In this document: positions 1 to 64,000 of the stretch, in pieces
How positions within the stretch are numbered: position 1 is the first letter of the stretch
How the letters are laid out: each line of letters starts with the position of its first letter
DNA from: Halobaculum litoreum
GTDB taxonomy: Archaea; Halobacteriota; Halobacteria; Halobacteriales; Haloferacaceae
NCBI RefSeq assembly: GCF_030127125.1
Contig: NZ_CP126156.1
Coordinates: forward strand, 1,922,001-1,986,000
Length of the DNA stretch: 64,000 nt
Reading direction: 5' to 3'
Notes under the pieces: generated by a model
What the model was told of the DNA's origin: nothing
The model's database searches: none
What the model saw: only the letters and a program-made list of their open reading frames with translations
Translations under genes and position numbers: made by a program

Positions 1-903
1 CGCTCGCGGGCGCGACGGGGGTCGGGGTGCTCGCGTCCCCGTTCATGCAGCGGGCGTACCTCGCGGCCGTCTGCGTCGCGGTCGTCGGCCCGCTCGTGGG
101 GAGCTTCCTCGTCCACCGCGAGTCGGCGATGATCGGCGACACGCTCGCGCACGCCGCGTTCGCGGGCGTCGCCGCCGGCCTGTTCGTCAACAGCGTGTTC
201 GCGACGAGCGTCCCGCCGCTGGCGACGGCGCTGGTCGTCGCGGCGCTGGCGGCGCTGGTCGTCCAGACGCTCGTCGACTACGCGAGCGCCTCCCGCGACA
301 CGTCGCTGGCGATGGTGCTCACCGGGTCGTTCGCCGTTGGGAGCGTCCTGATCACCGCGGCCGACGGCGGCATCGCCGTCGGCATCGACGCGTACCTGTT
401 CGGCTCGCTCGCGACCGTCTCGCGGGCCGACGCCGGACTCCTGCTCGCGTTGACCGTCGGCGTCGGCCTCGTCGTCGGCGCCGCCTACCGCCCGCTCGTG
501 TACGTCACCTTCGACGAGGTGGGCGCCCGCGCCGCGGGCGTCGACGCCGCCCGCTACACCCGGCTGCTCGCGGTGCTCACCGCGGTCGTGGTCGTCGGCG
601 CGATGCAGATCATGGGCGTCGTCCTCGTCGCGGCGATGCTCGTGATCCCCGTCGCGACGGCCGGCCCCGTCACCGGGTTCAAGCGGGCGATGGGCGCCGG
701 CGTCGCCGCCGGCCTCGTCGCCACGGTCGCGGGCGTCTCGCTGTCGTACTGGTTCGGCGTCGCCGCCGGCGGCACCATCGTCTCGTCGCGCTCGCGGGGT
801 ACGTCGCCGTCACGGGCACCGCGCGGGCCCGCCGACGGCTCGCCGTCCGCCGTGACGCGGCGTCGGCGGGCGTCGCCGCCGACGGCGGCGACGACGAGCC
901 CTG
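1..903 (+). pseudogene. ABC-3 family metal (Zn/Mn-type) transporter permease, 5' partial, one frameshift
   Basis: Membrane permease of a metal-ion ABC importer (ZnuB/MntB-like). The reading frame is open to the window edge, so the true start lies upstream; GTG at 27 is only an internal candidate. Family features are the segment GSFLVHRESAMIGDTLAHAAFAG and a run of about seven hydrophobic helices ending in IMGVVLVAAMLVIPVATA. After GGTIV (near 782) the frame breaks. Reading one base earlier continues as LVALAGYVAVTGTARARRRL and stops at 901-903, a normal C-terminus, so one base is missing (probably a C in gtc-ctc). Its ATPase and binding protein would lie to the left. The specific metal is not decidable here. 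Confidence 0.8.
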
Positions 904-952
904 AGCGCGCCGGAGCCGCCGCCTTCTTGTGGAAACGACGGCTGGTGCCGGT

Positions 953-1654
953 ATGGACACCCGCTCGCGAGTCCGCCTCGCGCTCGCCCTCCTCCTCGTC
1001 GCGGCGCCGCTGTGGGGCCCGCCGCTGGACGTGACCGGCACCGACTACGTCTACCGCACCGCCGAGATCGAGACCGACGGCGGCGAGATCGGCCTCGACC
1101 AACCCGGCTTCTGGGCGGGGCCGACCGACCAGATCGCGTGTCTCTCCGCGCTCGCGACGGCCGACCAGGACACGGGCTGTTATCTGGAGTCGCGCCTCCG
1201 TCACGGCGACGTCCGCGTGGACTACCCGGGGATCGAGGCGTTCAACGGCGAGCCCGCCACGCCGCGCCCGCGGTACGTCGTGTTCGGCACCCACGGCGCC
1301 GTCTACGAGCGGACCCTGACGTACGACCACGCCGACGAGTCGTTCGTCTACGGGCTCGACCGCGTCGACCCGGAGACCGCCCTCGACGACGTGGCGGCGG
1401 ACCCGGAAGGCGCTCCGTCCGCCGTCCGCGAGGCGCTCGACACAGGTGAGGCGCGGCGGAACGAGCCGCTCGACCGGATCGACGGCGGGCGCATCTACAG
1501 CCACGAGGGCGAGTACGTGCTCGTGTACGAGGACCGGGTGAGCGGCCTCCTGACGGCGAAGCCGCTCACCGAGCGCGTGTTCGAGGTCGTCGCGGTACTG
1601 GTGGGCGCGCTCCTGCTGTTCCGCGTGGGGCGCGACACCGCGGGCGGGTCGTAG
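953..1654 (+). CDS. Hypothetical exported or membrane-anchored protein
   Basis: Unrecognised 233-residue protein. ATG at 953 is chosen over the in-frame GTG at 929 because the signal-like segment MDTRSRVRLALALLLVAAPLWG starts there. Residues 6-25 form an N-terminal hydrophobic segment, followed by an acidic, Tyr-rich extracellular-looking domain with two Cys (IACLSAL and TGCYLE), and a C-terminal helix (VFEVVAVLVGALLLF) with a short charged tail. This predicts a protein displayed outside the membrane and held at both ends. It stands alone between the metal permease and the MATE exporter. No function is assigned. Confidence 0.7.
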   Translation: MDTRSRVRLALALLLVAAPLWGPPLDVTGTDYVYRTAEIETDGGEIGLDQPGFWAGPTDQIACLSALATADQDTGCYLESRLRHGDVRVDYPGIEAFNGEPATPRPRYVVFGTHGAVYERTLTYDHADESFVYGLDRVDPETALDDVAADPEGAPSAVREALDTGEARRNEPLDRIDGGRIYSHEGEYVLVYEDRVSGLLTAKPLTERVFEVVAVLVGALLLFRVGRDTAGGS

Positions 1655-1683
1655 GACGGACGCCGGCCGCCGCGGCCGCCTCC

Positions 1684-1693
1684 ACAACCCTTA
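1684..1693 (+). promoter_or_regulatory. Haloarchaeal BRE/TATA-like promoter (ACAACCCTTA)
   Basis: ACAACCCTTA lies 38-47 bases before the MATE start. The same AACCCTTA core recurs before tRNA-Thr (19821) and the M48 protease (20025), which supports a basal promoter element. Confidence 0.5.
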
Positions 1694-1730
1694 GGCGCCG
1701 ACGCCACACCCGGACGGTAGACGCTCTCCA

Positions 1731-3218
1731 ATGGCGAACACCGACGCGCGCGTCGACATGACCGAGGGGGCGGTGACGCCCCGGCTGTTCAGCCTCGCGT
1801 GGCCGCTCGTCCTCGGCAACCTCCTCCAGACCCTCTACAACCTCGCGGACGTGTTCTGGGTCGGCCGCGTCAGCCCCGAGGCGGTCGCCGCCGTCTCCCT
1901 GATGTTCCCGCTGTCGTGGATGTTCGTCTCCACGGCGATGGGGCTCACCGCCGCGACCATCGCGCTCGTCTCCCAGCACGTCGGCGCCGGCGACGACCGC
2001 GCCGCCGACGAGGTCGTCGGCCAGACCACGCTCCTCGCCGTCGCCGTCGCCGTCGCGCTCGGCACCGCCGGCTTCCTCGCGCGCCGGCCCCTCCTGAACT
2101 GGATCGGCGCGGAGGGGCTCGTGTTCACGGAGGCGCTCGCGTACATCGAGGTCATCTTCCTCACGCTCCCGCTCACGTTCCTGTTCTTCGCGTTCCGCGC
2201 CTCCCTGCAGGGCGCCGGCGACACGAAGACGGCGATGTGGATCGTCGCCGTCTCCGCCGGCGTCAACATCGTCATCGACCCGGTGTTCATCCTCGGCCTC
2301 GGGCCGGTGCCCGCGATGGGCACCCGCGGCGCCGCCCTCGCGACGTTCCTCGCCCGCGCGCTCGCGGCCGCCGTCGGCGTGTACGTCCTCCTGAAGGGCG
2401 ACTGGGGCATCCAACTCCACCCCGGCGACCTGAAGCCGAACCCCGCGGTCCTCCGCAAGCTCGTCGACATCGGCTATCCCGGCACGCTCGACGGCTGGGC
2501 GCGGTCGTTCGCCGCCGTCGCGATGGCCGCCCTCGTCGCACGGTTCGGCCCCGCCGCGACCGCCGCCTACGGCGTCGGCGTCCGGCTGATGTCCGTCTCG
2601 TGGACCGTCGCCGGCGCGACCGGGCAGGCGACCGCCACGGGCGTCGGCCAGAACCTCGGCGCCGACACGCCCGACCGCGCGAGCCGCGTCGCGTGGACCG
2701 GCACCGGGGCGACGATGGCCGTCCTGTTCGCCATCGGGGGGCTCGTGTGGCTGTTCCCGGCGGTCGCCATCCGGGTGTTCGTCGCCGACGCGGACGTCGT
2801 CAGGGAGGGCGTCTCGTTCCTCCGGATCACGGCGCTCGCGTGGGCCGCCTTCGGCGGGCTGATGGTGTTACAGGGGGCGTTCCGCGGCGCCGGCGACACC
2901 CGCACCGCGATGGGGCTGTCGCTGCTGTCGCGGTGGGGGCTGCGCATCCCCGCGGCGCTCGTCCTCGCGTACTCGTTCACCGTCGTCGTGCCCGGCATCG
3001 GGCCGGTGTCGGGGCTCGGGCTGGGGCCGGACGGGCTGTGGTGGGCGTGGACGTTCGGCGCCGTCGGCTCGTTCGTCGTCGGCGCGCTGTGGTTCCTCCG
3101 CGGCGGGTGGACCGAGGGCGTGGTCGACGGCGAGGGCGGCGACCCGGAGCCGGCGACGGCCGGGGCGGCGCCGGCCGACGACGCCGAGGAGAGCGACGGC
3201 GTCGCGACCGACGACTGA
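1731..3218 (+). CDS. MATE family efflux transporter
   Basis: A 495-residue multidrug and toxin extrusion transporter, expected to export cationic or toxic compounds using an ion gradient. The N-terminus TEGAVTPRLFSLAWPLVLGNLLQTLYNLADVFWVG is the classic MATE first half, and the second half repeats the fold (SFLRITALAWAAFGGLMVLQGAFRGAGDTRTAM). The RASLQGAGDTKTAM and GAFRGAGDTRTAM pair shows the internal duplication. About twelve hydrophobic helices are visible, then an acidic tail of about 45 residues typical of halophile proteins. A single gene with its own promoter-like element upstream. The substrate is unknown. Confidence 0.93.
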   Translation: MANTDARVDMTEGAVTPRLFSLAWPLVLGNLLQTLYNLADVFWVGRVSPEAVAAVSLMFPLSWMFVSTAMGLTAATIALVSQHVGAGDDRAADEVVGQTTLLAVAVAVALGTAGFLARRPLLNWIGAEGLVFTEALAYIEVIFLTLPLTFLFFAFRASLQGAGDTKTAMWIVAVSAGVNIVIDPVFILGLGPVPAMGTRGAALATFLARALAAAVGVYVLLKGDWGIQLHPGDLKPNPAVLRKLVDIGYPGTLDGWARSFAAVAMAALVARFGPAATAAYGVGVRLMSVSWTVAGATGQATATGVGQNLGADTPDRASRVAWTGTGATMAVLFAIGGLVWLFPAVAIRVFVADADVVREGVSFLRITALAWAAFGGLMVLQGAFRGAGDTRTAMGLSLLSRWGLRIPAALVLAYSFTVVVPGIGPVSGLGLGPDGLWWAWTFGAVGSFVVGALWFLRGGWTEGVVDGEGGDPEPATAGAAPADDAEESDGVATDD

Positions 3219-3230
3219 GCCGACGGCGAC

Positions 3231-3737
3231 TCACGAGCCGCCACGGCAGGCGATGCCGACGCCCGGTCCGTAGCCGCCGTTGGTGAAGTCGAGGTAGTAC
3301 GCCCGCGTGTCGAGGGTGCAGGCGGCGAGGCCGACCGCGACGACCCGCCCCTGCGACCGGGCGACGACGACGAAGGTCTCGGTGCCGTTCGCGTCGAGCG
3401 CCCCGGTTCGGGACGCGTCGCCGTCGACAGTGATCGTGGCCCGGACGCTCGCGCCGGGGGCCGCCACCGCCGAGACGTTCGACGGGCGGAGGATCGCCGT
3501 CCGCGGCGCCGTGGTGTCGCCGTCGTACGGCGCCGGGACCGTCCGCTCCGTCCCGTTCGGCGCCGTGAACACGAGCGAGTCGACCGGTGTGTCCGCGGTC
3601 GCGATCTCGACGGCGACCGGGGCCGCGTCGAGGTTCGTCACGTTGTACTCCACCGCGGTCGGCGTCGGCTGTGGCGCCGCCCCGTACGTACAGCCGGCGA
3701 GGGCGAGCAGACAACACAGCGCGAGCAGGCGTCGCAC
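3231..3737 (-). CDS. Hypothetical lipoprotein
   Basis: A 168-residue secreted lipoprotein of unknown role. GTG start followed by RRLLALCCLLALAGC, a signal peptide ending in a lipobox, so the mature N-terminus is the Cys of AGC. The mature part has a beta-rich pattern (VEYNVTNLDAAPVAVEIA; SVRATITVDGD) suggesting an immunoglobulin-like domain on the cell surface, and two further Cys near the C-terminus. It is convergent with the MATE gene (12 bases apart) and lies 45 bases downstream of gatB on the same strand. Confidence 0.72.
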   Translation of the reverse strand: MRRLLALCCLLALAGCTYGAAPQPTPTAVEYNVTNLDAAPVAVEIATADTPVDSLVFTAPNGTERTVPAPYDGDTTAPRTAILRPSNVSAVAAPGASVRATITVDGDASRTGALDANGTETFVVVARSQGRVVAVGLAACTLDTRAYYLDFTNGGYGPGVGIACRGGS

Positions 3738-3782
3738 ACCGGCCGTGCAGCCGGCGGGGGGAAAAGCGTTCGCGCGGCGGCG

Positions 3783-5300
3783 TTAGCCGTCCAAGCGCTC
3801 GCGCAGCATCGCGTTCACGTCGTCCGGCGCGGCCGACCCGCCCGTCTTCTGCATCACCTGCCCGACGAGGAAGTTGATCGCGCCGCCCTCGCCGCTGTGG
3901 TAGTCGTCGACGGCGTCGGGGTTCTCGTCGATGGCCGCCGCGACCGCGGTGGCGACCTCGTCGTCGTCCGCGGTGCCCAGTCCCTCGCGCTCGACGACCT
4001 CGTCCGGGGCCAGCCCCTCGTCGAGCATCGTGCGGAGGACGACCTCCTCGGCGTTCTTCGTCGTCACCTCGTCGGTGGCGACGAGTTCGACGAGGCGCGT
4101 GAACTCGTCGAGGCGGTGGGTGACGTCCTCGACGGCCATGTCGCGGTAGTTGAGTTCGCCCAGCAGGGTGTCGGCGACCCACGCCGCCGCCAGATCCGGG
4201 TCGAACTGCTCGGCCACGTCCTCGTAGAAGTCGGCGACGGCCTTGCGGGAGGTGAGCTTCGAGGCGGCCTCCTCGTCGAGGCCGTACTCCGCGCGGAAGC
4301 GCTCGCGGCGCGCGTCCGGCAGTTCCGGGATGGCGATGCGCTGTTTCCAGTCGGACACCTGCAGCGCCGGCAGGTCGGCCTCGCGGAAGTAGCGGTAGTC
4401 CTTCTCCTCCTCCTTCGAGCGCATCGAGACGGTGTTGCCGTGCGTCTCGTTGAAGTGGCGCGTCTCCTGTTCGACCGCCTTCCCGCGGCGCAGGAGGTTC
4501 TCCTGCCGGTTGCGCTCGTAGCCCAGCGCCTTCTCGGCGCCCTTGTGGCTGGAGATGTTCTTCACCTCCGTCCGGTTCGCCGACTCCAGCACCTCGTCGG
4601 CGATGGAGCCGTCGTCGGCCACCTCCTCGGCGTCGACCATCGAGAGGTTCGCGTCGATGCGGAGGCTCCCGTCGCGGCTCGCGTCGAACACGCCGAGGTA
4701 CTCCAGCACCTCCTCCAGTTTCTCGAGGAAGGCGCGCACCTCCTTCGGGTGGCGGAAGTCGGGTTCGGTGACGACCTCCATCAGCGGCGTGCCGGCGCGG
4801 TTGTAGTCGACCAGCGAGTAGTCCGCGCGGTCGACCGAGGTCGTGCGCACGTCCAGATCCGCGGGGCCGTCGCGGACGTGGCGCAGGCTCCCGGGGTCCT
4901 CCTCGAGGTGGGCGCGGCGGACGTTCACCGTCCGGCGGTCGCCCTCGTGGGAGAACTCCAGCTCCCCGTCGGCGCACAGCGGGGCGTCGTACTGGGTGAT
5001 CTGGAAGTTCTTGGGGAGGTCGGGGTAGTAGTAGTTCTTCCGGTGGAAGCGGGTCTGTTCGGGGATGTCGGCGTCGAGCGCCTTCCCCACCTTGACGGCG
5101 GCCTCGACGGCCGCCTCGTTGAGAACCGGGAGGGCTCCGGGGAGCCCGAGGCAGGTGGGACAGACGCGCGTGTTGGGCTCCTCGTCCTCGGCGGGCTCCG
5201 TGGAACACCCGCAGAAGATCTTGGTGTCCGTCTCGAGCTGGACGTGGACCTCCAGCCCGATGACGGGCACCAACTCGGCCCGCTCGGCTGCTCGTGCCAT
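3783..5300 (-). CDS. gatB: Asp-tRNA(Asn)/Glu-tRNA(Gln) amidotransferase subunit B
   Basis: GatB, 505 residues, the kinase and tRNA-binding subunit of the GatCAB amidotransferase. It activates mischarged Asp-tRNA(Asn) or Glu-tRNA(Gln) so that ammonia from GatA can convert it. The N-terminus has the signature VIGLEVHVQLETDTKIFCGCS, with zinc-binding Cys pairs CGC and CPTC, then RKNYYYPDLPKNFQITQYD and SMRSKEEEKDYRYFREADLP. The C-terminal YqeY-like tail domain runs from about residue 360. Length is normal. GatA and GatC are not in the window. ATG start at 5300. Confidence 0.97.
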   Translation of the reverse strand: MARAAERAELVPVIGLEVHVQLETDTKIFCGCSTEPAEDEEPNTRVCPTCLGLPGALPVLNEAAVEAAVKVGKALDADIPEQTRFHRKNYYYPDLPKNFQITQYDAPLCADGELEFSHEGDRRTVNVRRAHLEEDPGSLRHVRDGPADLDVRTTSVDRADYSLVDYNRAGTPLMEVVTEPDFRHPKEVRAFLEKLEEVLEYLGVFDASRDGSLRIDANLSMVDAEEVADDGSIADEVLESANRTEVKNISSHKGAEKALGYERNRQENLLRRGKAVEQETRHFNETHGNTVSMRSKEEEKDYRYFREADLPALQVSDWKQRIAIPELPDARRERFRAEYGLDEEAASKLTSRKAVADFYEDVAEQFDPDLAAAWVADTLLGELNYRDMAVEDVTHRLDEFTRLVELVATDEVTTKNAEEVVLRTMLDEGLAPDEVVEREGLGTADDDEVATAVAAAIDENPDAVDDYHSGEGGAINFLVGQVMQKTGGSAAPDDVNAMLRERLDG

Positions 5301-5453
5301 CGTTGAACGCGGCTTTGCGACCGGACAGGTAAAGCCTGACGGGACGACCGTCCCGGCGTTCTATGCGGGTGGTGTCGACCCGCCGGGTCCCGCTCCCCCC
5401 GAGCCCGCCCGGACGATCGGGAAATCGTCCGCGGCCGTCGTCGGCTCGACTCC

Positions 5454-5894
5454 CTACTCGTAGACGAGCACCTCGATACGGACGGTCTCGTTCTCGTGTT
5501 CGACGTACGCGTACGAATCGTCCGACGTGATCGCCTCGTACTGGTCGATCACGGAGTCGTATTCGCCGTTGGTGTAGGTGACGCTCGCGGAGAACTGCGA
5601 CTCGTTCGCCCGATACTCGTCGACGACGCGTTCGACGACCGCGACGTACTTGTCGTCGGACAGCTCGTCGAGTTCTACGGGCTCGGCGTCGTCGGGAGAC
5701 GAGTCGACCACCCTCGCTTCGATCGTTCCCGCGACCTCGGACGGATTCCCGGTCGTCTCGGCGGCGTGGGTGGACGGCTCTCCGGTCGGTACGGAGACAC
5801 CAGTACAGCCGGCGAGCAGAACGAGCACGAGCACGACTGTGATCGCGACCGCGCGACCGACGGGACCGTCGGAGGGCACAGCGGGGTGTTCCAC
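5454..5894 (-). CDS. Hypothetical lipoprotein
   Basis: A 146-residue protein with a GTG start. The N-terminal hydrophobic segment (VGRAVAITVVLVLVLLAGC) ends in a lipobox, predicting a lipid-anchored surface protein. The mature part is acidic with a repeated VVERVVDEY-like region and a beta-strand C-terminus (ETVRIEVLVYE). I do not recognise the family. It stands alone between gatB and gar1; its GC content looks slightly lower than that of the neighbours. Confidence 0.65.
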   Translation of the reverse strand: MEHPAVPSDGPVGRAVAITVVLVLVLLAGCTGVSVPTGEPSTHAAETTGNPSEVAGTIEARVVDSSPDDAEPVELDELSDDKYVAVVERVVDEYRANESQFSASVTYTNGEYDSVIDQYEAITSDDSYAYVEHENETVRIEVLVYE

Positions 5895-5940
5895 CCGAAT
5901 ACGGCATACGCCTTGTGGTCGTGTGGAACCGAGGACAGCG

Positions 5941-6171
5941 CTACCGCGCGTACAGTTTCGCGCCGAGCAGCCCCGTCAACCGCTCGCGGTCGCTCGGCGA
6001 CACCGCGACGTAGGGGCGCGAGACGGGGCCGAACACGTCGACGACGCGCCCGACCGTCGACAGCGACTCGTCGACGACCTCGCTGCCGATGCGGGCCGGC
6101 TCGGCGCCCTCGGGGACGCGGACGACCGCGAGCCCCTGTGCGGTCCGGACGACCTCGCCGACGCGCTTCAT
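5941..6171 (-). CDS. gar1: H/ACA ribonucleoprotein Gar1
   Basis: Gar1-type protein, 76 residues. It is a small beta-barrel subunit of the H/ACA guide RNP that makes pseudouridines in rRNA with Cbf5, Nop10 and L7Ae. The sequence RVGEVVRTAQGLAVVRV...IGSEVVDESLSTVGRVVDVFGPVSRPYVAVSP matches the core Gar1 fold, including the VGxVxDVFGPVxxPY motif. It follows srp19 by 12 bases on the same strand, an RNA-binding gene pair commonly seen in archaea, so they are probably co-transcribed. Confidence 0.93.
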   Translation of the reverse strand: MKRVGEVVRTAQGLAVVRVPEGAEPARIGSEVVDESLSTVGRVVDVFGPVSRPYVAVSPSDRERLTGLLGAKLYAR

Positions 6172-6183
6172 CGACCCACCGCC

Positions 6184-6465
6184 TCAGTCCCCGCGGATGA
6201 CGCCGAGGTAGGCGCCGACGGCCTGCACGAGGTCGTTCTTGGCGGTCTCGTCGGTGCCCGTGACGACGACGCAGCCGCGGGGCTCGTACTCCCGGCTGTA
6301 CGTCTTGTCGCGTTCGATCTTCGCGTCGTAGCCGACCTGCTGGACGGCCTTCGCGATCTCGTCGACGGTGGGCTCGGCCACCGCGAGGTCCTCGGGGACG
6401 CGGCGCCCCTCGGCGCGGGTGTACGCCGCGTCGAAGTACGCGGGGTAGAGGACGTTCTCGACCAT
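6184..6465 (-). CDS. srp19: Signal recognition particle subunit SRP19
   Basis: SRP19, 93 residues, which binds 7S RNA and promotes loading of SRP54 for co-translational protein targeting. Family features are the start [25 protein letters not shown], the segment [37 protein letters not shown] and a C-terminal helix. The length is typical for archaea. It is the first gene of a likely srp19-gar1 unit. Confidence 0.96.
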
Positions 6466-6552
6466 ACGCCGAACGCCGGCGCCCGCGCGGAAAAAGGGTG
6501 CTATCGCCGGGCGACGGCGAGCCGTCCGGGCCCGGTCCGGACTGCCGCCGGG

Positions 6553-7005
6553 CTACCGCTCGAACTCGAACTCGGACTCGGACTCCCGCTCGCGCCGCTT
6601 GCGGTCCTCGAGGTCCTCCAGCGACTCCGTCTCCAGCAGGCGCTCCAGTTTCCGCTCGAACTGCTCGTCGGTCAGCTCGCCGCGCGCGTAGCGATCCCGG
6701 AGCGTGTCGAGCGCGTCGCGCGTGTCGGGGTCGCTCGGCGGCTCCGCCGTGACGGCGTCGCCCCCGTCGTCCGAGCCGCCGAGCCCCTCGATCCCGGATA
6801 CCTCCTCGTCCCACCACTCCTCGATGTCGTCCTCGTCGCCGAACAGCATCGCCGTCAGCGGGACGACGACGACGTAGCCGAACAGCAGCGCCGCCAGCCA
6901 CCAGTCCTGTCCGCTGAACAGCGCCGCCAGCCAGATCCCGGTGACGAGGGTGCTGACGACGGCCGTCGCGTTCTCGCGGAGGCGGTCGACGGGGCTCGCG
7001 CTCAT
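6553..7005 (-). CDS. SHOCT-domain membrane protein
   Basis: A 150-residue protein with two hydrophobic helices (VSTLVTGIWLAALF and WWLAALLFGYVVVVPLTAMLF), an acidic linker with EEWWDEEV, and a C-terminal SHOCT motif (LDTLRDRYARGELTDEQFERKLERLLETE, about residues 105-133) followed by a charged Arg/Glu tail. SHOCT segments are short helical modules, often at the end of membrane proteins and thought to act in oligomer contacts. Function unknown. A single gene downstream of btuF on the same strand. Confidence 0.85.
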   Translation of the reverse strand: MSASPVDRLRENATAVVSTLVTGIWLAALFSGQDWWLAALLFGYVVVVPLTAMLFGDEDDIEEWWDEEVSGIEGLGGSDDGGDAVTAEPPSDPDTRDALDTLRDRYARGELTDEQFERKLERLLETESLEDLEDRKRRERESESEFEFER

Positions 7006-7062
7006 GTGGGTGCGGTTCCCGTGGCGGGAGATAAAACCGCGGGGGCGCTCGCCGTCGGTCGG

Positions 7063-8274
7063 TTACCGGTCGCGCCGCGCGAGCAGCGCCGAGCCGAGGA
7101 GCGCGAGGACCGCCAGCGCGACCCCGAAGCCGGGGGCCGAGGTCTCGGTGGCCGGCTCGGCGGGCGTGTCGTCGACGGCCGCCGGCGTCGCGGTGTCGGT
7201 GATCGGCTCGCTCTCCGTGGCGGTCGCCGTCGGCGTCGGCGTCTCCATCGCGGCGACGGCCTCGGCGCGCGTCTCGAACGCGACCGCGCCCGCCGCGTCG
7301 GGGTGGAACCCGCGCGTCAGCGTGCGCACGCCCATGACGACCGAGCGCGGTGCGGGCTGGTTCATCCAGTCGCGGTTCACCTCGACGACGTCGTCGTTCT
7401 CGACCGCCGGCGTGGAGGCGTACGGCTCCTCGCCGACGAGGTACGACGAGAAGTCGGTCACGACGAGGTAGTCGGGCGCGAGGTCGACGACGACCTCGTC
7501 GTTGACCTGCGGGTAGCCCGCGAGGTCGCGCTCGGCGGCGACGTTCGTGCCGCCGGCCGTCTCGATCATCGCCTCGATGAACGTCCCCGTGCCGGCGATG
7601 TAGCCGCCGCCCAGCGGGTACAGCGCCCGCGCGGCCTCGGTGTCGGCGGTCGCCTCGCGCGCCGTCTCGACGTTCGCGGTCATCCACGCGTTCGCCTCGG
7701 CGGCGCCCGCACAGTTCCCCGTCAGCCGGCCCGTCAGGGTCGTCTTGTTCGCCACGTCCTCGACGGTGGTGGCGCCGCGGAAGTGGTACACCGTCAGGCC
7801 CGCCTCCCGGAGCGACCGGATCGTCTCCGCGGAGCTCGCGTTCGGCGCGAGCACGAGGTCCGGGTTCGTGCCGACCACCTTCTCGACGCTGACGCCGAAG
7901 CCGGCCGCCGACACGTTCGTGCGCGTCTCGGCGCCGTCGAGGTACGAAGCGTACTGGCTCACCCCGACGACCTGCGCTTTCCCGCCGATCTCCCACATCG
8001 TCTGGGCCGCGCTGGGGTTGAGCGTCGTCACGCGCTCGGGCCGTTCGTCGAGCGTCACCTCGGTCCCCGTCGCGTCCGTCGCCGTCAGCGGGTACGCGCA
8101 GGTCGCCTGCGTCTGTGCGACCGCCGCGCCGGTCGACGCCGCCGACCGTGCGCTCGCCCCGTCCGCCGTGCCCGCCGCGCCCGCCGCGGCCCCGACCGCC
8201 GGGACCGCCGCGGCGACGACCAACAGCGTCGCGATCAACAGCGTCCGTGTCCGTCGTGTCACGTCCCCAGCCAA
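7063..8274 (-). CDS. btuF: Cobamide ABC transporter substrate-binding protein BtuF, PGF-CTERM anchored
   Basis: A 403-residue extracellular binding protein that captures cobalamin or cobinamide for BtuCD. An N-terminal signal segment (LLIATLLVVAAAVPAVGAAA) is followed by the periplasmic-binding fold typical of BtuF/FecB (TLDERPERVTTLNPSAAQTMWEIG; VEKVVGTNPDLVLAPN; VDLAPDYLVVTD). A Thr/Glu/Pro-rich linker leads to the PGF-CTERM signal (PGFGVALAVLALLGSALLARRDR). That signal is the processing site of archaeosortase A, whose gene lies at 24504. The gene is divergent from btuC across a 47-base AT-rich gap and heads the cobamide region. Confidence 0.93.
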   Translation of the reverse strand: MAGDVTRRTRTLLIATLLVVAAAVPAVGAAAGAAGTADGASARSAASTGAAVAQTQATCAYPLTATDATGTEVTLDERPERVTTLNPSAAQTMWEIGGKAQVVGVSQYASYLDGAETRTNVSAAGFGVSVEKVVGTNPDLVLAPNASSAETIRSLREAGLTVYHFRGATTVEDVANKTTLTGRLTGNCAGAAEANAWMTANVETAREATADTEAARALYPLGGGYIAGTGTFIEAMIETAGGTNVAAERDLAGYPQVNDEVVVDLAPDYLVVTDFSSYLVGEEPYASTPAVENDDVVEVNRDWMNQPAPRSVVMGVRTLTRGFHPDAAGAVAFETRAEAVAAMETPTPTATATESEPITDTATPAAVDDTPAEPATETSAPGFGVALAVLALLGSALLARRDR

Positions 8275-8287
8275 CCGGACAAGACAA

Positions 8288-8297
8288 TAAATATTTA
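8288..8297. promoter_or_regulatory. AT-rich palindrome in btuF/btuC divergent promoter
   Basis: TAAATATTTA is a perfect 10-base palindrome in the 47-base gap between the divergent btuF and btuC starts. It is far more AT-rich than its surroundings. It could be a TATA element shared by both directions, an operator, or both. Confidence 0.45.
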
Positions 8298-8321
8298 CCT
8301 AATGCAAACAGCCTTGAATTC

Positions 8322-9464
8322 GTGACCGAGGTGTACCGTCGCGCGGCCGCCTACTCGGCGGGCTTGCTCGCCCTGCTCGCGGGGGTCGTCACCGTGAGCG
8401 CCGGCGTCGGCCCCGTCGCGGTGCCCGCCCGGACGGTGCTGGCGGTCGTCGCGAACGCCGTCGTCGTCCCCGCGGGCGTCGAGTGGGGAACGGGCGTCGC
8501 GGGCGGGGGCGGCCCGCTGACCGCGGGGCCGCCGCTGCGCGTTCGGTTCGCCCACCCGTTCGCGTTCTCGGTGTCGGAGACGCACGCGGCCATCGTGATG
8601 CGCGTGCGCCTCCCCCGGATCCTGCTGGCGGCGTTCGTCGGCGTCGGCCTCGCGGCCGCCGGCACGGTGATGCAGGGGTTCTTCCGCAACCCGATGGCGG
8701 ACCCGGGCGTCATCGGCGTCTCCTCGGGGGCGGCCGTCGGCGCCGTCTCGTGGATCGTCGCCCCCTCGGCCGTGCTCGCGTTCCTCGGTCCGCTCCGCCC
8801 CCTGCTGGCGGGCGGGGCGGGGCTGCAACTCGCCGCCTTCTGCGGCGCGCTCGTCGCCGGCTTCGGCGTCTACCTGATCGCCAGCCGCGACGGCCGGACG
8901 CCGGTGGCGACGCTGCTGCTCGCGGGCGTGGCCGTCCAGACGTTCCTCGGGGCGGTCGTCTCGTACCTGCTGCTCCACTCCGGGGAGTCGATCCGTCGGG
9001 TGACGTACTGGCTGATGGGCCACCTCAGCGGCGCGAGTTGGGGCGAGGTGGCGGTCGTCGCCGTCCTCGTGCCGGCGCTGACGCTCGCGCTGTTCGCGTA
9101 CGCCCGCGACCTCAACGTCCTGCTGCTGGGCGAGACGGATGCCCGCGCGCTCGGCGTCGAGGCCGAGCGGAGCAAACGCGCCCTGTTGGCCATCTCGTCG
9201 GTGTTGACGGGGACGGCCGTCGCCGTCTCCGGCGTCATCGGCTTCGTCGGCCTCATCGTCCCCCACGCCGTCCGCCTCGTCGTCGGCCCGGACCACCGGA
9301 TCCTCCTCCCGACGAGCGCGCTCGCGGGCGGGAGCTTCCTCGTCGTCGCCGACACCGTCGCGCGCTCGGGCGTCGCCGAACTCCCGGTCGGCATCGTCAC
9401 CGCCGCCGCCGGCGCGCCGTTCTTCCTGTACCTGCTGCGGACGCGGGAGGTGTACGACCTGTGA
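8322..9464 (+). CDS. btuC: Cobamide ABC transporter permease BtuC
   Basis: FecCD/BtuC family permease, 380 residues, forming the membrane channel of the cobamide importer. GTG at 8322 is chosen because the open frame upstream crosses the btuF promoter. Features are about ten helices, the RLPRILLAAFVGVGLAAAGTVMQGFFRNPMADPGVIGVSSGAA signature, GRTPVATLLLAGVAVQTFLGA, and the L-loop region ARALGVEAERSKRALLAISSVLTG with GFVGLIVPHAVRLVVGPDHR. The stop overlaps the btuD GTG by four bases (GTGA), so translation is probably coupled. Confidence 0.95.
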   Translation: MTEVYRRAAAYSAGLLALLAGVVTVSAGVGPVAVPARTVLAVVANAVVVPAGVEWGTGVAGGGGPLTAGPPLRVRFAHPFAFSVSETHAAIVMRVRLPRILLAAFVGVGLAAAGTVMQGFFRNPMADPGVIGVSSGAAVGAVSWIVAPSAVLAFLGPLRPLLAGGAGLQLAAFCGALVAGFGVYLIASRDGRTPVATLLLAGVAVQTFLGAVVSYLLLHSGESIRRVTYWLMGHLSGASWGEVAVVAVLVPALTLALFAYARDLNVLLLGETDARALGVEAERSKRALLAISSVLTGTAVAVSGVIGFVGLIVPHAVRLVVGPDHRILLPTSALAGGSFLVVADTVARSGVAELPVGIVTAAAGAPFFLYLLRTREVYDL

Positions 9465-10341
9465 GCCGCGACCGCGACGGGTCCGCCGCGGCCGACGGCG
9501 GCGACGAAGACGGCGACGCCGCCGCCGACGACAGGGACGGGTCCCCGTTGATCGCCGTCCGGGACCTCGTCGTCGACCGGGGCGGCGAGCGCGTCCTCAA
9601 CGGCGTCTCCCTGACGGTCGGGCGCGGCGAGCTCGTCGGCCTCGTCGGCCCGAACGGCGCGGGGAAGACGACGCTCGTCGCGGCGGTCAACGGGACGCTC
9701 GCCCCCGACGACGGCACCGTCGAACTCGACGGGCGCGACCGCGCCGGCCTCTCCCAGCGGGAGGTCGCCCGCCTCGTCGCGACGGTGCCACAGGAGACGA
9801 ACACGGCGTTCGAGTTCCCCGTCGAGACGGTCGTCGAGATGGGCCGCACCGCGTACGTCTCGCGGTTCGGGACGACGACGGCGGCCGACCGCGCGGCCGT
9901 CGAGCGGGCGATGGAGCGGGCGGACGTCGCCGCGTTCGCCGACCGCCCGGTGACGACGCTGTCGGGCGGGGAGCGCCAGCGCGTCCTGTTCGCGCGGGCG
10001 CTGGCCGCCGAGACGCCCGCGCTCCTGCTCGACGAGCCGACCGCCAACCTCGACATCAACCACCAGCCGGGACGCTCGACCTCGTGCGCGGCGTCGTCGA
10101 CGACGGGAAGGCCGCGCTGGCGGCCATCCACGACCTCAACCTCGCCGCGCGCGTGTGCGACCGGCTGGTGCTCCTCGCCGGCGGCCGGGTGCGCGCCGCC
10201 GGGACGCCGCGGGAGGTGCTGGCCGCCGACGCGCTCGACGCCGCCTTCGGCGTCGAGACGGCCGTCGAGGACGACCCCACGGTGGGGTCGCCGATGGTGA
10301 CGGCGCTGCGCGACGGCGACCCGCGGCCGCGCTCGGAGTGA
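9461..10341 (+). pseudogene. btuD: Cobamide ABC transporter ATP-binding protein BtuD, one frameshift
   Basis: ATPase of the cobamide importer. A Gly/Asp-rich N-terminal extension of about 30 residues is followed by Walker A (GPNGAGKTT), the Q-loop (PQETNTAFEFP), signature LSGGERQRVLFARAL and Walker B (LLLDEPTANLDINHQ). After NHQ, near 10066, the frame breaks. Reading one base earlier gives LDLVRGVVDDGKAALAAIHDLNLAARVCDRLVLL, containing the H-loop and a normal C-terminus that stops at 10341. One base is therefore missing. All functional motifs survive across the two frames, which favours a sequencing error over decay. Confidence 0.9.
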
Positions 10342-10389
10342 CGCGCGCCGGGCCGGACCGAGGCGGTCCCGCCGACCCGGCCCGCCCGT

Positions 10390-10407
10390 GGACAATCGGA
10401 TTTGTCC
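10390..10407. promoter_or_regulatory. 18-base dyad upstream of the cob operon
   Basis: GGACAA-tcggat-TTGTCC is a perfect inverted repeat with 6-base arms and a 6-base centre, in the btuD-cobT gap and upstream of the putative TATA at 10418-10429. A candidate operator for a regulator of cobamide salvage. Confidence 0.4.
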
Positions 10408-10417
10408 TAACGCATCC

Positions 10418-10429
10418 ACAATTGTTATG
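10418..10429 (+). promoter_or_regulatory. Putative TATA element of cob operon with ACAATTGT palindrome
   Basis: ACAATTGTTATG is an AT-rich island in a GC-rich gap. A TATA here would place transcription start near 10450, just at the short upstream ORF at 10454. ACAATTGT is itself an 8-base palindrome. Confidence 0.4.
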
Positions 10430-10453
10430 CTCGGCCGGCGGGGGTGTAGGCGC

Positions 10454-10492
10454 ATGCAACGGGCCCAGCCGCCGGCGGTGACCGGACCGTGA
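10454..10492 (+). CDS. Short upstream ORF (12 residues) ending on the cobT start
   Basis: ATG-initiated reading frame coding MQRAQPPAVTGP. Its TGA overlaps the cobT GTG as GTGA. With the TATA at 10418-10429 a leaderless transcript would begin close to this ATG, so it could couple translation into cobT. It could instead be an N-terminal extension of cobT separated by another missing base, given the many -1 breaks nearby. Coding status is uncertain. Confidence 0.3.
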   Translation: MQRAQPPAVTGP

Positions 10493-11559
10493 GACTCGTC
10501 GTCGTCGCCGGGTCGACCGCGACCGCGCGGATCGACGGGATCAGCGCCGCCGGGGCCGCCCCGGACCTGCTCCCGCACACGCCGGGCGCGGATCTCGACG
10601 TGGTGGTGCACGGCGAGCCGACGCTCGCGCCGGTCGTCCCCGTCAGCCCGACGGGCTGTCCCACCCCGCCGTCGTGACGCGCGCGGCCCGCGAGCTGTTG
10701 GGGGTCGACGTGCTCGCCGTCGACGCCGGCGTCGGCGGCACCACCGGCGCGCCGACGGTCGACGTGGGCGCCGGGCCGGGGAACGACGTGCGCGAGGCCG
10801 TCGCCGTCCCGCGCGCCGAGGAGACGTTCGCCGCCGCCCGCGAACTCGGGGCGGCGCTCCCCGACGACCGGCTCGTCGTCGGCGAGACGATCCCGGGGGT
10901 ACGACGACCGCCCTCGGCGTGTTGACCGCGCTCGGGGAGTCGCCGACCGTCTCCTCGTCGCTGCCGGCGAACCCGCTGGAGTTGAAGCGGCGGGTCGTCG
11001 CCGAGGGGCTGGACGCCAGCGGCCTCGCCCCGGGCGACGCGGCCGGCGACCCGCACCGGGCGGTCGCGGCCGTCGGCGACCCGGTGCTCGCCGCGGTCGC
11101 GGGGCTGACCGTCGGCGCCGTCGGGAGCGGCACCGCGGTGACCCTCGCGGGCGGGACGCAGTTGGCCGCCGCCGCGGCGCTCGTCCGCCACGCGGGCGTC
11201 CACGACCCCCTGACGCTCGCGACCACCTCGTTCGTCGCCGACGACGACACCGCGGGTGTCGCCGCGCTCGCCGCCGACCTCGGCTCGCGTTCCGCGCGAC
11301 CGACCCGGGGTTCGACCGCCTCGACCACCCGGCGGCCGACGCCTACGTCGCCGGCGAGGCGAAGGAGGGCGTCGGGATGGGCGGCGCGCTCGCGCTCGTC
11401 GACGACGCCGACGTCGGGATGGCCGCCCTGCGCGAGCGGGTCGTGACGGTGTACGACCGCCTGCTCGCCGACGAGGACGCTCCGGACACCGACACCGAGA
11501 CCGTGGATGGGGCCGGACCCGAACCCGGAGGAGCCGACCGCGCGGGGGCCGACCGATGA
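10489..11559 (+). pseudogene. cobT: CobT-type nicotinate mononucleotide phosphoribosyltransferase (TIGR00303-like), three frameshifts
   Basis: Archaeal CobT family enzyme that would make alpha-ribotides for the lower ligand of cobamides. The four frame pieces join into one protein of about 357 residues: [22 protein letters not shown]; then [27 protein letters not shown]; then [13 protein letters not shown] with [22 protein letters not shown] and [23 protein letters not shown]; then [36 protein letters not shown]. Breaks are near 10655, 10897 (a GGGGG run before acgacgacc, where PGGTTTA is expected) and 11284. Each equals one lost base. A start upstream of GTG 10489 is possible. The family call is from memory of the conserved segments. 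Confidence 0.8.
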
Positions 11560-11654
11560 AGGGGGTCGTCCTCGGCGGCACCGCCTCCGGTGTCGGCGAG
11601 ACCGTCGTCGGCGACGCCCGCTTCGCCTTCGGCGGGTTCGTGGAGGGGATCTGA
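11556..11654 (+). pseudogene. 32-residue ORF resembling the N-terminus of cobyrinate a,c-diamide synthase (CbiA/CobB)
   Basis: ATG overlaps the cobT stop (ATGA). The first 14 residues, MKGVVLGGTASGVG, match the P-loop start expected for CbiA (usually followed by Lys-Thr). Here the next residues are ETVV, so the P-loop Lys is Glu. The rest (GDARFAFGGFVEGI) does not continue the domain, and the ORF stops after 32 residues. Best read as a deletion remnant of a de novo corrin-ring gene that a salvage-only organism does not need; a real small protein is not excluded. Confidence 0.35.
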
Positions 11655-11655
11655 G

Positions 11656-12360
11656 ATGGCGGGCGCCGACGGACACCCGGGCGGGGCGGCCGCGAGCGAC
11701 GGCGGCGCCGGCGACCGCGGCGTCGCCGCGGTCTCGTTCGACCTGTTCGGCACGCTCGTCGGCGTCGACCGCCCCGACGACCCGGCCGCGGCCGTCGCGG
11801 CGGCGCTCGCCGAGCGCGGGGTCGCCGTCCCGGACGACTGGGCCGCCGCGTACGCCGAGCCGCAGTTCGAGTACGCGCCCGGCGTCGAGCGGCCGCTCCA
11901 CCACCACGTCGCCGCGGCGCTCGCGAGCCGCGCCGACCGCCCCGCCCGCGCGTTCGTCGACGACGCCGTCGCCGCCGTCCGCGCGGCGTTCGACCGGCCG
12001 GTCCGGACCCGCCCGGGCGCCGTCGCCGCGGTCGCCGCGCTCGCCGAGCGGGGGCCCGTCGGCGTCTGCTCGAACTGCAGCGTCCCGGGACTCGTCGCGC
12101 GCAGCCTCGACCGCTCGGCGCTGGACCGCGCGGCGTTCGACGCCGTCACGACGAGCGTCGGCTGCGGGCGCCGCAAGCCCGCCCGCGGCGCGTTCGCGGA
12201 CGTCGCCGCGGGGCTCGGGGTGCCGGTCGACCGGCTGGTGCACGTCGGCGACGACCCCGCGACCGACGGCGGGGTCGAGCGCTACGGCGGTCGCTTCGTC
12301 GCCGTCGACGACGTCCCGCTGGCCGACCTTCCCGCCCACGCGGAGGCGCGATGGGGCTGA
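11656..12360 (+). CDS. HAD family hydrolase in the cobamide operon
   Basis: A 234-residue haloacid-dehalogenase superfamily protein, probably a phosphatase. Motif I is FDLFGTLVG (nucleophile Asp in DLFGT), motif II CSNCSV, motif III Lys in GCGRRKPARGAF, and motif IV VGDDPATD. ATG 11656 is used; an in-frame start at 11590 is possible but would run through the small ORF before it. The stop overlaps cbiB by 10 bases, so it is embedded in the salvage operon. No CobC or CobZ homologue is seen in the window, so it could supply the alpha-ribazole-phosphate phosphatase step (inference only). Confidence 0.85.
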   Translation: MAGADGHPGGAAASDGGAGDRGVAAVSFDLFGTLVGVDRPDDPAAAVAAALAERGVAVPDDWAAAYAEPQFEYAPGVERPLHHHVAAALASRADRPARAFVDDAVAAVRAAFDRPVRTRPGAVAAVAALAERGPVGVCSNCSVPGLVARSLDRSALDRAAFDAVTTSVGCGRRKPARGAFADVAAGLGVPVDRLVHVGDDPATDGGVERYGGRFVAVDDVPLADLPAHAEARWG

Positions 12361-13279
12361 CCGCGCTCGCGGCGGTCGCCGTGGCGGCCGCGCTCGACGC
12401 GACCGTCGAGGAGTTCCCCGGCCGGGTCCACCCGGTCGCGCTGTTCGGCCGCGTCGTCGCCCGCGCCGACCGGGAGTGGGCGCGCCCGCGGGCCGCCGGC
12501 GTCGCGGTCGCGGTCGCGCTCCCGCTCGCCGCCGGGGCCGTCGGCTGGGCGACGGTCGCCGCCGTCCCGCGCGTCGTCGCGGCCGGCGGCGTCCCCGTCG
12601 ACGCGTCGGTGCTCGTCGCGGCCGTCGCGGGGCTCGCGCTGTTCGCGACGACGAGCCTGCGGATGCTCGTGGGGGCCGCCCGCGACGTGGTCGCCCACAG
12701 CGAGGCGGACCCCGCGGCCGCGCGGACGGCGGCGCTCGCGCTCGTCGGCCGCGACACGGCGTCGCTGTCGCCGGCCGAACTCCGCAGCGCCGCCGTCGAG
12801 AGCGCCGCCGAGAACCTCGCCGACGGCCTCGTGGCCCCCTGCTGGCGTTCGCCGTCGGCGCGCAGGCGTCGGTCGCCGTCGGCGTCGCCGCCGCTTGCTG
12901 GGTGAAGGGCGTCAACACGCTCGACTCGATGCTCGGCTATCCGGGGAAGCCCCACGGCACAGCGAGCGCGCGCCTCGACGACGCCGTGATGTGGCTCCCC
13001 GCGCGCGTGTCGGCGGTCGCACTCGCCGTCGCCGGGCGCTCGCCCGCCGCGCTCGCGACGGCTCGCCGGTGGGCGCGGCTGCCGTCCTCGCCCAACTCCG
13101 GGTGGCCGATGGCGACGACCGCCGCGGTGGTTGGCAGTCGCCTCGCCAAGCGGGGCCACTACGACCTCAACCCCGACGCGCCGCTCCCGTCGGTCGAGCG
13201 CGCCCGGGCCGGCGTGCGGACCGTCGCCGTCGCCGGGTGGCTGTCGTTCTGCTGTGCGGGGGTGGTGGCGTGGCTGTGA
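12351..13279 (+). pseudogene. cbiB: Adenosylcobinamide-phosphate synthase CbiB, one frameshift
   Basis: Membrane enzyme that attaches aminopropanol phosphate to adenosylcobyric acid. Start MGLTALAAVAVAAALDATVEEFPGRVHPVALFGR is the CbiB signature (HPV). The frame breaks in the CCCCC run near 12838 after AAENLADGLVAP. One base earlier it continues LLAFAVGAQASVAVGVAAACWVKGVNTLDSMLGYPGKPHG, which holds the conserved NTLDSMxGY motif, to a stop at 13279. One C is missing. The joined protein is about 309 residues, normal for the family. It overlaps HAD upstream and cobS downstream. Confidence 0.92.
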
Positions 13280-14073
13280 GGGCGCTGGCGGCGGTTCGCG
13301 GCGCCGTGGGGTTCCTCTCTCGGATCCCGGTCGGCAACACGGAGGCGGGCTGGGAGGCGTTCCGCCGCACGCCGGCGGCGATGCCGGCCGCCGGCTACCT
13401 CGTCGGCGCGCTCGTCGCGCTCCCGGTGGCGGCGGTCGCCGTCGCCGCCGGCCGCGGCGTCGCCGTTCCGCCCGAGACGGCCGCGGTGGCGGTCGTCGCG
13501 TGGCTGTACGCGGTCACCGGGATCACCCACCTCGACGGCGTGGCCGACCTGGGCGACGCGGCGGTCGTCCACGGCGACGCCGACCGGCGCCGCGAGGTGC
13601 TGGCGGACAGCGCCCTCGGCGTCGGCGGCGCGCTGGCGCTCGGGCTGGTCGTCCTCGGACACGCCGCGGCGGCCCTGCTGGTGGTCGACCTGGCGCGGCT
13701 CGCCCCCGTGCTCCCGGTCGCCGCCGTCGGCCTCGTGGTCGCCGCCGAGGTGGCCGCGAAGGCGGCGACGGCGACCGTCGTGTGTCTCGGGGACGCCGCC
13801 CACGAGGGGCTCGGCTCCGCGCTGACCGCCGAGTCCGGCCCGCGCTCGCTGCTCGGGGTCGCCGCCGTCGCCGCGCCCGTCGCGCTCCTCGGGTGGCCCG
13901 CGCTCGCGCCCGGCCTCGCCGTCCTCGGCGCCGCCGGCGCCGTCGCCGGCGCGGCGCTGTGGTGGTCGACCGCACGCCTCGGCGGCGTCAGCGGCGACGT
14001 GCTCGGCGCGACGAACGAACTGGCCCGGGTGGCCGGACTGCACGCGGGGGTGGTCGCGTGGACGCTCTCGTGA
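13276..14073 (+). CDS. cobS: Adenosylcobinamide-GDP ribazoletransferase (cobamide synthase)
   Basis: CobS, 265 residues, joins the activated lower-ligand ribotide to adenosylcobinamide-GDP in the last membrane-bound steps. The GTG start overlaps the cbiB stop. Signatures are VGFLSRIPVG at the N-terminus, ITHLDGVADLGDA (Asp-rich metal-binding segment), and a C-terminal LGGVSGDVLGATNELARVAGL. Six or seven helices are visible. It overlaps cobY by 16 bases. Confidence 0.95.
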   Translation: MRALAAVRGAVGFLSRIPVGNTEAGWEAFRRTPAAMPAAGYLVGALVALPVAAVAVAAGRGVAVPPETAAVAVVAWLYAVTGITHLDGVADLGDAAVVHGDADRRREVLADSALGVGGALALGLVVLGHAAAALLVVDLARLAPVLPVAAVGLVVAAEVAAKAATATVVCLGDAAHEGLGSALTAESGPRSLLGVAAVAAPVALLGWPALAPGLAVLGAAGAVAGAALWWSTARLGGVSGDVLGATNELARVAGLHAGVVAWTLS

Positions 14074-14627
14074 TGTGCGGCGGGCGCGGCACCCGCCTCG
14101 GCGGCGACGTCGAGAAGCCGCTCGTGCCGGTCGCCGGCACGCCGATGGTGGAGCGGGTCGTCCGCGCGCTCGCCGAGAGCCGGGTCGACGACGTCCACGC
14201 GGTGGTCTCCCCGCACACGCCGGCGACCCGCGAGCGCCTCCGCGAGCGCGACGGCGTCGCCGTAATCGACGCGCCCGGCGACGGCTACGTGGCGGACCTC
14301 GGCCACGCGCTGGCGCGGGTCGAGCGCCCCGTCGTCACCGTCGCGAGCGACCTCCCGCTGCTCGCGGGCGACTGCGTCGACCGCGTCCTCGACCGGTTCG
14401 CGGGGGCGTCGCTGGCGGCGTACGTCTCCGTCGACCGGAAGCGACGGCTGGGCGTCAGCGTCGACGCGACGGCGACCGTCGACGGCCGCGCGGTCGCGCC
14501 GACGGGGCTGAACGTCGTCGCCGACGCCGCCGACGAGCCTATCGTCTGCGCGGACGACCGGCTGGCCGTGAACGTGAACCGACCGCGCGACCACCGGGTC
14601 GCCGCGGCGCTGGCGGGGGCGCCGTGA
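14058..14627 (+). CDS. cobY: GTP:adenosylcobinamide-phosphate guanylyltransferase CobY
   Basis: CobY, 189 residues, the archaeal non-orthologous replacement of bacterial CobU. It makes adenosylcobinamide-GDP. GTG start, then MDALVMCGGRGTRLGGDVEKPLVPVAG, the nucleotidyltransferase signature with the CGGxGTRL loop and EKP Lys. The core VVTVASDLPLLAGDCVD holds the metal-binding Asp, and the C-terminus has TGLNVV. Coupled to cobS and cobD by overlaps. Confidence 0.95.
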   Translation: MDALVMCGGRGTRLGGDVEKPLVPVAGTPMVERVVRALAESRVDDVHAVVSPHTPATRERLRERDGVAVIDAPGDGYVADLGHALARVERPVVTVASDLPLLAGDCVDRVLDRFAGASLAAYVSVDRKRRLGVSVDATATVDGRAVAPTGLNVVADAADEPIVCADDRLAVNVNRPRDHRVAAALAGAP

Positions 14628-15635
14628 ACCTCGACGCCGCGCGCGACGAGCCGCGTACGCCCCACGGGAGCAGCGACGACCCCGACGTGCTGGACTTCAG
14701 CGCGAACTGCAACCCGCTGATCCCCGACGGCGTCGGGCGGGTGTACCGCGAGGCGTTCGACGCCGCGCGGACGTACCCCGCGGAGCCCCGGCCGACTACC
14801 GCCGGGCGGCCGCCGACTACGTCGGCTGCGAGCCGGCCGACGTGGTGCCGACGCCGGGCGGGCTGGCGGCGATCCGACTGACCGTCGCGCTGGCGGTCGA
14901 CCCCGGCGACACGGTCGCGGTGCCGGCGCCGAGCTTCGGCGAGTACGCCCGCGAGGTGCGCCTGCAGGGCGGCGAGCCGGTGTTCGTCCCCCACGACGCG
15001 GTGGTCGACGTCGACCCCGCGGCCCACGCGCTCGTCGTCGTCTGCACCCCGAACAACCCGACCGGGACGGGGTACGACCGCACGGCGCTGGAGGCGCTGG
15101 CGGCGCGGTGTCGCGAGGCCGACACCCCGCTGCTCGCCGACGAGGCGTTCCTCGGCTTCACCGACCGTCCGTCGCTGGCGGGCGAGGAGGGGGTGGTCGT
15201 CGCGCGCTCGCTGACGAAGCTGTTCGGGCTGCCGGGGATCCGGGCGGGGTTCGCCGTCGCGACCGGCGCGTGGGGCGAGGCGCTGGCGAACGCCCGGCGG
15301 ACGTGGAACCTCGGCGCGCCCGCGCTGGCGACGGGCGCCCACTGTATGCGACGGGAGGCGTTCGTCCGCGAGACGCGCGCCCGGGTGGCGAGCGAGCGCG
15401 AGCGACTGCGGGCCGGGCTCGCCGACGCCGGCTACGGCGTGGCCCCCTCGGAGGCGCCGTTCCTCCTGCTCGACGTCGGCGAGCGCGGCGCCGACGCCGT
15501 CGTCGCCCACGCGGCCGCCCGGGGATCGCGGTGCGCGACGCGACGACGTTCCGCGGGCTGGACAGCCACGTCCGCGTCGCCGTCCGCCTGCCGGCGGAGA
15601 ACGACCGCCTGCTGGAGGTGCTGCGTGACGCCTGA
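14624..15635 (+). pseudogene. cobD: Threonine-phosphate decarboxylase-like aminotransferase (CobD/HisC family), two frameshifts
   Basis: PLP enzyme of the CobD/HisC class, expected to make aminopropanol phosphate from threonine phosphate for CbiB. Start VNLDAARDEPRTPHGSS...LDFSANCNPL. The first break is near 14792 (lost C in cggcc; RPDYRRAAADYVG continues). The middle holds CTPNNPTG, LLADEAFLGF, and the PLP Lys in ARSLTKLFGLPGIRAGF. The second break is near 15523 in a GGGG run, after which GIAVRDATTFRGLDSHVRVAVRLP completes a normal C-terminus. Joined length is about 337 residues. Neighbours make CobD far more likely than histidine biosynthesis. Confidence 0.88.
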
Positions 15636-16404
15636 CCTGCGGGTCGCCGACGGCGTGCTCGAACTCCGGCGGCCGGGGACGCGCTGGCTGTCGACGGGGT
15701 GGGCCGGCGGGTTCGCCGACGCGGCCGCCGCGTACAACGTCTCGGTGCCCGAGGGGTTCGCGCGCACCGACCTCGACGCGTACGTCGCCGAGCGCGTCGG
15801 GGGCGCCGGCTTCGAGGCGCCGCCGACGGGGCCGGCGCTGCTCACCGGCGTCGACATGCGCCACGCGCGGGCCGCGCGCGCCGGCCCGGTGACGGTCGTC
15901 GCGACCGCCGGCGTCTCCAACCCCGCGGCACTCCCCACGGGGACCGAGCGGCCGGTCGGCGTCGAGGCCGACGCGGTCGCGGACGGCGACCCGGACGTCC
16001 CGGAAGCCGTCGCCGACCCGCCCGCGCGCGACGGGACGGAGTCGGCCGGCCGCGGGACGGTGAACGTCCTCGCGTGGACCGAGCGCCGCCTCGACGACGG
16101 CGCGCTCGCGAACCTCGTCGCCGTCGCCGCCGAGGCGAAGGCGGCGACCCTGCTCGCGGCGACGGGCTTCCCCGGAACGACGAGCGACGCGGTGGTCGTC
16201 GGGAGCGCGCGCGACGGCGACCCGGCGCCGTTCTCGGGGAGCGCGACCGCGGTGGGCGGGGCGGCCCGCGCGTGCGTCCGCGACGCCGTGCGCGCGAGCC
16301 TCGACGCCCGCTACGCCGCCGGCGACCGCCCCCTGCCGGACAGCGTCGCCGACGCCGAGTACGGCGTCGTCACCGACCGCGACACCGAGGTGTTCCGCCC
16401 GTGA
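15625..16404 (+). CDS. cbiZ: Adenosylcobinamide amidohydrolase CbiZ
   Basis: CbiZ, 259 residues, cleaves adenosylcobinamide to adenosylcobyric acid so that scavenged cobinamide can re-enter the pathway through CbiB. GTG start overlapping the cobD stop. Recognisable segments are LRRPGTRWLSTGWAGGF, TGVDMRHARAAR, VVATAGVSNPA and NVLAWTERRLDDGALANLVAVAAEAKAATLL with ATGFPGTTSDAVVVG. Together with CbiP it marks an archaeal cobinamide salvage route. Confidence 0.94.
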   Translation: MTPDLRVADGVLELRRPGTRWLSTGWAGGFADAAAAYNVSVPEGFARTDLDAYVAERVGGAGFEAPPTGPALLTGVDMRHARAARAGPVTVVATAGVSNPAALPTGTERPVGVEADAVADGDPDVPEAVADPPARDGTESAGRGTVNVLAWTERRLDDGALANLVAVAAEAKAATLLAATGFPGTTSDAVVVGSARDGDPAPFSGSATAVGGAARACVRDAVRASLDARYAAGDRPLPDSVADAEYGVVTDRDTEVFRP

Positions 16405-16444
16405 GCGCGACCGAGACGGCCACCCACACCCACGAGACACGACC

Positions 16445-17170
16445 ATGACCGACGACACAGCCGACACGACCGACGGCACCGCTCCCGACGACGACGCGCC
16501 GGCCGACCGCCACGCGAACACGCCCGGCAAGGGCGTCGCTCCCGCGGCGCGCACGATCGAACCGAGCGCCCCCGACGAGTTCGGCCTCGTGCAGACGTGG
16601 TGGGGCGACGGGAAGGGGAAGACGACCGCGGCGCTGGGGATGGCGTTTCGCGCCGCCGGCCACGGCTACCGCGTCCACCTGCTCCAGTTCATGAAGGGCG
16701 GCGCCGCCAGCGTCGAGGACGTCCGCGGCGAGTACAACGCCATCGCGGCGGTGCCGGGGATCAGCTACGAGCACTCGGGCCACTACGGCTGGCACGGGAT
16801 GGCCGACGGCACCGACGAGGTCGACCACGCCGCCCGCGCGGCCGACGGCTTCGAGCGCGCCCGCGAGCTGGTCGACGGCTGGGCCGACGCCGACCTGACG
16901 GCGCCGCTGGCGCTCGACGGCGACCCCGCGGCCGGCGCCCACATGCTCGTCCTCGACGAGGTGGTGTACGCCGCCAACCGCGGGCTCGTCGACCCCGACG
17001 ACCTCGTCGCGCTCGCGGCGGCCAAGCCCGACGCGCTCGAACTCGTGCTCACGGGGGGCCACGAGGAACCCGCCTACCTCGACGAGGTGTCGGACCTGAT
17101 CACGAACGTCCGGAAGGTGAAACACCCGTTCGACGAGGGCCACCGCGCCCGCAAGGGCACCGAGTTCTGA
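16445..17170 (+). CDS. cobA: Corrinoid adenosyltransferase (CobA/BtuR/CobO family)
   Basis: A 241-residue ATP:cob(I)alamin adenosyltransferase, which adds the upper adenosyl ligand to salvaged corrinoids. An acidic N-terminal extension of about 45 residues precedes [29 protein letters not shown], with the P-loop GDGKGKTT at about 54-61. Family landmarks are LLQFMKGG, the Walker-B-like [15 protein letters not shown] and [33 protein letters not shown]. It starts 40 bases after cbiZ and its stop overlaps the cbiP start (TGATG). Confidence 0.95.
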
Positions 17171-18765
17171 TGGGCGACGACACCGGCGCGGACGGGGCGA
17201 CGGACGGGGCGACGGACGAGCGGCCGGCCGGAGGCGGGGCGTCCGACTCGGCGGCGACCCTGCTCGTCGCGGGCACCGCGAGCCACGTCGGCAAGAGCAC
17301 CGTCGTCGCGGGGCTGTGCAGGCGCCTCGCGGACGCCGGCGTGTCGGTCGCGCCGTTCAAGGCACAGAACATGAGCAACAACGCCCGCGCCGTGGCCACG
17401 CCCGACGGCGAGTGGGGCGAGATCGGCGTCTCGCAGTACGTGCAGGCGCGGGCCGCGCGGGTCCCCCCGACCACCGACTGCAACCCCGTCCTGTTGAAGC
17501 CGCGCGGCGACGGCGAGAGCCAACTGGTGATCGACGGCCAAGCTGTCGGCCACTTCGAGGCGGGTAGCTACTACGACGACCACTGGGAGCGGGCCCGCGA
17601 CGCCGCCGAACGGGCGTACCGTCGGCTCGCGGCCGAGCACGACGTCGTCGTCGCCGAGGGCGCCGGCTCGATCGCCGAGATCAATCTCCACGACCGCGAC
17701 CTCGCGAACGTCGAGACGGCGCGGTTCGCCGACGCGACGATCCTCCTGCTGGGCGACATCGAGCGCGGCGGCGTGTTCGCCAGCCTCTACGGCACGCTCG
17801 AACTCGTGCCCGACGACCTCCGCGAGCGCGTCGCGGCGACGGCGATCACGAAGTTCCGCGGCGACGCGAGCCTGCTGGAGCCGGGGGTCGCCGACCTCGA
17901 ACGGCGCACGGGCGTCCCGGTCGCCGCGGTGCTCCCGTACGACGACCCCGGCCTCCCCGCGGAGGACAGCGTGTCGCTCCCGCCCGTCGGCGAGCGGGGC
18001 GTCGTCGGCGACGACGACGGCGTCGCGGCCGCGGTCACCGTCGGGGTGCCGCGGCTCCCGCGCGTCTCGAACGCCACGGACCTGGAGCCGCTCGCGCGCA
18101 CGCCGGGCGTCCGGGTGGCGTACCTCCCGCCGGAGGCCGACCTCGCGGGCGTCGACGCGGTCGTGATCCCGGGGACGAAGAACACCGTCGACGACCTGCT
18201 CGCGCTCCGCGAGGCCGGCTTCGACGCGGCGCTGCGGGCGTTCGACGGGCCGGTCGTCGGGATCTGTGGCGGCTACCAGCTGCTCGGCGAGCGGATCACG
18301 AACGCCGCCGTCGAGGGCACCGGCGACGCCGACGAGGTGGCGGGCGTCGGGCTGTTGCCCGTCGAGACGCGGTTCGACGAGGCGAAGCGCGTCGAGGCGG
18401 TGACCGTCGACGTCGACGGCGCGGGGCCGTTCGCGGGCGTCGCGGGCACCGTCTCGGGGTACGAGATCCACATGGGCCGGACCGAGCCGACGGACGACGC
18501 GACGCCGCTCGCGACCCCGCTGGAGGCCGGGAGCGTCGCCGTCGGCGACGTCGCCGGCACGTACCTCCACGGGCTGTTCGAGAACGACGCCGTCCGGGCG
18601 GCGTTCGTCGACGCCGTGTACGACCGGGCGGGGCGCGAACGGCCGACCGCCGCGGACGCCGGTGCCGACGCCGACGCGCACGACCCGTACGACGCGGCGG
18701 CGGCGCTGGTGTCGGAGCTGGACCCCGCGGCGCTGCTCGACCGGGGCGTCGCCCCGGACCGGTAG
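17170..18765 (+). CDS. cbiP: Cobyric acid synthase CbiP (CobQ)
   Basis: A 531-residue glutamine-dependent amidase of the corrin side chains. N-terminal ATP-binding domain: [42 protein letters not shown], then [21 protein letters not shown] and the [18 protein letters not shown] segment. C-terminal class I amidotransferase domain with catalytic Cys in [12 protein letters not shown] and His in [10 protein letters not shown]. An Asp/Gly/Thr-rich extension of about 28 residues lies at the N-terminus. Last gene of the cobamide run; a short T-rich stretch follows. Confidence 0.96.
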
Positions 18766-18795
18766 CCCTTTTCGCGCGGCCGGCCGACCCCGGGT

Positions 18796-19785
18796 ATGTC
18801 CACGCCGTGCGTCCGCGCCCCCGTCACGGAGGGCGAGACGACGAGACAGGCGCTCGCCGAGCGCGACCTCCTCGACGGCGACCGCGAGATCGACGTGGCC
18901 GACGGCGACATCTTCCTCCCCGTGGTCGACGGCGACGCCGCCCGCGCGGCCGGCTACGAGGTGGTCCTCCGCGAGACGAGCGCCCGCGAGGGGACCGTCT
19001 CGCCCGCCGACCTGCTGGGGGTCGAGCCCTCCTACGAGCGCCTCGGCGACGTCGTGATCCTCGACGAGGACGACCCAGAGCGCGCCCGCGAGGTCGCCGA
19101 CGCCGTCGTCGAGTCGGACGTCCCCTGCGAGACGGTGGTGAACCGCGCCTCGAAGGTGGCCGGCGAGTACCGCGTCCGCGAGTGGGACGTGCTCCACGGC
19201 GACGACACCGAGACCGTCCACCGGGAGTACGGCCACGAGTTCGCCCTCGACATCGCCGCGGTGTACTTCTCGCCGCGGCTCGCGACCGAGCGCCACCGCG
19301 TCGTCGAGCAGGTCCGCGAGGGCGAGCGCGTCGTCGACATGTTCGCGGGCGTCGGCCCGTTCGCGGTGCCGATGGCCGCCCGCGGCGCCGACGTGCTCGC
19401 GTGCGACGTCAACCCCGCCGCGATCCGCTACCTCCGGGAGAACGCCGCCCGCAACGGGGTCACCGACCGGATCACCGCCGTGGAGGGGGACGTGCGCGAG
19501 ACCACCGGCGAGTACGACGGCTGGGCCGACCGCGTCGTGATGAACCTCCCGCACAGCGCCGACGAGTTCCTCGAGACGGCGGTCCGGCTCGCGGGCGACG
19601 ACTGCGTGCTCCACCTGTACGACATGGCCCACGAGGACGACCCGTTCGGCCCGAGCGAGCGCGCGGTCCGCGCGGCCGCCGAGCCCGCCGGCTACGCCGT
19701 CGAGGTGGTGACGCGCCGGGAGGTGCGGTCGTACGCGCCCCACGAACTGAACGTCTGTCTGGACGTGCGGCTCACCCGGCCGTAG
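18796..19785 (+). CDS. trm5: tRNA (guanine37-N1)-methyltransferase Trm5
   Basis: A 329-residue class I SAM methyltransferase that makes m1G37 next to the anticodon and prevents frameshifting. The N-terminal domain (residues 1-100) is the archaeal Trm5 D1/D2 region. The catalytic domain has VREYGHEFALDIAAVYFSPRLATERHRV-type lead-in, then RVVDMFAGVGPFAVPMAARGADVLACDVNP (SAM loop) and VVMNLPHSADEFL, the NLP motif. The C-terminus VRSYAPHELNVCLDVRL is typical. Stand-alone gene upstream of tRNA-Thr. Confidence 0.95.
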   Translation: MSTPCVRAPVTEGETTRQALAERDLLDGDREIDVADGDIFLPVVDGDAARAAGYEVVLRETSAREGTVSPADLLGVEPSYERLGDVVILDEDDPERAREVADAVVESDVPCETVVNRASKVAGEYRVREWDVLHGDDTETVHREYGHEFALDIAAVYFSPRLATERHRVVEQVREGERVVDMFAGVGPFAVPMAARGADVLACDVNPAAIRYLRENAARNGVTDRITAVEGDVRETTGEYDGWADRVVMNLPHSADEFLETAVRLAGDDCVLHLYDMAHEDDPFGPSERAVRAAAEPAGYAVEVVTRREVRSYAPHELNVCLDVRLTRP

Positions 19786-19820
19786 GCGCGTGCGAGTCGG
19801 CCGCACGGCCGCGGTCATTC

Positions 19821-19830
19821 GCAACCCTTA
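19821..19830 (+). promoter_or_regulatory. Promoter of tRNA-Thr (GCAACCCTTA)
   Basis: GCAACCCTTA lies 32-41 bases before the mature tRNA 5' end, matching the BRE/TATA-like core seen at 1684 and 20025. Confidence 0.55.
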
Positions 19831-19861
19831 TTCCCGTCATGGCAGTACGACTGATCGCACG

Positions 19862-19934
19862 CGCCGGTGTAGCTCAGCTGGCAGAGCGATTCCTTCGTAA
19901 GGAATAGGCCGAGGGTTCAAATCCCTCCACCGGC
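19862..19934 (+). tRNA. tRNA-Thr (anticodon CGU)
   Basis: A 73-base cloverleaf without intron. Acceptor GCCGGTG pairs with CACCGGC, discriminator T. D-arm GCTC...GAGC, anticodon stem ATTCC/GGAAT around loop TTCGTAA with anticodon CGT (reads ACG, Thr), T-arm GAGGG/CCCTC with loop TTCAAAT. CCA is not encoded. A promoter element lies 32-41 bases upstream. Confidence 0.96.
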
Positions 19935-20024
19935 TCTCTCCGCCCTCCGTTCTCGCGGGAATACGGTCACACCGGTAGTCGCGGCGTCGCCACACCGTCG
20001 GTCGCGCGGCCGTGAGCCGCAGCG

Positions 20025-20038
20025 GCAACCCTTATACA
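20025..20038 (+). promoter_or_regulatory. Promoter of M48 protease gene
   Basis: GCAACCCTTATACA ends 22 bases before the GTG start, so transcription would begin nearly at the start codon (leaderless or very short leader). Confidence 0.55.
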
Positions 20039-20060
20039 GCCGTCTCCGAACCGACACGAC

Positions 20061-21041
20061 GTGCCCTCCAAAGACGCCTCGCTCCTCGTCGGGATGGCCG
20101 CGGCCCTACTCGGGCTGGCGGTCGCCACCGTCGGGCTGCTCGCCGGGGTCTGGCTCGTGTTCTACGGGGTGTTGTCGGTCGTCGGCGTCGGCCACGCGGC
20201 GTCCGTCGCGGCGGTGGCCGCCGCCGTGACCCTCCTGCTCGTCGGGTACCTCGAGTACCGACAGATCGAGACGATCGAACGCGTCGCCGACGCCGAGCGC
20301 GTGCGTCGGGAGACCGAACCGGAGCTGTACGGCCTCGTGACGCGCGTGGCGACGCAACTCGACGTCCCGGTCCCGACGGTCGCGGTCTCCGAACGGCGAG
20401 CCCCCGAGGCGCTCGCGGTCGGGTTCCGACCGAGCACCGTCCACCTCGTCGTGTCGCGCGGGACGCTCGACGCGCTCGACGACCCCGCGGAGGTGGAGGC
20501 CGTGGTCGCACACGAACTCGCCCACGTGGCGAACCGGGACGCGATGGTGATGACGGTCGTCTCGCTCCCCGTCGTCCTCGCCGAGGGGCTCCGGTCGCGC
20601 GTCGCGGCCGCCGAGGGGTCGGACACGACCCTCGTCGTCCCGTTCCTGCTCGGGGTGGTCTCGACGGTCGTGTGGACCGTCGGGCGGGCGATCACCGCCC
20701 GCCTGTCGCGCGTGCGGGAACGCGCCGCCGACCGCGTCGCGGCCGAGGTGACCGGATCGCCGGCGGCGCTCGCGAGCGCGCTCGAACGGCTGGACCGGGA
20801 CATCGCGGCGACGCCGGGGCGCGACCTGCGGGCGGCGTCGGGCGTGTCGTCGCTGTCGATCCTGCCGCTGGAACCCGCGGAGCTACGGAAGGTGATGCTC
20901 GGCCCCGACGGCGACAGGGAGCCGTCCTACTGGTGGCTGCGGAAGCGACTGCACGCGCTGGAGCGGTGGCTCTTCCGGACGCATCCGCCGACGGCCGAGC
21001 GGATCGCGTCGCTGAGGGCCCTCGAGCGCGACCGTCGGTGA
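20061..21041 (+). CDS. M48 family membrane metalloprotease (HtpX-like)
   Basis: A 326-residue zinc protease of the HtpX group, expected to degrade damaged membrane proteins. GTG start. Two N-terminal helices (LLVGMAAALLGLAVATVGLLAGVWLVF; AASVAAVAAAVTLLLVGYL), catalytic motif AVVAHELAHVANRDAMVM (HExxH form HELAH), two further helices, then RVRERAADRVAAEVTGSPAALASALERLD with the third zinc ligand Glu. The C-terminus THPPTAERIASLRAL is the classic HtpX end. Single gene with its own promoter. Confidence 0.93.
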   Translation: MPSKDASLLVGMAAALLGLAVATVGLLAGVWLVFYGVLSVVGVGHAASVAAVAAAVTLLLVGYLEYRQIETIERVADAERVRRETEPELYGLVTRVATQLDVPVPTVAVSERRAPEALAVGFRPSTVHLVVSRGTLDALDDPAEVEAVVAHELAHVANRDAMVMTVVSLPVVLAEGLRSRVAAAEGSDTTLVVPFLLGVVSTVVWTVGRAITARLSRVRERAADRVAAEVTGSPAALASALERLDRDIAATPGRDLRAASGVSSLSILPLEPAELRKVMLGPDGDREPSYWWLRKRLHALERWLFRTHPPTAERIASLRALERDRR

Positions 21042-21096
21042 GGCCGCCACGGCGGCCGCGTCGCCGCCGACGCTGTGGGCGTGGTGCCGGCCCGGT

Positions 21097-22386
21097 TCAC
21101 CGCGTCCGCGCGCCGATGGACTCGCCGAACAGCCGCGTGCTCACCGACGCCGACGTGTCGCCGGCCACCCGGCGCCCGACCCGTGCGGCCGCGCGCGCGC
21201 CATCCTGCCCCTCCGCGACCGCCGCCAGCGTCGGCACGGGGTCCTCCGTGGAGACGAACGCCTGCTTCGCGACGAGGCAGGTCCACGCGACCGTCGCGAC
21301 GGCGGCGGGGTTGCCCGCGCGCACCTGCTCGGCGAGCCACTTGAGGTCGCCGTACAGCAGGCGATGGAACAGCGGCACGGGCCGGGTGTAGTCGGTCGCG
21401 TCGACGTCGAGCCCGCGCAGCAGCCGGTAGTGTTGCCACGGCACGTCGACGCCGCTCTGGATGGCGAACGGCACCGACCCCCAGTAGCGGCCGTTCACCT
21501 CGATGAGCGCGTGTGAGCCGTCGGGGCGGCGCATGAACTCGACCATCGCCGGGCCGGTCCACTCCAGGGCCCCGATCACCGTCTCGGCGGCCGCCAGCAT
21601 GTCGTCGTCGCGCAGCGGCCGCAGGAGCGTCGAGGAGCCGCCGGAGTCCGGGTACGTGCGGACGCGCTCCTCCTGGAAGTGGAGCAGCACCTCGCCGGCG
21701 TCGGCCAACACCACCGTCGTCGTGGTCGTCCCCGGGACGTACTCCTGGACCAGCGGGTAGTGCGCCTCCCGCTCCAGCGCCGGGTTGCGCGCCAGCAGCG
21801 CCTCGTAGGCGGGGACGAGCTCCTCGGGCGACGCGACGTAGTGGGCGTCGTCGACCAGCGTGACGTGACAGCGGCCGTCGTCGTCCCACAGCGTCTTGCT
21901 CCGGGGTTTCACCACCGCCGGGTACGGCACCTCGTCGGCGAGGTCGGCCACCGCCGCGGGCGACGTGGGCGCGACCGTCGTCGGTGTGTCGACCGGGAGC
22001 GTCGCCGCGAGCTCGAACAGCGCCCCCTTGTCGTAGGCCCGCTCGAAGGTGTCCCAGTCCTCGACGGCGACCGTCGTCCCCGTCGCCTCCAGTTCGGGCT
22101 TGTGTCGCGCACACAGCGCGGAGGTGGAGTCGCGGGTCGGGAACACCACCGAGCGGTCGTGCGTCTCCAGGTACTCGACGAGGTGGTCGAGGAACCGCCG
22201 GCCGTCGGCCTCCGGCTCGGGGTACCGATAGCCGCCGGTGCTGTGGCGCGACAGGCGTCCGAGCGAGAACCGCTCGGTGCTGCCGGCGGTGACGGCGACG
22301 CCTTTGCGGCCGAGCGACCGGACGAGCGAGAGGCCGGCCTGGCCGCCGGCGTCGAGCACGAGCGCGGAGCCGTCGTCGAGAGTCAT
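21097..22386 (-). CDS. ATP-grasp domain carboxylate-amine ligase-like protein
   Basis: A 429-residue ATP-grasp enzyme of unknown substrate. N-terminal Rossmann-like domain (SALVLDAGGQAGLSLVRSLGRKGVAVTAGS...FSLGRLSRH), central ATP-grasp lobes (VPYPAVVKPRSKTLWDD; PLVQEYVPGTTTTTVVLAD) and the metal-binding end GPAMVEFMRRPDGSHALIEVNGRYWGS. Similar proteins ligate amino acids or modify surface and secondary metabolites; no neighbour here indicates which. Promoter at 22415-22425. Confidence 0.85.
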   Translation of the reverse strand: MTLDDGSALVLDAGGQAGLSLVRSLGRKGVAVTAGSTERFSLGRLSRHSTGGYRYPEPEADGRRFLDHLVEYLETHDRSVVFPTRDSTSALCARHKPELEATGTTVAVEDWDTFERAYDKGALFELAATLPVDTPTTVAPTSPAAVADLADEVPYPAVVKPRSKTLWDDDGRCHVTLVDDAHYVASPEELVPAYEALLARNPALEREAHYPLVQEYVPGTTTTTVVLADAGEVLLHFQEERVRTYPDSGGSSTLLRPLRDDDMLAAAETVIGALEWTGPAMVEFMRRPDGSHALIEVNGRYWGSVPFAIQSGVDVPWQHYRLLRGLDVDATDYTRPVPLFHRLLYGDLKWLAEQVRAGNPAAVATVAWTCLVAKQAFVSTEDPVPTLAAVAEGQDGARAAARVGRRVAGDTSASVSTRLFGESIGARTR

Positions 22387-22414
22387 CGGTAGGTCCCTCC
22401 GAGGGCCTCCGCGG

Positions 22415-22425
22415 GTATTGTTATA
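22415..22425 (-). promoter_or_regulatory. TATA element of the ATP-grasp gene
   Basis: On the minus strand the AT-rich TATAACAATA stretch lies about 29-39 bases before the ATG at 22386, in an otherwise GC-rich gap. Confidence 0.45.
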
Positions 22426-22444
22426 CGAGTCGCCGCGGCGCGTA

Positions 22445-22463
22445 GGGCGACCGTTCGTCGCCC
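22445..22463. repeat. 7-base stem inverted repeat (GGGCGAC...GTCGCCC)
   Basis: Perfect GGGCGAC-cgttc-GTCGCCC. It lies about 125 bases past the mscS-like stop on the minus strand and upstream of the ATP-grasp promoter. A transcript hairpin is possible, but no T-run follows, so a terminator role is weak. Confidence 0.3.
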
Positions 22464-22587
22464 GACGCCGGGGATAACCTCGCGGCGGGGGCCCGGGCGC
22501 GGGACCGAACCCCGAGTGTCGGGGGCGTCGCCAGACGGTCGCGACGGCGACCGCCGACTCGCGGCCGCGGGAACGCGGCGAGCGGTC

Positions 22588-23352
22588 TCAGTCGTCGTCG
22601 GCCGCGGGCGTCCCTTCGCCCTCCATGCGCTCGTTGCGCGGGCGCGGGGTGGCCGAGGACGCGCGGCGCGCCCAGCGGGCGATGTTGTCCTGCACGTAGG
22701 TGTGGCCGCCCCACCCGACCGCGACGCCGACGCCGATGGCGATGGCGGCCGCGAGGCCCCACGCGATGGCCTGCGCGAACACCGTGAGGATGCCCGTGTC
22801 GACGCCCATCGTCGAGAGGCCGATCACGACGACGGTGAAGTAGAGGAACAGGCGGACGCCGGTGGCGAACCACGAGGTGTAGGCGTTCTCGGTCGCCGCC
22901 TCCGTCCGGGTGATCGCGTCGCCGATGAAGTCCGCGACGACGAAGCCGAGCACGATCACCAGCAGGCCCGCGACGAACGCCGGCAGGTACGACACGGCGG
23001 TCTGGATCCACTCCGACAACAGCGGGATGGCGAGGACGTCCGCGGCCGCGAGGATCGCGACGGCGTACACGAACCACTTGCCGATGGTGCCGAACGCCTT
23101 CGACACCGCCGCTTCGGTCCCGCCGAGGATGCTCCCGAGCGGCGTCGCCAACACCGCCCGGTCCACCTGGACTCGGTCGGCGAGCACCCTGACGACGCGC
23201 GCGACGCCGATGCCCACGAGCCACCCGATCAGGAGGATCACGACGGCGCCCGCGAGGCGCGGCAGGAACGTGATCAGGCCCCCGACCGTCTGGTTGAAGA
23301 ACTCCGCGATTCCGGTCTGCAGGACGACTGTCTGTCCGGTTTCGACGATCAT
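22588..23352 (-). CDS. MscS-type small-conductance channel-like membrane protein
   Basis: A 254-residue protein of the conserved-TM-helix/MscS-like group. It has five hydrophobic segments: GGLITFLPRLAGAVVILLIGWLVG, WFVYAVAILAAADVLAIPLL, YLPAFVAGLLVIVLGFVVADFIGDAI, WFATGVRLFLYFTVVVIGLSTMGVD and TVFAQAIAWGLAAAIAIGVGVAVGWGG. The last ends in the Gly/Ala-rich pore-type helix. The cytoplasmic beta domain of full MscS is missing; a charged tail follows instead. It may help release osmolytes on osmotic downshift. Promoter at 23379-23390. Confidence 0.85.
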   Translation of the reverse strand: MIVETGQTVVLQTGIAEFFNQTVGGLITFLPRLAGAVVILLIGWLVGIGVARVVRVLADRVQVDRAVLATPLGSILGGTEAAVSKAFGTIGKWFVYAVAILAAADVLAIPLLSEWIQTAVSYLPAFVAGLLVIVLGFVVADFIGDAITRTEAATENAYTSWFATGVRLFLYFTVVVIGLSTMGVDTGILTVFAQAIAWGLAAAIAIGVGVAVGWGGHTYVQDNIARWARRASSATPRPRNERMEGEGTPAADDD

Positions 23353-23666
23353 TGCGGTTCGAACCGACGCCGCGTACCTGTTTAGTTAGCGACACCACCC
23401 GTCACGGCGGGGCCGGCCCAAATCCGTCCTTACCGGAGCGACGCGAAATCGCCCCGTCCGGGGCGACCGGACCACGCCCGGGCGCGCCCGTCGATCGGTA
23501 AGGCGAGCGTGTCGCCGCCGTCCGGCCGTCGGAGTGTCGGCTCCGCCGGCGAGCACGCCGCGCGCCGGGCGGGACCGTGTCGGGGACGAGCGGGCCGGGG
23601 GGTCGGGCGTGTCGTCGGCCGACGCGGAACGAAACCCCGAAGCACGCCCGCCGCGACGACGCGCCC
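23353..23666. other. Intergenic region between mscS-like gene and dphB
   Basis: Divergent gap of 314 bases. It holds the AT-rich mscS-like promoter near 23379-23390 (CTGTTTAGTTAGC on the plus strand). No coding frame with haloarchaeal codon pattern, RNA gene or repeat was seen in the rest. Confidence 0.4.
23379..23390 (-). promoter_or_regulatory. TATA element of the MscS-like gene
   Basis: Minus-strand GCTAACTAAACAG lies about 27-38 bases before the ATG at 23352; AT-rich against a GC-rich background. Confidence 0.45.
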
Positions 23667-24479
23667 ATGCTCACATTCGTCGGCCTCGGCCTGTGGGACG
23701 AACGGTCGGTCACCGTCGAGGGGCGCGACGCGCTCCGGGCGGCCGACCGGGTGTTCGCGGAGTTCTACACCAGCCGCCTCGCCGGCACCACCGTCGAGGC
23801 GCTCGAAACCCACCACGGCGTCGACGTCGAGGTCCGCGACCGCGCGGGCGTCGAGCGTGACCCCGAGCCGGTCCTCGAGGCCGCCGCCGAGGGCGACGTG
23901 GCCTTCTGCACCGCGGGGGACACGATGATCTCGACCACCCACGTCGACCTCCGGGTGCGCGCCGCCGAGCGCGGCATCGACACCCGGGTGATCCACGGCG
24001 TCACCGCCCAGTCGGCCGCCTCCTCGCTGACGGGGCTGCAGAACTACCGCTTCGGCAAGGCCGTCACGCTCCCGTTCGAGTACGCCCACGGCGCCGACGG
24101 CACGCCGCGGAGCGTGATCGACGGGATCGAGGCGAACCGCGAGCGCGGCCTCCACACGCTCGTGTACCTCGACATCAAGGTCGCCGGCTCCTCCCCCGCC
24201 GGGCCCGCGGCTGGGGAGCCCGACGAGTACATGACCGCCGACCACGCCGCCGCCGCGCTGGCACGCGACTGGGATCCCGAGGCCGTCGGCGTCGCGGTCG
24301 CCCGCGCCGGCAGTCCCGACCCGGTCGTCGCCGCCGACACGCTCGCGGCGCTGGGCGAGCGCGACTTCGGCGACCCGCTCCACATGCTCGTGGTCCCGGG
24401 CGAGTTGCACCACCTCGAGGCGGAGGCGCTCGCCGAGTTGGCGGGCTGTCCGCGGGCGGTTCTGCCCGCCGTCGACTGA
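23667..24479 (+). CDS. dphB: Diphthine synthase
   Basis: DphB, 270 residues, a SAM-dependent methyltransferase that methylates the modified His of elongation factor 2 during diphthamide synthesis. ATG 23667 gives the family start MLTFVGLGLWDERSVTVEGRDALRAADRVFAEFYTS. The tetrapyrrole-methylase-like fold shows in DVAFCTAGDTMISTTHVDLRVRA, VIHGVTAQSAASSLTGLQNYRFGKAVTLPF and LVYLDIK. The end GDPLHMLVVPGELHHLEAEAL is typical. Stand-alone gene. Confidence 0.96.
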   Translation: MLTFVGLGLWDERSVTVEGRDALRAADRVFAEFYTSRLAGTTVEALETHHGVDVEVRDRAGVERDPEPVLEAAAEGDVAFCTAGDTMISTTHVDLRVRAAERGIDTRVIHGVTAQSAASSLTGLQNYRFGKAVTLPFEYAHGADGTPRSVIDGIEANRERGLHTLVYLDIKVAGSSPAGPAAGEPDEYMTADHAAAALARDWDPEAVGVAVARAGSPDPVVAADTLAALGERDFGDPLHMLVVPGELHHLEAEALAELAGCPRAVLPAVD

Positions 24480-24503
24480 CCGAGCGCCCGCGTCAGGGGC
24501 GGC

Positions 24504-25493
24504 TTACTCGCTGCCGGGGCGCCCGCCGTCGGTGTGGACGGGGTCGCGCGGCAGGTCCAGCGACTCCAGCAGGTCGTACTCCTCCTTCGTGACCATGTAG
24601 AGGACGTCCTCGATGACGGTGACGAGTTCGGGGAGTTGGCGCACTACGAGGTAGGTGATGCCGACGAGCGCGACGACCGCCAGCACCTGTGAGATCACCC
24701 GGTCCGAGAGGAAGAACGACACCATGTACGGGTCCGACGACCCGAACAGGAACAGCACCTCGTCGACGAACAGCTGGAGGTACTGGTTGCCGAAGGTGAT
24801 CCCGATGAACGTCGTACGCAGCACGTTCAACAGCCAGATGATCGGGATGGAGACCGCGAGCCCGCGGAGCTTCCGCCCCAAGGGCGCCCGGACCGCGGCG
24901 ATCAGCCCGACGAAGATCGCCATGCTGCCGAGGCCGGTGCACGCGAGGACGATCTCGAACAGGAGCCGGTGTCCCTCCGGCGTCGTGAACACGTACGCGT
25001 TCTGGTAGCCGAGGATCGGCCCCTCGGTCAGCGCCGGCTCGTAGCCGAACCGCGCCATCAGCCAGCCGGTCTGCCCGGTGACGACGAGGATGAGGGTGCG
25101 CTTGAGCGGCTCGACCGTCTCGAACGGGAAGTAGACGACACCCATCGCGGCGACCGCCCGCGAGAGGACGTACAGCGAGTCGCGCCCGCCCCACAGCAGC
25201 CAGCCGGCGTACAGACACGCCGGCACCGCCGCCAGCGAGAGCACCCCCTCGACGTAGCTCTGCTGGGTGAACGCGAAGTGCGGGAACAGGAGGAGCCAGA
25301 ACAGCGCGAACAGCCCCCAGCCGGCGACCGCGAGGACGCGCTCGGGCGCGACCGCCGGCCCGTCCAGCCGACGACCGACCGCCGCGAGGCGCCCGTCGGC
25401 GCCGCGGCGCCGGTGGAGGTACTCGACGCCGGCGGCCGCGAGGAACGTCGCGATCACCACCCACCCCAGCAGGTCGGTGTAGATGCTCGCCAT
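24504..25493 (-). CDS. artA: Archaeosortase A
   Basis: A 329-residue membrane transpeptidase-like enzyme that recognises PGF-CTERM tails, removes the C-terminal helix and links surface proteins to lipid. Seven or eight helices. The catalytic residues are present: Cys185 in LACTGLGSMA, Arg226 in NVLRTTFIG and Arg265 in SDRVISQ. Their spacing (41 and 39) equals that of the residues I recall for Haloferax volcanii ArtA (C173, R214, R253). The gene lies downstream of, and on the same strand as, the S-layer glycoprotein, and 17 kb from PGF-CTERM protein BtuF. Both are expected substrates. Confidence 0.95.
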   Translation of the reverse strand: MASIYTDLLGWVVIATFLAAAGVEYLHRRRGADGRLAAVGRRLDGPAVAPERVLAVAGWGLFALFWLLLFPHFAFTQQSYVEGVLSLAAVPACLYAGWLLWGGRDSLYVLSRAVAAMGVVYFPFETVEPLKRTLILVVTGQTGWLMARFGYEPALTEGPILGYQNAYVFTTPEGHRLLFEIVLACTGLGSMAIFVGLIAAVRAPLGRKLRGLAVSIPIIWLLNVLRTTFIGITFGNQYLQLFVDEVLFLFGSSDPYMVSFFLSDRVISQVLAVVALVGITYLVVRQLPELVTVIEDVLYMVTKEEYDLLESLDLPRDPVHTDGGRPGSE

Positions 25494-25678
25494 TCGTTCG
25501 GGAAACGGCGCTGGCGGGTAAAGCCCTTGTCGTCTCGTGCGTCCTCGAACGGGGCGAGACCGCGAGAACGGGCGGTGGGCGATGTGTGCAGCGAACGCGT
25601 GCGCTGCCGTCCGGGCGACGGCGCCGCCGCTGGCGGGTGTGGCGCGTCGAAAGAAAGGGTCCGCGTGAAGCGGAAAGC

Positions 25679-25697
25679 GACCGGGTTACGCCCGGTC
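25679..25697 (-). terminator. Stem-loop terminator candidate after the S-layer gene
   Basis: GACCGGG-ttacg-CCCGGTC, a perfect 7-base stem beginning 11 bases after the S-layer stop. On the minus strand it is followed by pyrimidine-rich CTTTCC and CCCTTTCTTTC, which fits transcription termination of a very strongly expressed gene before artA. Confidence 0.6.
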
Positions 25698-25708
25698 AGT
25701 CGTGGTGC

Positions 25709-28700
25709 TTAGTTGTCGCGACGGACTGCCAGCAGCGCAGCGCCGATCAGGGCGATGACTGCGAGGACAGCGCCGAAGCCGGGCGTCGACGTGGAGGTCT
25801 CCGTGGGCTCCTCGGTGGTTTCCATGGGCTCCGTCGTCTCAGCCGGCGGCTCGGTCGTCTCCTCCGGCGGCTCCGTCGTCTCCGGCGGCTCCGTCGTCTC
25901 CTCCGGCGGCTCCGTCGTCTCCGGCGGCTCCGTCGTCGTGCCAGTGGAGTCGACAATGACGCCGTCCTCACTCAGCGTGAAGGCGGCCTGGCGAACACTC
26001 GCGGTGAACTCGTCACCGGTCGACTGCTCGCTCAGGTCGAACGAAGCGTTGAACGTGCCGTCCGCCTGGACGGTCACGGTCTGGGAGTTGAAGAACCGCG
26101 GCTGCGTGTCGCCGGTCGACTGCACACGCACGGTGAACTCGGTCCCGGGCGCGACGTTCGTCGTACCCGTGATCTGCGCGTCCTCGGAGGCCGTCGTGGC
26201 CACGAGGTCGTCGTCGTTCAGGTCGAAGCTACCCTCGGCCTCCTCGACCGAGAAGTTCGCCGACGTCGTCAGGTACGCCTCGTCCTGCTCGTCCTCGGTG
26301 AGGTCGTCATCGAGGCCCAGCAGACGGTCGTCCTGCGCGGAGATGTCGACGTCGATGTCGTCACCAGCCTCGAACGGACCGTCCGTCACGGCCGCGCTCG
26401 GGATCTGGTCGTACTCGACGAAGATGTAGTACGTGCCCTGGCCGTCGTAGATGACGGTCAGCGCGTTCTCAACGCCCGTGTTGCTGTTAAGCGCGTCAGC
26501 AAGGTCGAGCGTGGCGGGATCCTGGTTCGCACCCGGATCCTGCTCGGTGAACACGGCGTTGATCTTGGCGTCACCGAACGTGTTGTTCTCCTGCACCGCG
26601 GCAGCGAACTCAGCCGTCACGTCACCGGACTCGGCGTTGTTGCCGAGGATGCCGGTCACGGACGCGGCGGAGAGCTGGTGAACCAGCACGTCGCTGTTGG
26701 TCCCGTCGGGGTCGACAGCGAGCGTGTCGGTCTGCGTGACCTGCTCGTTCTCGACGGCGCTGACGATGGCCGCAGCGCGGTCCTCGTCGTCAGCGTCCTC
26801 GACGTCCTCCAGGACGGCGCCACTCGTGCGCCAGAGAACCTGGTTGGGCGCCTCGGGCTCCGTCAGCACGAGCGTGCCGACGTTGTCCGGGCTGTCGAGG
26901 GTGTTCGAAGCGTTCGAGGTACTCACGGAGACGATGTAGTCACCGGAGTCGAGCAGGTTGGTCAGGTTGGTCTGGTCGTCCTGCTCGTCGAAGGTGAGGC
27001 TGTCCTCGCCCGCACTGTCGCCAGCGAGCGCGACAGGCGAACCCAGCGAGCCGTTACCGGCGCGGTAGGTGTTGAAGGCGACGGTGACCTCACCGTCGTC
27101 GTCGTCGTCGACGATGGAGACGTTCGCCTGGTAACCGTCCTCAGCCTCGTCACCGATGACGAGCGTGCCCGAGGTCGCAGCGTCGCTCAGCTCAACCGTG
27201 ATGAGCGCGACGCCACCCTGGGTGACGGTCGTGGTGCTGTTCTGGAGGTCGAGTTCACCCTCACCAACGTCGTTGACCGTGATCGACGCGTCAGCCTCGG
27301 CGTCGGTGTCGGTCACCGAGAAGGTGAAGTTGTACTCGCCACCATCGATGTCGGCGAAGTCGGTCAGGAGCTCCTGCTCACCGTTGTCGACGGTGAGCTC
27401 GACACCGTCCTCGTCGTCGGTCTCGCCGTCGGCGTCGACGTCAGCGTCGAAGGCGCCGAACTCGGAGAAGATCTGGACGAGTTCCTCGTCGTCGAGGTCG
27501 TCGGACTCAACGGTGACGTTGAAGTCGCTCTGGCGGTTCGTGGAGGCGAGTTCGAGGTCGACCTCGGTCTCGCCCGTGTTGTCGACGGTGTCCTCGGCGA
27601 AGTCAGCCGAGAAGTCCATCGCGCGGAGCGTGAACCGGATGTCCGCGTTGGACGGGGTAGTCGGTTCGTTGTTGTTCGAGATGTAGTACGTCGTGCCAGT
27701 GTCGAGGCCGGACGTACTGACGTTGACGAACCCGTTGCTATCAACGCTCAGGGAGCGAACCGGCGTACCCGTATCCGAGTCTTCGCGCTCGAAGAGCTGG
27801 TATCCGCCGTCGGCGGAGTTATCGTCAGCGTCGGCAGCGTCGTAGGAGGCCGTTTGGCCAACGAAGACGATGCCGCCGTTGTCGAAGTTCGTGTCGTCAC
27901 CCGAGGGGTTCGGGGAGCCGGCGTCCGACGCGATCGCGAAGGAGCCGGTCTGCTGGTCGCTCGAACCCGGCGCGTTGCCGTTCGAGGAGTCGAAGTCGCT
28001 GCTGGGCGAGGAACCGACCGTCGCAGCGTAGTCGTAGGTGAGGCTGGACGCCTCGCTCGCACTACCAGCGTTGACGCCGGTGATGCTCGCGGTGTCGACA
28101 GTGACGATACCGTCGTCGTCACCGTCGGTAACGCTGAAGTAGAACACCGTCACGCCACTGTTGGACGAGAAGGTGCTCGTGGAGCCGGCCGAGTCCGCAG
28201 TGTCGGTAACGGAGACCGTACCGGCGCTCAGACCGCCCTCGTCGACACCCTCGTCGGTGAGCGAGGTGACGTTGAAGTAGACGAAGGCCTGGTCGTTGCC
28301 ACCGGTCCGGACTTCCAGGTCGTTGCTGCTACCGAGCAGCTGCGTCTGGCCGTCCGTCCGGTTGATGTCGTCCACGCTGATGGCCGTCCCGTCGGTCGGG
28401 TTGACCAGGTCGAACGACACGGAGCCACTGCCACTACCAGTGCCACCCGCCGCGATCGGGAAGGAAACGCCCGACGATGCGGTGACACCAGTCGTGTCGT
28501 GACTGTAGACAACCTCAACCTCAACCTCAGTCGAGCTGCCGGTGTCGGCGCCCGCAAGGTTGACAGTGTGAGTTCCGGAGGAAATCCCGCCGTCAGAGGC
28601 GGTGATACCGGAGCCGCCGTCGTCAGCCACGCTGACCGACGAGACGGACGGAGTCACACCAGCGCTAGCAGCGCTGGAGAGGTCAATCGTGACCGACTCC

Positions 28701-28909
28701 GAAGCAGTACTTCCGTCTACAGTCACGTTGAACGATACTGTCTGTGTCGCCGAGCCTTGCCCGACGACGACGTCATCGGCACTATTGCCGGTAACGCCTG
28801 AAACAGCCGCAGCCGCTGTCCCGGTGAACGCGACGGTGCCCGCGAAGACGGAGAACACCATCAGCGCCGCCAGGATCAGGGCGCGGATCTTGTCGTTATA
28901 GTCTGTCAT
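25709..28909 (-). CDS. csg: S-layer glycoprotein (major cell surface glycoprotein), PGF-CTERM
   Basis: A 1066-residue acidic surface protein forming the cell envelope lattice. The start is ATG 28909, giving the haloarchaeal S-layer signal MTDYNDKIRALILAALMVFSVFAGTVAFTGTAAA. The longer frame upstream would run through the leader. The body is rich in Asp, Thr and Ser, with many N-x-S/T sequons (for example NTTV, NGSL, NKT-type sites) for N-glycosylation. It ends with a Thr/Glu/Pro stalk (25784-25936) and PGFGAVLAVIALIGAALLAVRRDN for ArtA. A TATA about 140 bases upstream and a long leader fit known csg genes. The neighbouring sugar genes may supply its glycans. Confidence 0.95.
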   Translation of the reverse strand: MTDYNDKIRALILAALMVFSVFAGTVAFTGTAAAAVSGVTGNSADDVVVGQGSATQTVSFNVTVDGSTASESVTIDLSSAASAGVTPSVSSVSVADDGGSGITASDGGISSGTHTVNLAGADTGSSTEVEVEVVYSHDTTGVTASSGVSFPIAAGGTGSGSGSVSFDLVNPTDGTAISVDDINRTDGQTQLLGSSNDLEVRTGGNDQAFVYFNVTSLTDEGVDEGGLSAGTVSVTDTADSAGSTSTFSSNSGVTVFYFSVTDGDDDGIVTVDTASITGVNAGSASEASSLTYDYAATVGSSPSSDFDSSNGNAPGSSDQQTGSFAIASDAGSPNPSGDDTNFDNGGIVFVGQTASYDAADADDNSADGGYQLFEREDSDTGTPVRSLSVDSNGFVNVSTSGLDTGTTYYISNNNEPTTPSNADIRFTLRAMDFSADFAEDTVDNTGETEVDLELASTNRQSDFNVTVESDDLDDEELVQIFSEFGAFDADVDADGETDDEDGVELTVDNGEQELLTDFADIDGGEYNFTFSVTDTDAEADASITVNDVGEGELDLQNSTTTVTQGGVALITVELSDAATSGTLVIGDEAEDGYQANVSIVDDDDDGEVTVAFNTYRAGNGSLGSPVALAGDSAGEDSLTFDEQDDQTNLTNLLDSGDYIVSVSTSNASNTLDSPDNVGTLVLTEPEAPNQVLWRTSGAVLEDVEDADDEDRAAAIVSAVENEQVTQTDTLAVDPDGTNSDVLVHQLSAASVTGILGNNAESGDVTAEFAAAVQENNTFGDAKINAVFTEQDPGANQDPATLDLADALNSNTGVENALTVIYDGQGTYYIFVEYDQIPSAAVTDGPFEAGDDIDVDISAQDDRLLGLDDDLTEDEQDEAYLTTSANFSVEEAEGSFDLNDDDLVATTASEDAQITGTTNVAPGTEFTVRVQSTGDTQPRFFNSQTVTVQADGTFNASFDLSEQSTGDEFTASVRQAAFTLSEDGVIVDSTGTTTEPPETTEPPEETTEPPETTEPPEETTEPPAETTEPMETTEEPTETSTSTPGFGAVLAVIALIGAALLAVRRDN
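25784..25936 (-). repeat. Tandem repeats coding the Thr/Glu/Pro stalk of the S-layer protein
   Basis: Imperfect tandem repeats of codons for TTEPPE and TTEPPEE units (about 50 residues), just before the PGF-CTERM signal. Thr-rich stalks of this kind carry O-linked sugars in other haloarchaea. The DNA repeats make it a likely site of length variation. Confidence 0.8.
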
Positions 28910-29054
28910 GGTTTGTCTGAGTCGCACTGCAAGCGGCGACGACACCGTTCTCCCGAGCCTGCTCCAGAACGCCCGCGAGGCGGACTCGGCGAGGGGTACT
29001 TGCTGCTGTCACCATGGGTAGGGGTACAACGGGTACCAACAGCGGTGCTTATAA
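28910..29054 (-). promoter_or_regulatory. S-layer gene promoter and long 5' leader
   Basis: On the minus strand TTATAA at 29049-29054 (within CATTTATAAGCACC) is a strong TATA box. Initiation about 25 bases downstream, near 29024, leaves a leader of roughly 115 bases before the ATG at 28909. This resembles the long leader I recall for haloarchaeal csg transcripts. The leader contains two GGGTAC-containing repeats near 29015-29037. Confidence 0.6.
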
Positions 29055-29122
29055 ATGTCTTGTGGTAACTCGTCGGGCGTGTGAACGCTTGACGCACCCG
29101 ATATCGGGGGGTAGGGGGCCGC

Positions 29123-30388
29123 TCATCGAAATCGAGAATAAGTACTTTGTGGGAGTCGGAGTCGCGGCGAGTCGTGATTCCCGACCGTGCGCGTCAGTTG
29201 TCGCCGCGGCTTGGGCTCTCGTGCAGGATCCACTCGGGGGAGCGATTCGAACGCCCGTCGGGAGTTTACCCCGGCGTTCAGGCTCGTCTGGATCCCCGTC
29301 TTGCCGCCGTCCCCGCAGACGACACCGTACTTCCGCCGGCCCGTCGAGACGGCCTCGCCCTCCACGAGCGTCCGAACGGGCTCGTCGTCGTGTCGGAGGG
29401 TCGCGACAGTCGTCCCCGCGCCGGAGTTCACGTCGCGATCGAGCACGCTGTCGCCGACGTAGGGGAGGTGACCGACGGTCGCGTCGGCCATGAGGACGCT
29501 GTTCTTCACCTCGACGGCGTGGCCGACCGAGGCGCCGGGTCCGATCAGTGTCGCGCCGCGCACGTACGCGTTCGGTCCGACGGTGGCCCCCGAACTGACG
29601 AGTACCGGCCCCTCGATCACGACGCCGGCGTCGACCGTCGCTCCCTCCTCGACGACGACGGTGCCGCGGAGGTCGGCGTCCTCGTGCACCTCGCCGTCCA
29701 CGCGCGCGCTGAGGTCGGCCAGTTTCCACTCGTTGGCGGCGAGGAGTTCCTACGGGCGACCCACGTCGAGCCACCGCTCGGATGGAATCATGCGCACCAT
29801 CGGCTCGCGACACGGCCACGAGAAGACGTCCGTGAGCTCCAGCTCCCCGCGTTCGCTCTCCTCGACCGCGAGCCACTCCTGTGTGGCAGCCGAGAAGGCG
29901 TACGCGCCCGCGTAGATCAGGTTCGACGGTGGGTCGACGGGCTTCTCGGTGACGCCCGTGGTCCACGTGCCGGACCCTGTCGTGTCGGTGTGGAGGACGC
30001 CACACGCGCAAGGATTGTCAACCTCGAACGACCCGACCGCCGGTACGGTGTCGTACAGCGTCGACAGCGAGTCGTGGTCGTACACCGCGTCGCCATTGAG
30101 CACGGCGAACGGCCCTTCGTCGAGCGCTAGAGTGGCCGCCCGCACCGCGTCAGCGGTCCCGTGCTGGGCGGTCTGCGCTGCGAACTCGACCGGGACGCCC
30201 TGGTAGTGGTCGCCGAAGTACTCCCGCACCGCGCTCGCCTCGTACCCGAATACGATCACCAGTTGGGACACACCCGACGCAACGGCCGTGTGCGCGACCA
30301 CCGGCTTGCCGGCGACTGGGAGTATCGGCTTCGGCCGTCCGTCGGTCAGCGGCCGGATTTGGGTTCCTTGGCCCGCGGCGAGAAGCAC
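29123..30388 (-). pseudogene. Sugar nucleotidyltransferase with LbH acyltransferase domain (GlmU/AglF-like), interrupted by in-frame TAG
   Basis: Two in-frame halves. First: LLAAGQGTQIRPLTDGRPKPILPVAGKPV, the nucleotidyltransferase loop, with GDAVYD and GVTEKPVDPPSNLIYAGAYAFS, ending IPSERWLDVGRP. Then a TAG at 29750-29752 where haloarchaeal homologues read Trp, followed without frame change by ELLAANEWKLADLSARVDGEV and a left-handed beta-helix. The C-terminus after SLNAGV looks shifted; a one-base-earlier frame reads KLPTGVRIA, so the real end may be near 29194. The usual ATG also appears as ATA two codons before GTG 30388. It is a pseudogene, or one G-to-A plus indel errors. Confidence 0.75.
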
Positions 30389-30482
30389 CGTCTGTATGTA
30401 CGTTCACAGGCACGTGCGAGCGCGGGCGGTCGTAACGCAGTACGAAACCGGAGCGACGACGCCGAACGTGGATCCTGGTCGG

Positions 30483-32288
30483 CTACTCCACGGTGACGCT
30501 CTTCGCGAGGTTCCGCGGTTTGTCGATTTCGCGACCGAGTTGGTTGGCCATGTGGTACGCGACCAACTGGAGTTGGACGTTTGCGAGCACCGGCGCGGTC
30601 CGTGGATGCGTCTCGGGGATCGACAACACGTGGTCGGCGTAGCGCTCAACGTCGGACGCGCCGTCCGTAACCGCGACCACGGGCGCGTCGCGAGCCTCGA
30701 CTTCCTTCACGTTCCCGATGGTCTTGCGGGCGCGCTCGTCGTTGCCCGTCACGACCGCGAACACGGGCGTTCGGTCGGTGACGAGCGCGAGCGGTCCGTG
30801 TTTCAACTCGCCCGCCGCGAACCCCTCGGCGTGTTCATAAGTGATCTCCTTGAACTTCAGTGCCCCCTCTAGTGCAACCGGGAAGTTCTCCCCCCTTCCG
30901 ATGAAGAAGAAGGCGTCTCGGCCGGCGTTCTCTTCGACGACCGTCTCTGCGGCCGTCTCGTCGAGTACCTCTTGGATGTCACCCGGGAGGTCGCGCAGTG
31001 CGCTCACGAGGGTCCGGGTGTCTCCTCGGTCCCCGGGTGCGAGCGTCTCGACGAGGAGATTGAGCGCGATGAGCTGAGAGGAGAATGTCTTCGTCGCGGC
31101 GACACCGATCTCCGGGCCGGACCGGATGAACAGCGCGTGGTCGCACTCGCGGGCGGCCGTGCTCCCGACGCCGTTCGTCACCGCGAGCGTCTCGATCCCT
31201 CGCGCCTGCGCCTCACGCAACGCCGAGAGCGTGTCCGCGGTCTCGCCGCTCTGCGTGACTCCGACGACGATTCCGTCCTCGAGTACCGGAGCGGGTCCGG
31301 TCGCATACTCGCTCGCGAGGAACGCCTGCGCGGGGATCCCGGCCTGGCGGAACAGTTCCACGCCGTACAGCGCGGCGTGATAGGAAGTGCCGCACGCGAC
31401 GAGTTGGACCGCTCCGGGGGCCTCGATCCCCGACAACTCCTCAACGGAGACTGTGCCGGCGAGTTCGTCCAGCCGGCCGCTGAGCCCCTGTCGGAGCGCC
31501 GTCGGCTGCTCATGGATCTCCTTGAGCATATAGTGGTCGTACCCGCTCTTGCCGGTCTGTTCGGCGCTCCACGTCACCGTCGTGACCTCCTTCTCCGCGG
31601 GTGCGCCGTCCGCGTCGGTCACCTGCCAGCCGTCGGCGTCGACGACGACCAGGTCCCCGTCGTCGAGGAAGACGACGTCGCGAGTGTGCTCAAGGAACGC
31701 CGGCACGTCGCTCCCGAGGTAGAACCTGCCGTCACCGACACCGACCACGAGCGGTGAGTCGTTGCGCGCGGCGTAGATCCGGTCGTCACCGGCGACGACC
31801 GCAGCGATCGCGTAGCTCCCCTCGATCCGGTCGAGCGCGCGTCGGAACGCCGCCTCCGGGTCGAGCCCGTCTTGGAGGAACGCGGCAATAAGGTGTGGCA
31901 CGACCTCCGTGTCGGTGTCGCTGGTGAACGTGACGCCGTCGGCCTCGAGTTTGTCACGCAGTGGTTGGTAGTTCTCGATGATCCCGTTGTGGACGACCGC
32001 GACCCGTCCGGACTCGTCCGTGTGTGGGTGTGCGTTCGCGTCCGTGGGGGGGCCGTGCGTGCTCCACCGCGTGTGGCCGATACCGAGGGTACCGCCCGGA
32101 CGATCACTGGTTTCGATCGCCTCACGGAGCCGCTCAAGCCGGCCCTCGCGCTTCTTCACAATGAGACTGTCCCCGACGAGCGCGACGCCCGCAGAGTCGT
32201 AGCCGCGGTACTCCAACGTTTCCAGTCCGTCGAGCAGCACGTCGAGGGTATCGTCGCCGTGTCCGACACAACCGACGATCCCGCACAT
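30483..32288 (-). CDS. glmS: Glutamine--fructose-6-phosphate aminotransferase (isomerizing)
   Basis: GlmS, 601 residues, makes glucosamine-6-phosphate, the entry to UDP-GlcNAc. N-terminal glutaminase with Cys2 (MCGIVGCVG), GYDSAGVA, HTRWSTHG and HNGIIENY. C-terminal isomerase with two SIS domains: VACGTSYHAALYG, GVTQSGETADTLSALREA, RGENFPVALEGALKFKEITYEHAEGFAAGELKHGPLALV and the end IDKPRNLAKSVTVE. It follows the GlmU-like gene with a one-base overlap (TGATG), so the two are probably one transcript feeding amino-sugar synthesis for the surface glycan genes beside them. Confidence 0.97.
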   Translation of the reverse strand: MCGIVGCVGHGDDTLDVLLDGLETLEYRGYDSAGVALVGDSLIVKKREGRLERLREAIETSDRPGGTLGIGHTRWSTHGPPTDANAHPHTDESGRVAVVHNGIIENYQPLRDKLEADGVTFTSDTDTEVVPHLIAAFLQDGLDPEAAFRRALDRIEGSYAIAAVVAGDDRIYAARNDSPLVVGVGDGRFYLGSDVPAFLEHTRDVVFLDDGDLVVVDADGWQVTDADGAPAEKEVTTVTWSAEQTGKSGYDHYMLKEIHEQPTALRQGLSGRLDELAGTVSVEELSGIEAPGAVQLVACGTSYHAALYGVELFRQAGIPAQAFLASEYATGPAPVLEDGIVVGVTQSGETADTLSALREAQARGIETLAVTNGVGSTAARECDHALFIRSGPEIGVAATKTFSSQLIALNLLVETLAPGDRGDTRTLVSALRDLPGDIQEVLDETAAETVVEENAGRDAFFFIGRGENFPVALEGALKFKEITYEHAEGFAAGELKHGPLALVTDRTPVFAVVTGNDERARKTIGNVKEVEARDAPVVAVTDGASDVERYADHVLSIPETHPRTAPVLANVQLQLVAYHMANQLGREIDKPRNLAKSVTVE

Positions 32289-33463
32289 CAGCCGCGAACC
32301 TCCGCGTCCTCGTCGACGTTATCACGGAGGGTAACTCCTGCACCGACGTCGGCCCCCGGGCCAACGAGGACGCCGGGCGCGACCGTCGCCCCGCCGCCGA
32401 TTCGAACTCGGTCGGCCAGCACGCAGCCGAGATTCACGCCCTCGTGGACCCGGTTTCCGATCCGGACATCCGCGGGAGCACCCGGCGCGGTTGCCCCAAC
32501 GCCGATCTGGACCGACTGACCGGTGATCGAGTCGACGACCGTCGCGTTCATGCCCACACGCGTATCGGTGTCGACAACCGACCGACGGACGACTGCCCCT
32601 GCCTCGATCGTGGCGTTCCGGCCAACTGCGGTTCCCGGCCCGACGATAGCGCCGGGTTCGACGACCGCGTCGGCGCCGATCACGACCGGCGGATAGAGGG
32701 CGGCCCCCTCTGCAACTGACGCCGAGTCAGAGACCTCAACGCCGTTGGACGCGTCGACCGACAACAGTGTTGCAGCGAGTTCGAGCAGGTCCCACGGGTA
32801 GGTCACCTCCGAGTGCATTCCGTCGGTACGGACGCCCCGAACGTGGCCCCCGCGCTCCATCACCCGCGAGATTCCGTCGGTAAGCGCCAGTTCTCCCTCC
32901 TCACGCTCAACGTCGTCGATCGTGGCAAGGAAGGTGGGGCTGAAGGCGTACGCGCCTACGTTAAGTAGACGGTACGAACCACTCCCTGGCTTCTCGATTA
33001 GTTCCGTCACGGTCGAGTCTTCGAGCCGAACGGCACCGTACAGCGGCGCGTCGTCGGACTCGGCCACCGCGAGCGTGCACGTGTCCGCCGGGGAGTGCAC
33101 GTCGACGACCGCGCGGACGGTGTCGCTGCCGACGATTTCGTCCCCGTTGACCACGAGGAAGTCACCCTTGAGTGCGTCTCGGGCACGGAGCAGGGCGTGT
33201 CCGCTCCCGAGCTGTTTCTTTTGGGTGTGGTACGTGAGCGGGCGGTCGCGGTACGTGGGTCCGAAGTGGTCGCGCACCCGGTCGCCCCTGTAGCCGACGA
33301 CCACGTGGATGTCGTCGATACCGGCGTCGACCAGCGCGTCGAGGACGTGTTCGAGGATCGGGCGGTTGGCAGCCGGTAGCATCGGCTTCGGGCGGTATCT
33401 CGTGAGTGGGCGGAGGCGTCGTCCCTCTCCGGCCGCGAGGACGACGGCGGAGTCGAGCGGCAT
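32288..33463 (-). CDS. glmU: Bifunctional GlmU-like sugar-1-phosphate nucleotidyltransferase/acetyltransferase
   Basis: A 391-residue protein. The N-terminal nucleotidyltransferase domain has VVLAAGEGRRLRPLTRYRPKPMLPAANRPILEHV, QLGSGHALLRARD and VVNGDEIVGSD. The C-terminal left-handed beta-helix has repeated hexapeptides from about residue 245. Probable role: UDP-GlcNAc from glucosamine-1-phosphate (acetylation plus uridylyl transfer), next to glmS. Archaeal proteins of this layout can also act on other sugar phosphates, so nucleotide and sugar are not fixed by sequence. The phosphoglucosamine mutase is not in the window. Confidence 0.88.
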   Translation of the reverse strand: MPLDSAVVLAAGEGRRLRPLTRYRPKPMLPAANRPILEHVLDALVDAGIDDIHVVVGYRGDRVRDHFGPTYRDRPLTYHTQKKQLGSGHALLRARDALKGDFLVVNGDEIVGSDTVRAVVDVHSPADTCTLAVAESDDAPLYGAVRLEDSTVTELIEKPGSGSYRLLNVGAYAFSPTFLATIDDVEREEGELALTDGISRVMERGGHVRGVRTDGMHSEVTYPWDLLELAATLLSVDASNGVEVSDSASVAEGAALYPPVVIGADAVVEPGAIVGPGTAVGRNATIEAGAVVRRSVVDTDTRVGMNATVVDSITGQSVQIGVGATAPGAPADVRIGNRVHEGVNLGCVLADRVRIGGGATVAPGVLVGPGADVGAGVTLRDNVDEDAEVRG

Positions 33464-34009
33464 GGGTAGTGGTATACGGGGTGCCTACTGTGTCTGTCGG
33501 ATGCTGTGCGTCCGGTGACAGCCTCCCGTTCTAAGATCGGACAGCGACGGCAGGGAGCTTCGATATCGACGGGTGGGCTAGTTGGGGTCGTGCAGTGGAC
33601 GGGATTGAGCTTCGATGCCGCTACGACGACCCGTCCTAAGGCTCCGAAGCCACCGATGACCTCCCCTGCGTGAACGACGATGGGCGCCAAACCCCCACAC
33701 TGTCCCACCGAGTGACACCGTTCTCGCGCGGTAGAGGGTGCGTTCCGCCGAGAGAGGGTGTCGCTCAGCGGGACCGTCGGAGCGGATGTGTCGGATGGAG
33801 AGAACGACTGTCGGGGCGGTCGCTTCTATCCAGACGCCACGACCGGTCGCGTGGGCCACTCTCCCGAGATGATCGTCCGGGCGCCGGCACCGAGGGAGTA
33901 CTGGCGGCCCCTGTCGACGACGGCGGAGGCGAGCATCCCCGGAGCGACACGCCACCGAGGGGGGACACGACCACCGAAATTAAGATCGGACATCGCATCT
34001 GGAAGCGCC
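33464..34009. other. Intergenic region between glmU-like and acyltransferase genes
   Basis: 546-base divergent gap. A 12-base sequence TAAGATCGGACA occurs at 33532-33543 and again at 33981-33992, the second just before the acyltransferase start. GAGCTTCGAT occurs at 33555 and 33607. A possible glmU promoter (GTATACCAC, minus) lies near 33471-33480. Open frames here lack recognisable protein segments. Confidence 0.45.
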
Positions 34010-34540
34010 ATGAGCCGTCTGTTGAAAGCCCTGTACGTCTCGGTCATGCGGAGGAAGAACGCCATCGAGCGGCGATGGTTTACCCTCAAAGTGAGGGAGG
34101 TGGCGGAGGAGACCGGCGAGCCGTTACGAGTGAACGGGCCCAGCAGGGTGAACTCGAACACGGTTCTCGATGACAACGTCAACTTCAACGGACTGCAGGT
34201 CATGTGCGATGGGCGACTCACGATCGGCGACAACTCCCACTCCGGCCCGGGTGTTAGGATACTCACCCGGAACCACAACCACGATGCGGGGACCGCGATC
34301 CCGTACGACGATACTTACGTTCGGAACCCGGTTCGGACCGGCGACAACGTCTGGTTGGGTGTAGACACGACCGTGCTTCCCGGCGTCGAGATCGGGGAGG
34401 GTGCGATCGTCCAGGCTGGGTCGACAGTTGTCGACGACGTTCCATCCGGAGCCATCGTCGGCGGGCATCCCGCCGAGCAGTTCGCCGAGCGCGACATGGA
34501 CCACTACAACCGGCTGAAAGAACAGGGCCGGTTCCACTGA
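34010..34540 (+). CDS. Acyltransferase with left-handed beta-helix (maltose O-acetyltransferase/WbbJ type)
   Basis: A 176-residue hexapeptide-repeat acetyltransferase, likely O-acetylating a surface sugar. ATG 34010 sits 18 bases after TAAGATCGG. Features are LDDNVNFNGLQVMCDGRLTIGDNSHSGPGVRILTRNHNHDAG, with catalytic His in NHNHD, then DNVWLGVDTTVLPGVEIGEGAIVQAGSTVVDDVPSGAIVGGHPAEQFAER. These match the last coils and cap of this family. It stands at the left edge of the nonulosonic acid genes, so modification of that sugar or another residue of the same glycan is plausible. Confidence 0.88.
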   Translation: MSRLLKALYVSVMRRKNAIERRWFTLKVREVAEETGEPLRVNGPSRVNSNTVLDDNVNFNGLQVMCDGRLTIGDNSHSGPGVRILTRNHNHDAGTAIPYDDTYVRNPVRTGDNVWLGVDTTVLPGVEIGEGAIVQAGSTVVDDVPSGAIVGGHPAEQFAERDMDHYNRLKEQGRFH

Positions 34541-34887
34541 CTCCCGACAAACTCGTCTTGCGTCTCCGCGACGCCCACTCCCGGGCGTCGGTCCGCCCGG
34601 GGCGAGTCCGGCCGCTTCCGGGCACACCTCGAACGGCGTGCGCTCCGTGTCCAGCCCTTCTTCGGGGCGGAGCCGAGCAAGTCGAACGTGTGCGGCCGAC
34701 CGGACGTAGTCGGGCGATATCGAGACCGCCCCCGGGTCGCCGGGAGTCGCGGAGCCGATGCGGGGGCTCGGCGTGTCGGCGGGCCCGATCCACACACCGC
34801 TCCGTACGACGGCTGCGAGCTACAAGCCGGGAGCGGGCCCTTCGCGGTACCACTATTAGTCCGTACCCATAATCGACGGGTGTACGG
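34541..34887. other. Intergenic region before legC
   Basis: 347-base gap. GC-rich up to about 34850, then an AT-rich stretch (ACTATTAGTCCGTACCCATAATCG, 34852-34875) that probably carries the promoter of the following gene. No coding frame or RNA gene recognised. Confidence 0.4.
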
Positions 34888-36027
34888 ATGACCGATATAC
34901 CGCTCTTCGAAATCAATTGGGATCGGGAGGATATCCTCAATGTAGTTGACTCGGTCGGCCGAGGGAGCCACTGGGCGAAGGGGCCGTACGTCGACGAGTT
35001 CGAGTCCCGACTCGAATCGTACCTCGGAGTGGAACACGCCTTGGTAGTCAACTCGGGGACGACCGCGCTGGTCGCTGCGCTCGAGGGCGCCGGCATCGGC
35101 GAGGGTGACGAGGTCATCGTCCCCGCGTTCACGTTCATCGCGACCGCGAACGCCGTCCGACTGGTCGGCGCCGAGCCGGTGTTCGCGGACATAGAGACCG
35201 AGACGTACGGACTGGACCCCGACGACGTGCGCAATCGGATCAGCGAGGACACGGCGGCGGTCTTGCCCGTCCACTGCTACGGGACGAGTTGCCGAATCTC
35301 GGCGCTCAACGACGTCGCCGACGAGCACGACCTCGTGGTGATCGAGGACGCCGCGGAGGCACTCGGCGCCACCCACCGCGGTCAGCATCTCGGAACGCTC
35401 GGCGATGTCGGCGCGCTGAGTTTCTGTCAGAACAAGATCATCAGCACGGGCGAGGGCGGCGCGGTCGTCACCGACGACGACGATATCGCGGAAACTGTCC
35501 GGCTGTATCGGTCGCACGGCCGAGCCTCCGCGAACTACTTCGACAGCGCCGACAGCGGAGAGTACGTCTCCGTCGGGACGAACATTCGAATGGCCGACAT
35601 CAACGCTGCCCTCGGCTGTGCGCAACTTGATCGGATAGACGATATCATCGAGAGGCGTCGCGCAGCAGCGACACGGATGTCGGAGGCGTTTGCGGACGTT
35701 GAAGGAGTGGAGCCGCACAAGCCAGCAGTTGACAACACCCACGTGTACCAACTGTTCACCGTGACTTTGGACCCCCTTATAGACCGCTCGGCCGTCGTCG
35801 AGGGGTTGGCTGACCGGAAGGTCGCATCGAAGGTCTACTGGGACCCCGCCGTCCACCGGACCGAGGTGTACGACGGCGACAGCACGCCTGACCTCCCGGT
35901 GACGGAGGACGTGGCCGGGCGAGTGCTCTCGTTGCCGATCCACCCCGACCTCTCGAGCGAGGAGACGACACGTATCGTCGACGCGGTGGCGGCCACCGTC
36001 GGCGAGGCGTGGGAGACGGGTCCGTAA
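34888..36027 (+). CDS. legC: DegT/DnrJ/EryC1 family sugar aminotransferase (LegC-like)
   Basis: A 379-residue PLP-dependent aminotransferase, expected to put an amine at C4 of the UDP-4-keto-6-deoxy sugar made by the next gene. Landmarks are VVNSGTTALVAALEGAGIGEGDEVIVPAFTFIATANAV, VHCYGTSC, Asp154 in VIEDAAEALG (binds the PLP nitrogen) and the aldimine Lys183 in SFCQNKIISTGEGG. It heads a same-strand run with 4,6-dehydratase, CMP-sugar synthetase and 2-epimerase, which places it in nonulosonic acid synthesis. The exact sugar (legionaminic or a related acid) is inferred from the neighbours. Confidence 0.88.
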   Translation: MTDIPLFEINWDREDILNVVDSVGRGSHWAKGPYVDEFESRLESYLGVEHALVVNSGTTALVAALEGAGIGEGDEVIVPAFTFIATANAVRLVGAEPVFADIETETYGLDPDDVRNRISEDTAAVLPVHCYGTSCRISALNDVADEHDLVVIEDAAEALGATHRGQHLGTLGDVGALSFCQNKIISTGEGGAVVTDDDDIAETVRLYRSHGRASANYFDSADSGEYVSVGTNIRMADINAALGCAQLDRIDDIIERRRAAATRMSEAFADVEGVEPHKPAVDNTHVYQLFTVTLDPLIDRSAVVEGLADRKVASKVYWDPAVHRTEVYDGDSTPDLPVTEDVAGRVLSLPIHPDLSSEETTRIVDAVAATVGEAWETGP

Positions 36028-36030
36028 CGG

Positions 36031-36040
36031 TTTACATACT
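36031..36040 (+). promoter_or_regulatory. TATA-like element before legB
   Basis: TTTACATACT ends 19 bases before the ATG at 36060, inside the 32-base gap after legC. It could give an internal, leaderless promoter. Confidence 0.35.
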
Positions 36041-36059
36041 ACTGCGGCAATCAGATTGC

Positions 36060-37079
36060 ATGACCTCTTTGGAGGGCAAGCAGGTTCTCGTCACGGGAGG
36101 TGCCGGGTCGATCGGATCGGCCCTTGTCGACGAGATCGTCGCCCGGGACCCCGCCGTCGTTCGTATCTTCGATGCCAACGAGGAAGCGTTGTTCGAGTTG
36201 CAGGAGAAGTACAGCGACCGCGACAACGTCCGCTACCTGCTCGGGAACGTACGCGACAAGTCTCGACTGCAATTAGCGATGGAGAACGTCGACGTCGTGT
36301 TCCACGTCGCGGCGCTCAAACACGTCACGCTCAACGAGTACAACCCGTTCGAGACGGTCCAGACGAATGTGATCGGGACGCAGAACGCGATTCAGGCGGC
36401 GCTTGAGGAAGAAGTCGAGTCGTTTGTCGCCGTCAGTACCGACAAGGCGTCGAACCCTACGTCCGTCATGGGTGCGACGAAACTGCTATCCGAGCGACTG
36501 GTGACGGCGGCGAACACGTACAAAGGGGACCGCGACACCCGGTTCGGCTGTGTCCGGTTCGGCAACGTCCTCGCGTCCAGCGGTTCCGTCGTCCCGCTGT
36601 TTAAAGAGCAGATCCGCGACGGCGGTCCGGTGACGGTCACCGACCCCGAGATGACTCGGTTCATCATGCCGATCACCGAGGCCGTCCACCTGATGCTCGA
36701 GGCGCACCGCCGACTCACCAGCGGGGAGGTGTTCGTGCTGAAGATGCCCGCGTTTCGCGTGGGGACGCTCGCGGACGCGATGATCGACGCGTACGCCGCG
36801 GACGCCGGCTACGACCCCGAAGAGATCGACCAGGAGATCATCGGTGCCCGCCCGGGAGAGCGCGTCCACGAGAAGCTCATCTCCGTCGACGAGAGCGCTC
36901 AAGCCCGTGAGTTGGACAACATGTACGCGATCCTCCCGGAGATCGACTCCCCCGGCTACCGCGCCGTCAACTACGACGACGCCGACCCCGTCGACGGCGA
37001 GTACACCTCTGCCGACGCGACCCTCCTCGACGAGGAAGAACTGATCGACCTCATCGAGTCCGACGAGAGGTTCGCGTAG
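36060..37079 (+). CDS. legB: UDP-GlcNAc 4,6-dehydratase-type SDR enzyme (LegB/PglF-like)
   Basis: A 339-residue short-chain dehydrogenase of the CapD/polysaccharide-biosynthesis group. NAD-binding VLVTGGAGSIGSALV at residues 9-23; HVAALKHV; catalytic STDK at 126-129 in VAVSTDKASNPTSVMGATK. Asp128 and Lys129 are followed nine residues later by Met137. In the C5-inverting PseB/FlaA1 enzymes this place is Tyr, and in the retaining PglF type it is Met (from memory). That favours a bacillosamine/legionaminic-type intermediate over a pseudaminic one. ATG 36060 is used; it lies one base before the next gene at its 3' end. Confidence 0.88.
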   Translation: MTSLEGKQVLVTGGAGSIGSALVDEIVARDPAVVRIFDANEEALFELQEKYSDRDNVRYLLGNVRDKSRLQLAMENVDVVFHVAALKHVTLNEYNPFETVQTNVIGTQNAIQAALEEEVESFVAVSTDKASNPTSVMGATKLLSERLVTAANTYKGDRDTRFGCVRFGNVLASSGSVVPLFKEQIRDGGPVTVTDPEMTRFIMPITEAVHLMLEAHRRLTSGEVFVLKMPAFRVGTLADAMIDAYAADAGYDPEEIDQEIIGARPGERVHEKLISVDESAQARELDNMYAILPEIDSPGYRAVNYDDADPVDGEYTSADATLLDEEELIDLIESDERFA

Positions 37080-37080
37080 G

Positions 37081-37779
37081 ATGAGTGAGCGGACGCTCGC
37101 CGTCGTCCCCGCACGCGGGGGGTCGAAACGCGTCCCGCGAAAGAACCTCCAGGACGTGGGGGGGCGTCCGATGATCGCGCACGCCATCGAAGACGCACGT
37201 GAGGCCGCCCGCGTCCATAGGTGCATCGTCTCCACGGACGACGCCGAGATCGCCGATGTGGCCCGTGAACACGGCGGCGACGTGCCGTTCACACGGCCCG
37301 CCGAGTTGGCCTCGGACACGGCGTCGATCGCCGACACGATCACACACGCCCTCGAGTGGTTGGCCGACGAAGCCGGCGAACAGTACGACGTGGTCTGTCT
37401 CGTCCAGCCCACGTCCCCACTTCGAGCGGCCGCAGATGTCGATGGTGCGCTCGAGCGGCTCGCCGACTCGGGCGCGGAGTCGGTCGTCTCGGTCTCGAAG
37501 TACGTGACTCCACCCCAGTGGGCAGTCACCGCCGACGAAGACGGATTCCTCTCGGAGACGTTCGACACCGGCGCGCTCTGGAGCGGGTCCCCCGAGCGAA
37601 GCCAAGACCTGCCCGAGCAACTCCACCCGAACGGAGCCGTGTTCGCAGCGACCATCGACGCGTGGCACGAGTACGAGGGGTTCTACACGGACCGAACGGT
37701 CGGCTTCGAGATGCCCCCCGAGCGGTCTTTCGACGTGGACGAGCCGTGGGAACTCGAATTCGTGCGTGCCCTCCTGTGA
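37081..37779 (+). CDS. legF: CMP-nonulosonate (CMP-sialic acid type) cytidylyltransferase
   Basis: A 232-residue acylneuraminate cytidylyltransferase (NeuA/LegF/PseF family) that activates the nine-carbon acid as CMP-sugar. N-terminal LAVVPARGGSKRVPRKNLQDVGGRPMI carries the family CTP loop (ARGGSKxxxxKN). VCLVQPTSPLR and the C-terminal ERSFDVDEPWELEFVRALL (metal-binding DVD...) are also typical. It starts one base after the legB stop, so the two are co-translated. Confidence 0.93.
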   Translation: MSERTLAVVPARGGSKRVPRKNLQDVGGRPMIAHAIEDAREAARVHRCIVSTDDAEIADVAREHGGDVPFTRPAELASDTASIADTITHALEWLADEAGEQYDVVCLVQPTSPLRAAADVDGALERLADSGAESVVSVSKYVTPPQWAVTADEDGFLSETFDTGALWSGSPERSQDLPEQLHPNGAVFAATIDAWHEYEGFYTDRTVGFEMPPERSFDVDEPWELEFVRALL

Positions 37780-37930
37780 CGGGCAGCGCGTCACAGGCCG
37801 AACGACCAGACCTTCACGGTGAACGCTGCCCCAGTCGGCGTCGGCGACGGTGGCCTGATATCGGCGCTCACGGGCGCTGCAGTCCGGCGATCTCCAGTAC
37901 GTTGATACGCCGCCGCTCGAGTCGGTCTGC

Positions 37931-39094
37931 ATGAACGGCGACGCACGTCGGATCCTCGTGCTGACCGGCACCAGAGCCGAGTACGGGCTGTTGAAGTCCT
38001 CGATGGAGGAGATTCGGGCGGCCGAGGGGCTTGAACTGCAGGTCGTCGCGACCGGGATGCACCTCTCTCCCCGACACGGCATGACCGTCGAGGACATCAG
38101 AGACGACGGCTTCACCGTCGACCGGGAGGTGTTGATGCAGATGGACGGCGACACCGGCAAGTCCATGGCGACCTCGCTGGGGGTCGGAACCACGGGTCTC
38201 GCGGAGGCGTTCGACAGCCTCGACCCGGACGTCGTGTTGCTCCTCGGCGACCGCGACGAGGCGCTCGCCGGGGCGCTCGCCGCCGCGCACATGAACGTCC
38301 CAGTCGCCCACGTTCACGGTGGCGACTCGATGCACGGGGCCGTCATCGACGACAGCATCCGCCACGCGATCACCAAGTTCGCGCACATCCACTTCTCCGC
38401 CTCGGGACGGAGTGCAGGACGGATCGAGCGACTCGGCGAGGAGCCGTGGCGGATCACCACGGTTGGGGCACCCGGTCTCGACGACGTCCTCGCGGAGGAG
38501 TACGAGCCACCAGAACGCGTGGTAGACCGCCACGGGATCGACCCGGCGGAACCGCTCGTGCTGGTCGTCCAACACCCCGTGACGACACAGCAAGCGCGTG
38601 CCGGCGAGCAGATGGCACAGACGTTGGACGCCGTCGAGTCGGTCGAGGCGCAGACGGTCGTCATCTACCCCAACTCCGACGCCGGTGGGGACCAGATGAT
38701 CGACGAGATCGAGTCGCGAACCAGCGGCGAGGGCCGGTGGACGTTCCGGAGTCTCCCGCGGGGGGAGTACCTCGGACTCATGGCGGCCGCGGACGCGATG
38801 GTGGGGAACTCGTCCAGCGGGATCATCGAGTCGCCGTCCTTCGGTCTCCCGGTCGTCGACGTCGGCCCGCGCCAAGAGGGGCGCGAACGCGCCGACAACA
38901 CCGTCTCGGTGCCGCACGACACCGACGCCATCGCCGACGCGCTCGGGCGGTGCCTCGACGACGAGGCCTTCCGGGAGCGGGCCGAGTCGTGCGAGAATCC
39001 GTACGACTACGGGGGCGCCGGTGTACGGATCCGCGAGCGACTCCTCGAGGTCGAACTCGGCGAGTCGCTGATCAGGAAGCGACTCACGTACTGA
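37931..39094 (+). CDS. neuC: Hydrolyzing UDP-GlcNAc 2-epimerase type enzyme (NeuC/LegG)
   Basis: A 387-residue enzyme that releases UDP while epimerising C2, giving the free mannosamine-type precursor for the synthase. Start RRILVLTGTRAEYGLLKSSMEEI, then GMHLSPRHGMTVEDI, VVLLLGDRDEALAGALAAAHMNVPVAHVHGGD, and MVGNSSSGIIESPSFGLPVVDVGPRQEGRERADN. These are the NeuC-family motifs of the GT-B fold. In this context the substrate is probably UDP-2,4-diamino-6-deoxy sugar (LegG role) rather than UDP-GlcNAc. It begins 151 bases after legF. Confidence 0.93.
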   Translation: MNGDARRILVLTGTRAEYGLLKSSMEEIRAAEGLELQVVATGMHLSPRHGMTVEDIRDDGFTVDREVLMQMDGDTGKSMATSLGVGTTGLAEAFDSLDPDVVLLLGDRDEALAGALAAAHMNVPVAHVHGGDSMHGAVIDDSIRHAITKFAHIHFSASGRSAGRIERLGEEPWRITTVGAPGLDDVLAEEYEPPERVVDRHGIDPAEPLVLVVQHPVTTQQARAGEQMAQTLDAVESVEAQTVVIYPNSDAGGDQMIDEIESRTSGEGRWTFRSLPRGEYLGLMAAADAMVGNSSSGIIESPSFGLPVVDVGPRQEGRERADNTVSVPHDTDAIADALGRCLDDEAFRERAESCENPYDYGGAGVRIRERLLEVELGESLIRKRLTY

Positions 39095-39135
39095 CGACCA
39101 CAACTGCTATCAGCGGGGTCGCTCTCCCACCGACA

Positions 39136-40080
39136 ATGCGCGTCGTATTTATCACCCACAACGAGGTCGGCCAGGCGTGCCTCGAGGAACTCGTCGAGTT
39201 GGGCGCCGACGTCCGCGGTGTGTACACCAGACCCGAGCGGACGGGGATCGTGGACCAAGTGGATCTCGACGGCTTCGCCGAACAGCACGGGATCCCGCTC
39301 GAACGGGTGGACACGGTGAACACCGACGAAGTGAAGGCGCAGATCGCTGCGCAACAGCCGGATCTGTTGTTCGCCGTCGGCTGGTCGAGGCTCGTCGACA
39401 GGGAGGTCGTCGACCTCGCGGACACCGCGGCGCTCGGGATGCACCCCGCACCCCTGCCTCGTGGTCGTGGCCGGGCGCCGCTCGCCTGGTCGATCATCAA
39501 GGGACTCGACGAGACTGCACTGAGCATGTTCCACCTCGTCGAGGAAGCCGACGCCGGAGATCTCGTCGGACAACGGCCGATCCCGATCGACGACGCCGAC
39601 GACGCGACGTCGCTGTACGAGAAGGTCGTCGACGCCGCCCGACGCCTGATCCGCCGCTACTACCCGATGTTCGAAGCCGGAGACGTCCCCCGAACACCAC
39701 AAGAAGACGCGGAAGCGACGTGGTGGCCCAAGCGCGAACCACACCACGGCCTGATCGACTGGACCCGGCCGCCGCGTGAGGTGTACGACTGGATTCGCGG
39801 GCAGACCCGCCCGTACCCCGGTGCCTACTCTCGACTGGACGGTCGACGGGTGACCGTGTGGGCGGCGAACCCGCCGGCGGAGACGACGGCGTTCGTAAAG
39901 CCCGGTGAAGTCGTCTACCGCGACGGCGACGCGCTCGGCGTCGGCGCTTGGGAGGGGGTCGTCGAACTCACCGAGGTCCAGGTGGCCGACGACGAACCGA
40001 TCCCCGCCGGCGCACTCGTCGACCGCTACGGTGTCGACCTAGGGGACACGTTCGAGAACGCACGGGACCTGCTCGGGTGA
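39136..40080 (+). CDS. Sugar N-formyltransferase (methionyl-tRNA formyltransferase-like)
   Basis: A 314-residue formyltransferase. The N-terminal domain (1-170) and a C-terminal domain with WTRPPREVYDWIRGQTRPYPGAYSRLDGRRV match the Fmt/ArnA-type fold using N10-formyl-tetrahydrofolate. Active site: His103 in GMHPAPLPRGRGRAP and Asp139 in EADAGD, spaced 36 as in Fmt. The catalytic Asn two residues before the His is Gly101. Placed between neuC and a NeuD-type gene, it most likely formylates an amine of the nonulosonic acid or its precursor, not initiator tRNA. Gap to neuC is 41 bases. Confidence 0.85.
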   Translation: MRVVFITHNEVGQACLEELVELGADVRGVYTRPERTGIVDQVDLDGFAEQHGIPLERVDTVNTDEVKAQIAAQQPDLLFAVGWSRLVDREVVDLADTAALGMHPAPLPRGRGRAPLAWSIIKGLDETALSMFHLVEEADAGDLVGQRPIPIDDADDATSLYEKVVDAARRLIRRYYPMFEAGDVPRTPQEDAEATWWPKREPHHGLIDWTRPPREVYDWIRGQTRPYPGAYSRLDGRRVTVWAANPPAETTAFVKPGEVVYRDGDALGVGAWEGVVELTEVQVADDEPIPAGALVDRYGVDLGDTFENARDLLG

Positions 40081-40085
40081 CACGG

Positions 40086-40712
40086 ATGCGAGCCATCTAC
40101 TGCGCTGGCGAGCAGGGACGAGTCGTCCTCGACATCCTCCGTGCGGGCGGCGACGCCGGCGACGTCGTGTTCGTCGACGACGACGAGTCCCGACACGGGA
40201 CGGACGTCGACGGTGTCGAGGTGATCGGTGGATTCGACGCCCTGGCAGACCGTGCAGACGACGATGTGCGGAGTCTGGTCGCGTTCGGCGACAGCCAGCG
40301 CGTTCGCCTGACGATCGCAGAACGAGTCGCGGACGTCGGCGTCGGCTTCTTCTCTGCCATCCACCCCGATGCGACCATCTCGACGGCGGTCTCGCTAAGC
40401 GACGGGGTGACCGTGAACGCCAACTCGTACCTCGGCGTCGGAGTCGAGGTCGGCGACCACGCACTCGTGGACAGTTCCGTGAACGTGTCCCACGACTCGG
40501 TGATCGGAATGGGGGCGACGCTCACCCCTGGGTGTACCCTCGCAGGCGGCGTCACCGTCGAGTCGGACGCGTACGTCGGGCCGGGGTCGACGGTCGTGGA
40601 GGACGCGACGGTCGGTGCTGGGGCCGTCGTCGGCGCTGGGGCGGTCGTGACCGACGACGTCGAACCGGGGAGGACCGTGGTCGGCGTCCCGGCGGAGCCG
40701 ATCGACCGGTAG
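40086..40712 (+). CDS. NeuD-family sugar acyltransferase
   Basis: A 208-residue protein with an N-terminal Rossmann-like nucleotide-sugar binding part (RAIYCAGEQGRVVLDILRAGG...VVFVDDDESRHGTDVDGVEVIGG) and a C-terminal left-handed beta-helix (ALVDSSVNVSHDSVIGMGATLTPGCTLAGGVTVESDAYVGPGSTVV). This is the NeuD/PglD/LegH layout. The probable role is N-acetylation of the 4-amino group after LegC, or O-acetylation of the final acid. The catalytic His of the family is seen in NVSHDS. Five bases after the formyltransferase. Confidence 0.9.
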   Translation: MRAIYCAGEQGRVVLDILRAGGDAGDVVFVDDDESRHGTDVDGVEVIGGFDALADRADDDVRSLVAFGDSQRVRLTIAERVADVGVGFFSAIHPDATISTAVSLSDGVTVNANSYLGVGVEVGDHALVDSSVNVSHDSVIGMGATLTPGCTLAGGVTVESDAYVGPGSTVVEDATVGAGAVVGAGAVVTDDVEPGRTVVGVPAEPIDR

Positions 40713-40729
40713 CGCTGGCGGAGCGGAGA

Positions 40730-41398
40730 CTACCGGTACATGCGGAGCACCTCGAACGCCTCCGCAGCCGCCGCACCGCAGTCGGTCCCGCGTGATCGGG
40801 CGATCGATTCGAGCGCCTCCGCCGATCGAGGGTGTGGGTACGCGCGCGTCTCCGACTCGTACGCCTGGAACGCCTCAATCTTCGTCTCGACGTGCCCCGT
40901 GATGTCCACGAACAGCGACGGTGCGAAGCCGTCGCCGCCGGGCGTCCAGTTCGTCGAGGACGGCGTCTCGTACGCCAACACCGTCGACACGCCCGACCCG
41001 GGTCGTGTCGCGACGAGCGTCGAGTCGTGGACTGCGACGTGATCCCGGTTCACCTCGCGACGAGCGTGGGTGTACACGACGTCGGGTGAGACCTCCTCGC
41101 AGACGCCCTCTATCACCGCGTTGACCTCCACGTGCGCGACGTCATCGAGTCGCATGTCGGGGAGGTCCCCGAAGTGGACTCGCTCGGCCCCGAGGCGGTC
41201 GGCGCACGTCCGAGCGTGTTCGCGCTTCTGCTCGATCAGGTCTCGGTCGTCGTACTGGTGCGTCGTCCCCTCAGTGACGATGAGCGCGTGGACGTCGTCG
41301 CCGGCGGCGGCGTGTTTCGCTATCGCGCCGCCAGCACCGAGGACCTCGTCGTCTGGGTGCGCGCCGACGACGAGTACGACGTCGTCTCCGTCGAACAT
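40730..41398 (-). CDS. PIG-L (LmbE-like) zinc N-deacetylase
   Basis: A 222-residue zinc deacetylase of the PIG-L/LmbE family, which removes N-acetyl groups from sugars. ATG 41398 gives the canonical start DDVVLVVGAHPDDEVLGAGGAIAKHAAAGD, with AHPDDE metal motif, followed by VTEGTTHQYD and a later His-containing YTHARREVNRDHVAVHD. The longer upstream frame overlaps neuB and is rejected. Its ATG overlaps the neuB stop by one base (TGATG), so it is translated with the synthase gene. With the formyltransferase on the opposite strand it could exchange acetyl for formyl. Confidence 0.93.
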   Translation of the reverse strand: MFDGDDVVLVVGAHPDDEVLGAGGAIAKHAAAGDDVHALIVTEGTTHQYDDRDLIEQKREHARTCADRLGAERVHFGDLPDMRLDDVAHVEVNAVIEGVCEEVSPDVVYTHARREVNRDHVAVHDSTLVATRPGSGVSTVLAYETPSSTNWTPGGDGFAPSLFVDITGHVETKIEAFQAYESETRAYPHPRSAEALESIARSRGTDCGAAAAEAFEVLRMYR

Positions 41399-42462
41399 CA
41401 GCGGTCCCCCGTGGTCGGATCGACTGCCAGATCTGCCGCCGAGATCGGGTCGTCCGAAGCGATGGCTCTCGTCGTCTCGGTGCCGACCACCGCGTCGAAC
41501 CACCGCGGCGAGAGTCCCTCAGACGGCCGGAGGATCCGGATGTGGTCGGCTTCGAGGGTGGTCCCGGCGGGGATGTCGGTCGCGGCGTGGAGGCTCTTTC
41601 TGGACGAGACGAGCGTGTCTCGCTCTGCGTCGGTTGGCCGTTTCTCGTCGGTCCCACGGGTCCGCCACGCGGTCTCCGCCAACTCGACCGCCGAGGCGAG
41701 TTCGTCGGGTTCGAGCGACGCCTCGTGGTCGGGACCGGGCAGCGACCGGTCGAGCGTGAAGTGTTTCTCGAGAATCGTCGCTCCCGCCGCGACGGCGAAC
41801 GCGGGCGTCTCTACCAGTGTCGTGTGGTCGGAGTAGCCGACCAGGTCCGGGAGTTCGGCGTCCATCGTCGCCATCGCGCGGAGGTTCACGTCGTCGATGG
41901 AGCAAGGGTACGACGACGTGCAGTGGAGGAACGCCAAGTCGAGATCGGTCGACACGGACCGGATCGTCTCCCGCGCCGCGTGGACCTCGTCCATCGTTCC
42001 CATCCCCGTGCTCACGATCATCGGAACACCAAGAGTGGCGACGTGCTCGATTAGCGGGTAGTTGTCGAGTTCGCCGGAGCCGAGTTTGATCGCCGGGACG
42101 CCCAGGTCGACCAGCATCGACGCGCTCTCCGCGTCGAACGGTGTCGAGAGGAACGTGATGTCGTTGGCGGCACAGTGGTCCATCAACTGCTCATGGGCCC
42201 CCTCATCGAGTTCGTACCGACGGAGGAGGTCGTACTGGGTCCCCTCACCCGTGGTTTCTGTCTGGTATGATGGCTTGGCCGCTTGCTTAGTCACCAGCCG
42301 GTCAGCGCTGAAAGTCTGAAACTTCACAGCGTCGGCGCCAGCATCCGCGGCCGCCTCGACAAGCGATTTTGCTCGAGACAGGTCGCCGTTGTGGTTGACC
42401 CCTGCCTCCGCGATGAAGTACGGCGGGTGGGAGGGACCGATGTCGCGACCGTTGATCTGCAT
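41398..42462 (-). CDS. neuB: N-acetylneuraminate/legionaminate synthase family protein (NeuB/LegI)
   Basis: A 354-residue synthase that condenses phosphoenolpyruvate with a mannosamine-type sugar to form the nine-carbon acid. The start is ATG 42462 ([49 protein letters not shown]); a TATA lies 23-31 bases upstream, so the longer frame is rejected. NeuB barrel motifs: LSTPFDAESASMLVDLGVPAIKLGSGELDNYPLI, STGMGTMDEV, HCTSSYPC, GYSDHT, EKHFTLDRSLPGPDH. C-terminal SAF (antifreeze-like) domain from about residue 285. Which acid it makes is inferred from the pathway. Confidence 0.94.
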   Translation of the reverse strand: MQINGRDIGPSHPPYFIAEAGVNHNGDLSRAKSLVEAAADAGADAVKFQTFSADRLVTKQAAKPSYQTETTGEGTQYDLLRRYELDEGAHEQLMDHCAANDITFLSTPFDAESASMLVDLGVPAIKLGSGELDNYPLIEHVATLGVPMIVSTGMGTMDEVHAARETIRSVSTDLDLAFLHCTSSYPCSIDDVNLRAMATMDAELPDLVGYSDHTTLVETPAFAVAAGATILEKHFTLDRSLPGPDHEASLEPDELASAVELAETAWRTRGTDEKRPTDAERDTLVSSRKSLHAATDIPAGTTLEADHIRILRPSEGLSPRWFDAVVGTETTRAIASDDPISAADLAVDPTTGDR

Positions 42463-42791
42463 GCGACTCGATTGGATCGGCCCCGATATATGTCTGACCT
42501 TCACTGGGGCCGGCAGGAGCCTGATACCGTTTCCCTCCACCGAGACGATCGGCACCGGACGAAACGCGGTTGGGTCAGACGTCGCGTCCGACGATTCCAG
42601 CTGAACAGACCGAGTCCGAAGGTCGTCCGTCGGTCGACCTGTCGAGCGATCCCGGATCCCGAAGGGGAGAGCAACCGGTCAGTTTCCACTCGATCTGGTG
42701 TGCCGGGATTCACCACGCGAGGTCAGTGGGGCCTGTCCATCGTCGGGAGCACCGATAGCAGTCCCGAGCCGGGCGCTCACACGGTGGGTGC
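42463..42791. other. Intergenic region between the glycosyltransferase-like gene and neuB
   Basis: 329-base gap, both flanking genes on the minus strand. The neuB TATA (42485-42493) lies at one end. The rest shows lower GC than the core genome and no frame with recognisable protein segments. Confidence 0.4.
42485..42493 (-). promoter_or_regulatory. TATA element of neuB
   Basis: Minus-strand ACATATATC lies 23-31 bases before the ATG at 42462. The spacing predicts a leaderless transcript for neuB and the deacetylase. Confidence 0.55.
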
Positions 42792-44189
42792 CTACTCTCC
42801 CGTTCGGAGCCGATCGATGACCGCACACACGTTTTCGGCCGCTCCCGGCTCGAAATAGTACTCCCGGTCGAACGGTTCGGTTTCCTCACCCAGCGAGGAC
42901 ACCAGTTCGTCGGCGGAGGAGACCATCCGAGCGGCGCCGTTCTGTGCGAGCGGCGCCAGCGCCTCGGACCCAGGACGGTCGTAGATATAGGTCTCGAGAT
43001 CGAACGCCAGTCCCTCGAACACAGCCGTCGATCCGACCCCGACCTGGGCGGCCGACTCGGCGAACAACGAGTATAGTTGCGGCTCGGAGCTGTCGATCAC
43101 CTCCAGATCGGCGTCGGCCAACCATGGGTACTCTTCGGTCCACCGCTCGTACTCTCCCGGGTGGAGTTTGTACACGACGTCGTAGCCCATGTCGGGATGG
43201 GACGCGACCTCGACCGCGAGCCTGGAGAGGTCTTCGCCGATCGTCCCCTGTGAGATGAATAGGATCTGGTTCGTCGACGCACCCGTCTCGTACTCCCGTA
43301 TTGCCTCCTCCAGATACGGATAGCCGACCGATATCACGTGGTCGTCCGGGATCGGGTACTCGATCCCCTGACTCCAGTAGTCGCCGAACGTGAGAACGTA
43401 GTCTGGGAAGACGCGTTTCGTTCGGGAACCCCTGTACGAGTACCCGAAGTGATGGTCGAAGATGAGACCGTGTTGGAGTTCAGCCACCGGGATCGACTCT
43501 CGCTGGCACGCCTCGATGAACGTGTCTCGGAAGTAGCTAACCACGACGACAACCAGTTCAGGTTCGATCCGTCGGAGCAATCTGCGGTAGAGCCCGAGTG
43601 TCGTTCGACGTGTGTGTAGCGCTTCGTTCGCCATCGAAACCAGATCGACAGTCGCGCCGAACTGGTCATGAAGGTCGCTCCCGGCTGCCTCGAGTTTCGC
43701 TCGTTCGGCTGCCTCGATCCTCGGTTCACGGACACCGAGTGATCGTTGAAGCGCCCCCCCGAACTCGATCAGATCGAGGTATTTGAGACCCGATGTGGGT
43801 GTTGGCCCGAAGTGGGTGAGGAGATGTGGTCGTTCCAAGTGGATGTACTCGTGGTCACAGGCTCGGTGTATCGGATCGCAGTAGATGTCCCACCACAGCC
43901 CATCCGCTCGCTTCTTTCGTCGCTGATGGCCCAAGTACAGCACGTCGGCCTCGTCGCTAAGAAACGGATTCCTCCGGAAGACGTTTTTCACCAGGAGTTC
44001 TCCGACACGGAGATAGTTCCGGGGAGTCCTCTCGATGCCGGTGTGCGCCTGGCCCGACCCGTGCTCCTGCTCGATCTTTCGAAACACGTTGAATCGAAGG
44101 CGCTCCCAGATGGGGACATCGTCAATGACGATATCGAAGAGATCGTGTTGTAGTTCGAACGATTCGAACTCCGATGCCAGCGAACTCAT
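42792..44189 (-). CDS. Putative glycosyltransferase of the capsule/polysialyltransferase-like type
   Basis: A 465-residue protein I cannot place firmly. The second half resembles GT-B transferases that use CMP-sugars or build capsule: AELQHGLIFDHHFGYSYRG, YVLTFGDYWSQ, ILFISQGTIGEDLSRLAVEVA, VVYKLHPGEYERW and VGVGSTAVFEGLAFDLETYIYD. These are the HP-type and S/T-x-E signatures of KpsS, polysialyl- and CDP-glycerol transferases. The N-terminal 120 residues are rich in charged and aromatic residues (WERLRFNVFRKIEQEHG). No membrane segment or signal is seen. GC is visibly lower than nearby. Beside a CMP-nonulosonate pathway, it is the best candidate to transfer that sugar. Confidence 0.6.
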   Translation of the reverse strand: MSSLASEFESFELQHDLFDIVIDDVPIWERLRFNVFRKIEQEHGSGQAHTGIERTPRNYLRVGELLVKNVFRRNPFLSDEADVLYLGHQRRKKRADGLWWDIYCDPIHRACDHEYIHLERPHLLTHFGPTPTSGLKYLDLIEFGGALQRSLGVREPRIEAAERAKLEAAGSDLHDQFGATVDLVSMANEALHTRRTTLGLYRRLLRRIEPELVVVVVSYFRDTFIEACQRESIPVAELQHGLIFDHHFGYSYRGSRTKRVFPDYVLTFGDYWSQGIEYPIPDDHVISVGYPYLEEAIREYETGASTNQILFISQGTIGEDLSRLAVEVASHPDMGYDVVYKLHPGEYERWTEEYPWLADADLEVIDSSEPQLYSLFAESAAQVGVGSTAVFEGLAFDLETYIYDRPGSEALAPLAQNGAARMVSSADELVSSLGEETEPFDREYYFEPGAAENVCAVIDRLRTGE

Positions 44190-44220
44190 TCTCTATCGGC
44201 AGGGAGAGTCACGCCCAGTC

Positions 44221-44229
44221 ACATATACC
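44221..44229 (-). promoter_or_regulatory. TATA element of the glycosyltransferase-like gene
   Basis: Minus-strand GGTATATGT lies 32-40 bases before the ATG at 44189. Confidence 0.4.
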
Positions 44230-44320
44230 CCTTGCACACGGGTTCGGCGTACTCCGACCCGTGTGTGAATCACGAGACGGGCGGGAACCGCGCAGAACTG
44301 ACCCGTGTACGGTTCGGGCC

Positions 44321-44458
44321 TTACAACGAGTAGTGCACGATCGACCGCCCGCACATCGGGCACCCGTGCACGCGCGCGGTGACAGTCAACCCGCAGTGGC
44401 GACACTCGTAGTGGTCGATCCCTTCCCCCCCAGATGAGACGGTCGTATTCATCCCCAT
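44321..44458 (-). CDS. Small zinc-ribbon protein
   Basis: A 45-residue protein (43 if the second ATG at 44452 is used) with two Cys pairs, YECRHCGLTVTARVHGCPMCGR, spaced for one zinc ribbon. A TATA-like GTTATGTGG at 44478-44486 (minus) lies 20-28 bases before the ATG. Tiny stand-alone zinc-finger proteins are frequent in haloarchaea; their partners are mostly unknown. It ends 132 bases before the glycosyltransferase-like gene. Confidence 0.75.
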   Translation of the reverse strand: MGMNTTVSSGGEGIDHYECRHCGLTVTARVHGCPMCGRSIVHYSL

Positions 44459-44609
44459 CGAGGACACAGAATACGTTCCACATAACTCCCGCCGACGGTT
44501 GCGAACCGTTCCAGCCGCCGCCAGCGAACCCGCAACGGACGAAACGGTCACCGACGCGACGACTCCGAAGTTGCGGACCGTTCCTGTCCGGCCAGCCGAA
44601 CGACCGACG

Positions 44610-45362
44610 CTATCGCTCGATCAGTTCGATCTCGTGGCCGTCCTGGTCCTTCGTGAACGCGTAGTTGTGGTCGCACGACTCGGGGTCGCGGTAGTCCTCG
44701 GACTCGCGGGTCATGACGTCGTCCCACGCGTCGTCGAGGTCGTCCACGCGCACGCAGAGGTGGCCCCACGCGTCGCCCATGTCGTAGGTGCGGCCGTCGT
44801 AGTTGTACGTGAGTTCGACCGCCATCTCCTCGTCGGCGGCACCCTCGGGCTTCATGAAGTAGTTCGCGAAGGAGTCGGCCTCCCAGCGACCGGTGTGCTC
44901 GTACTCGAACGTGCGCGTCCAGTAGCCGAGCGCCTCGGTGGCGTCCTCGACGCGGATCATCGTGTGGTCGATTGACCAGCGCGCGCCGTGGTCGCGCTCG
45001 ACGATCTCGATCTCGTGGCCGTCGGGGTCCTTGACGAACGCGTAGCCGGGGTTCTCCTCGGGCGGGCGGTAGTCCTCGACGCCCTCGTCCATCAGCTCCG
45101 CGTACGCCGCCTCGACGTCCTCGACGCGGACGGCGATGTGCCCCCACGCGTCGCCCATGTCGTAGCTGTGGTCGCCGTGGTTGTACGTGAGTTCGAGGAT
45201 GGCGCCGTCCTCGTGCATGTCCTCCGGGCCGAGGAAGTAGTTCGTGAAGTCGCCGCCGTCCATCTCGCCTTTCACCTCGTAGTCGAGGTGCGTCGTGTAC
45301 CAGTCGAGCGCCGCCTCGTCGTCTTCCACCCGCATCATCACGTGGTCGAGCGTGTACGCCAT
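44610..45362 (-). CDS. VOC superfamily (glyoxalase-like) protein, duplicated domain
   Basis: A 250-residue protein made of two VOC modules of about 120 residues. Each has a start like LDHVMMRVEDDEAALDWYT or IDHTMIRVEDATEALGYWT, a middle ELTYNHGDHSYDMGDAWGHIAVRVEDV or ELTYNYDGRTYDMGDAWGHLCVRVDDL, and an end DPDGHEIEIVER or DQDGHEIELIER. The His and Glu positions fit metal ligands of glyoxalase I, so lactoylglutathione-type or dioxygenase chemistry is possible, but the substrate is unknown. ATG 45362 gives MAYTLDHV. Confidence 0.9.
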   Translation of the reverse strand: MAYTLDHVMMRVEDDEAALDWYTTHLDYEVKGEMDGGDFTNYFLGPEDMHEDGAILELTYNHGDHSYDMGDAWGHIAVRVEDVEAAYAELMDEGVEDYRPPEENPGYAFVKDPDGHEIEIVERDHGARWSIDHTMIRVEDATEALGYWTRTFEYEHTGRWEADSFANYFMKPEGAADEEMAVELTYNYDGRTYDMGDAWGHLCVRVDDLDDAWDDVMTRESEDYRDPESCDHNYAFTKDQDGHEIELIER

Positions 45363-45472
45363 ACGTGTGACAACTCCCGCGGCGTCGAAAAGCGTACCGA
45401 ACGGGGAGCCGGCCCGCGGCGACGACGCCTCCTGCACAGGGTTTTCCTCGCGGCCCGTCGTACCGCCGGCGT

Positions 45473-46731
45473 ATGCGTCCCCGCAGCAGACGCTCCGTGC
45501 TGGCGGCGGCCGGCGCGACCCTCCTGGGCGGCTGTCTCGGCGGCGGCACCGCGACCGAGAGCGAGACGACCGCCACGGCCGGGCCGACCAGCCCGACGAC
45601 CGACAGCGAGGCGACCGCGGAGCCGTTCGACGGCCCGCCGCCGCTGGGTCGCGACGCCGTCCCCGAGGGGCGGCGTCGCCGCCGGCGTTCGCCGACGAGC
45701 GCACCTTCGACGACCCGCGCTCGAACGCGACCGGCGTCGCGCCCCGCGGCGACGGCGCCTCCGTGTTGCTCACGGGCCGGTGGGGCGGAGACACGACGAC
45801 CGCCACGCTCGTCGACGTGACCGCCGGCGGGCGGCCCGTCGAGCGCGTCGTCGTCGAGGACCTGCCCACCGGCGAGATCCTGTTCCACCGGCATCTCGGC
45901 GACACCACGGTTGTCGGGGGGTACCGGCGCGACGAGGGCACGTTCCGCACGTGGCTCCGCGGGATCGAAGCCGGGGCGCGCGTCTTCGAGACGGACCTCG
46001 GCGAGCACACGGTCGTCTCCGACGTCGCTGTCGTCGACGACACGCTCGTGGCGGCCGGGGTGGCGCAGGCCTCGGACGACTCCGACGGGGACCGCGCGGC
46101 CGTCCTCCTGTGGGTCGAGGCCGACGGTACCGTCGCCCGTCGGGTCGCGTTCGACACGCCGGACGCCGACGAGCGGTTCTGGGCCGTCACACCCACCGCG
46201 GACGGCTACCTCGCGGGCGGGTCCCGGAACGACGACGTGTGGGTCGTCGCCGTCGACCCCGAGGGTGAGCGGCGGTGGGAGCGGCGGGTCCGCCGCGGCA
46301 CCGAGTCGTACATCGTCGAGGGACTCGCCGTCGGCGACACCGGAACGTACGCCGCCGCGAGGACCGAACAGTACGCGACCGGCGACAACCACGTCCTGCT
46401 GTTGTCGCTCGACCCGGGGCGCGAGGGCGCCGTCGAGTGGACGCGCGTGTTCGACCCGAACGCCGACGGGCGGAAGCCGGGCGACCTGTTCCCCGCCGCC
46501 GTCGTCGACGACGGCGGCGCGCGGCTGGCCGGCCACACCCGCGAGCGCGTCTGGCTGGGCGCGACCGACCCCGACGGCGCCGTCCGGTGGGCGGGCTACC
46601 ACCGATTCCGTGCGGACGAGCGCCTGCAGGCGCTCGCCAGCGTCGTCGACGGGCGGCTCGTCTGTCACGGCCGAACCGGGTCCGACGACTCGGACACCTC
46701 GGCACCGACGTCGTGGGTCGGCTGGCGGTGA
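45473..46731 (+). pseudogene. Tat-exported lipoprotein with beta-propeller-like repeats, one frameshift
   Basis: About 419 residues when joined. Start RPRSRRSVLAAAGATLLGGC combines a twin-arginine signal (SRRSVLAA) with a lipobox, as common in haloarchaeal lipoproteins. A Thr-rich linker follows. Near 45669 in a GGGG run the frame breaks; one base earlier it reads PPAFADERTFDDPRSNATGVAP and stays open to 46731. The body has repeated strand patterns (AVDPEGERRWERRVRRG; LSLDPGREGAVEWTRVFDP; GATDPDGAVRWAGYHRF) like PQQ or WD-type propeller blades. Function unknown. Probably intact with one missing G. Confidence 0.78.
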
Positions 46732-46752
46732 CCGGGCGGGGAGCCGCCGCGT

Positions 46753-47844
46753 TCAGAACCGCTTCTTGCGCTTCTCGGGGACGTAGCTCGGGTCGACGCG
46801 GTCCATGACGTCGGCCGCCGAGTCGTGCGCGAAGGCGGGCTCCTCGTTCAACAGGAAGGTGTCCGCGCGCGTGCCCGTCTCCCAGCGGAGCGCCGCCCCG
46901 GAGACGCCGCCGGAGAACGGGGCCAGCGACGCGCCGTACTCCGCACACAGCGCCTCGAGGAACTCGCCGCGGGTGGCCGCACGCTCGTCGGCGTACTGCG
47001 GCTCCGACTTGTTGCGTGCGACCGCCGCGAACCGGCGGTCCGTCTCGCCGTGGCGCACGTGCCACAGGTGGCTCGCGTAGCGCCACCGGAGCCGCGCGGT
47101 GTCGCGCAGCGCGAGCGTCAGCGCCTCGTCGACCGACCGGGCCGACTCCTCGCCGGGCGCGAAGTCGAGGAACACGAGGTCACGGTGGATCCGTTTGAGC
47201 GCGCCCGTGTCGAGCAGGTCGACACAGAGGACGCCGTCGCCGTCGCGGACGCGCATCGTCGGGTGGTCGCCGTCGGTGTCGACGACGCCCGTCCGGGGGC
47301 CCGCCGCGAGGCGGTACGCCGCGCGGAGCGCGAACAGGTGGAACCACTCGACGCGGCCGCCCGTCGCCGCCTCCCCGGACAGCGGCGCGGCGAACGCGTC
47401 CCCGTCGAGGACGCGGGTGGGCGTCGCGTCCGGCGCGGGCGCGAGCGTCGGCTCCTCGCCCGCGAGGTCACAGTCGGCGCCGCGGTACTCGCGGGTGCGA
47501 ACCGCGTCCGCCAACACGGGGACGAGGTCGACCGCCATCGGCACGGCGAGGAACGACTCCACCGACTTGTGGGCGACGACGAACACTTCGGCCGTCGAGA
47601 ACGGCACCAGCTTCTCCCCCAGTTCGGCGAGGCGGCACTTCAGCACGGGGCCGTCGGCGGTGTCGAACCAGTGCGGCGGCGTCACGGGGCCGTCGAAGTG
47701 GGTCCGCCGGACGTACTCGTCCAGCCGGTCGACGAACCGGTCGGGCGAGTCGACCCCCACACGGTACACCTTGTACCACCGCTCCCCGGTGCCGCGGCGG
47801 GTCTGTTGGAAACACACGAGCGCGTCCGAGTCCATCGATCCCAT
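46753..47844 (-). CDS. Hypothetical protein (conserved haloarchaeal type)
   Basis: A 363-residue soluble protein with no signal or membrane helix. It starts MDSDALVCFQQTRRGTGERWYKVYRVGVDSPDRFVDRLDEYVRRTHFDGP and has a C-terminal part DLVFLDFAPGEESARSVDEALTLALRDTARLRWRYASHLWHVRHGETDRRFAAVARNKS. The end is basic (VPEKRKKRF). I do not recognise a family or motif. It converges on the lipoprotein gene with a gap of 21 bases. Confidence 0.65.
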   Translation of the reverse strand: MGSMDSDALVCFQQTRRGTGERWYKVYRVGVDSPDRFVDRLDEYVRRTHFDGPVTPPHWFDTADGPVLKCRLAELGEKLVPFSTAEVFVVAHKSVESFLAVPMAVDLVPVLADAVRTREYRGADCDLAGEEPTLAPAPDATPTRVLDGDAFAAPLSGEAATGGRVEWFHLFALRAAYRLAAGPRTGVVDTDGDHPTMRVRDGDGVLCVDLLDTGALKRIHRDLVFLDFAPGEESARSVDEALTLALRDTARLRWRYASHLWHVRHGETDRRFAAVARNKSEPQYADERAATRGEFLEALCAEYGASLAPFSGGVSGAALRWETGTRADTFLLNEEPAFAHDSAADVMDRVDPSYVPEKRKKRF

Positions 47845-47947
47845 CGAGCCGGCCGCCCGGGCATAACGCTTCGGCGCTGAATGTCACGCGTGATTCTCGG
47901 CCGGCGCGGCCGTGGGGTTTTGACCCCGGCCTCCGTGGTCGGCTCCC

Positions 47948-48439
47948 GTGTACTCCCGACACCACGCCGCCGTCTCGGCGGTCGTCGCCGCCGGCCTCGT
48001 GTGGGCGCTCCCGCTGGGCGACCGCCTCGCCGTCGCGGCGGGCTGGTGGGCCGTGCTCACCGCCGCCGGCGTGTTGATCGACCTCGACCACTTCGTGATG
48101 GCGCGGGTCGTCCGCGGCGACTGGGCGAACGCCCGGCGCGCGCTGGCGAACCCCCGCGCGGCCGTCCTCGACCAGTCCGAGCTGTTCGACCCCGGCGACC
48201 TGTGGCCGCTCCAGCGGCTCCTCAGCCACGTCGTCCTCGTGCCCGTCGCCGTGCTCGCGGCGTGGGGAGCCGGCGGCCTCGCGGGGGCGGGCGTCACCCC
48301 GGCAGCGGCCGCGGTCGCGATGGCGGTCGTCCTCTACGTTCACCTTCTCACGGACCTGATCTGGGACGTGTGGCGCCAGGAGGGGTACCACGAGCAGGTC
48401 CGGCGCCTCGGCGCCCCGGACGGCACGCGACGGCCGTGA
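47948..48439 (+). CDS. Membrane-bound metal-dependent hydrolase-like protein (YdjM type)
   Basis: A 163-residue membrane protein with GTG start. Four helices: AAVSAVVAAGLVWALPLG, AGWWAVLTAAGVLIDLDHFVMARVV, LLSHVVLVPVAVLAAWG and AAVAMAVVLYVHLLTDLIWDVW. The LIDLDHF, LLSH and HLLTDLIWD motifs put His and Asp residues at membrane surfaces, as in the YdjM/DUF457-like group. The substrate is unknown. It opens 103 bases after the divergent unknown gene. Confidence 0.7.
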   Translation: MYSRHHAAVSAVVAAGLVWALPLGDRLAVAAGWWAVLTAAGVLIDLDHFVMARVVRGDWANARRALANPRAAVLDQSELFDPGDLWPLQRLLSHVVLVPVAVLAAWGAGGLAGAGVTPAAAAVAMAVVLYVHLLTDLIWDVWRQEGYHEQVRRLGAPDGTRRP

Positions 48440-48499
48440 CTCCCACGAAGCACGTCGCTCGTCCCCGGAGGCCGGCGCAGTGGGGTCGTCCCGGGGCGG

Positions 48500-48949
48500 T
48501 CACGCGCGGGTCCAGTCGCGATACCGCCACGCGGCGACCGCCCACAGCGCGAGCGTCCCGACCGGGTAGCCCGTGCGCAGCGGCTGGATGCCGAAGCGGA
48601 GCGCGACGGACGCGTTCACCGCCCCCGCGAGCACGAGCAGGCCGGCGGTCACGCGCGGGTCCTCGCGGCCGACGAACGCGAGGGCGGCCGAGGCGACCGC
48701 GAGGAGCCAACAGCCGGTCGCGATCACCCACGGGACGACCAGCGGCGACCCGGACAGCGAGAGGTACTCGACGAGCGTCCGCGCGTACACCACCGGCGCG
48801 AACGAGAGGCCGCCCCACGCGAACCGCAGGAACGGGACGCTGCTGTCGGTGAACGTCTGGACCGACCACGGGACGACGCCGCACAGCAGGACCGCGAGGA
48901 GGAGGCGCCGCGGCGTCGGCCGCGGCAGCCGGTCGAGAGGGGACGCCAC
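48500..48949 (-). CDS. Hypothetical membrane protein
   Basis: A 149-residue protein with four hydrophobic segments (LLLAVLLCGVVPWSVQTF; VVPWVIATGCWLLAVASAALAFV; VTAGLLVLAGAVNASVALRF; YPVGTLALWAVAAW). Family not recognised with certainty. It lies 6 bases downstream of the Drg-type GTPase gene on the same strand and is probably co-transcribed with it. Confidence 0.7.
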   Translation of the reverse strand: MASPLDRLPRPTPRRLLLAVLLCGVVPWSVQTFTDSSVPFLRFAWGGLSFAPVVYARTLVEYLSLSGSPLVVPWVIATGCWLLAVASAALAFVGREDPRVTAGLLVLAGAVNASVALRFGIQPLRTGYPVGTLALWAVAAWRYRDWTRA

Positions 48950-48955
48950 GCTACC

Positions 48956-50065
48956 TCACTTGCGGGCGACGATGCGGAGCACGTCCTCGTCGGCGAGTTC
49001 GTGGCCCTTGCCGACCTGCTGTTCGTCGTGTTTCGCGGAGGGGCCCGACACGCGCGCGAACTTGAACCGCTCGTCGAAACTCCCGCCGAGTTTCGCGCAG
49101 GCGTCGCCGACGGTGTCGCCCTCGCGGAGCACGAGCGGCTCCTCGTAGTCGACGCCGCGGCCGGGCTTGTCCATGTAGATGCGGATGAGCCCGAGCGCGT
49201 CGAACACGCGCTCTTTGAGCCCGTCGAGTCCCTTCTCCTCGACCGCCGAGATGAAGATCGCCTCCTCGGGGTCGATGTCGTGCGAGCGGAGGTCGTCGTA
49301 CACCGTGGGGAGGTAGTCCTCGTCGATGAGGTCGGCCTTGTTGACGGCGACGATAGAGGGGAGGTACTCGCGGTTGTCCATCACGCCGTCGATGAGCTCG
49401 TCGATCGTGAGGTCGTGCGGGATCGTCACGTCGGCGTTGACGAAGCCGTGGGTCCGGAGCACGTCCTCGACCGTGCTCTCGTCGAGCGACACGGTGTCGC
49501 GCATCGTCACCTGGATGCCGTCCTTGTGCGTCTTGCGGACGGAGATGTTCGGCGGCTCGGTGTCGAGGCGCACCTTGTTCTCGTACAGTTCGTGGCGGAG
49601 TCGCTCGTACTGGTCGATCTCGAACACCGAGAGGACGAACACCACGAGGTCGGCGGTGCGGACGACCGACAGCACCTCCTTCCCCCCGCCGCGGCCGCCC
49701 GCGGCGCCCTCGATGAGGCCGGGCACGTCGAGGATCTGGATGTTCGCGCCGCGGTACTTCAGCATCCCCGGGTTGACGTTCAGCGTGGTGAACTCGTACT
49801 CGCCGGTCTCGCTCTCGGCGTTGGTGAGGGCGTTGATCAGCGTGGACTTGCCGACCGAGGGGAAGCCGACGAGCGCGACCGTCGCGTCGCCGGTCTTCTC
49901 GACGGCGTACCCCTGTCCGCCGCCGGAGGAGGACTGGTTCTCCAGTTTCTCCTTCTTCTCCGCGAGCTTCGCCTTCAGCCGACCGATGTGCGCCTCGGTC
50001 GACTTGTTGTACGGCGTCTCGGCGATCTCCTCGCGGAGGTCCTCGATCTCTTCCTCCAGTCCCAT
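48956..50065 (-). CDS. Drg-type (Obg superfamily) GTPase
   Basis: A 369-residue developmentally regulated GTPase, thought to act on ribosomes. ATG 50065 gives the Drg start MGLEEEIEDLREEIAETPYNKSTEAHIGRLKAKLAEKKEKLE, a coiled coil. G1 is VGFPSVGKSTLINALTN, G3 DVPGLIEGAAGGRGGGKEVLS, G4 NKADL, and a C-terminal TGS domain from about residue 290 (IRIYMDKPGRGVDYEEPLVLREGDTVGDACAKLG...DVLRIVARK). The longer open frame upstream is not used. Confidence 0.95.
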   Translation of the reverse strand: MGLEEEIEDLREEIAETPYNKSTEAHIGRLKAKLAEKKEKLENQSSSGGGQGYAVEKTGDATVALVGFPSVGKSTLINALTNAESETGEYEFTTLNVNPGMLKYRGANIQILDVPGLIEGAAGGRGGGKEVLSVVRTADLVVFVLSVFEIDQYERLRHELYENKVRLDTEPPNISVRKTHKDGIQVTMRDTVSLDESTVEDVLRTHGFVNADVTIPHDLTIDELIDGVMDNREYLPSIVAVNKADLIDEDYLPTVYDDLRSHDIDPEEAIFISAVEEKGLDGLKERVFDALGLIRIYMDKPGRGVDYEEPLVLREGDTVGDACAKLGGSFDERFKFARVSGPSAKHDEQQVGKGHELADEDVLRIVARK

Positions 50066-50196
50066 CGCTAGACGGTGGACCGTCCGCGCGCCTAAACGCT
50101 TCCCTTCGGCCGACGGCGTCACCCCGGCGCGGCGATCCGACGTGCGTCCGGCGACCCGGCGCGAAACCGGTCGGATCGGCGCCGTCCGCCCGTGTA

Positions 50197-50219
50197 CGTA
50201 CTTCGGTACGACTATATCC
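50197..50219 (+). promoter_or_regulatory. Inverted repeat and TATA before small conserved protein gene
   Basis: CGTAC-ttcg-GTACG (50197-50210) is a perfect 5-base inverted repeat, directly followed by the TATA-like CTATATCC at 50212-50219, 31-38 bases before the ATG at 50250. The dyad sits where a regulator or BRE contact would be. Confidence 0.4.
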
Positions 50220-50249
50220 CGGTAGCTAGGATACCGATCCAAGGACGGC

Positions 50250-50450
50250 ATGCCGGATCCCTCCCGCCTCCGCGACAGCACGCAGATCGTCCTCCCCTGC
50301 GGGGAACTGGAGGACGTCCAACCCCCCGTCGAGTCCGAGTTCACCGTCTCCGTGTTCGCCAAGGACGGGCACTGCCGCATCATCGGCAGTCCCGTCGAGA
50401 TCAAGGCCGTCTCCGAGTACCTCGCCCGCCACGGCATCAGCCTTCCCTGA
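50250..50450 (+). CDS. Small conserved haloarchaeal protein (resembles the VNG_1110C family)
   Basis: 66 residues: SRLRDSTQIVLPCGELED, then FTVSVFAKDGHCRIIGSPVEIKAVSEYLARHGI. The segment RDSTQIVLP and the CRIIGSPVEIK core resemble a short haloarchaeal protein family I recall as VNG_1110C-like; no function is known. No membrane helix. Stand-alone with its own TATA. Confidence 0.7.
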   Translation: MPDPSRLRDSTQIVLPCGELEDVQPPVESEFTVSVFAKDGHCRIIGSPVEIKAVSEYLARHGISLP

Positions 50451-50477
50451 CGGAGCCGTTCGGCCCCGCCGGAACCG

Positions 50478-50504
50478 ACCGACCGGACCGACCGGACCGA
50501 CAGG
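50478..50504 (+). repeat. Three tandem copies of a 9-base repeat (ACCGACCGG)
   Basis: ACCGACCGG occurs three times head to tail (the last copy ACCGACAGG), ending 29 bases before the ATG of the next gene, in its promoter region. The spacing would put repeats on nearly the same face of DNA. Confidence 0.6.
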
Positions 50505-50533
50505 CTTTGAACCGCCAAGCCCGTTGGGCGGGT

Positions 50534-50911
50534 ATGGACGAGAACCCGGGACTGAGCGAGGAGTACCGGCGCGCCAGCCCGTGGCCGCTGTTCGTCGCGC
50601 TGGGGCTCCCCATCGCGGAGCTGGGCATCCTGTTCGGGCTGGTGCCGCTGGCGGTCGGCGGACTGCTCCTGTTCTTCGGCTCCATCGCCGGCATCCTCCG
50701 GGAGAACAGCTACGTCTCCTCGACGTGGCGCGGGCTGGCGGCGCTGTCGCTGGTCGTCGTCGCGCTGGGACTCGCGATCTGGTACTGGGACGGGACGACG
50801 CAGTCGGACCTGCTCGTGCGCGCGTACTCGGTCCTCGGCACGGGCGTCCTCATGCTGCTGGCCGGCGTCGGCGGCGAGCTGTTCGCCCAGGACGCCGAGC
50901 CGACGCTGTGA
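50534..50911 (+). CDS. Small membrane protein next to cytochrome oxidase genes (DUF7541-like)
   Basis: A 125-residue protein with four helices (WPLFVALGLPIAELGILFGLV; AVGGLLLFFGSIAGIL; GLAALSLVVVALGLAIWYW; AYSVLGTGVLMLLAGVGGELF) and an acidic N-terminus (MDENPGLSEEYRRASPW). Proteins of this type often accompany haloarchaeal oxidase genes, and the next two genes on this strand fit that. It may assist oxidase assembly or be a small subunit (inference). Confidence 0.72.
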   Translation: MDENPGLSEEYRRASPWPLFVALGLPIAELGILFGLVPLAVGGLLLFFGSIAGILRENSYVSSTWRGLAALSLVVVALGLAIWYWDGTTQSDLLVRAYSVLGTGVLMLLAGVGGELFAQDAEPTL

Positions 50912-50990
50912 GGGTCGTCCGCCCGGTACGCCGCCGGTGACGACCGCGGAAATGGACAAGGTATTAGGTCGCGCTGTGTAAGATCCGCCC

Positions 50991-51395
50991 ATGGCACGCA
51001 TCTTCGACAGGGACACCCTGCTGGATCTGACGGTGAACGTCATCCCGCTGGGCATCATCCTGTTCTTCGTCGTCGCGTTCGTCCTCGTCGACCCGTTCGG
51101 TGGGCTCGACTTCTACGGGCGCGTGCTCCAGATGGGGCTGCTCGTGTTCCCGTTCGTCGCGCTCGCGATCCTCACGTACGTGTCGGGCAAGGCGATCGCC
51201 GGCGACGAGAAGCGCTCGCCCGTCTTCTTCCAGGGACAGGCCACCATGGAGGGCGCGCAGACCCGCCACGAGGCGGAAGCCGATATCGAAGCCGCGGACG
51301 AGGCCGCGGCCGCCGCGACGGCCGAGGCCGAGGCGGAAGCGGAGGCGGACGCGACCGACGACGACGCGGACCCGGACACGACCGACGAGGAGTAG
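50991..51395 (+). CDS. Membrane protein beside coxA (DUF6684-like)
   Basis: A 134-residue protein. Start ARIFDRDTLLDLTVNVIPLGIILFFVVAFVLVDPFGG and a second helix LLVFPFVALAILTYVSGKAI, then a very acidic Ala/Glu/Asp tail (about 45 residues). The position just before coxA and the two-helix layout suggest a cytochrome oxidase accessory protein. The tail is low complexity. An ATG start, 79 bases after the previous gene. Confidence 0.78.
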   Translation: MARIFDRDTLLDLTVNVIPLGIILFFVVAFVLVDPFGGLDFYGRVLQMGLLVFPFVALAILTYVSGKAIAGDEKRSPVFFQGQATMEGAQTRHEAEADIEAADEAAAAATAEAEAEAEADATDDDADPDTTDEE

Positions 51396-51485
51396 CCGTT
51401 CCGACCTCCGAACGACCGCAGAATCGGGACCCGCCGGGGCGGGGAACCCGAATCTTTCTTGTGCGTCCGACGCTGATGCGTGTCC

Positions 51486-53282
51486 ATGGAGACTACCGGC
51501 CAACTGCTGCTGACGGTGCTCATGGGGGCGTTCCTCCTGGGCGTGGCGGCCTTCCTCGCGCGGGTCGAGGACTGGCGGTCGTACACGCCACTGGGCGCCG
51601 GCGGCGGCGCAGTCGGTGAGTCCGGCTACGGGCACGCGGAGAAGCCCGCCGGGCTCATCCGCTGGTTCACGACGGTCGACCACAAGGACATCGGACTGCT
51701 GTACGGGCTGTACGCGACCATCGCCTTCGTCGTCGGCGGCCTGATGGTGATGCTGATGCGCGCGGAGTTGACCACGCCCGCGACGGACGTGCTCGGCTCG
51801 GCGACGTTCTACAACTCGCTGCTCACCAGTCACGGCATCACCATGCTGTTCCTGTTCGGGACGCCGATCATCGCGGCGTTCGCGAACTACCTCGTCCCGC
51901 TCATCATCGGCGCCGACGACATGGCGTTCCCCCGCATCAACGCCATCGCGTTCTGGCTGCTGCCGCCGGCGGCGCTGCTCATCTGGGCGGGCTTCTTCCC
52001 GATCCCGGAGGTCATCCCCGCCCAGACGGCGTGGACGATGTACACGCCCCTCTCTGCGGGCGTCGGGAACGGGAACCAGATGAACGTCGGGGTCGACCTG
52101 ATGCTGCTGGGCCTGCACCTCTCGGGGGTCTCGGCGACGATGGGCGCGATCAACTTCATCGCGACCATCTTCACCGAGCGCGCCGAGGAGGTCACCTGGG
52201 CCAACCTCGACATCTTCTCGTGGACGATCCTCACGCAGTCGGGCCTCATCCTGTTCGCGTTCCCGCTGCTGGGCTCGGCGCTCGTCATGCTCCTGCTCGA
52301 CCGCAACTTCGCGACGACGTTCTTCGCCGTCGAGGGCGGCGGTCCGATCCTCTGGCAACACCTGTTCTGGTTCTTCGGCCACCCCGAGGTGTACATCCTC
52401 GTCCTGCCCCCGATGGGCATCGTGAGCTACGTGCTCCCGCGGTTCTCCGGCCGGAAGCTGTTCGGGTTCAAGTTCGTCGTCTACTCCACGCTCGCCATCG
52501 GCGTGCTCTCCTTCGGCGTCTGGGCGCACCACATGTTCGCGACGGGGATCGACCCGCGCCTCCGCGCGAGCTTCATGGCGGTGTCACTCGCGATTGCGAT
52601 ACCGTCGGCGGTGAAGACGTTCAACTGGATCACGACGATGTGGAACGGGAAACTCCGCCTCACGGCGCCGATGCTGTTCTGTATCGGCTTCGTGAGCAAC
52701 TTCATCATCGGCGGCGTGACGGGCGTGTTCCTCGCGTCCATCCCCGTCGACCTCGTGCTCCACGACACCTACTACGTCGTCGGCCACTTCCACTACATCG
52801 TCATGGGCGCCATCACCTTCGCCGGGATGGCGGGCATCTACTACTGGTTCCCGCTCGTCACCGGGCGCTGGTACCAGCGCACGCTCGCGAAGGCGCACTT
52901 CTGGCTGTGGATGATCGGCACGAACGTGACGTTCTTCGCGATGGTGCTGCTGGGCTACGGCGGCATGCCGCGGCGGTACGCGACGTTCCTGCCGCAGTTC
53001 GCCACGCTCCACCAGATCGCGACGCTCGGGGCGTTCATGCTCCTCGTCGGCGGCGTCATCTGGGTGTACAACATCTACGTCTCGTGGATCGAGGGGCCGC
53101 ACGTCCAGTCGGGCGACCCGTGGCGCCTCGACGAGACGAGCCTCAACACCGCCGAGTGGGACTGGTTCGACGCCAAGCGCGAGACCTCGCTGGCGGCGAC
53201 CGACGGCGGCGAGGAAGTGAAGGCCGACGGGGGCGAGGTCGTCGACGGGGCCCCCGCCGACGACGCGGCCGACGACGAGTAA
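51486..53282 (+). CDS. coxA: Cytochrome c oxidase subunit I (heme-copper oxidase, aa3-like)
   Basis: 598 residues, the catalytic subunit that reduces oxygen to water and pumps protons. ATG 51486 is used (GTG 51480 is in frame). Twelve or more helices. Heme a His in LLTSHGITMLFLFG; CuB His and cross-linked Tyr in FFGHPEVYILVLPPMGIVS; CuB His pair in VWAHHMFATG; heme His residues in YVVGHFHYIVMG. The N-terminal WFTTVDHKDIGLLYGLYATIAFVVGG is typical. Acidic C-terminal tail. Subunits II and III are not in the window. Confidence 0.96.
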   Translation: METTGQLLLTVLMGAFLLGVAAFLARVEDWRSYTPLGAGGGAVGESGYGHAEKPAGLIRWFTTVDHKDIGLLYGLYATIAFVVGGLMVMLMRAELTTPATDVLGSATFYNSLLTSHGITMLFLFGTPIIAAFANYLVPLIIGADDMAFPRINAIAFWLLPPAALLIWAGFFPIPEVIPAQTAWTMYTPLSAGVGNGNQMNVGVDLMLLGLHLSGVSATMGAINFIATIFTERAEEVTWANLDIFSWTILTQSGLILFAFPLLGSALVMLLLDRNFATTFFAVEGGGPILWQHLFWFFGHPEVYILVLPPMGIVSYVLPRFSGRKLFGFKFVVYSTLAIGVLSFGVWAHHMFATGIDPRLRASFMAVSLAIAIPSAVKTFNWITTMWNGKLRLTAPMLFCIGFVSNFIIGGVTGVFLASIPVDLVLHDTYYVVGHFHYIVMGAITFAGMAGIYYWFPLVTGRWYQRTLAKAHFWLWMIGTNVTFFAMVLLGYGGMPRRYATFLPQFATLHQIATLGAFMLLVGGVIWVYNIYVSWIEGPHVQSGDPWRLDETSLNTAEWDWFDAKRETSLAATDGGEEVKADGGEVVDGAPADDAADDE

Positions 53283-53365
53283 CCCCCCGCCCGCGTTCCG
53301 TTCGGGTTCTCCGTTCGCCACGTCCGCCAGCCGCGGCCGCGGCTCCCGCCTCCGCGACGGCGGGG

Positions 53366-53375
53366 CTTTTACTCG
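53366..53375 (+). promoter_or_regulatory. TATA-like element before the 28-residue membrane peptide
   Basis: CTTTTACTCG lies 20-29 bases before the ATG at 53395, as for leaderless haloarchaeal genes. This supports the tiny gene as real. Confidence 0.4.
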
Positions 53376-53394
53376 TGCGGCCCGGAGCGGTGGT

Positions 53395-53481
53395 ATGAGC
53401 GACAAGGACCTCCTCGGACTCGTGCTCGGCGGCATCGCCCTGCTGATGTTCGCGACCGGCCTCGTGCTCGTCCTGCAGTAG
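53395..53481 (+). CDS. 28-residue single-span membrane peptide
   Basis: MSDKDLLGLVLGGIALLMFATGLVLVLQ-coding ORF (28 residues, charged N-terminus and one helix), directly downstream of coxA on the same strand, with a TATA-like box 20-29 bases before its ATG. Its layout recalls tiny oxidase-associated subunits such as CbaC/CcoQ-like peptides, but identity is inferred from position and hydrophobicity only. Confidence 0.6.
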   Translation: MSDKDLLGLVLGGIALLMFATGLVLVLQ

Positions 53482-53563
53482 CGCCGGCGGCCGACGGCGC
53501 CGACACGCCGGGGCGGCGACCCCGAGCGGAACCCATATTCGCGCCCCGCCCCGAGCATGGAGC

Positions 53564-53872
53564 GTGAGCGTTCCGAACGACGACGGGGACGACGCGACCG
53601 GGGCCGAACGCCAGCGGCGCCTCGACGGCCCGCGGATCGTCCTCACGCTGTACGTGCTCCTCACCGGCGTCGGGTTCGCCGCCGGCGTCCTCGTCGCGAC
53701 GTTCGTCGACGGCCTGAGCGCGCCCGCGCTGTACGGCGTGATCGAGCTGCCGGCGACCGCGCTCGGCTTCTCCGTCTACGGCGGCGTCACCATCGCGACG
53801 GTGCTGGGCGTGCCGCTCGCGCTCGTGATCTACGTGTCGCGGCGCATCGACGACCCCGACGCCGTCGAGTAG
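53564..53872 (+). CDS. Small membrane protein downstream of coxA
   Basis: A 102-residue protein with GTG start, charged N-terminus (SVPNDDGDDATGAERQRRLDGPR) and two or three helices (IVLTLYVLLTGVGFAAGVLVATFVDGL; ALYGVIELPATALGFSVYGGVTIATVLGVPLALVIYVSRR). Not recognised. Position suggests association with respiratory chain genes. Confidence 0.7.
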   Translation: MSVPNDDGDDATGAERQRRLDGPRIVLTLYVLLTGVGFAAGVLVATFVDGLSAPALYGVIELPATALGFSVYGGVTIATVLGVPLALVIYVSRRIDDPDAVE

Positions 53873-53932
53873 CGCGGCTCGAACGGTCGTCCCGGCGAAA
53901 GGACTAATCCCCGTGCGGGAGTGGCGTGCGGT

Positions 53933-54334
53933 ATGTACCACGTAGTACTCGGCGTCGACGAGGACGAGGACCGCGCCCGCGCGTCGGCCGCGGAGATCGC
54001 GAAGCTCCCCGGCGACGGGAGCGACACCGAAGTGACGATCGTCCACGTGTTCCAGGACAACCCCAGCGGCGCCTCCGCGACGCAGGTGGCGTCCGTCCGC
54101 GAGGCACAGGAGGTGCTCGAGGAGGCCGGCATCACGGTCGACATCACCGAGTCGAGCGGCGACCCCGCCGACGCGATCATCGAGACGGGCGACGAGGCCG
54201 ACGCCGACCTCATCGTCGTCGGCGGGCGCAAGCGCTCGCCCGCCGGGAAGGCGCTGTTCGGGTCGGTCACGCAGACGGTGATCCTCAACGGCGGCCGGCC
54301 GGTGATGGTGACCGGCGACGTCGCGAAGCGGTAG
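53933..54334 (+). CDS. Universal stress protein UspA family
   Basis: A 133-residue UspA-fold protein. ATG 53933 gives MYHVVLGVDEDEDRARASAAEI, and the C-terminal ATP-binding pattern is LIVVGGRKRSPAGKALFGSVTQTVILNGGRPVMV (G-x2-G-x9-G-T/S type). A TATA-like GGACTAATCC lies 23-32 bases upstream. Single-domain, probably cytoplasmic; the stress signal is unknown. Confidence 0.93.
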   Translation: MYHVVLGVDEDEDRARASAAEIAKLPGDGSDTEVTIVHVFQDNPSGASATQVASVREAQEVLEEAGITVDITESSGDPADAIIETGDEADADLIVVGGRKRSPAGKALFGSVTQTVILNGGRPVMVTGDVAKR

Positions 54335-54451
54335 GCGACCGCCCGGCGGCGGGACCCGCGTTCTTTCGATGCCTCGACCGCCAGCGGCGCGGCCGCTCGG
54401 GGTCGGGAAGCCGCGGACGGAGGCGGGGACGGACGCCCCCGCGACGGGACC

Positions 54452-55159
54452 TCAGAACGCGTCGTCGACCAGCGCCGCGACCGCCTCGGGCGACCGGTAG
54501 CCGGTCTCGACGGCCGCCGCCTCGCCGTCGGCGACACAGACGACCGCCGGCGCCGTGTCGACCTCGAACCGGCGCCGGAAGGTCGGCGCCGCCTCGCCGT
54601 CGATCCCCGCGACGGCGGCGTCGTCGGGGAGCGCCTCCAGCGTCGCCGCGATCTCGGCTTTCATGCTCTCGCACGGGTCACAGCGGAGCCGCCAGACGAA
54701 CACGACCGCGCGGTCGTGCTCGGCGAGGAACGCCTCGACGTCGTCGTCCTCGAGTTCGTCCATCTCCGGCGGGACGGGCGTCGCCGGGGCGATCTCGGCG
54801 ACGATGCTCGCCATCGTCGCCCGCTCGACGGGGCCGGGGACGGGCTCGTCCTCGTCCTCGAAGTGCGCGCGCAAGGAGAGGTACGCCACGAACTCCTCGC
54901 GGGTGACGCCCTGTTCGTCGATGCGGCGCACCGCCTCGCTGTACTCCAGCCCGAACGCGTCGGCGACGGCCTCGGTGAACTCCTGTTCGGGGAGGTCGCC
55001 GTAGCTCTGTTCGTACAGGTCGACGATGTCGTGCAGCGCCGCCGAGATCCGCAGCGTCCCGTCGTCGTCCTCGCGGACGGCGCCGACCTCGATCAGCCGG
55101 TCGAGCAGCGCCTCCGTGTCCGGCGTCTCCGACGGGCCGGGGGTAGGGTCGGCCGCCAT
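54452..55159 (-). CDS. Thioredoxin-fold protein with helical N-terminal domain
   Basis: A 235-residue protein (238 if the in-frame GTG at 55168 is used; ATG 55159 avoids overlap with livF). The N-terminal 120 residues are acidic and helical (DLPEQEFTEAVADAFGLEYSEAVRRIDEQGVTREEFVAYLSL). The C-terminal half is a thioredoxin fold with redox motif CDPC in VVFVWRLRCDPCESMKAEI and VDTAPAVVCVADGEAA (usual cis-Pro region). It lies 1 base after the livF stop and may be transcribed with the transporter. Confidence 0.85.
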   Translation of the reverse strand: MAADPTPGPSETPDTEALLDRLIEVGAVREDDDGTLRISAALHDIVDLYEQSYGDLPEQEFTEAVADAFGLEYSEAVRRIDEQGVTREEFVAYLSLRAHFEDEDEPVPGPVERATMASIVAEIAPATPVPPEMDELEDDDVEAFLAEHDRAVVFVWRLRCDPCESMKAEIAATLEALPDDAAVAGIDGEAAPTFRRRFEVDTAPAVVCVADGEAAAVETGYRSPEAVAALVDDAF

Positions 55160-55160
55160 C

Positions 55161-56029
<869 letters not shown>

Positions 56030-56033
<4 letters not shown>

Positions 56034-56788
56034 AGCTCCACCCCGCCCAGGTACGCCTCCTGAACGCGTTCGCTCTCCTGGACCTCCTCGGGCGTCCCGT
56101 CGGCGATGACTTGGCCGCGGTTCAACACGAGGATGCGGTCGGCGATGCGGAAGATGATCTCCATGTCGTGTTCCACGATGAGGATGGTCAAGCCGAGTTC
56201 CTCCTGGAGGCGCTCCACGAGGTCCACGGTGTCTGCGGTCTCGTCCGGCGACATGCCGGCGGTCGGTTCGTCCATCAACAGCAGCTCCGGCTCCGAGGCG
56301 AGCGCGATCGCGATCTCGAGCCGGCGTTTGTCGCCGTACGGGAGGCTGCCCGCCTCCGTGTCGTCGTCGCCGAGCAGCCCCACCGCGCTCATCATCTGGT
56401 CGGCCGTCTCGTGGACCGCCGAGAAGCCCGACAGGCGCTTGAGGAAGTTGAACTCGAAGGAGCCGTGCTCGGCCGCCAGCGCGGCGATCTCGACGTTCTC
56501 GCGGACGGTCATCCCCGGGAAGATCGACGCCGTCTGGAACGACTTCGAGATCCCCGTCTGGACCGTCTCGTGGGGCGAGAGGTTCGTGATGTCGTTCTCG
56601 TCGAACTCCACGCTGCCGGCGGTCGGCTCCAGCGCGCCCGTGATGCAGTTGATCAGAGTGGACTTGCCGGCGCCGTTCGGGCCGATCACCGCGCGCGTCT
56701 CGCCGCGGTCGACCTGGAACGACACGTCGTCGACGGCGACGAGGCCGCCGAACTGCTTCGTGAGGCCGTCGGTGCGGAGGAGCGTCAC
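56030..56788 (-). CDS. livG: Branched-chain amino acid-type ABC transporter ATP-binding protein LivG
   Basis: 252 residues, second ATPase of the Liv-type importer. Walker A GPNGAGKSTLINCITG, IFPGMTVRENVEIAAL, GSLPYGDKRRLEIAIALASEPELLLMDEPTAGMSPDET, and the LivG C-terminus VQEAYLGG. Its start overlaps livM by four bases (56785-56788). Confidence 0.95.
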
Positions 56789-57972
56789 TCGCGCTCACCC
56801 CCGTCGGCCGCGGCGGTGTCGCCGCCGCCTTCGCCGCCCGAGCGGTCGGTGAGCATCGCGACCAGGTCCTCGCCGGCGCCGTAGATCCCCCGGGGGAACA
56901 CCCAGACGATCGTCACGAACACCGCGCCGAGGACGAACCGCCACAGCGACCCGATCGACCCGATCGCCGGGAGGCTCACGCCGGAGACGACGTTGGCGAC
57001 GTACTCGAACACGAACGCGCCGAACACGGGGCCGACGAGGCCGCCCGTGCCGCCGAGCACGGTCATGATGACGAAGTCGCCCGACTGGATCCAGTACAGC
57101 CCCGTCGTCGGGTGGATGTACTGCTCGTGGATGACGAACAGCGCACCCCCGACCCCGGCGAACACGGCCGAGATGACGAACGCCATCAGCTTGTAGCGGA
57201 AGACGTTCAGCCCGACGAACTCGACGCGCTCCTCGTTCTCGCCGAGCGCCTCGAAGATGAGGCCGTACGGCGAGTTGATGATCCGGTTGCCGACCCAGAC
57301 GGCGACGAGCATCGAGACGGCCGCGAACCCGTACATCACCGTGTACGAGTCGAGGAACGGGAGCGGGGTGAGCGGCGCGTCGAACGGGAGCGCGCCGAGG
57401 AACAGCCCGTCGGCCTCGATGTTGGAGAAGCCGTTGTCGCCGTTGGTGAGCCACGAGCCCGGGCCGAGCGCGTAGAAGTACAGCGCCTGCCCGAACGTCA
57501 GCGTCAACACGGCGAAGTACACGCCGGAGCGCCGGATCGAGACGAACCCGATCGGCCACGCCAGCAGCGTCGCCACGAGCGTCCCGACGACCACCATCAG
57601 CAGGGGGCTGGGGACGACCTGGCTGAACAGCGCCGCCGAGTACGCCGCCGACCCGAAGAAGGCGGCGTGGCCGAACGACAACAGCCCGGTGTAGCCGAGC
57701 AGGAGGTTGAACCCGATGACGATGATCCCGTAGATGAGCACCAGCGACGGGAGGCCGGTGTAGCCGCCGATCGACAGCCCGATCACGTCGCCGACGATAC
57801 CGAGCACGTCGACGAGCAGGAACGGGAACACGATCAGCGCCGCCGCCGAGGCGACGACGACGAAGTCGTCGCGCTCGCGGAGCCGCGAGAGGGCCGAGCC
57901 GCCGGAGGCGGACGCGGGCTCACCGGACTCCGCGACGGCGCCGCCGTCGGTGGCGACCTCGCGGTCGGTCAT
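56785..57972 (-). CDS. livM: Branched-chain amino acid-type ABC transporter permease LivM
   Basis: 395 residues. ATG 57972 is used; the longer frame overlaps livH. Signature LLLGYTGLLSFGHAAFFGSAAYSAAL, about ten helices, the EAA-type loop EALGENEERVEFVGLNVFRYKLMAFVISAVFAGVGGALFV and a Gly/Asp/Glu-rich C-terminal tail. Four-base overlap with livH. Confidence 0.95.
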   Translation of the reverse strand: MTDREVATDGGAVAESGEPASASGGSALSRLRERDDFVVVASAAALIVFPFLLVDVLGIVGDVIGLSIGGYTGLPSLVLIYGIIVIGFNLLLGYTGLLSFGHAAFFGSAAYSAALFSQVVPSPLLMVVVGTLVATLLAWPIGFVSIRRSGVYFAVLTLTFGQALYFYALGPGSWLTNGDNGFSNIEADGLFLGALPFDAPLTPLPFLDSYTVMYGFAAVSMLVAVWVGNRIINSPYGLIFEALGENEERVEFVGLNVFRYKLMAFVISAVFAGVGGALFVIHEQYIHPTTGLYWIQSGDFVIMTVLGGTGGLVGPVFGAFVFEYVANVVSGVSLPAIGSIGSLWRFVLGAVFVTIVWVFPRGIYGAGEDLVAMLTDRSGGEGGGDTAAADGGERE

Positions 57973-58925
57973 TCGCCCACCTCCGCGGTGCCGAACAGCC
58001 CCTGCGGCCGGAACACCAGCATCAGCGCGACGAACAGGTAGAGGACGATCTGCGCCCACTGGCTGTACGTCTGGGTCATCGCGGAGATGATCAGTCCCAG
58101 CACCATCCCGCCGGCGATGGCCCCGCGGACGGAGCCGGCGCCGCCGACGACGATGGTGAGGAACGCCGGCACGAGCGCCTGGGTGGTGCCGATCTGCGGG
58201 CTGATCGTCTGGATCGACGCGCCGATGAGCCCCGCGAACGCCGCCAGCGCCGCCCCGAGCGCGAACACGAGGCTGTACGAGCGGTTGATCTTGATCCCGA
58301 GCAGCCGGACCATCTCCGAGTCGCGCGTGCCCGCCTGCACGACGAGCCCGAAGTCGGTCCGCTCGATCGCCAGGTACGTCACGCCGATGACGAAGAACGT
58401 GATGACGATGATGAGCAGCCGCCACGAGGGGAACAGCCCCACGAACGGGAGGCTGACCGGCTGGGAGACGTTCACGCCGAACAGCGTCGACGGCGCGATC
58501 GACTGGAACGTGTTCCCGCCGATGACGTTCTTGATCGTCTCCTCGACGATGAGCGCGAGCCCGAACGTCACGAGCAGTTGGTCCGTCTCGGGTCTGTCGT
58601 AGAACGGTTCGGCGACGAACCGCTCCATCAGCAGACCGATCCCGAACCCGATGACGGGAACGAGCACGATCGCCGCGAGGAAGCCGCCGTCGAAGCCGAG
58701 CGACGTTATCCCGATGCTGTACAGGAACCCGTTGGTGAGGGTCGTCTCTTGGAAGACGATGAGCCCGACGTACGCGCCGACGAGATAGAGCGCGCCGTGC
58801 GCGAGGTTCAGGAACTCCATCGTGCCCAGGATGATGGTGAGACCGATCCCCAACAGCGCGTAGATCGCGCCCTGCTGGAGCCCGTTGAGGAGTATCGATG
58901 CGATTTCGGACTGTAAGAGCAACAT
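57969..58925 (-). CDS. livH: Branched-chain amino acid-type ABC transporter permease LivH
   Basis: 318 residues. Start NGLQQGAIYALLGIGLTIILGTMEFLNLAHGALYLVGAYVG, the LivH family signature, with later ETIKNVIGG and LGIKINRSYSLVFALGAALAAFAGLIGA. Eight or nine helices. First permease of the livHMGF order, 120 bases after the binding-protein gene. Confidence 0.95.
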   Translation of the reverse strand: MLLLQSEIASILLNGLQQGAIYALLGIGLTIILGTMEFLNLAHGALYLVGAYVGLIVFQETTLTNGFLYSIGITSLGFDGGFLAAIVLVPVIGFGIGLLMERFVAEPFYDRPETDQLLVTFGLALIVEETIKNVIGGNTFQSIAPSTLFGVNVSQPVSLPFVGLFPSWRLLIIVITFFVIGVTYLAIERTDFGLVVQAGTRDSEMVRLLGIKINRSYSLVFALGAALAAFAGLIGASIQTISPQIGTTQALVPAFLTIVVGGAGSVRGAIAGGMVLGLIISAMTQTYSQWAQIVLYLFVALMLVFRPQGLFGTAEVGE

Positions 58926-59045
58926 TATCGTTCGTGTAGGTGCGGCGTGGTCCGCATGGGAGTAGTTATTGGTGGTGACATTCGTTGGCGTGGTCCGTGG
59001 TGACGTGCAAGAAGGTGCCGATACGGGACGGCGATCAGTCGCCGA

Positions 59046-60395
59046 TCACTCGTCGCCGTACTCGCCCAGCTCACACTCCGCTGCCGGGCCCTCGTTACAG
59101 CCGTAGCCGAGTTGGTCGCGTGACGTCTGGTTGACGACTTCCAGCAGTCGGCTCTCCGTCTGGTCGCTCGACGGCAGCCCGCGCACGACGAGCACGTCGC
59201 GCTGTGCCTGGTGGTCGCAGGCGCGCATCGTCTCGGCGCCGAGCCCGGCGTTGTCGTACTCGTACCCCTCCAGTGCGCGGATGACCTCCGGCGGGTAGAA
59301 CGTCTCCGCCCGCTCGCAGGCCGCCGCGTACTGGAGCGCCTGGGTGTACGCCAGTCGCGCCGCGTAGCTGGGCACCTTGTCGTACTCGCTGCGGAACGCC
59401 TCGGTGAACGACTGGGAGGCGCTGTCCTCGAGCTGCCAGCTCCAGTCGGCCGTGCCGAAGATGCCGTCGATGGAGCCGGCGGCCGCCTCGGCCATCAGCC
59501 GGTTGTACAGCGGGACGACGATCTCCATGTCCTGGTCGAGGCCGGCCTCGATCGCCTGCGGGAGGGAGTTCGCCGCGTCCAGCCCGTAGTGGTTGAGCAC
59601 GAGCACGTCCGTCTCGTCGCGCGGGACGTCCGAGAGGTACGACGAGTAGTCGGAGGTACCCAGCGGCGTCGGCACCGACTCGATCTGGCTCCAGCCGCCG
59701 ACCTCGGTGAAGAACTGGTTCATCGAGTCCTGCTGCGTCTGCCCCCACGAGTAGTCGGCGTACAGCTGGTAGAAGTTCAGGTCCTCGCCGTACTCCTCGG
59801 CGAGCACCGGCGCGAGCGCCTGCCCGGTCATGTACGCGTTGAACATCTCCCGGAAGGAGTAGCGGACACACTCGGGACCGGTGGTGTCGTTCGAGTGCGT
59901 CAGACAGGCCATGAACTGGACCTTCTCCTCCTGACACAGCTTCTGCATGGCGATGGCCGTCGCCGACGACGACCCGCCGGTGATCATGATCGCGTTGTCG
60001 CGGTTGATCATCCGCGTCGCCGACTGTCGGGCCGTGTCGGGGTCGGTCGCGGTGTCCCCCTCCACGGACGCGACGGTCTTGCCGAGCACACCGTCGCCCG
60101 AGAGGTCCTCCCAGCTGTCGACCCAACCGCCGCCGTTGTTCAGGTGCTCCTTCGCGAGGTTGTACCCGCGGAGCTCGTCGGCGCCCTCCTGGGAGTACGA
60201 CCCCGACTGCGGAACGTTGAACCCGAAGACGACCTCGTCGCCCTCGACCGGGTAGTTGCCGAGCGCCGGGTACTCGGAGTCGCCGCCGCCGCCGCCGCCG
60301 GTACAGCCGGCCAGTCCTGCCAGTCCCGCGACCCCCGCGGCGCCGGAGGTCTTGAGCACGTCACGTCTACTGAGTGCGGTGGTATCCCGTGCCAT
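59046..60395 (-). CDS. Branched-chain amino acid-type substrate-binding lipoprotein (LivK-like)
   Basis: 449 residues. ATG 60395 (ARDTTALSRRDVLKTSGAAGVAGLAGLAGC) gives a Tat signal (SRRDVLK) ending in a lipobox. A Gly linker then leads into a type I periplasmic binding fold: VVFGFNVPQSGSYSQEGADELRGYNLAKEHLNNGGGW, IMITGGSSSATAIAMQKLCQEEKVQFMACLTHSN and DVLVLNHYGLDAANSLPQAIEAGLDQDMEI. Many Cys are present, which is unusual for a halophile. Amino acid, amide or urea substrates are possible. Upstream gap holds two dyads (60457 and 60488). Confidence 0.93.
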   Translation of the reverse strand: MARDTTALSRRDVLKTSGAAGVAGLAGLAGCTGGGGGGDSEYPALGNYPVEGDEVVFGFNVPQSGSYSQEGADELRGYNLAKEHLNNGGGWVDSWEDLSGDGVLGKTVASVEGDTATDPDTARQSATRMINRDNAIMITGGSSSATAIAMQKLCQEEKVQFMACLTHSNDTTGPECVRYSFREMFNAYMTGQALAPVLAEEYGEDLNFYQLYADYSWGQTQQDSMNQFFTEVGGWSQIESVPTPLGTSDYSSYLSDVPRDETDVLVLNHYGLDAANSLPQAIEAGLDQDMEIVVPLYNRLMAEAAAGSIDGIFGTADWSWQLEDSASQSFTEAFRSEYDKVPSYAARLAYTQALQYAAACERAETFYPPEVIRALEGYEYDNAGLGAETMRACDHQAQRDVLVVRGLPSSDQTESRLLEVVNQTSRDQLGYGCNEGPAAECELGEYGDE

Positions 60396-60456
60396 GCTCC
60401 AACCGGTGGAAGCGACCTTAATGAACGTTCCCCCCATATTCCCTTAGACCGTGTTA

Positions 60457-60469
60457 ATATTGGTAATAT
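60457..60469. promoter_or_regulatory. Dyad ATATT-GGT-AATAT upstream of livK
   Basis: Perfect 5-base arms with a 3-base centre, in the AT-rich gap upstream of livK. Its centre lies 33 bases (about three DNA turns) from the dyad at 60488-60504. Likely paired operator or promoter sites. Confidence 0.45.
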
Positions 60470-60487
60470 GCTCTCCCCATGTACCCC

Positions 60488-60504
60488 ATGATAATGTTTA
60501 TCAT
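60488..60504. promoter_or_regulatory. 17-base dyad ATGATAA-TGT-TTATCAT upstream of livK
   Basis: Perfect inverted repeat with 7-base arms and a 3-base centre, 93-109 bases upstream of the livK ATG and 86 bases past the HAD gene. Typical geometry of a winged-helix dimer operator. Confidence 0.5.
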
Positions 60505-60589
60505 ACTTGGGACGTTTCAGTCGTCCGATTACGGGAATAAACGGGCCACGTGTTTGCTTCCGTTTCGCCGACAGGTCCCGCCGCGGTTC

Positions 60590-61270
60590 TCACGCCAGTT
60601 CGTCGGCGACGCGCGCGAGCCCGTCGACGGTGAGGGTCGGCTCGACGCCGATCCGTTCGAACGGGTCGTTGGCGCGGTCGACCCACGCGGTCGCCATCCC
60701 CGCCGACCCCGCGCCCGCGACGTCCCACGCGTTCCCGGAGACGAGCCGACAGTCGCCGATGGGGGTGTCGGTGCGGGCGGCCGCGTTCTCGTACACCGCC
60801 GGGTTCGGCTTGAACGTCGACACCTCGTCGGCGCTGATCACGTCGTCGAGGTGCGGCGCGAGCCCCGCGTTGTCGGCGAGCGTCTCCAGCATCTCCGGGT
60901 TGCCGTTCGAGAGGACGGTGACGGTGTGACCCGCGTCCGAGAGCCGCGTCAGCGTCTCGACGGCGTCCGGGTACGGGTCGAGGTGGTTGTACGAGTCGCG
61001 GATCCGCGCGCGGGTCGCGTCGTCGGCCGCGACGCCCCACTGGGCGAGCGCGTAGTCGAGCGCGTCGGCGGTCACCTCCCGGAACGGCCGGTACGCCTCC
61101 ATCAGCGCCGACTGGTAGGAGTACTGCAGCTGCTTCGCCCGCCACGTCTCGTCGATCCGCGAGACGAGCGCGTCGCTGGCGTCCAGTTCGGCCGCGAGGG
61201 TGCCGGTCACGCTGCCCGTGTCACACAGCGTCCCGTACATGTCGAAACACAGCGTCTCCGTCTCGGACAT
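60590..61270 (-). CDS. HAD family hydrolase (2-haloacid dehalogenase type II-like)
   Basis: 226 residues. ATG 61270 gives TETLCFDMYGTLCDTGSVTGTLAAEL (nucleophile Asp in FDMYGTL). Motif II is VTVLSNGNPEML, Lys motif VSTFKPNPAVYENAA, and motif IV RLVSGNAWDVAGAGSAGMATAWVDR. These match type II 2-haloacid dehalogenases, which hydrolyse C-halogen bonds of small acids, though many relatives are phosphatases. The gene precedes livK on the same strand. Confidence 0.88.
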   Translation of the reverse strand: MSETETLCFDMYGTLCDTGSVTGTLAAELDASDALVSRIDETWRAKQLQYSYQSALMEAYRPFREVTADALDYALAQWGVAADDATRARIRDSYNHLDPYPDAVETLTRLSDAGHTVTVLSNGNPEMLETLADNAGLAPHLDDVISADEVSTFKPNPAVYENAAARTDTPIGDCRLVSGNAWDVAGAGSAGMATAWVDRANDPFERIGVEPTLTVDGLARVADELA

Positions 61271-61413
61271 GCCCGCCCGATCCACGGCGTGGCTGATAGT
61301 ACCATGGGAGGCGGCGAGCCGGCGACGCGACCGCCCGGTTAGGCGCCGACGAACCGGCGCGGGCGTCGGTAAGCGCCAGCGTGGTTAAGTGGCTGTCCGC
61401 GGTACGTTGTCAC

Positions 61414-62166
61414 ATGGATCTGCGAGACGCGACGACCGAGGACGTGGACGGCATCCGGGAGACCGCGCAGGCGTCGTTGACCGCCTCGTACGGGCACGCC
61501 CTCTCGGGGGACCTCATCGCCGGCGCCGTCGAGACGTGGTACGACGCCGAGGAGGTGGCCGAGAACCTCGCGGGCGACGACGCGGTGTTCGTGGTCGCCG
61601 TCGAGGACGGCGAGGTGGTCGGCTTCGTCCAGAGTTACCTGGTCGAGCGCCGCGAGCCGGTCGGCGAACTCGACTGGCTGCACGTCCACCCGGACCACCG
61701 CGGCAAGGGGATCGGCGACGACCTGCTCCACCGCGCCGAGACGGAGCTGTTGGAGCGGGGCGCCGAGCGCATCGAGGGGCGCGTGCTCGCGGCCAACGAG
61801 TCGGGCGCGGAGTTCTACGAGGGGGAGGGGTTCTCGAAGATCGGCGAGCGGACCGTCGAGATCGGCGGCGAGCCGTTCGTCGAGCAGGTGTTCGCCCGCT
61901 TCCCCACCGGCGGCGAGCAGGTGTTGACCGAGGCACGCGTCACCGAGGACGGCGAGCAGGTGTACGTCGCCTACGACGAGGCCGACCGCGCCTCGCTGGC
62001 GCCGTTCTACGCGACGTACGCCGACCGCGAGCGCACCGAGCGCATGGGGTACATCTGCGGCAACTGCGAGGGCGTCCACGTCACGGTCGACACGATGGAC
62101 CGCGTGCAGTGCAACGACTGCGGCAACAAGCGGAAGGCGAGCCGCTGGGACGCGGCGTACCTGTAA
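61414..62166 (+). CDS. GNAT acetyltransferase fused to a C-terminal zinc ribbon
   Basis: 250 residues. Residues 1-160 are a GNAT fold: MDLRDATTEDVDGIRETAQASL and LDWLHVHPDHRGKGIGDDLLHRAETELLERG (acetyl-CoA loop RGKGIG). A linking domain follows. The end MGYICGNCEGVHVTVDTMDRVQCNDCGNKRKASRWDAAYL has two Cys pairs (CGNC, CNDC) that should bind zinc. The ribbon may recognise nucleic acid or a protein target. The domain order suggests acetylation of a bound macromolecule, but the substrate is unknown. Confidence 0.85.
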   Translation: MDLRDATTEDVDGIRETAQASLTASYGHALSGDLIAGAVETWYDAEEVAENLAGDDAVFVVAVEDGEVVGFVQSYLVERREPVGELDWLHVHPDHRGKGIGDDLLHRAETELLERGAERIEGRVLAANESGAEFYEGEGFSKIGERTVEIGGEPFVEQVFARFPTGGEQVLTEARVTEDGEQVYVAYDEADRASLAPFYATYADRERTERMGYICGNCEGVHVTVDTMDRVQCNDCGNKRKASRWDAAYL

Positions 62167-62253
62167 CGACGGCGCCGCCGTCGGCCCGAGGGCGGTCTCA
62201 CGCGCGATACTGCGAGGGCCGCAGTTAAGTCGGGGGCCCGGCGTGACTCACAC

Positions 62254-63108
62254 ATGGACGGACGCGTGCTCGCCGTCGTCGGCGCGAAGGGGGGCGTCGG
62301 CAAGACGACGACGAGCCTCAACCTCGCCGCCGCGCTCGCCGAGGACGGCCGCGCCGTCGCGGTCGTCGAGGCGGACCTGGCGATGGCGAACGCGGTGGAC
62401 TTCCTCGACATCCGCGTCAACGGCGGCCGGACCCTCCACGACGTGCTGGCCGGCGGCGCGGGCGTCTCGGACGCCACCTACCCCGCCCCCGGCGGCTTCG
62501 ACGTGGTGCCCAGCGGCGTCGACCTCGACGGGTTCGTGCAGTCGGACCTCGACCGCTTCCCGTCGGCCATGGAGGCGCTGAAGGCACGCTACGACGCCGT
62601 GCTGGTCGACACCGCCGCCGGCGTCAGCCGCGAGACGGTGGTGCCGATGTCGGGCGCGGACGCCTCGGTGTTGGTGTCGACCCCGCGGGTCGCCTCCATC
62701 CGCGACGCCTCGAAGACGATGACCGTCGCCGACCGCGCCGACGCCCCCGTCGGCGGCGTCGTCCTCACGAAGTCCGGCACCGGGCGGTCGCCGCCGGCGG
62801 ACCGCATCGCGGGGTTCCTCGACACCGAGTTGTTGGGGCACGTCCCCCACGACGAGGCCATCCCGAAGGCACAGGACGCCGGCCAGGCGGCCGTCTCCTA
62901 CCGCCCGCACAGCGACGCCGCGACCGCGTACCGCGAGGTCGCGGCGGCCCTGCGCAAGCGCCCGGACATGCTCGGGATGACCGTCACCGCCGACACCGGC
63001 GGGTTCCGCTTCGGCGGCGACGACGACGCCGGCGCGTTCGCCGACGGCGGGAGCGGACGCGGGGCGGACGGCGCGGGCGCCGACGGCTTCACCAACCCGT
63101 TCGGCTGA
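62254..63108 (+). CDS. MinD/ParA-like P-loop ATPase
   Basis: 284 residues. Deviant Walker A in VVGAKGGVGKTTTSLNLAAALAEDG (KGGVGKTT), switch segments VVEADLAMANAVDFLDI, VLVDTAAGVSRETVV and a C-terminal Ala-rich tail without the amphipathic targeting helix of typical MinD. Haloarchaea carry several MinD paralogues with roles in positioning surface and motility structures. Single gene; its function is not set by context. A second, acidic Gly-rich region ends the protein. Confidence 0.92.
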   Translation: MDGRVLAVVGAKGGVGKTTTSLNLAAALAEDGRAVAVVEADLAMANAVDFLDIRVNGGRTLHDVLAGGAGVSDATYPAPGGFDVVPSGVDLDGFVQSDLDRFPSAMEALKARYDAVLVDTAAGVSRETVVPMSGADASVLVSTPRVASIRDASKTMTVADRADAPVGGVVLTKSGTGRSPPADRIAGFLDTELLGHVPHDEAIPKAQDAGQAAVSYRPHSDAATAYREVAAALRKRPDMLGMTVTADTGGFRFGGDDDAGAFADGGSGRGADGAGADGFTNPFG

Positions 63109-63172
63109 CGCGCGCGCTCGCGCCGTCCGGCCGACCGCAACGACTACCGTCGAGCGACCGCCCCACGTTCGC

Positions 63173-64000
63173 ATGGACGAGGCGACGCGAGCGACCGTCG
63201 AGGCGTGGGCCGGCCGTGCCGTCGCGGGCGCGACACCCCTCGACGGCGGCGAGGTCGGCACGGTCCACCGCGTGACCCTCGCGGACGGCCGCCGGGTCGT
63301 CGTCAAGACGGGGCCGACCGAGCCGGCGGTCGAGGCCGGGATGCTCCGCCACCTCGCCGACGAGGTCGGGCTCCGGGTGCCCGACGTGTTGCACGCGGGC
63401 GACGGCGTCCTCGTGGTGGCGTACGTCGACGGGGACGACGACGCCGAGGTGACGCCCGCGGTCGAGCGCGACCTCGCCGACCGCCTCGCGGCGCTCCACG
63501 CCACGACCGCCGACGCGTTCGGCTTCCCGTTCGACACGCTCACCGGCCCGTACGCGCAGCCGAACCCGTGGACCGACGCGTGGCCCGCGTTCTTCGCCGA
63601 CCACCGACTCGCGCACGCCGCCGAGCGCGCCCGCGACGAGGGCGTGTTGCCCGGGGCGGACCGCGAGCGGGTGCGAGCGCTCGTCGAAGACCTGCCCGCG
63701 CTGTTGGACCACGACCCGACCCCCGCGCTGGTCCACGGCGACGTGTGGGCGGGGAACGTCCTCGTCGACGACGACCGCGTCGCGGCGTTCGTCGACCCGG
63801 CGTGCTACTACGCCGACCCGGAGGTGGAACTGGCGTACGTCGCGTGGACGGAGACGGGCGGCGACGCGTTCCGCGAGCGCTACGCGGCGGTCGCCGGCCT
63901 CGCCGACGGCCACGACGAGCGCGCGCCGGCGTACCGGCTGTACCCGCTGCTCACGCACCTGCGCTACTTCGGCGACGAGTACCTCGCCGAGGTCCGGGCG
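63173..64000 (+). CDS. Fructosamine kinase (ketosamine-3-kinase) family protein, 3' partial
   Basis: 276 codons before the window ends. It starts MDEATRATVEAWAGRAVAGATPLDGGEVGTVHRVTLADGRRVVVKTG (ATP-loop and Lys), with ALVHGDVWAGNVLVDDDRVAAFVDPACYYADPEVELAYV, the phosphotransferase catalytic HGDxWxxN and metal-binding DP segment characteristic of fructosamine kinases. The family phosphorylates sugar adducts on proteins so they fall off (repair of glycation). The frame runs through 64000 without stop. Confidence 0.92.
   Translation, partial: MDEATRATVEAWAGRAVAGATPLDGGEVGTVHRVTLADGRRVVVKTGPTEPAVEAGMLRHLADEVGLRVPDVLHAGDGVLVVAYVDGDDDAEVTPAVERDLADRLAALHATTADAFGFPFDTLTGPYAQPNPWTDAWPAFFADHRLAHAAERARDEGVLPGADRERVRALVEDLPALLDHDPTPALVHGDVWAGNVLVDDDRVAAFVDPACYYADPEVELAYVAWTETGGDAFRERYAAVAGLADGHDERAPAYRLYPLLTHLRYFGDEYLAEVRA

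Follow-up and report, generated by a model that had tools for sequence, protein, structure and literature searches.

Introduction

The closest described archaeal system is that of Halorubrum sp. PV6, in which 5-N-formyl-legionaminic acid has been detected on the S-layer glycoprotein, where it ends the N-glycan as a single residue (PMC6137143). The authors of that work discuss a formyltransferase alone, without a PIG-L enzyme, and name no transferase for the nonulosonate, stating it to be unidentified (PMC6137143). In Tannerella forsythia, knockouts of GtfS and TFUB4_00887 are reported to lose terminal pseudaminic or legionaminic acid (PMC6388019, PMC6120980). GtfS comprises 445 aa and is encoded in a nonulosonate cluster, and its knockout lacks terminal Pse, with mass-spectrometric support (PMC6120980, PMC6388019). 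While these enzymes and the bacterial Maf proteins have support, no archaeal transferase for sialic-type acids was found in the literature searched. Moreover, B. subtilis SpsB, a TagB-like neighbour of the leg pathway, is dispensable for Leg transfer (PMC7439481), a warning against guilt by association for transferases that adjoin leg genes.

Here, we describe P0001 (42792-44189, minus strand), a candidate CMP-nonulosonate glycosyltransferase of 465 aa, in a 64,000-nucleotide stretch of the Halobaculum litoreum genome (NZ_CP126156.1, positions 1,922,001 to 1,986,000), referred to below as the window. A sequence-only reading had regarded its product as an orphan protein and as a possible new archaeal transferase family for sialic-type acids. 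On the basis of its open reading frame, AlphaFold (AF2) model, structural matches to GT-B enzymes, and linkage to the nonulosonate synthase NeuB, it is highly probable that P0001 is a soluble two-domain GT-B glycosyltransferase using a CMP-activated nonulosonic acid as donor, and it is very probably the enzyme that attaches the sialic-acid-like sugar to surface glycans.

Genomic Context of P0001

The interval 42792-44189 corresponds exactly to an intact frame of 465 codons from ATG to stop, which codon statistics select as the coding frame, and no rival coding-like ORF was found there by ORF and codon statistics. A TATA-like element read from the sequence 34-38 nt upstream of the ATG (44223-44227, minus strand) may provide the gene with a promoter of its own. 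The host chromosome is haloarchaeal, in a genome of 3.04 Mb on two contigs, and the GC content of P0001 (59.7%) is lower than that of the window (70.8%), in keeping with the low GC noticed earlier, within a region from about 26 to 46 kb whose GC lies below most of its flanks. This low GC and the patchy distribution of the family suggest a glycosylation island exchanged between genomes. An origin as a phage or plasmid gene was rejected, since no relatives of the family were found on viral contigs or phages and none of P0001 on plasmids; the single exception, for a Bacillota member, is a partial 25% match to an Ensifer megaplasmid.

The next gene on the same strand encodes a NeuB/LegI-type nonulosonate synthase (41398-42462), identified by PF03102 (281 bits, E 1.3e-83) and a SAF domain, so that the claimed adjacency to neuB holds. 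Its ORF opens at 42555, but the gene probably starts at 42462, which leaves about 330 bp between it and the end of P0001. Since TATA-like elements stand shortly upstream of NeuB as well as of P0001, the two genes are neighbours rather than a proven operon, and separate transcription is equally likely. The minus strand also carries a PIG-L family de-N-acetylase (40730-41503, PF02585 E 1.3e-26), whose true start is probably downstream of 41503.

On the plus strand, the cluster begins at 34.9 kb with a LegC/PseC-type aminotransferase (34888-36027, PF01041 E 9e-116; TIGR03588 and TIGR04181 below cut-off), followed by a LegB/PseB-type 4,6-dehydratase (36009-37079, PF02719 E 8e-103), a LegF/NeuA-type CMP-nonulosonate synthetase (37081-37779, PF02348; TIGR03584 below cut-off), a LegG/NeuC-type hydrolysing 2-epimerase (37931-39094, TIGR03568, 401 bits over cut-off), a formyltransferase with Formyl_trans_N/C domains (39100-40080, start approximate; PF00551, PF02911), and a NeuD-type acyltransferase (39948-40712, TIGR03570 above cut-off), the ORF start of which is probably too early. 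A GlmS-type amidotransferase/isomerase and a GlmU-type nucleotidyltransferase lie to the left. The gene order and set match those of the leg genes HrrPV6_1046-1053 of Halorubrum sp. PV6, including the formyltransferase, NeuD, and GlmS (PMC6137143). However, PV6 has aglB inside the same island, whereas no AglB was found in the window and the sole STT3/AglB-type match of the Halobaculum litoreum genome (C1:1278579-1279367) is about 0.65 Mb away. Among the ORFs scanned, no second recognisable glycosyltransferase was found in the window.

A large low-arginine protein with DUF7827 and PGF-CTERM (25709-28945) is a candidate S-layer glycoprotein beside the sugar cluster, and an exosortase/archaeosortase-like gene (24504-25493) adjoins it. 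In addition, the formyltransferase and the PIG-L de-N-acetylase co-occur in the window and in loci L040, L043, L051, L052, and L060, a pair that could replace an N-acetyl group by the N-formyl group found in 5-N-formyl-legionaminic acid.

Predicted Fold and Conserved Motifs

The GT-B fold, on which the sequence-only reading had staked its proposal, is indeed predicted: the model obtained from a deep alignment (mean pLDDT 94.2, pTM 0.92) contains two Rossmann-like domains of alternating strands and helices, and Foldseek matches it in the PDB to UDP-GlcNAc 2-epimerases (top of the list), TagF/TarL, MurG, and the CMP-Kdo-using WaaA, all of them GT-B proteins. E-values of these matches range from 1e-9 to 1e-7 but TM-scores reach only 0.4-0.5, and thus the fold class is firm while the subfamily is not given.

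An alignment of 78 homologues reaching down to about 30% identity contains 12 residues that are invariant in all 78 sequences, namely E237, Q239, Y250, W272, G289, S313, K341, H343, P344, G384, S387, and E392. Both motifs quoted in the earlier reading are found as stated. The first, YKLHPGEYERW (residues 340-350; 43140-43172, minus strand), contains the HP motif of the donor domain, with K341, H343, and P344 invariant and KLHP present in 77 of the 78 rows. The second, VGSTAVFEGLAFD (V385 to D397; 42999-43037, minus strand), is an S/T plus EG motif of the same domain and includes the invariant S387 and E392. The motif cores are not due to chance, since K341, H343, P344, G384, S387, and E392 do not vary. 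A third motif, E237-L-Q-H-G241 (43467-43481, minus strand), ends a strand of the N-domain and is conserved as E-x-QHG in 75 of 78 rows, with H240 nearly invariant; by comparison with GT-B relatives, it is the candidate region of the catalytic base.

The chemistry and residue roles that we infer from these features are as follows. The donor would be bound by its CMP part in the C-terminal domain, where H343-P344 and S387-T388 would lie close to the phosphate and carboxylate, and E392 close to the ribose. In bacterial sialyltransferases, the histidine of the HP motif touches both the phosphate of CMP and the carboxylate of the sialate, and enzymes that lose it have a higher Km for CMP-Neu5Ac (PMC2169525). 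In the N-domain, E237 or H240, located at its inner edge, would serve as the base that activates the acceptor hydroxyl, and the configuration at C2 would be inverted. The reaction would most likely be that of a metal-independent inverting GT-B enzyme, with a nonulosonate-capped glycan as product.

Co-Occurrence with NeuB

NeuB is found in 75 of 391 haloarchaeal genomes, including all 37 that hold a full-length or contig-split P0001 member (36 full-length plus G023, whose gene is split over contigs), versus 38 of the 354 others (Fisher p = 3e-31; p = 1e-10 by genus), and no full-length member was found in the 316 NeuB-negative genomes. Co-occurrence with neuB had been proposed as a check, and in these genomes it is near-exclusive. 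An earlier count on all 39 BLAST matches, fragments included, gave 38 of 39 NeuB-positive (p = 1e-30). A GT4 encoded in the same island as the closest homologue served as control and stays at background: of the 53 genomes with a relative, a few of which may fall outside the NeuB-tested sample, 12 are NeuB-positive (p = 0.46). Moreover, the member lies at most 15 kb from neuB in 34 of the 37 genomes; in the remaining three, it is on a different contig (two genomes) or 38 kb away (one genome).

The linkage to NeuB also holds across phyla with differing other glycan genes. Among the loci of the best 80 of 212 relatives from archaea and bacteria, a set picked without regard to NeuB in which some haloarchaeal species are shared with the 391 genomes, NeuB occurs in 60, and it lies within about 10 kb in 50 of the 58 loci of at least 15 kb. 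There are 22 member/NeuB pairs less than 300 bp apart, some being one species counted in both sets, and 21 of them are on the same strand. As regards the 20 loci without nearby NeuB, Halorubrum cibi (equated with G068) is positive, and of 17 more genomes searched, 10 encode NeuB at another place, in some cases on the same contig, while it was not found in seven Asgard MAGs with a P0001 member, perhaps owing to MAG incompleteness or to use of another donor. All 37 haloarchaeal genomes with a full-length or split member thus fit an occurrence restricted to makers of CMP-nonulosonates, and the exceptions are these seven MAGs and two fragments. The latter, in G158 and G318 (locus L069), are short N-terminal pieces with about 52-54 aa matched, one of them with an internal stop; NeuB was not detected in either genome, as expected of decayed copies after pathway loss.

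Some NeuB ORFs in these loci are long, at about 625-630 aa (L057, 7386-9278; L061, 1126-3003; L062, 14775-16664). The one of L061 carries a xylose-isomerase-like TIM barrel (AP_endonuc_2) C-terminal to the SAF domain, an unusual fusion of a nonulosonate synthase with a possible isomerase or epimerase.

The 38 NeuB-positive haloarchaea without the P0001 family imply that other transferases must exist. A scan of the haloarchaea with the BFO_1060 model matches 18 genomes, 14 of them NeuB-positive and mostly with the match less than 25 kb from neuB; two of these genomes already hold a P0001 member. Five loci (L155-L159, in G357, G065, G172, G323, and G390) from NeuB-positive haloarchaea that lack the P0001 family proper encode a second set of NeuB-linked GT-B proteins of about 470-645 aa, candidates for further nonulosonate transferases. 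In hhalign comparisons, the alignment of these proteins with the P0001 family spans the QHG, HP, and STA motifs for two groups (E 7e-18 and 2e-9) and is only marginal for a third, and thus some NeuB-positive haloarchaea without P0001 appear to use its cousins.

Family Extent and Phylogeny

Single-protein searches with P0001 gave no significant match in Pfam, NCBIfam, or PDB sequences, and profile searches of the PDB returned nothing significant. BLAST finds a match in 39 of the 391 haloarchaeal genomes, and since a profile built on the 78 sequences recovers identical full-length members along with much the same small set of fragments, the family boundary is sharp. Scanning about 85,000 species genomes yields 212 relatives, the best 80 of which belong to haloarchaea, Heimdall-, Thor-, Loki-, and Hodarchaeota, Methanobrevibacter, Bacillota, Spirochaetota, Patescibacteria, and others. 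The description of P0001 as an orphan therefore applies to named families, but not overall, as hundreds of relatives exist; likewise, the family is new in that it has no Pfam or NCBIfam assignment, but it is not archaeal alone.

In a maximum-likelihood tree, P0001 pairs with Natronorubrum sulfidifaciens (100/98), the Heimdallarchaeota form a single clade (100/99), and 12 methanogen sequences from Methanobrevibacter and its relative Methanobinarius form another (100/100). One member, from a Spirochaetes MAG (L144, 10001-12622), combines the family domain with a GT4 glycosyltransferase at its C-terminus.

Proposed Function and Alternative Readings

The donor class rests on genomics, from which a CMP-nonulosonate follows with high likelihood. 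In Halobaculum litoreum, the adjoining leg genes most likely supply this donor as a derivative of CMP-legionaminic acid, possibly an N-formylated one. That P0001 is instead a GT-B transferase for another sugar neighbouring the nonulosonate, for example adding a residue that accepts or extends it, is unlikely. Glycosylation islands do mix many transferases, and neither fold nor motifs fix the donor, given that the Foldseek matches are UDP-, CDP-, and CMP-sugar enzymes alike and that HP and S/T-like motifs are common to CDP-glycerol transferases. However, a transferase of this kind sits poorly with the lack of full-length members in the 316 NeuB-negative haloarchaea, in which respect P0001 differs from the island GT4, indifferent to NeuB, and with a linkage that persists in phyla with different other glycan genes. 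Even less credible, to the point of being highly improbable, is a role in the biosynthesis pathway as a GT-B-fold epimerase or hydrolase. The Foldseek list is headed by UDP-GlcNAc 2-epimerases, but TM-scores of 0.4-0.5 are expected for any GT-B enzyme, there is no sequence similarity to Epimerase_2, the sub-threshold sequence matches are to transferases, and a LegG/NeuC is already present in the cluster; thus, this reading was rejected.

As for acceptor and stage, we slightly favour, by analogy with PV6, the capping of a lipid-linked N-glycan. The lipid-linked oligosaccharide would most likely receive its cap while still facing the cytoplasm, and the capped glycan would then be passed on to S-layer or archaellin protein. 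A CMP-nonulosonate-dependent enzyme that is not a terminal capper but delivers the acid to protein, to an oligo- or poly-nonulosonate, or to a lipid carrier seems a less likely, though plausible, sub-case of the same donor class, so that its probability overlaps with that of the main reading. Bacterial Maf enzymes put Leg/Pse straight onto flagellin (PMC9298399, PMC11339370), and the distant relatives include a polysialyltransferase family (PF07388); by contrast, PV6 glycans end in one 5-N-formyl-legionaminic acid (PMC6137143) and no family member matches the Maf-type Pfam model.

The GT-B fold, the CMP-nonulosonate context, the co-occurrence with NeuB, and the lack of a Pfam or NCBIfam assignment are best read as the proposed new family of transferases for sialic-type acids, with the qualification that it has bacterial members and, in GtfS, an experimentally supported bacterial analogue. 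We consider it probable that P0001 founds a new CMP-nonulosonate glycosyltransferase family, spread over haloarchaea, Asgard, Methanobrevibacter, and several bacterial phyla, that among Archaea, Heimdall- and Thorarchaeota included, it is the first transferase for sialic-type acids, and that NeuB-positive archaea without P0001 rely on other branches of the wider GT-B clan to which it belongs. A defined gene is thereby available for testing across dozens of species of haloarchaea, animal-gut Methanobrevibacter, and Asgard archaea. The family may serve as a marker for predicting whether an archaeon caps its surface glycans with a sialic-type acid, a matter of relevance to virus–host recognition, and it could supply a salt-tolerant enzyme for the synthesis of sialic-acid analogues.

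Comparison with Known Transferase Families

The likeness to KpsS, polysialyl, and CDP-glycerol transferases claimed for the C-terminal half stands in part: some of the 78 members show sub-threshold matches in the donor half to a DUF6716 putative glycosyltransferase, CDP-glycerol transferase, and polysialyltransferase, while P0001 itself has no family match. For the CDP-glycerol transferases (PF04464), two of 78 members match (best E 4e-6), and P0001 has neither a match nor a score at the gathering level; for PF07388, a single member does (E 0.004). P0001 shares with TagF/TarL and TagB/SpsB-like enzymes the Foldseek matches to TagF and TarL and the HP and S/T-like motifs, but it is linked to NeuB instead of a teichoic-type context. 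With the bacterial families GT38, GT52, and GT80, it has in common the HP motif on the donor domain (H343-P344 in all 78 sequences), the GT-B fold (GT80; predicted for GT38), and the expected CMP-nonulosonate donor (PMC2169525). It differs in matching none of their sequence profiles and in lacking the D/E-D/E-G motif, which is present somewhere in only 31 of 78 members, and is therefore not filed under any of the three.

The comparison with Tannerella GtfS takes BFO_1060 to be its orthologue or the same gene, as the name suggests. Similarity to the BFO_1060 family (NF046086) in the donor half appears in 16 of 78 members (best E 1.4e-12), and those examined one by one reach 25-46 bits, far below the curated cut-off of 200 bits; P0001 itself has no match to this model, whereas it shares with GtfS/BFO_1060 the GT-B superfamily, a similar size, and a nonulosonate cluster. 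By sequence, the P0001 family is a distant relative of GT-B proteins of the BFO_1060 and TagB/polysialyltransferase-like types. As a sequence family it is new relative to the catalogues searched, but the kind of enzyme is a known one.
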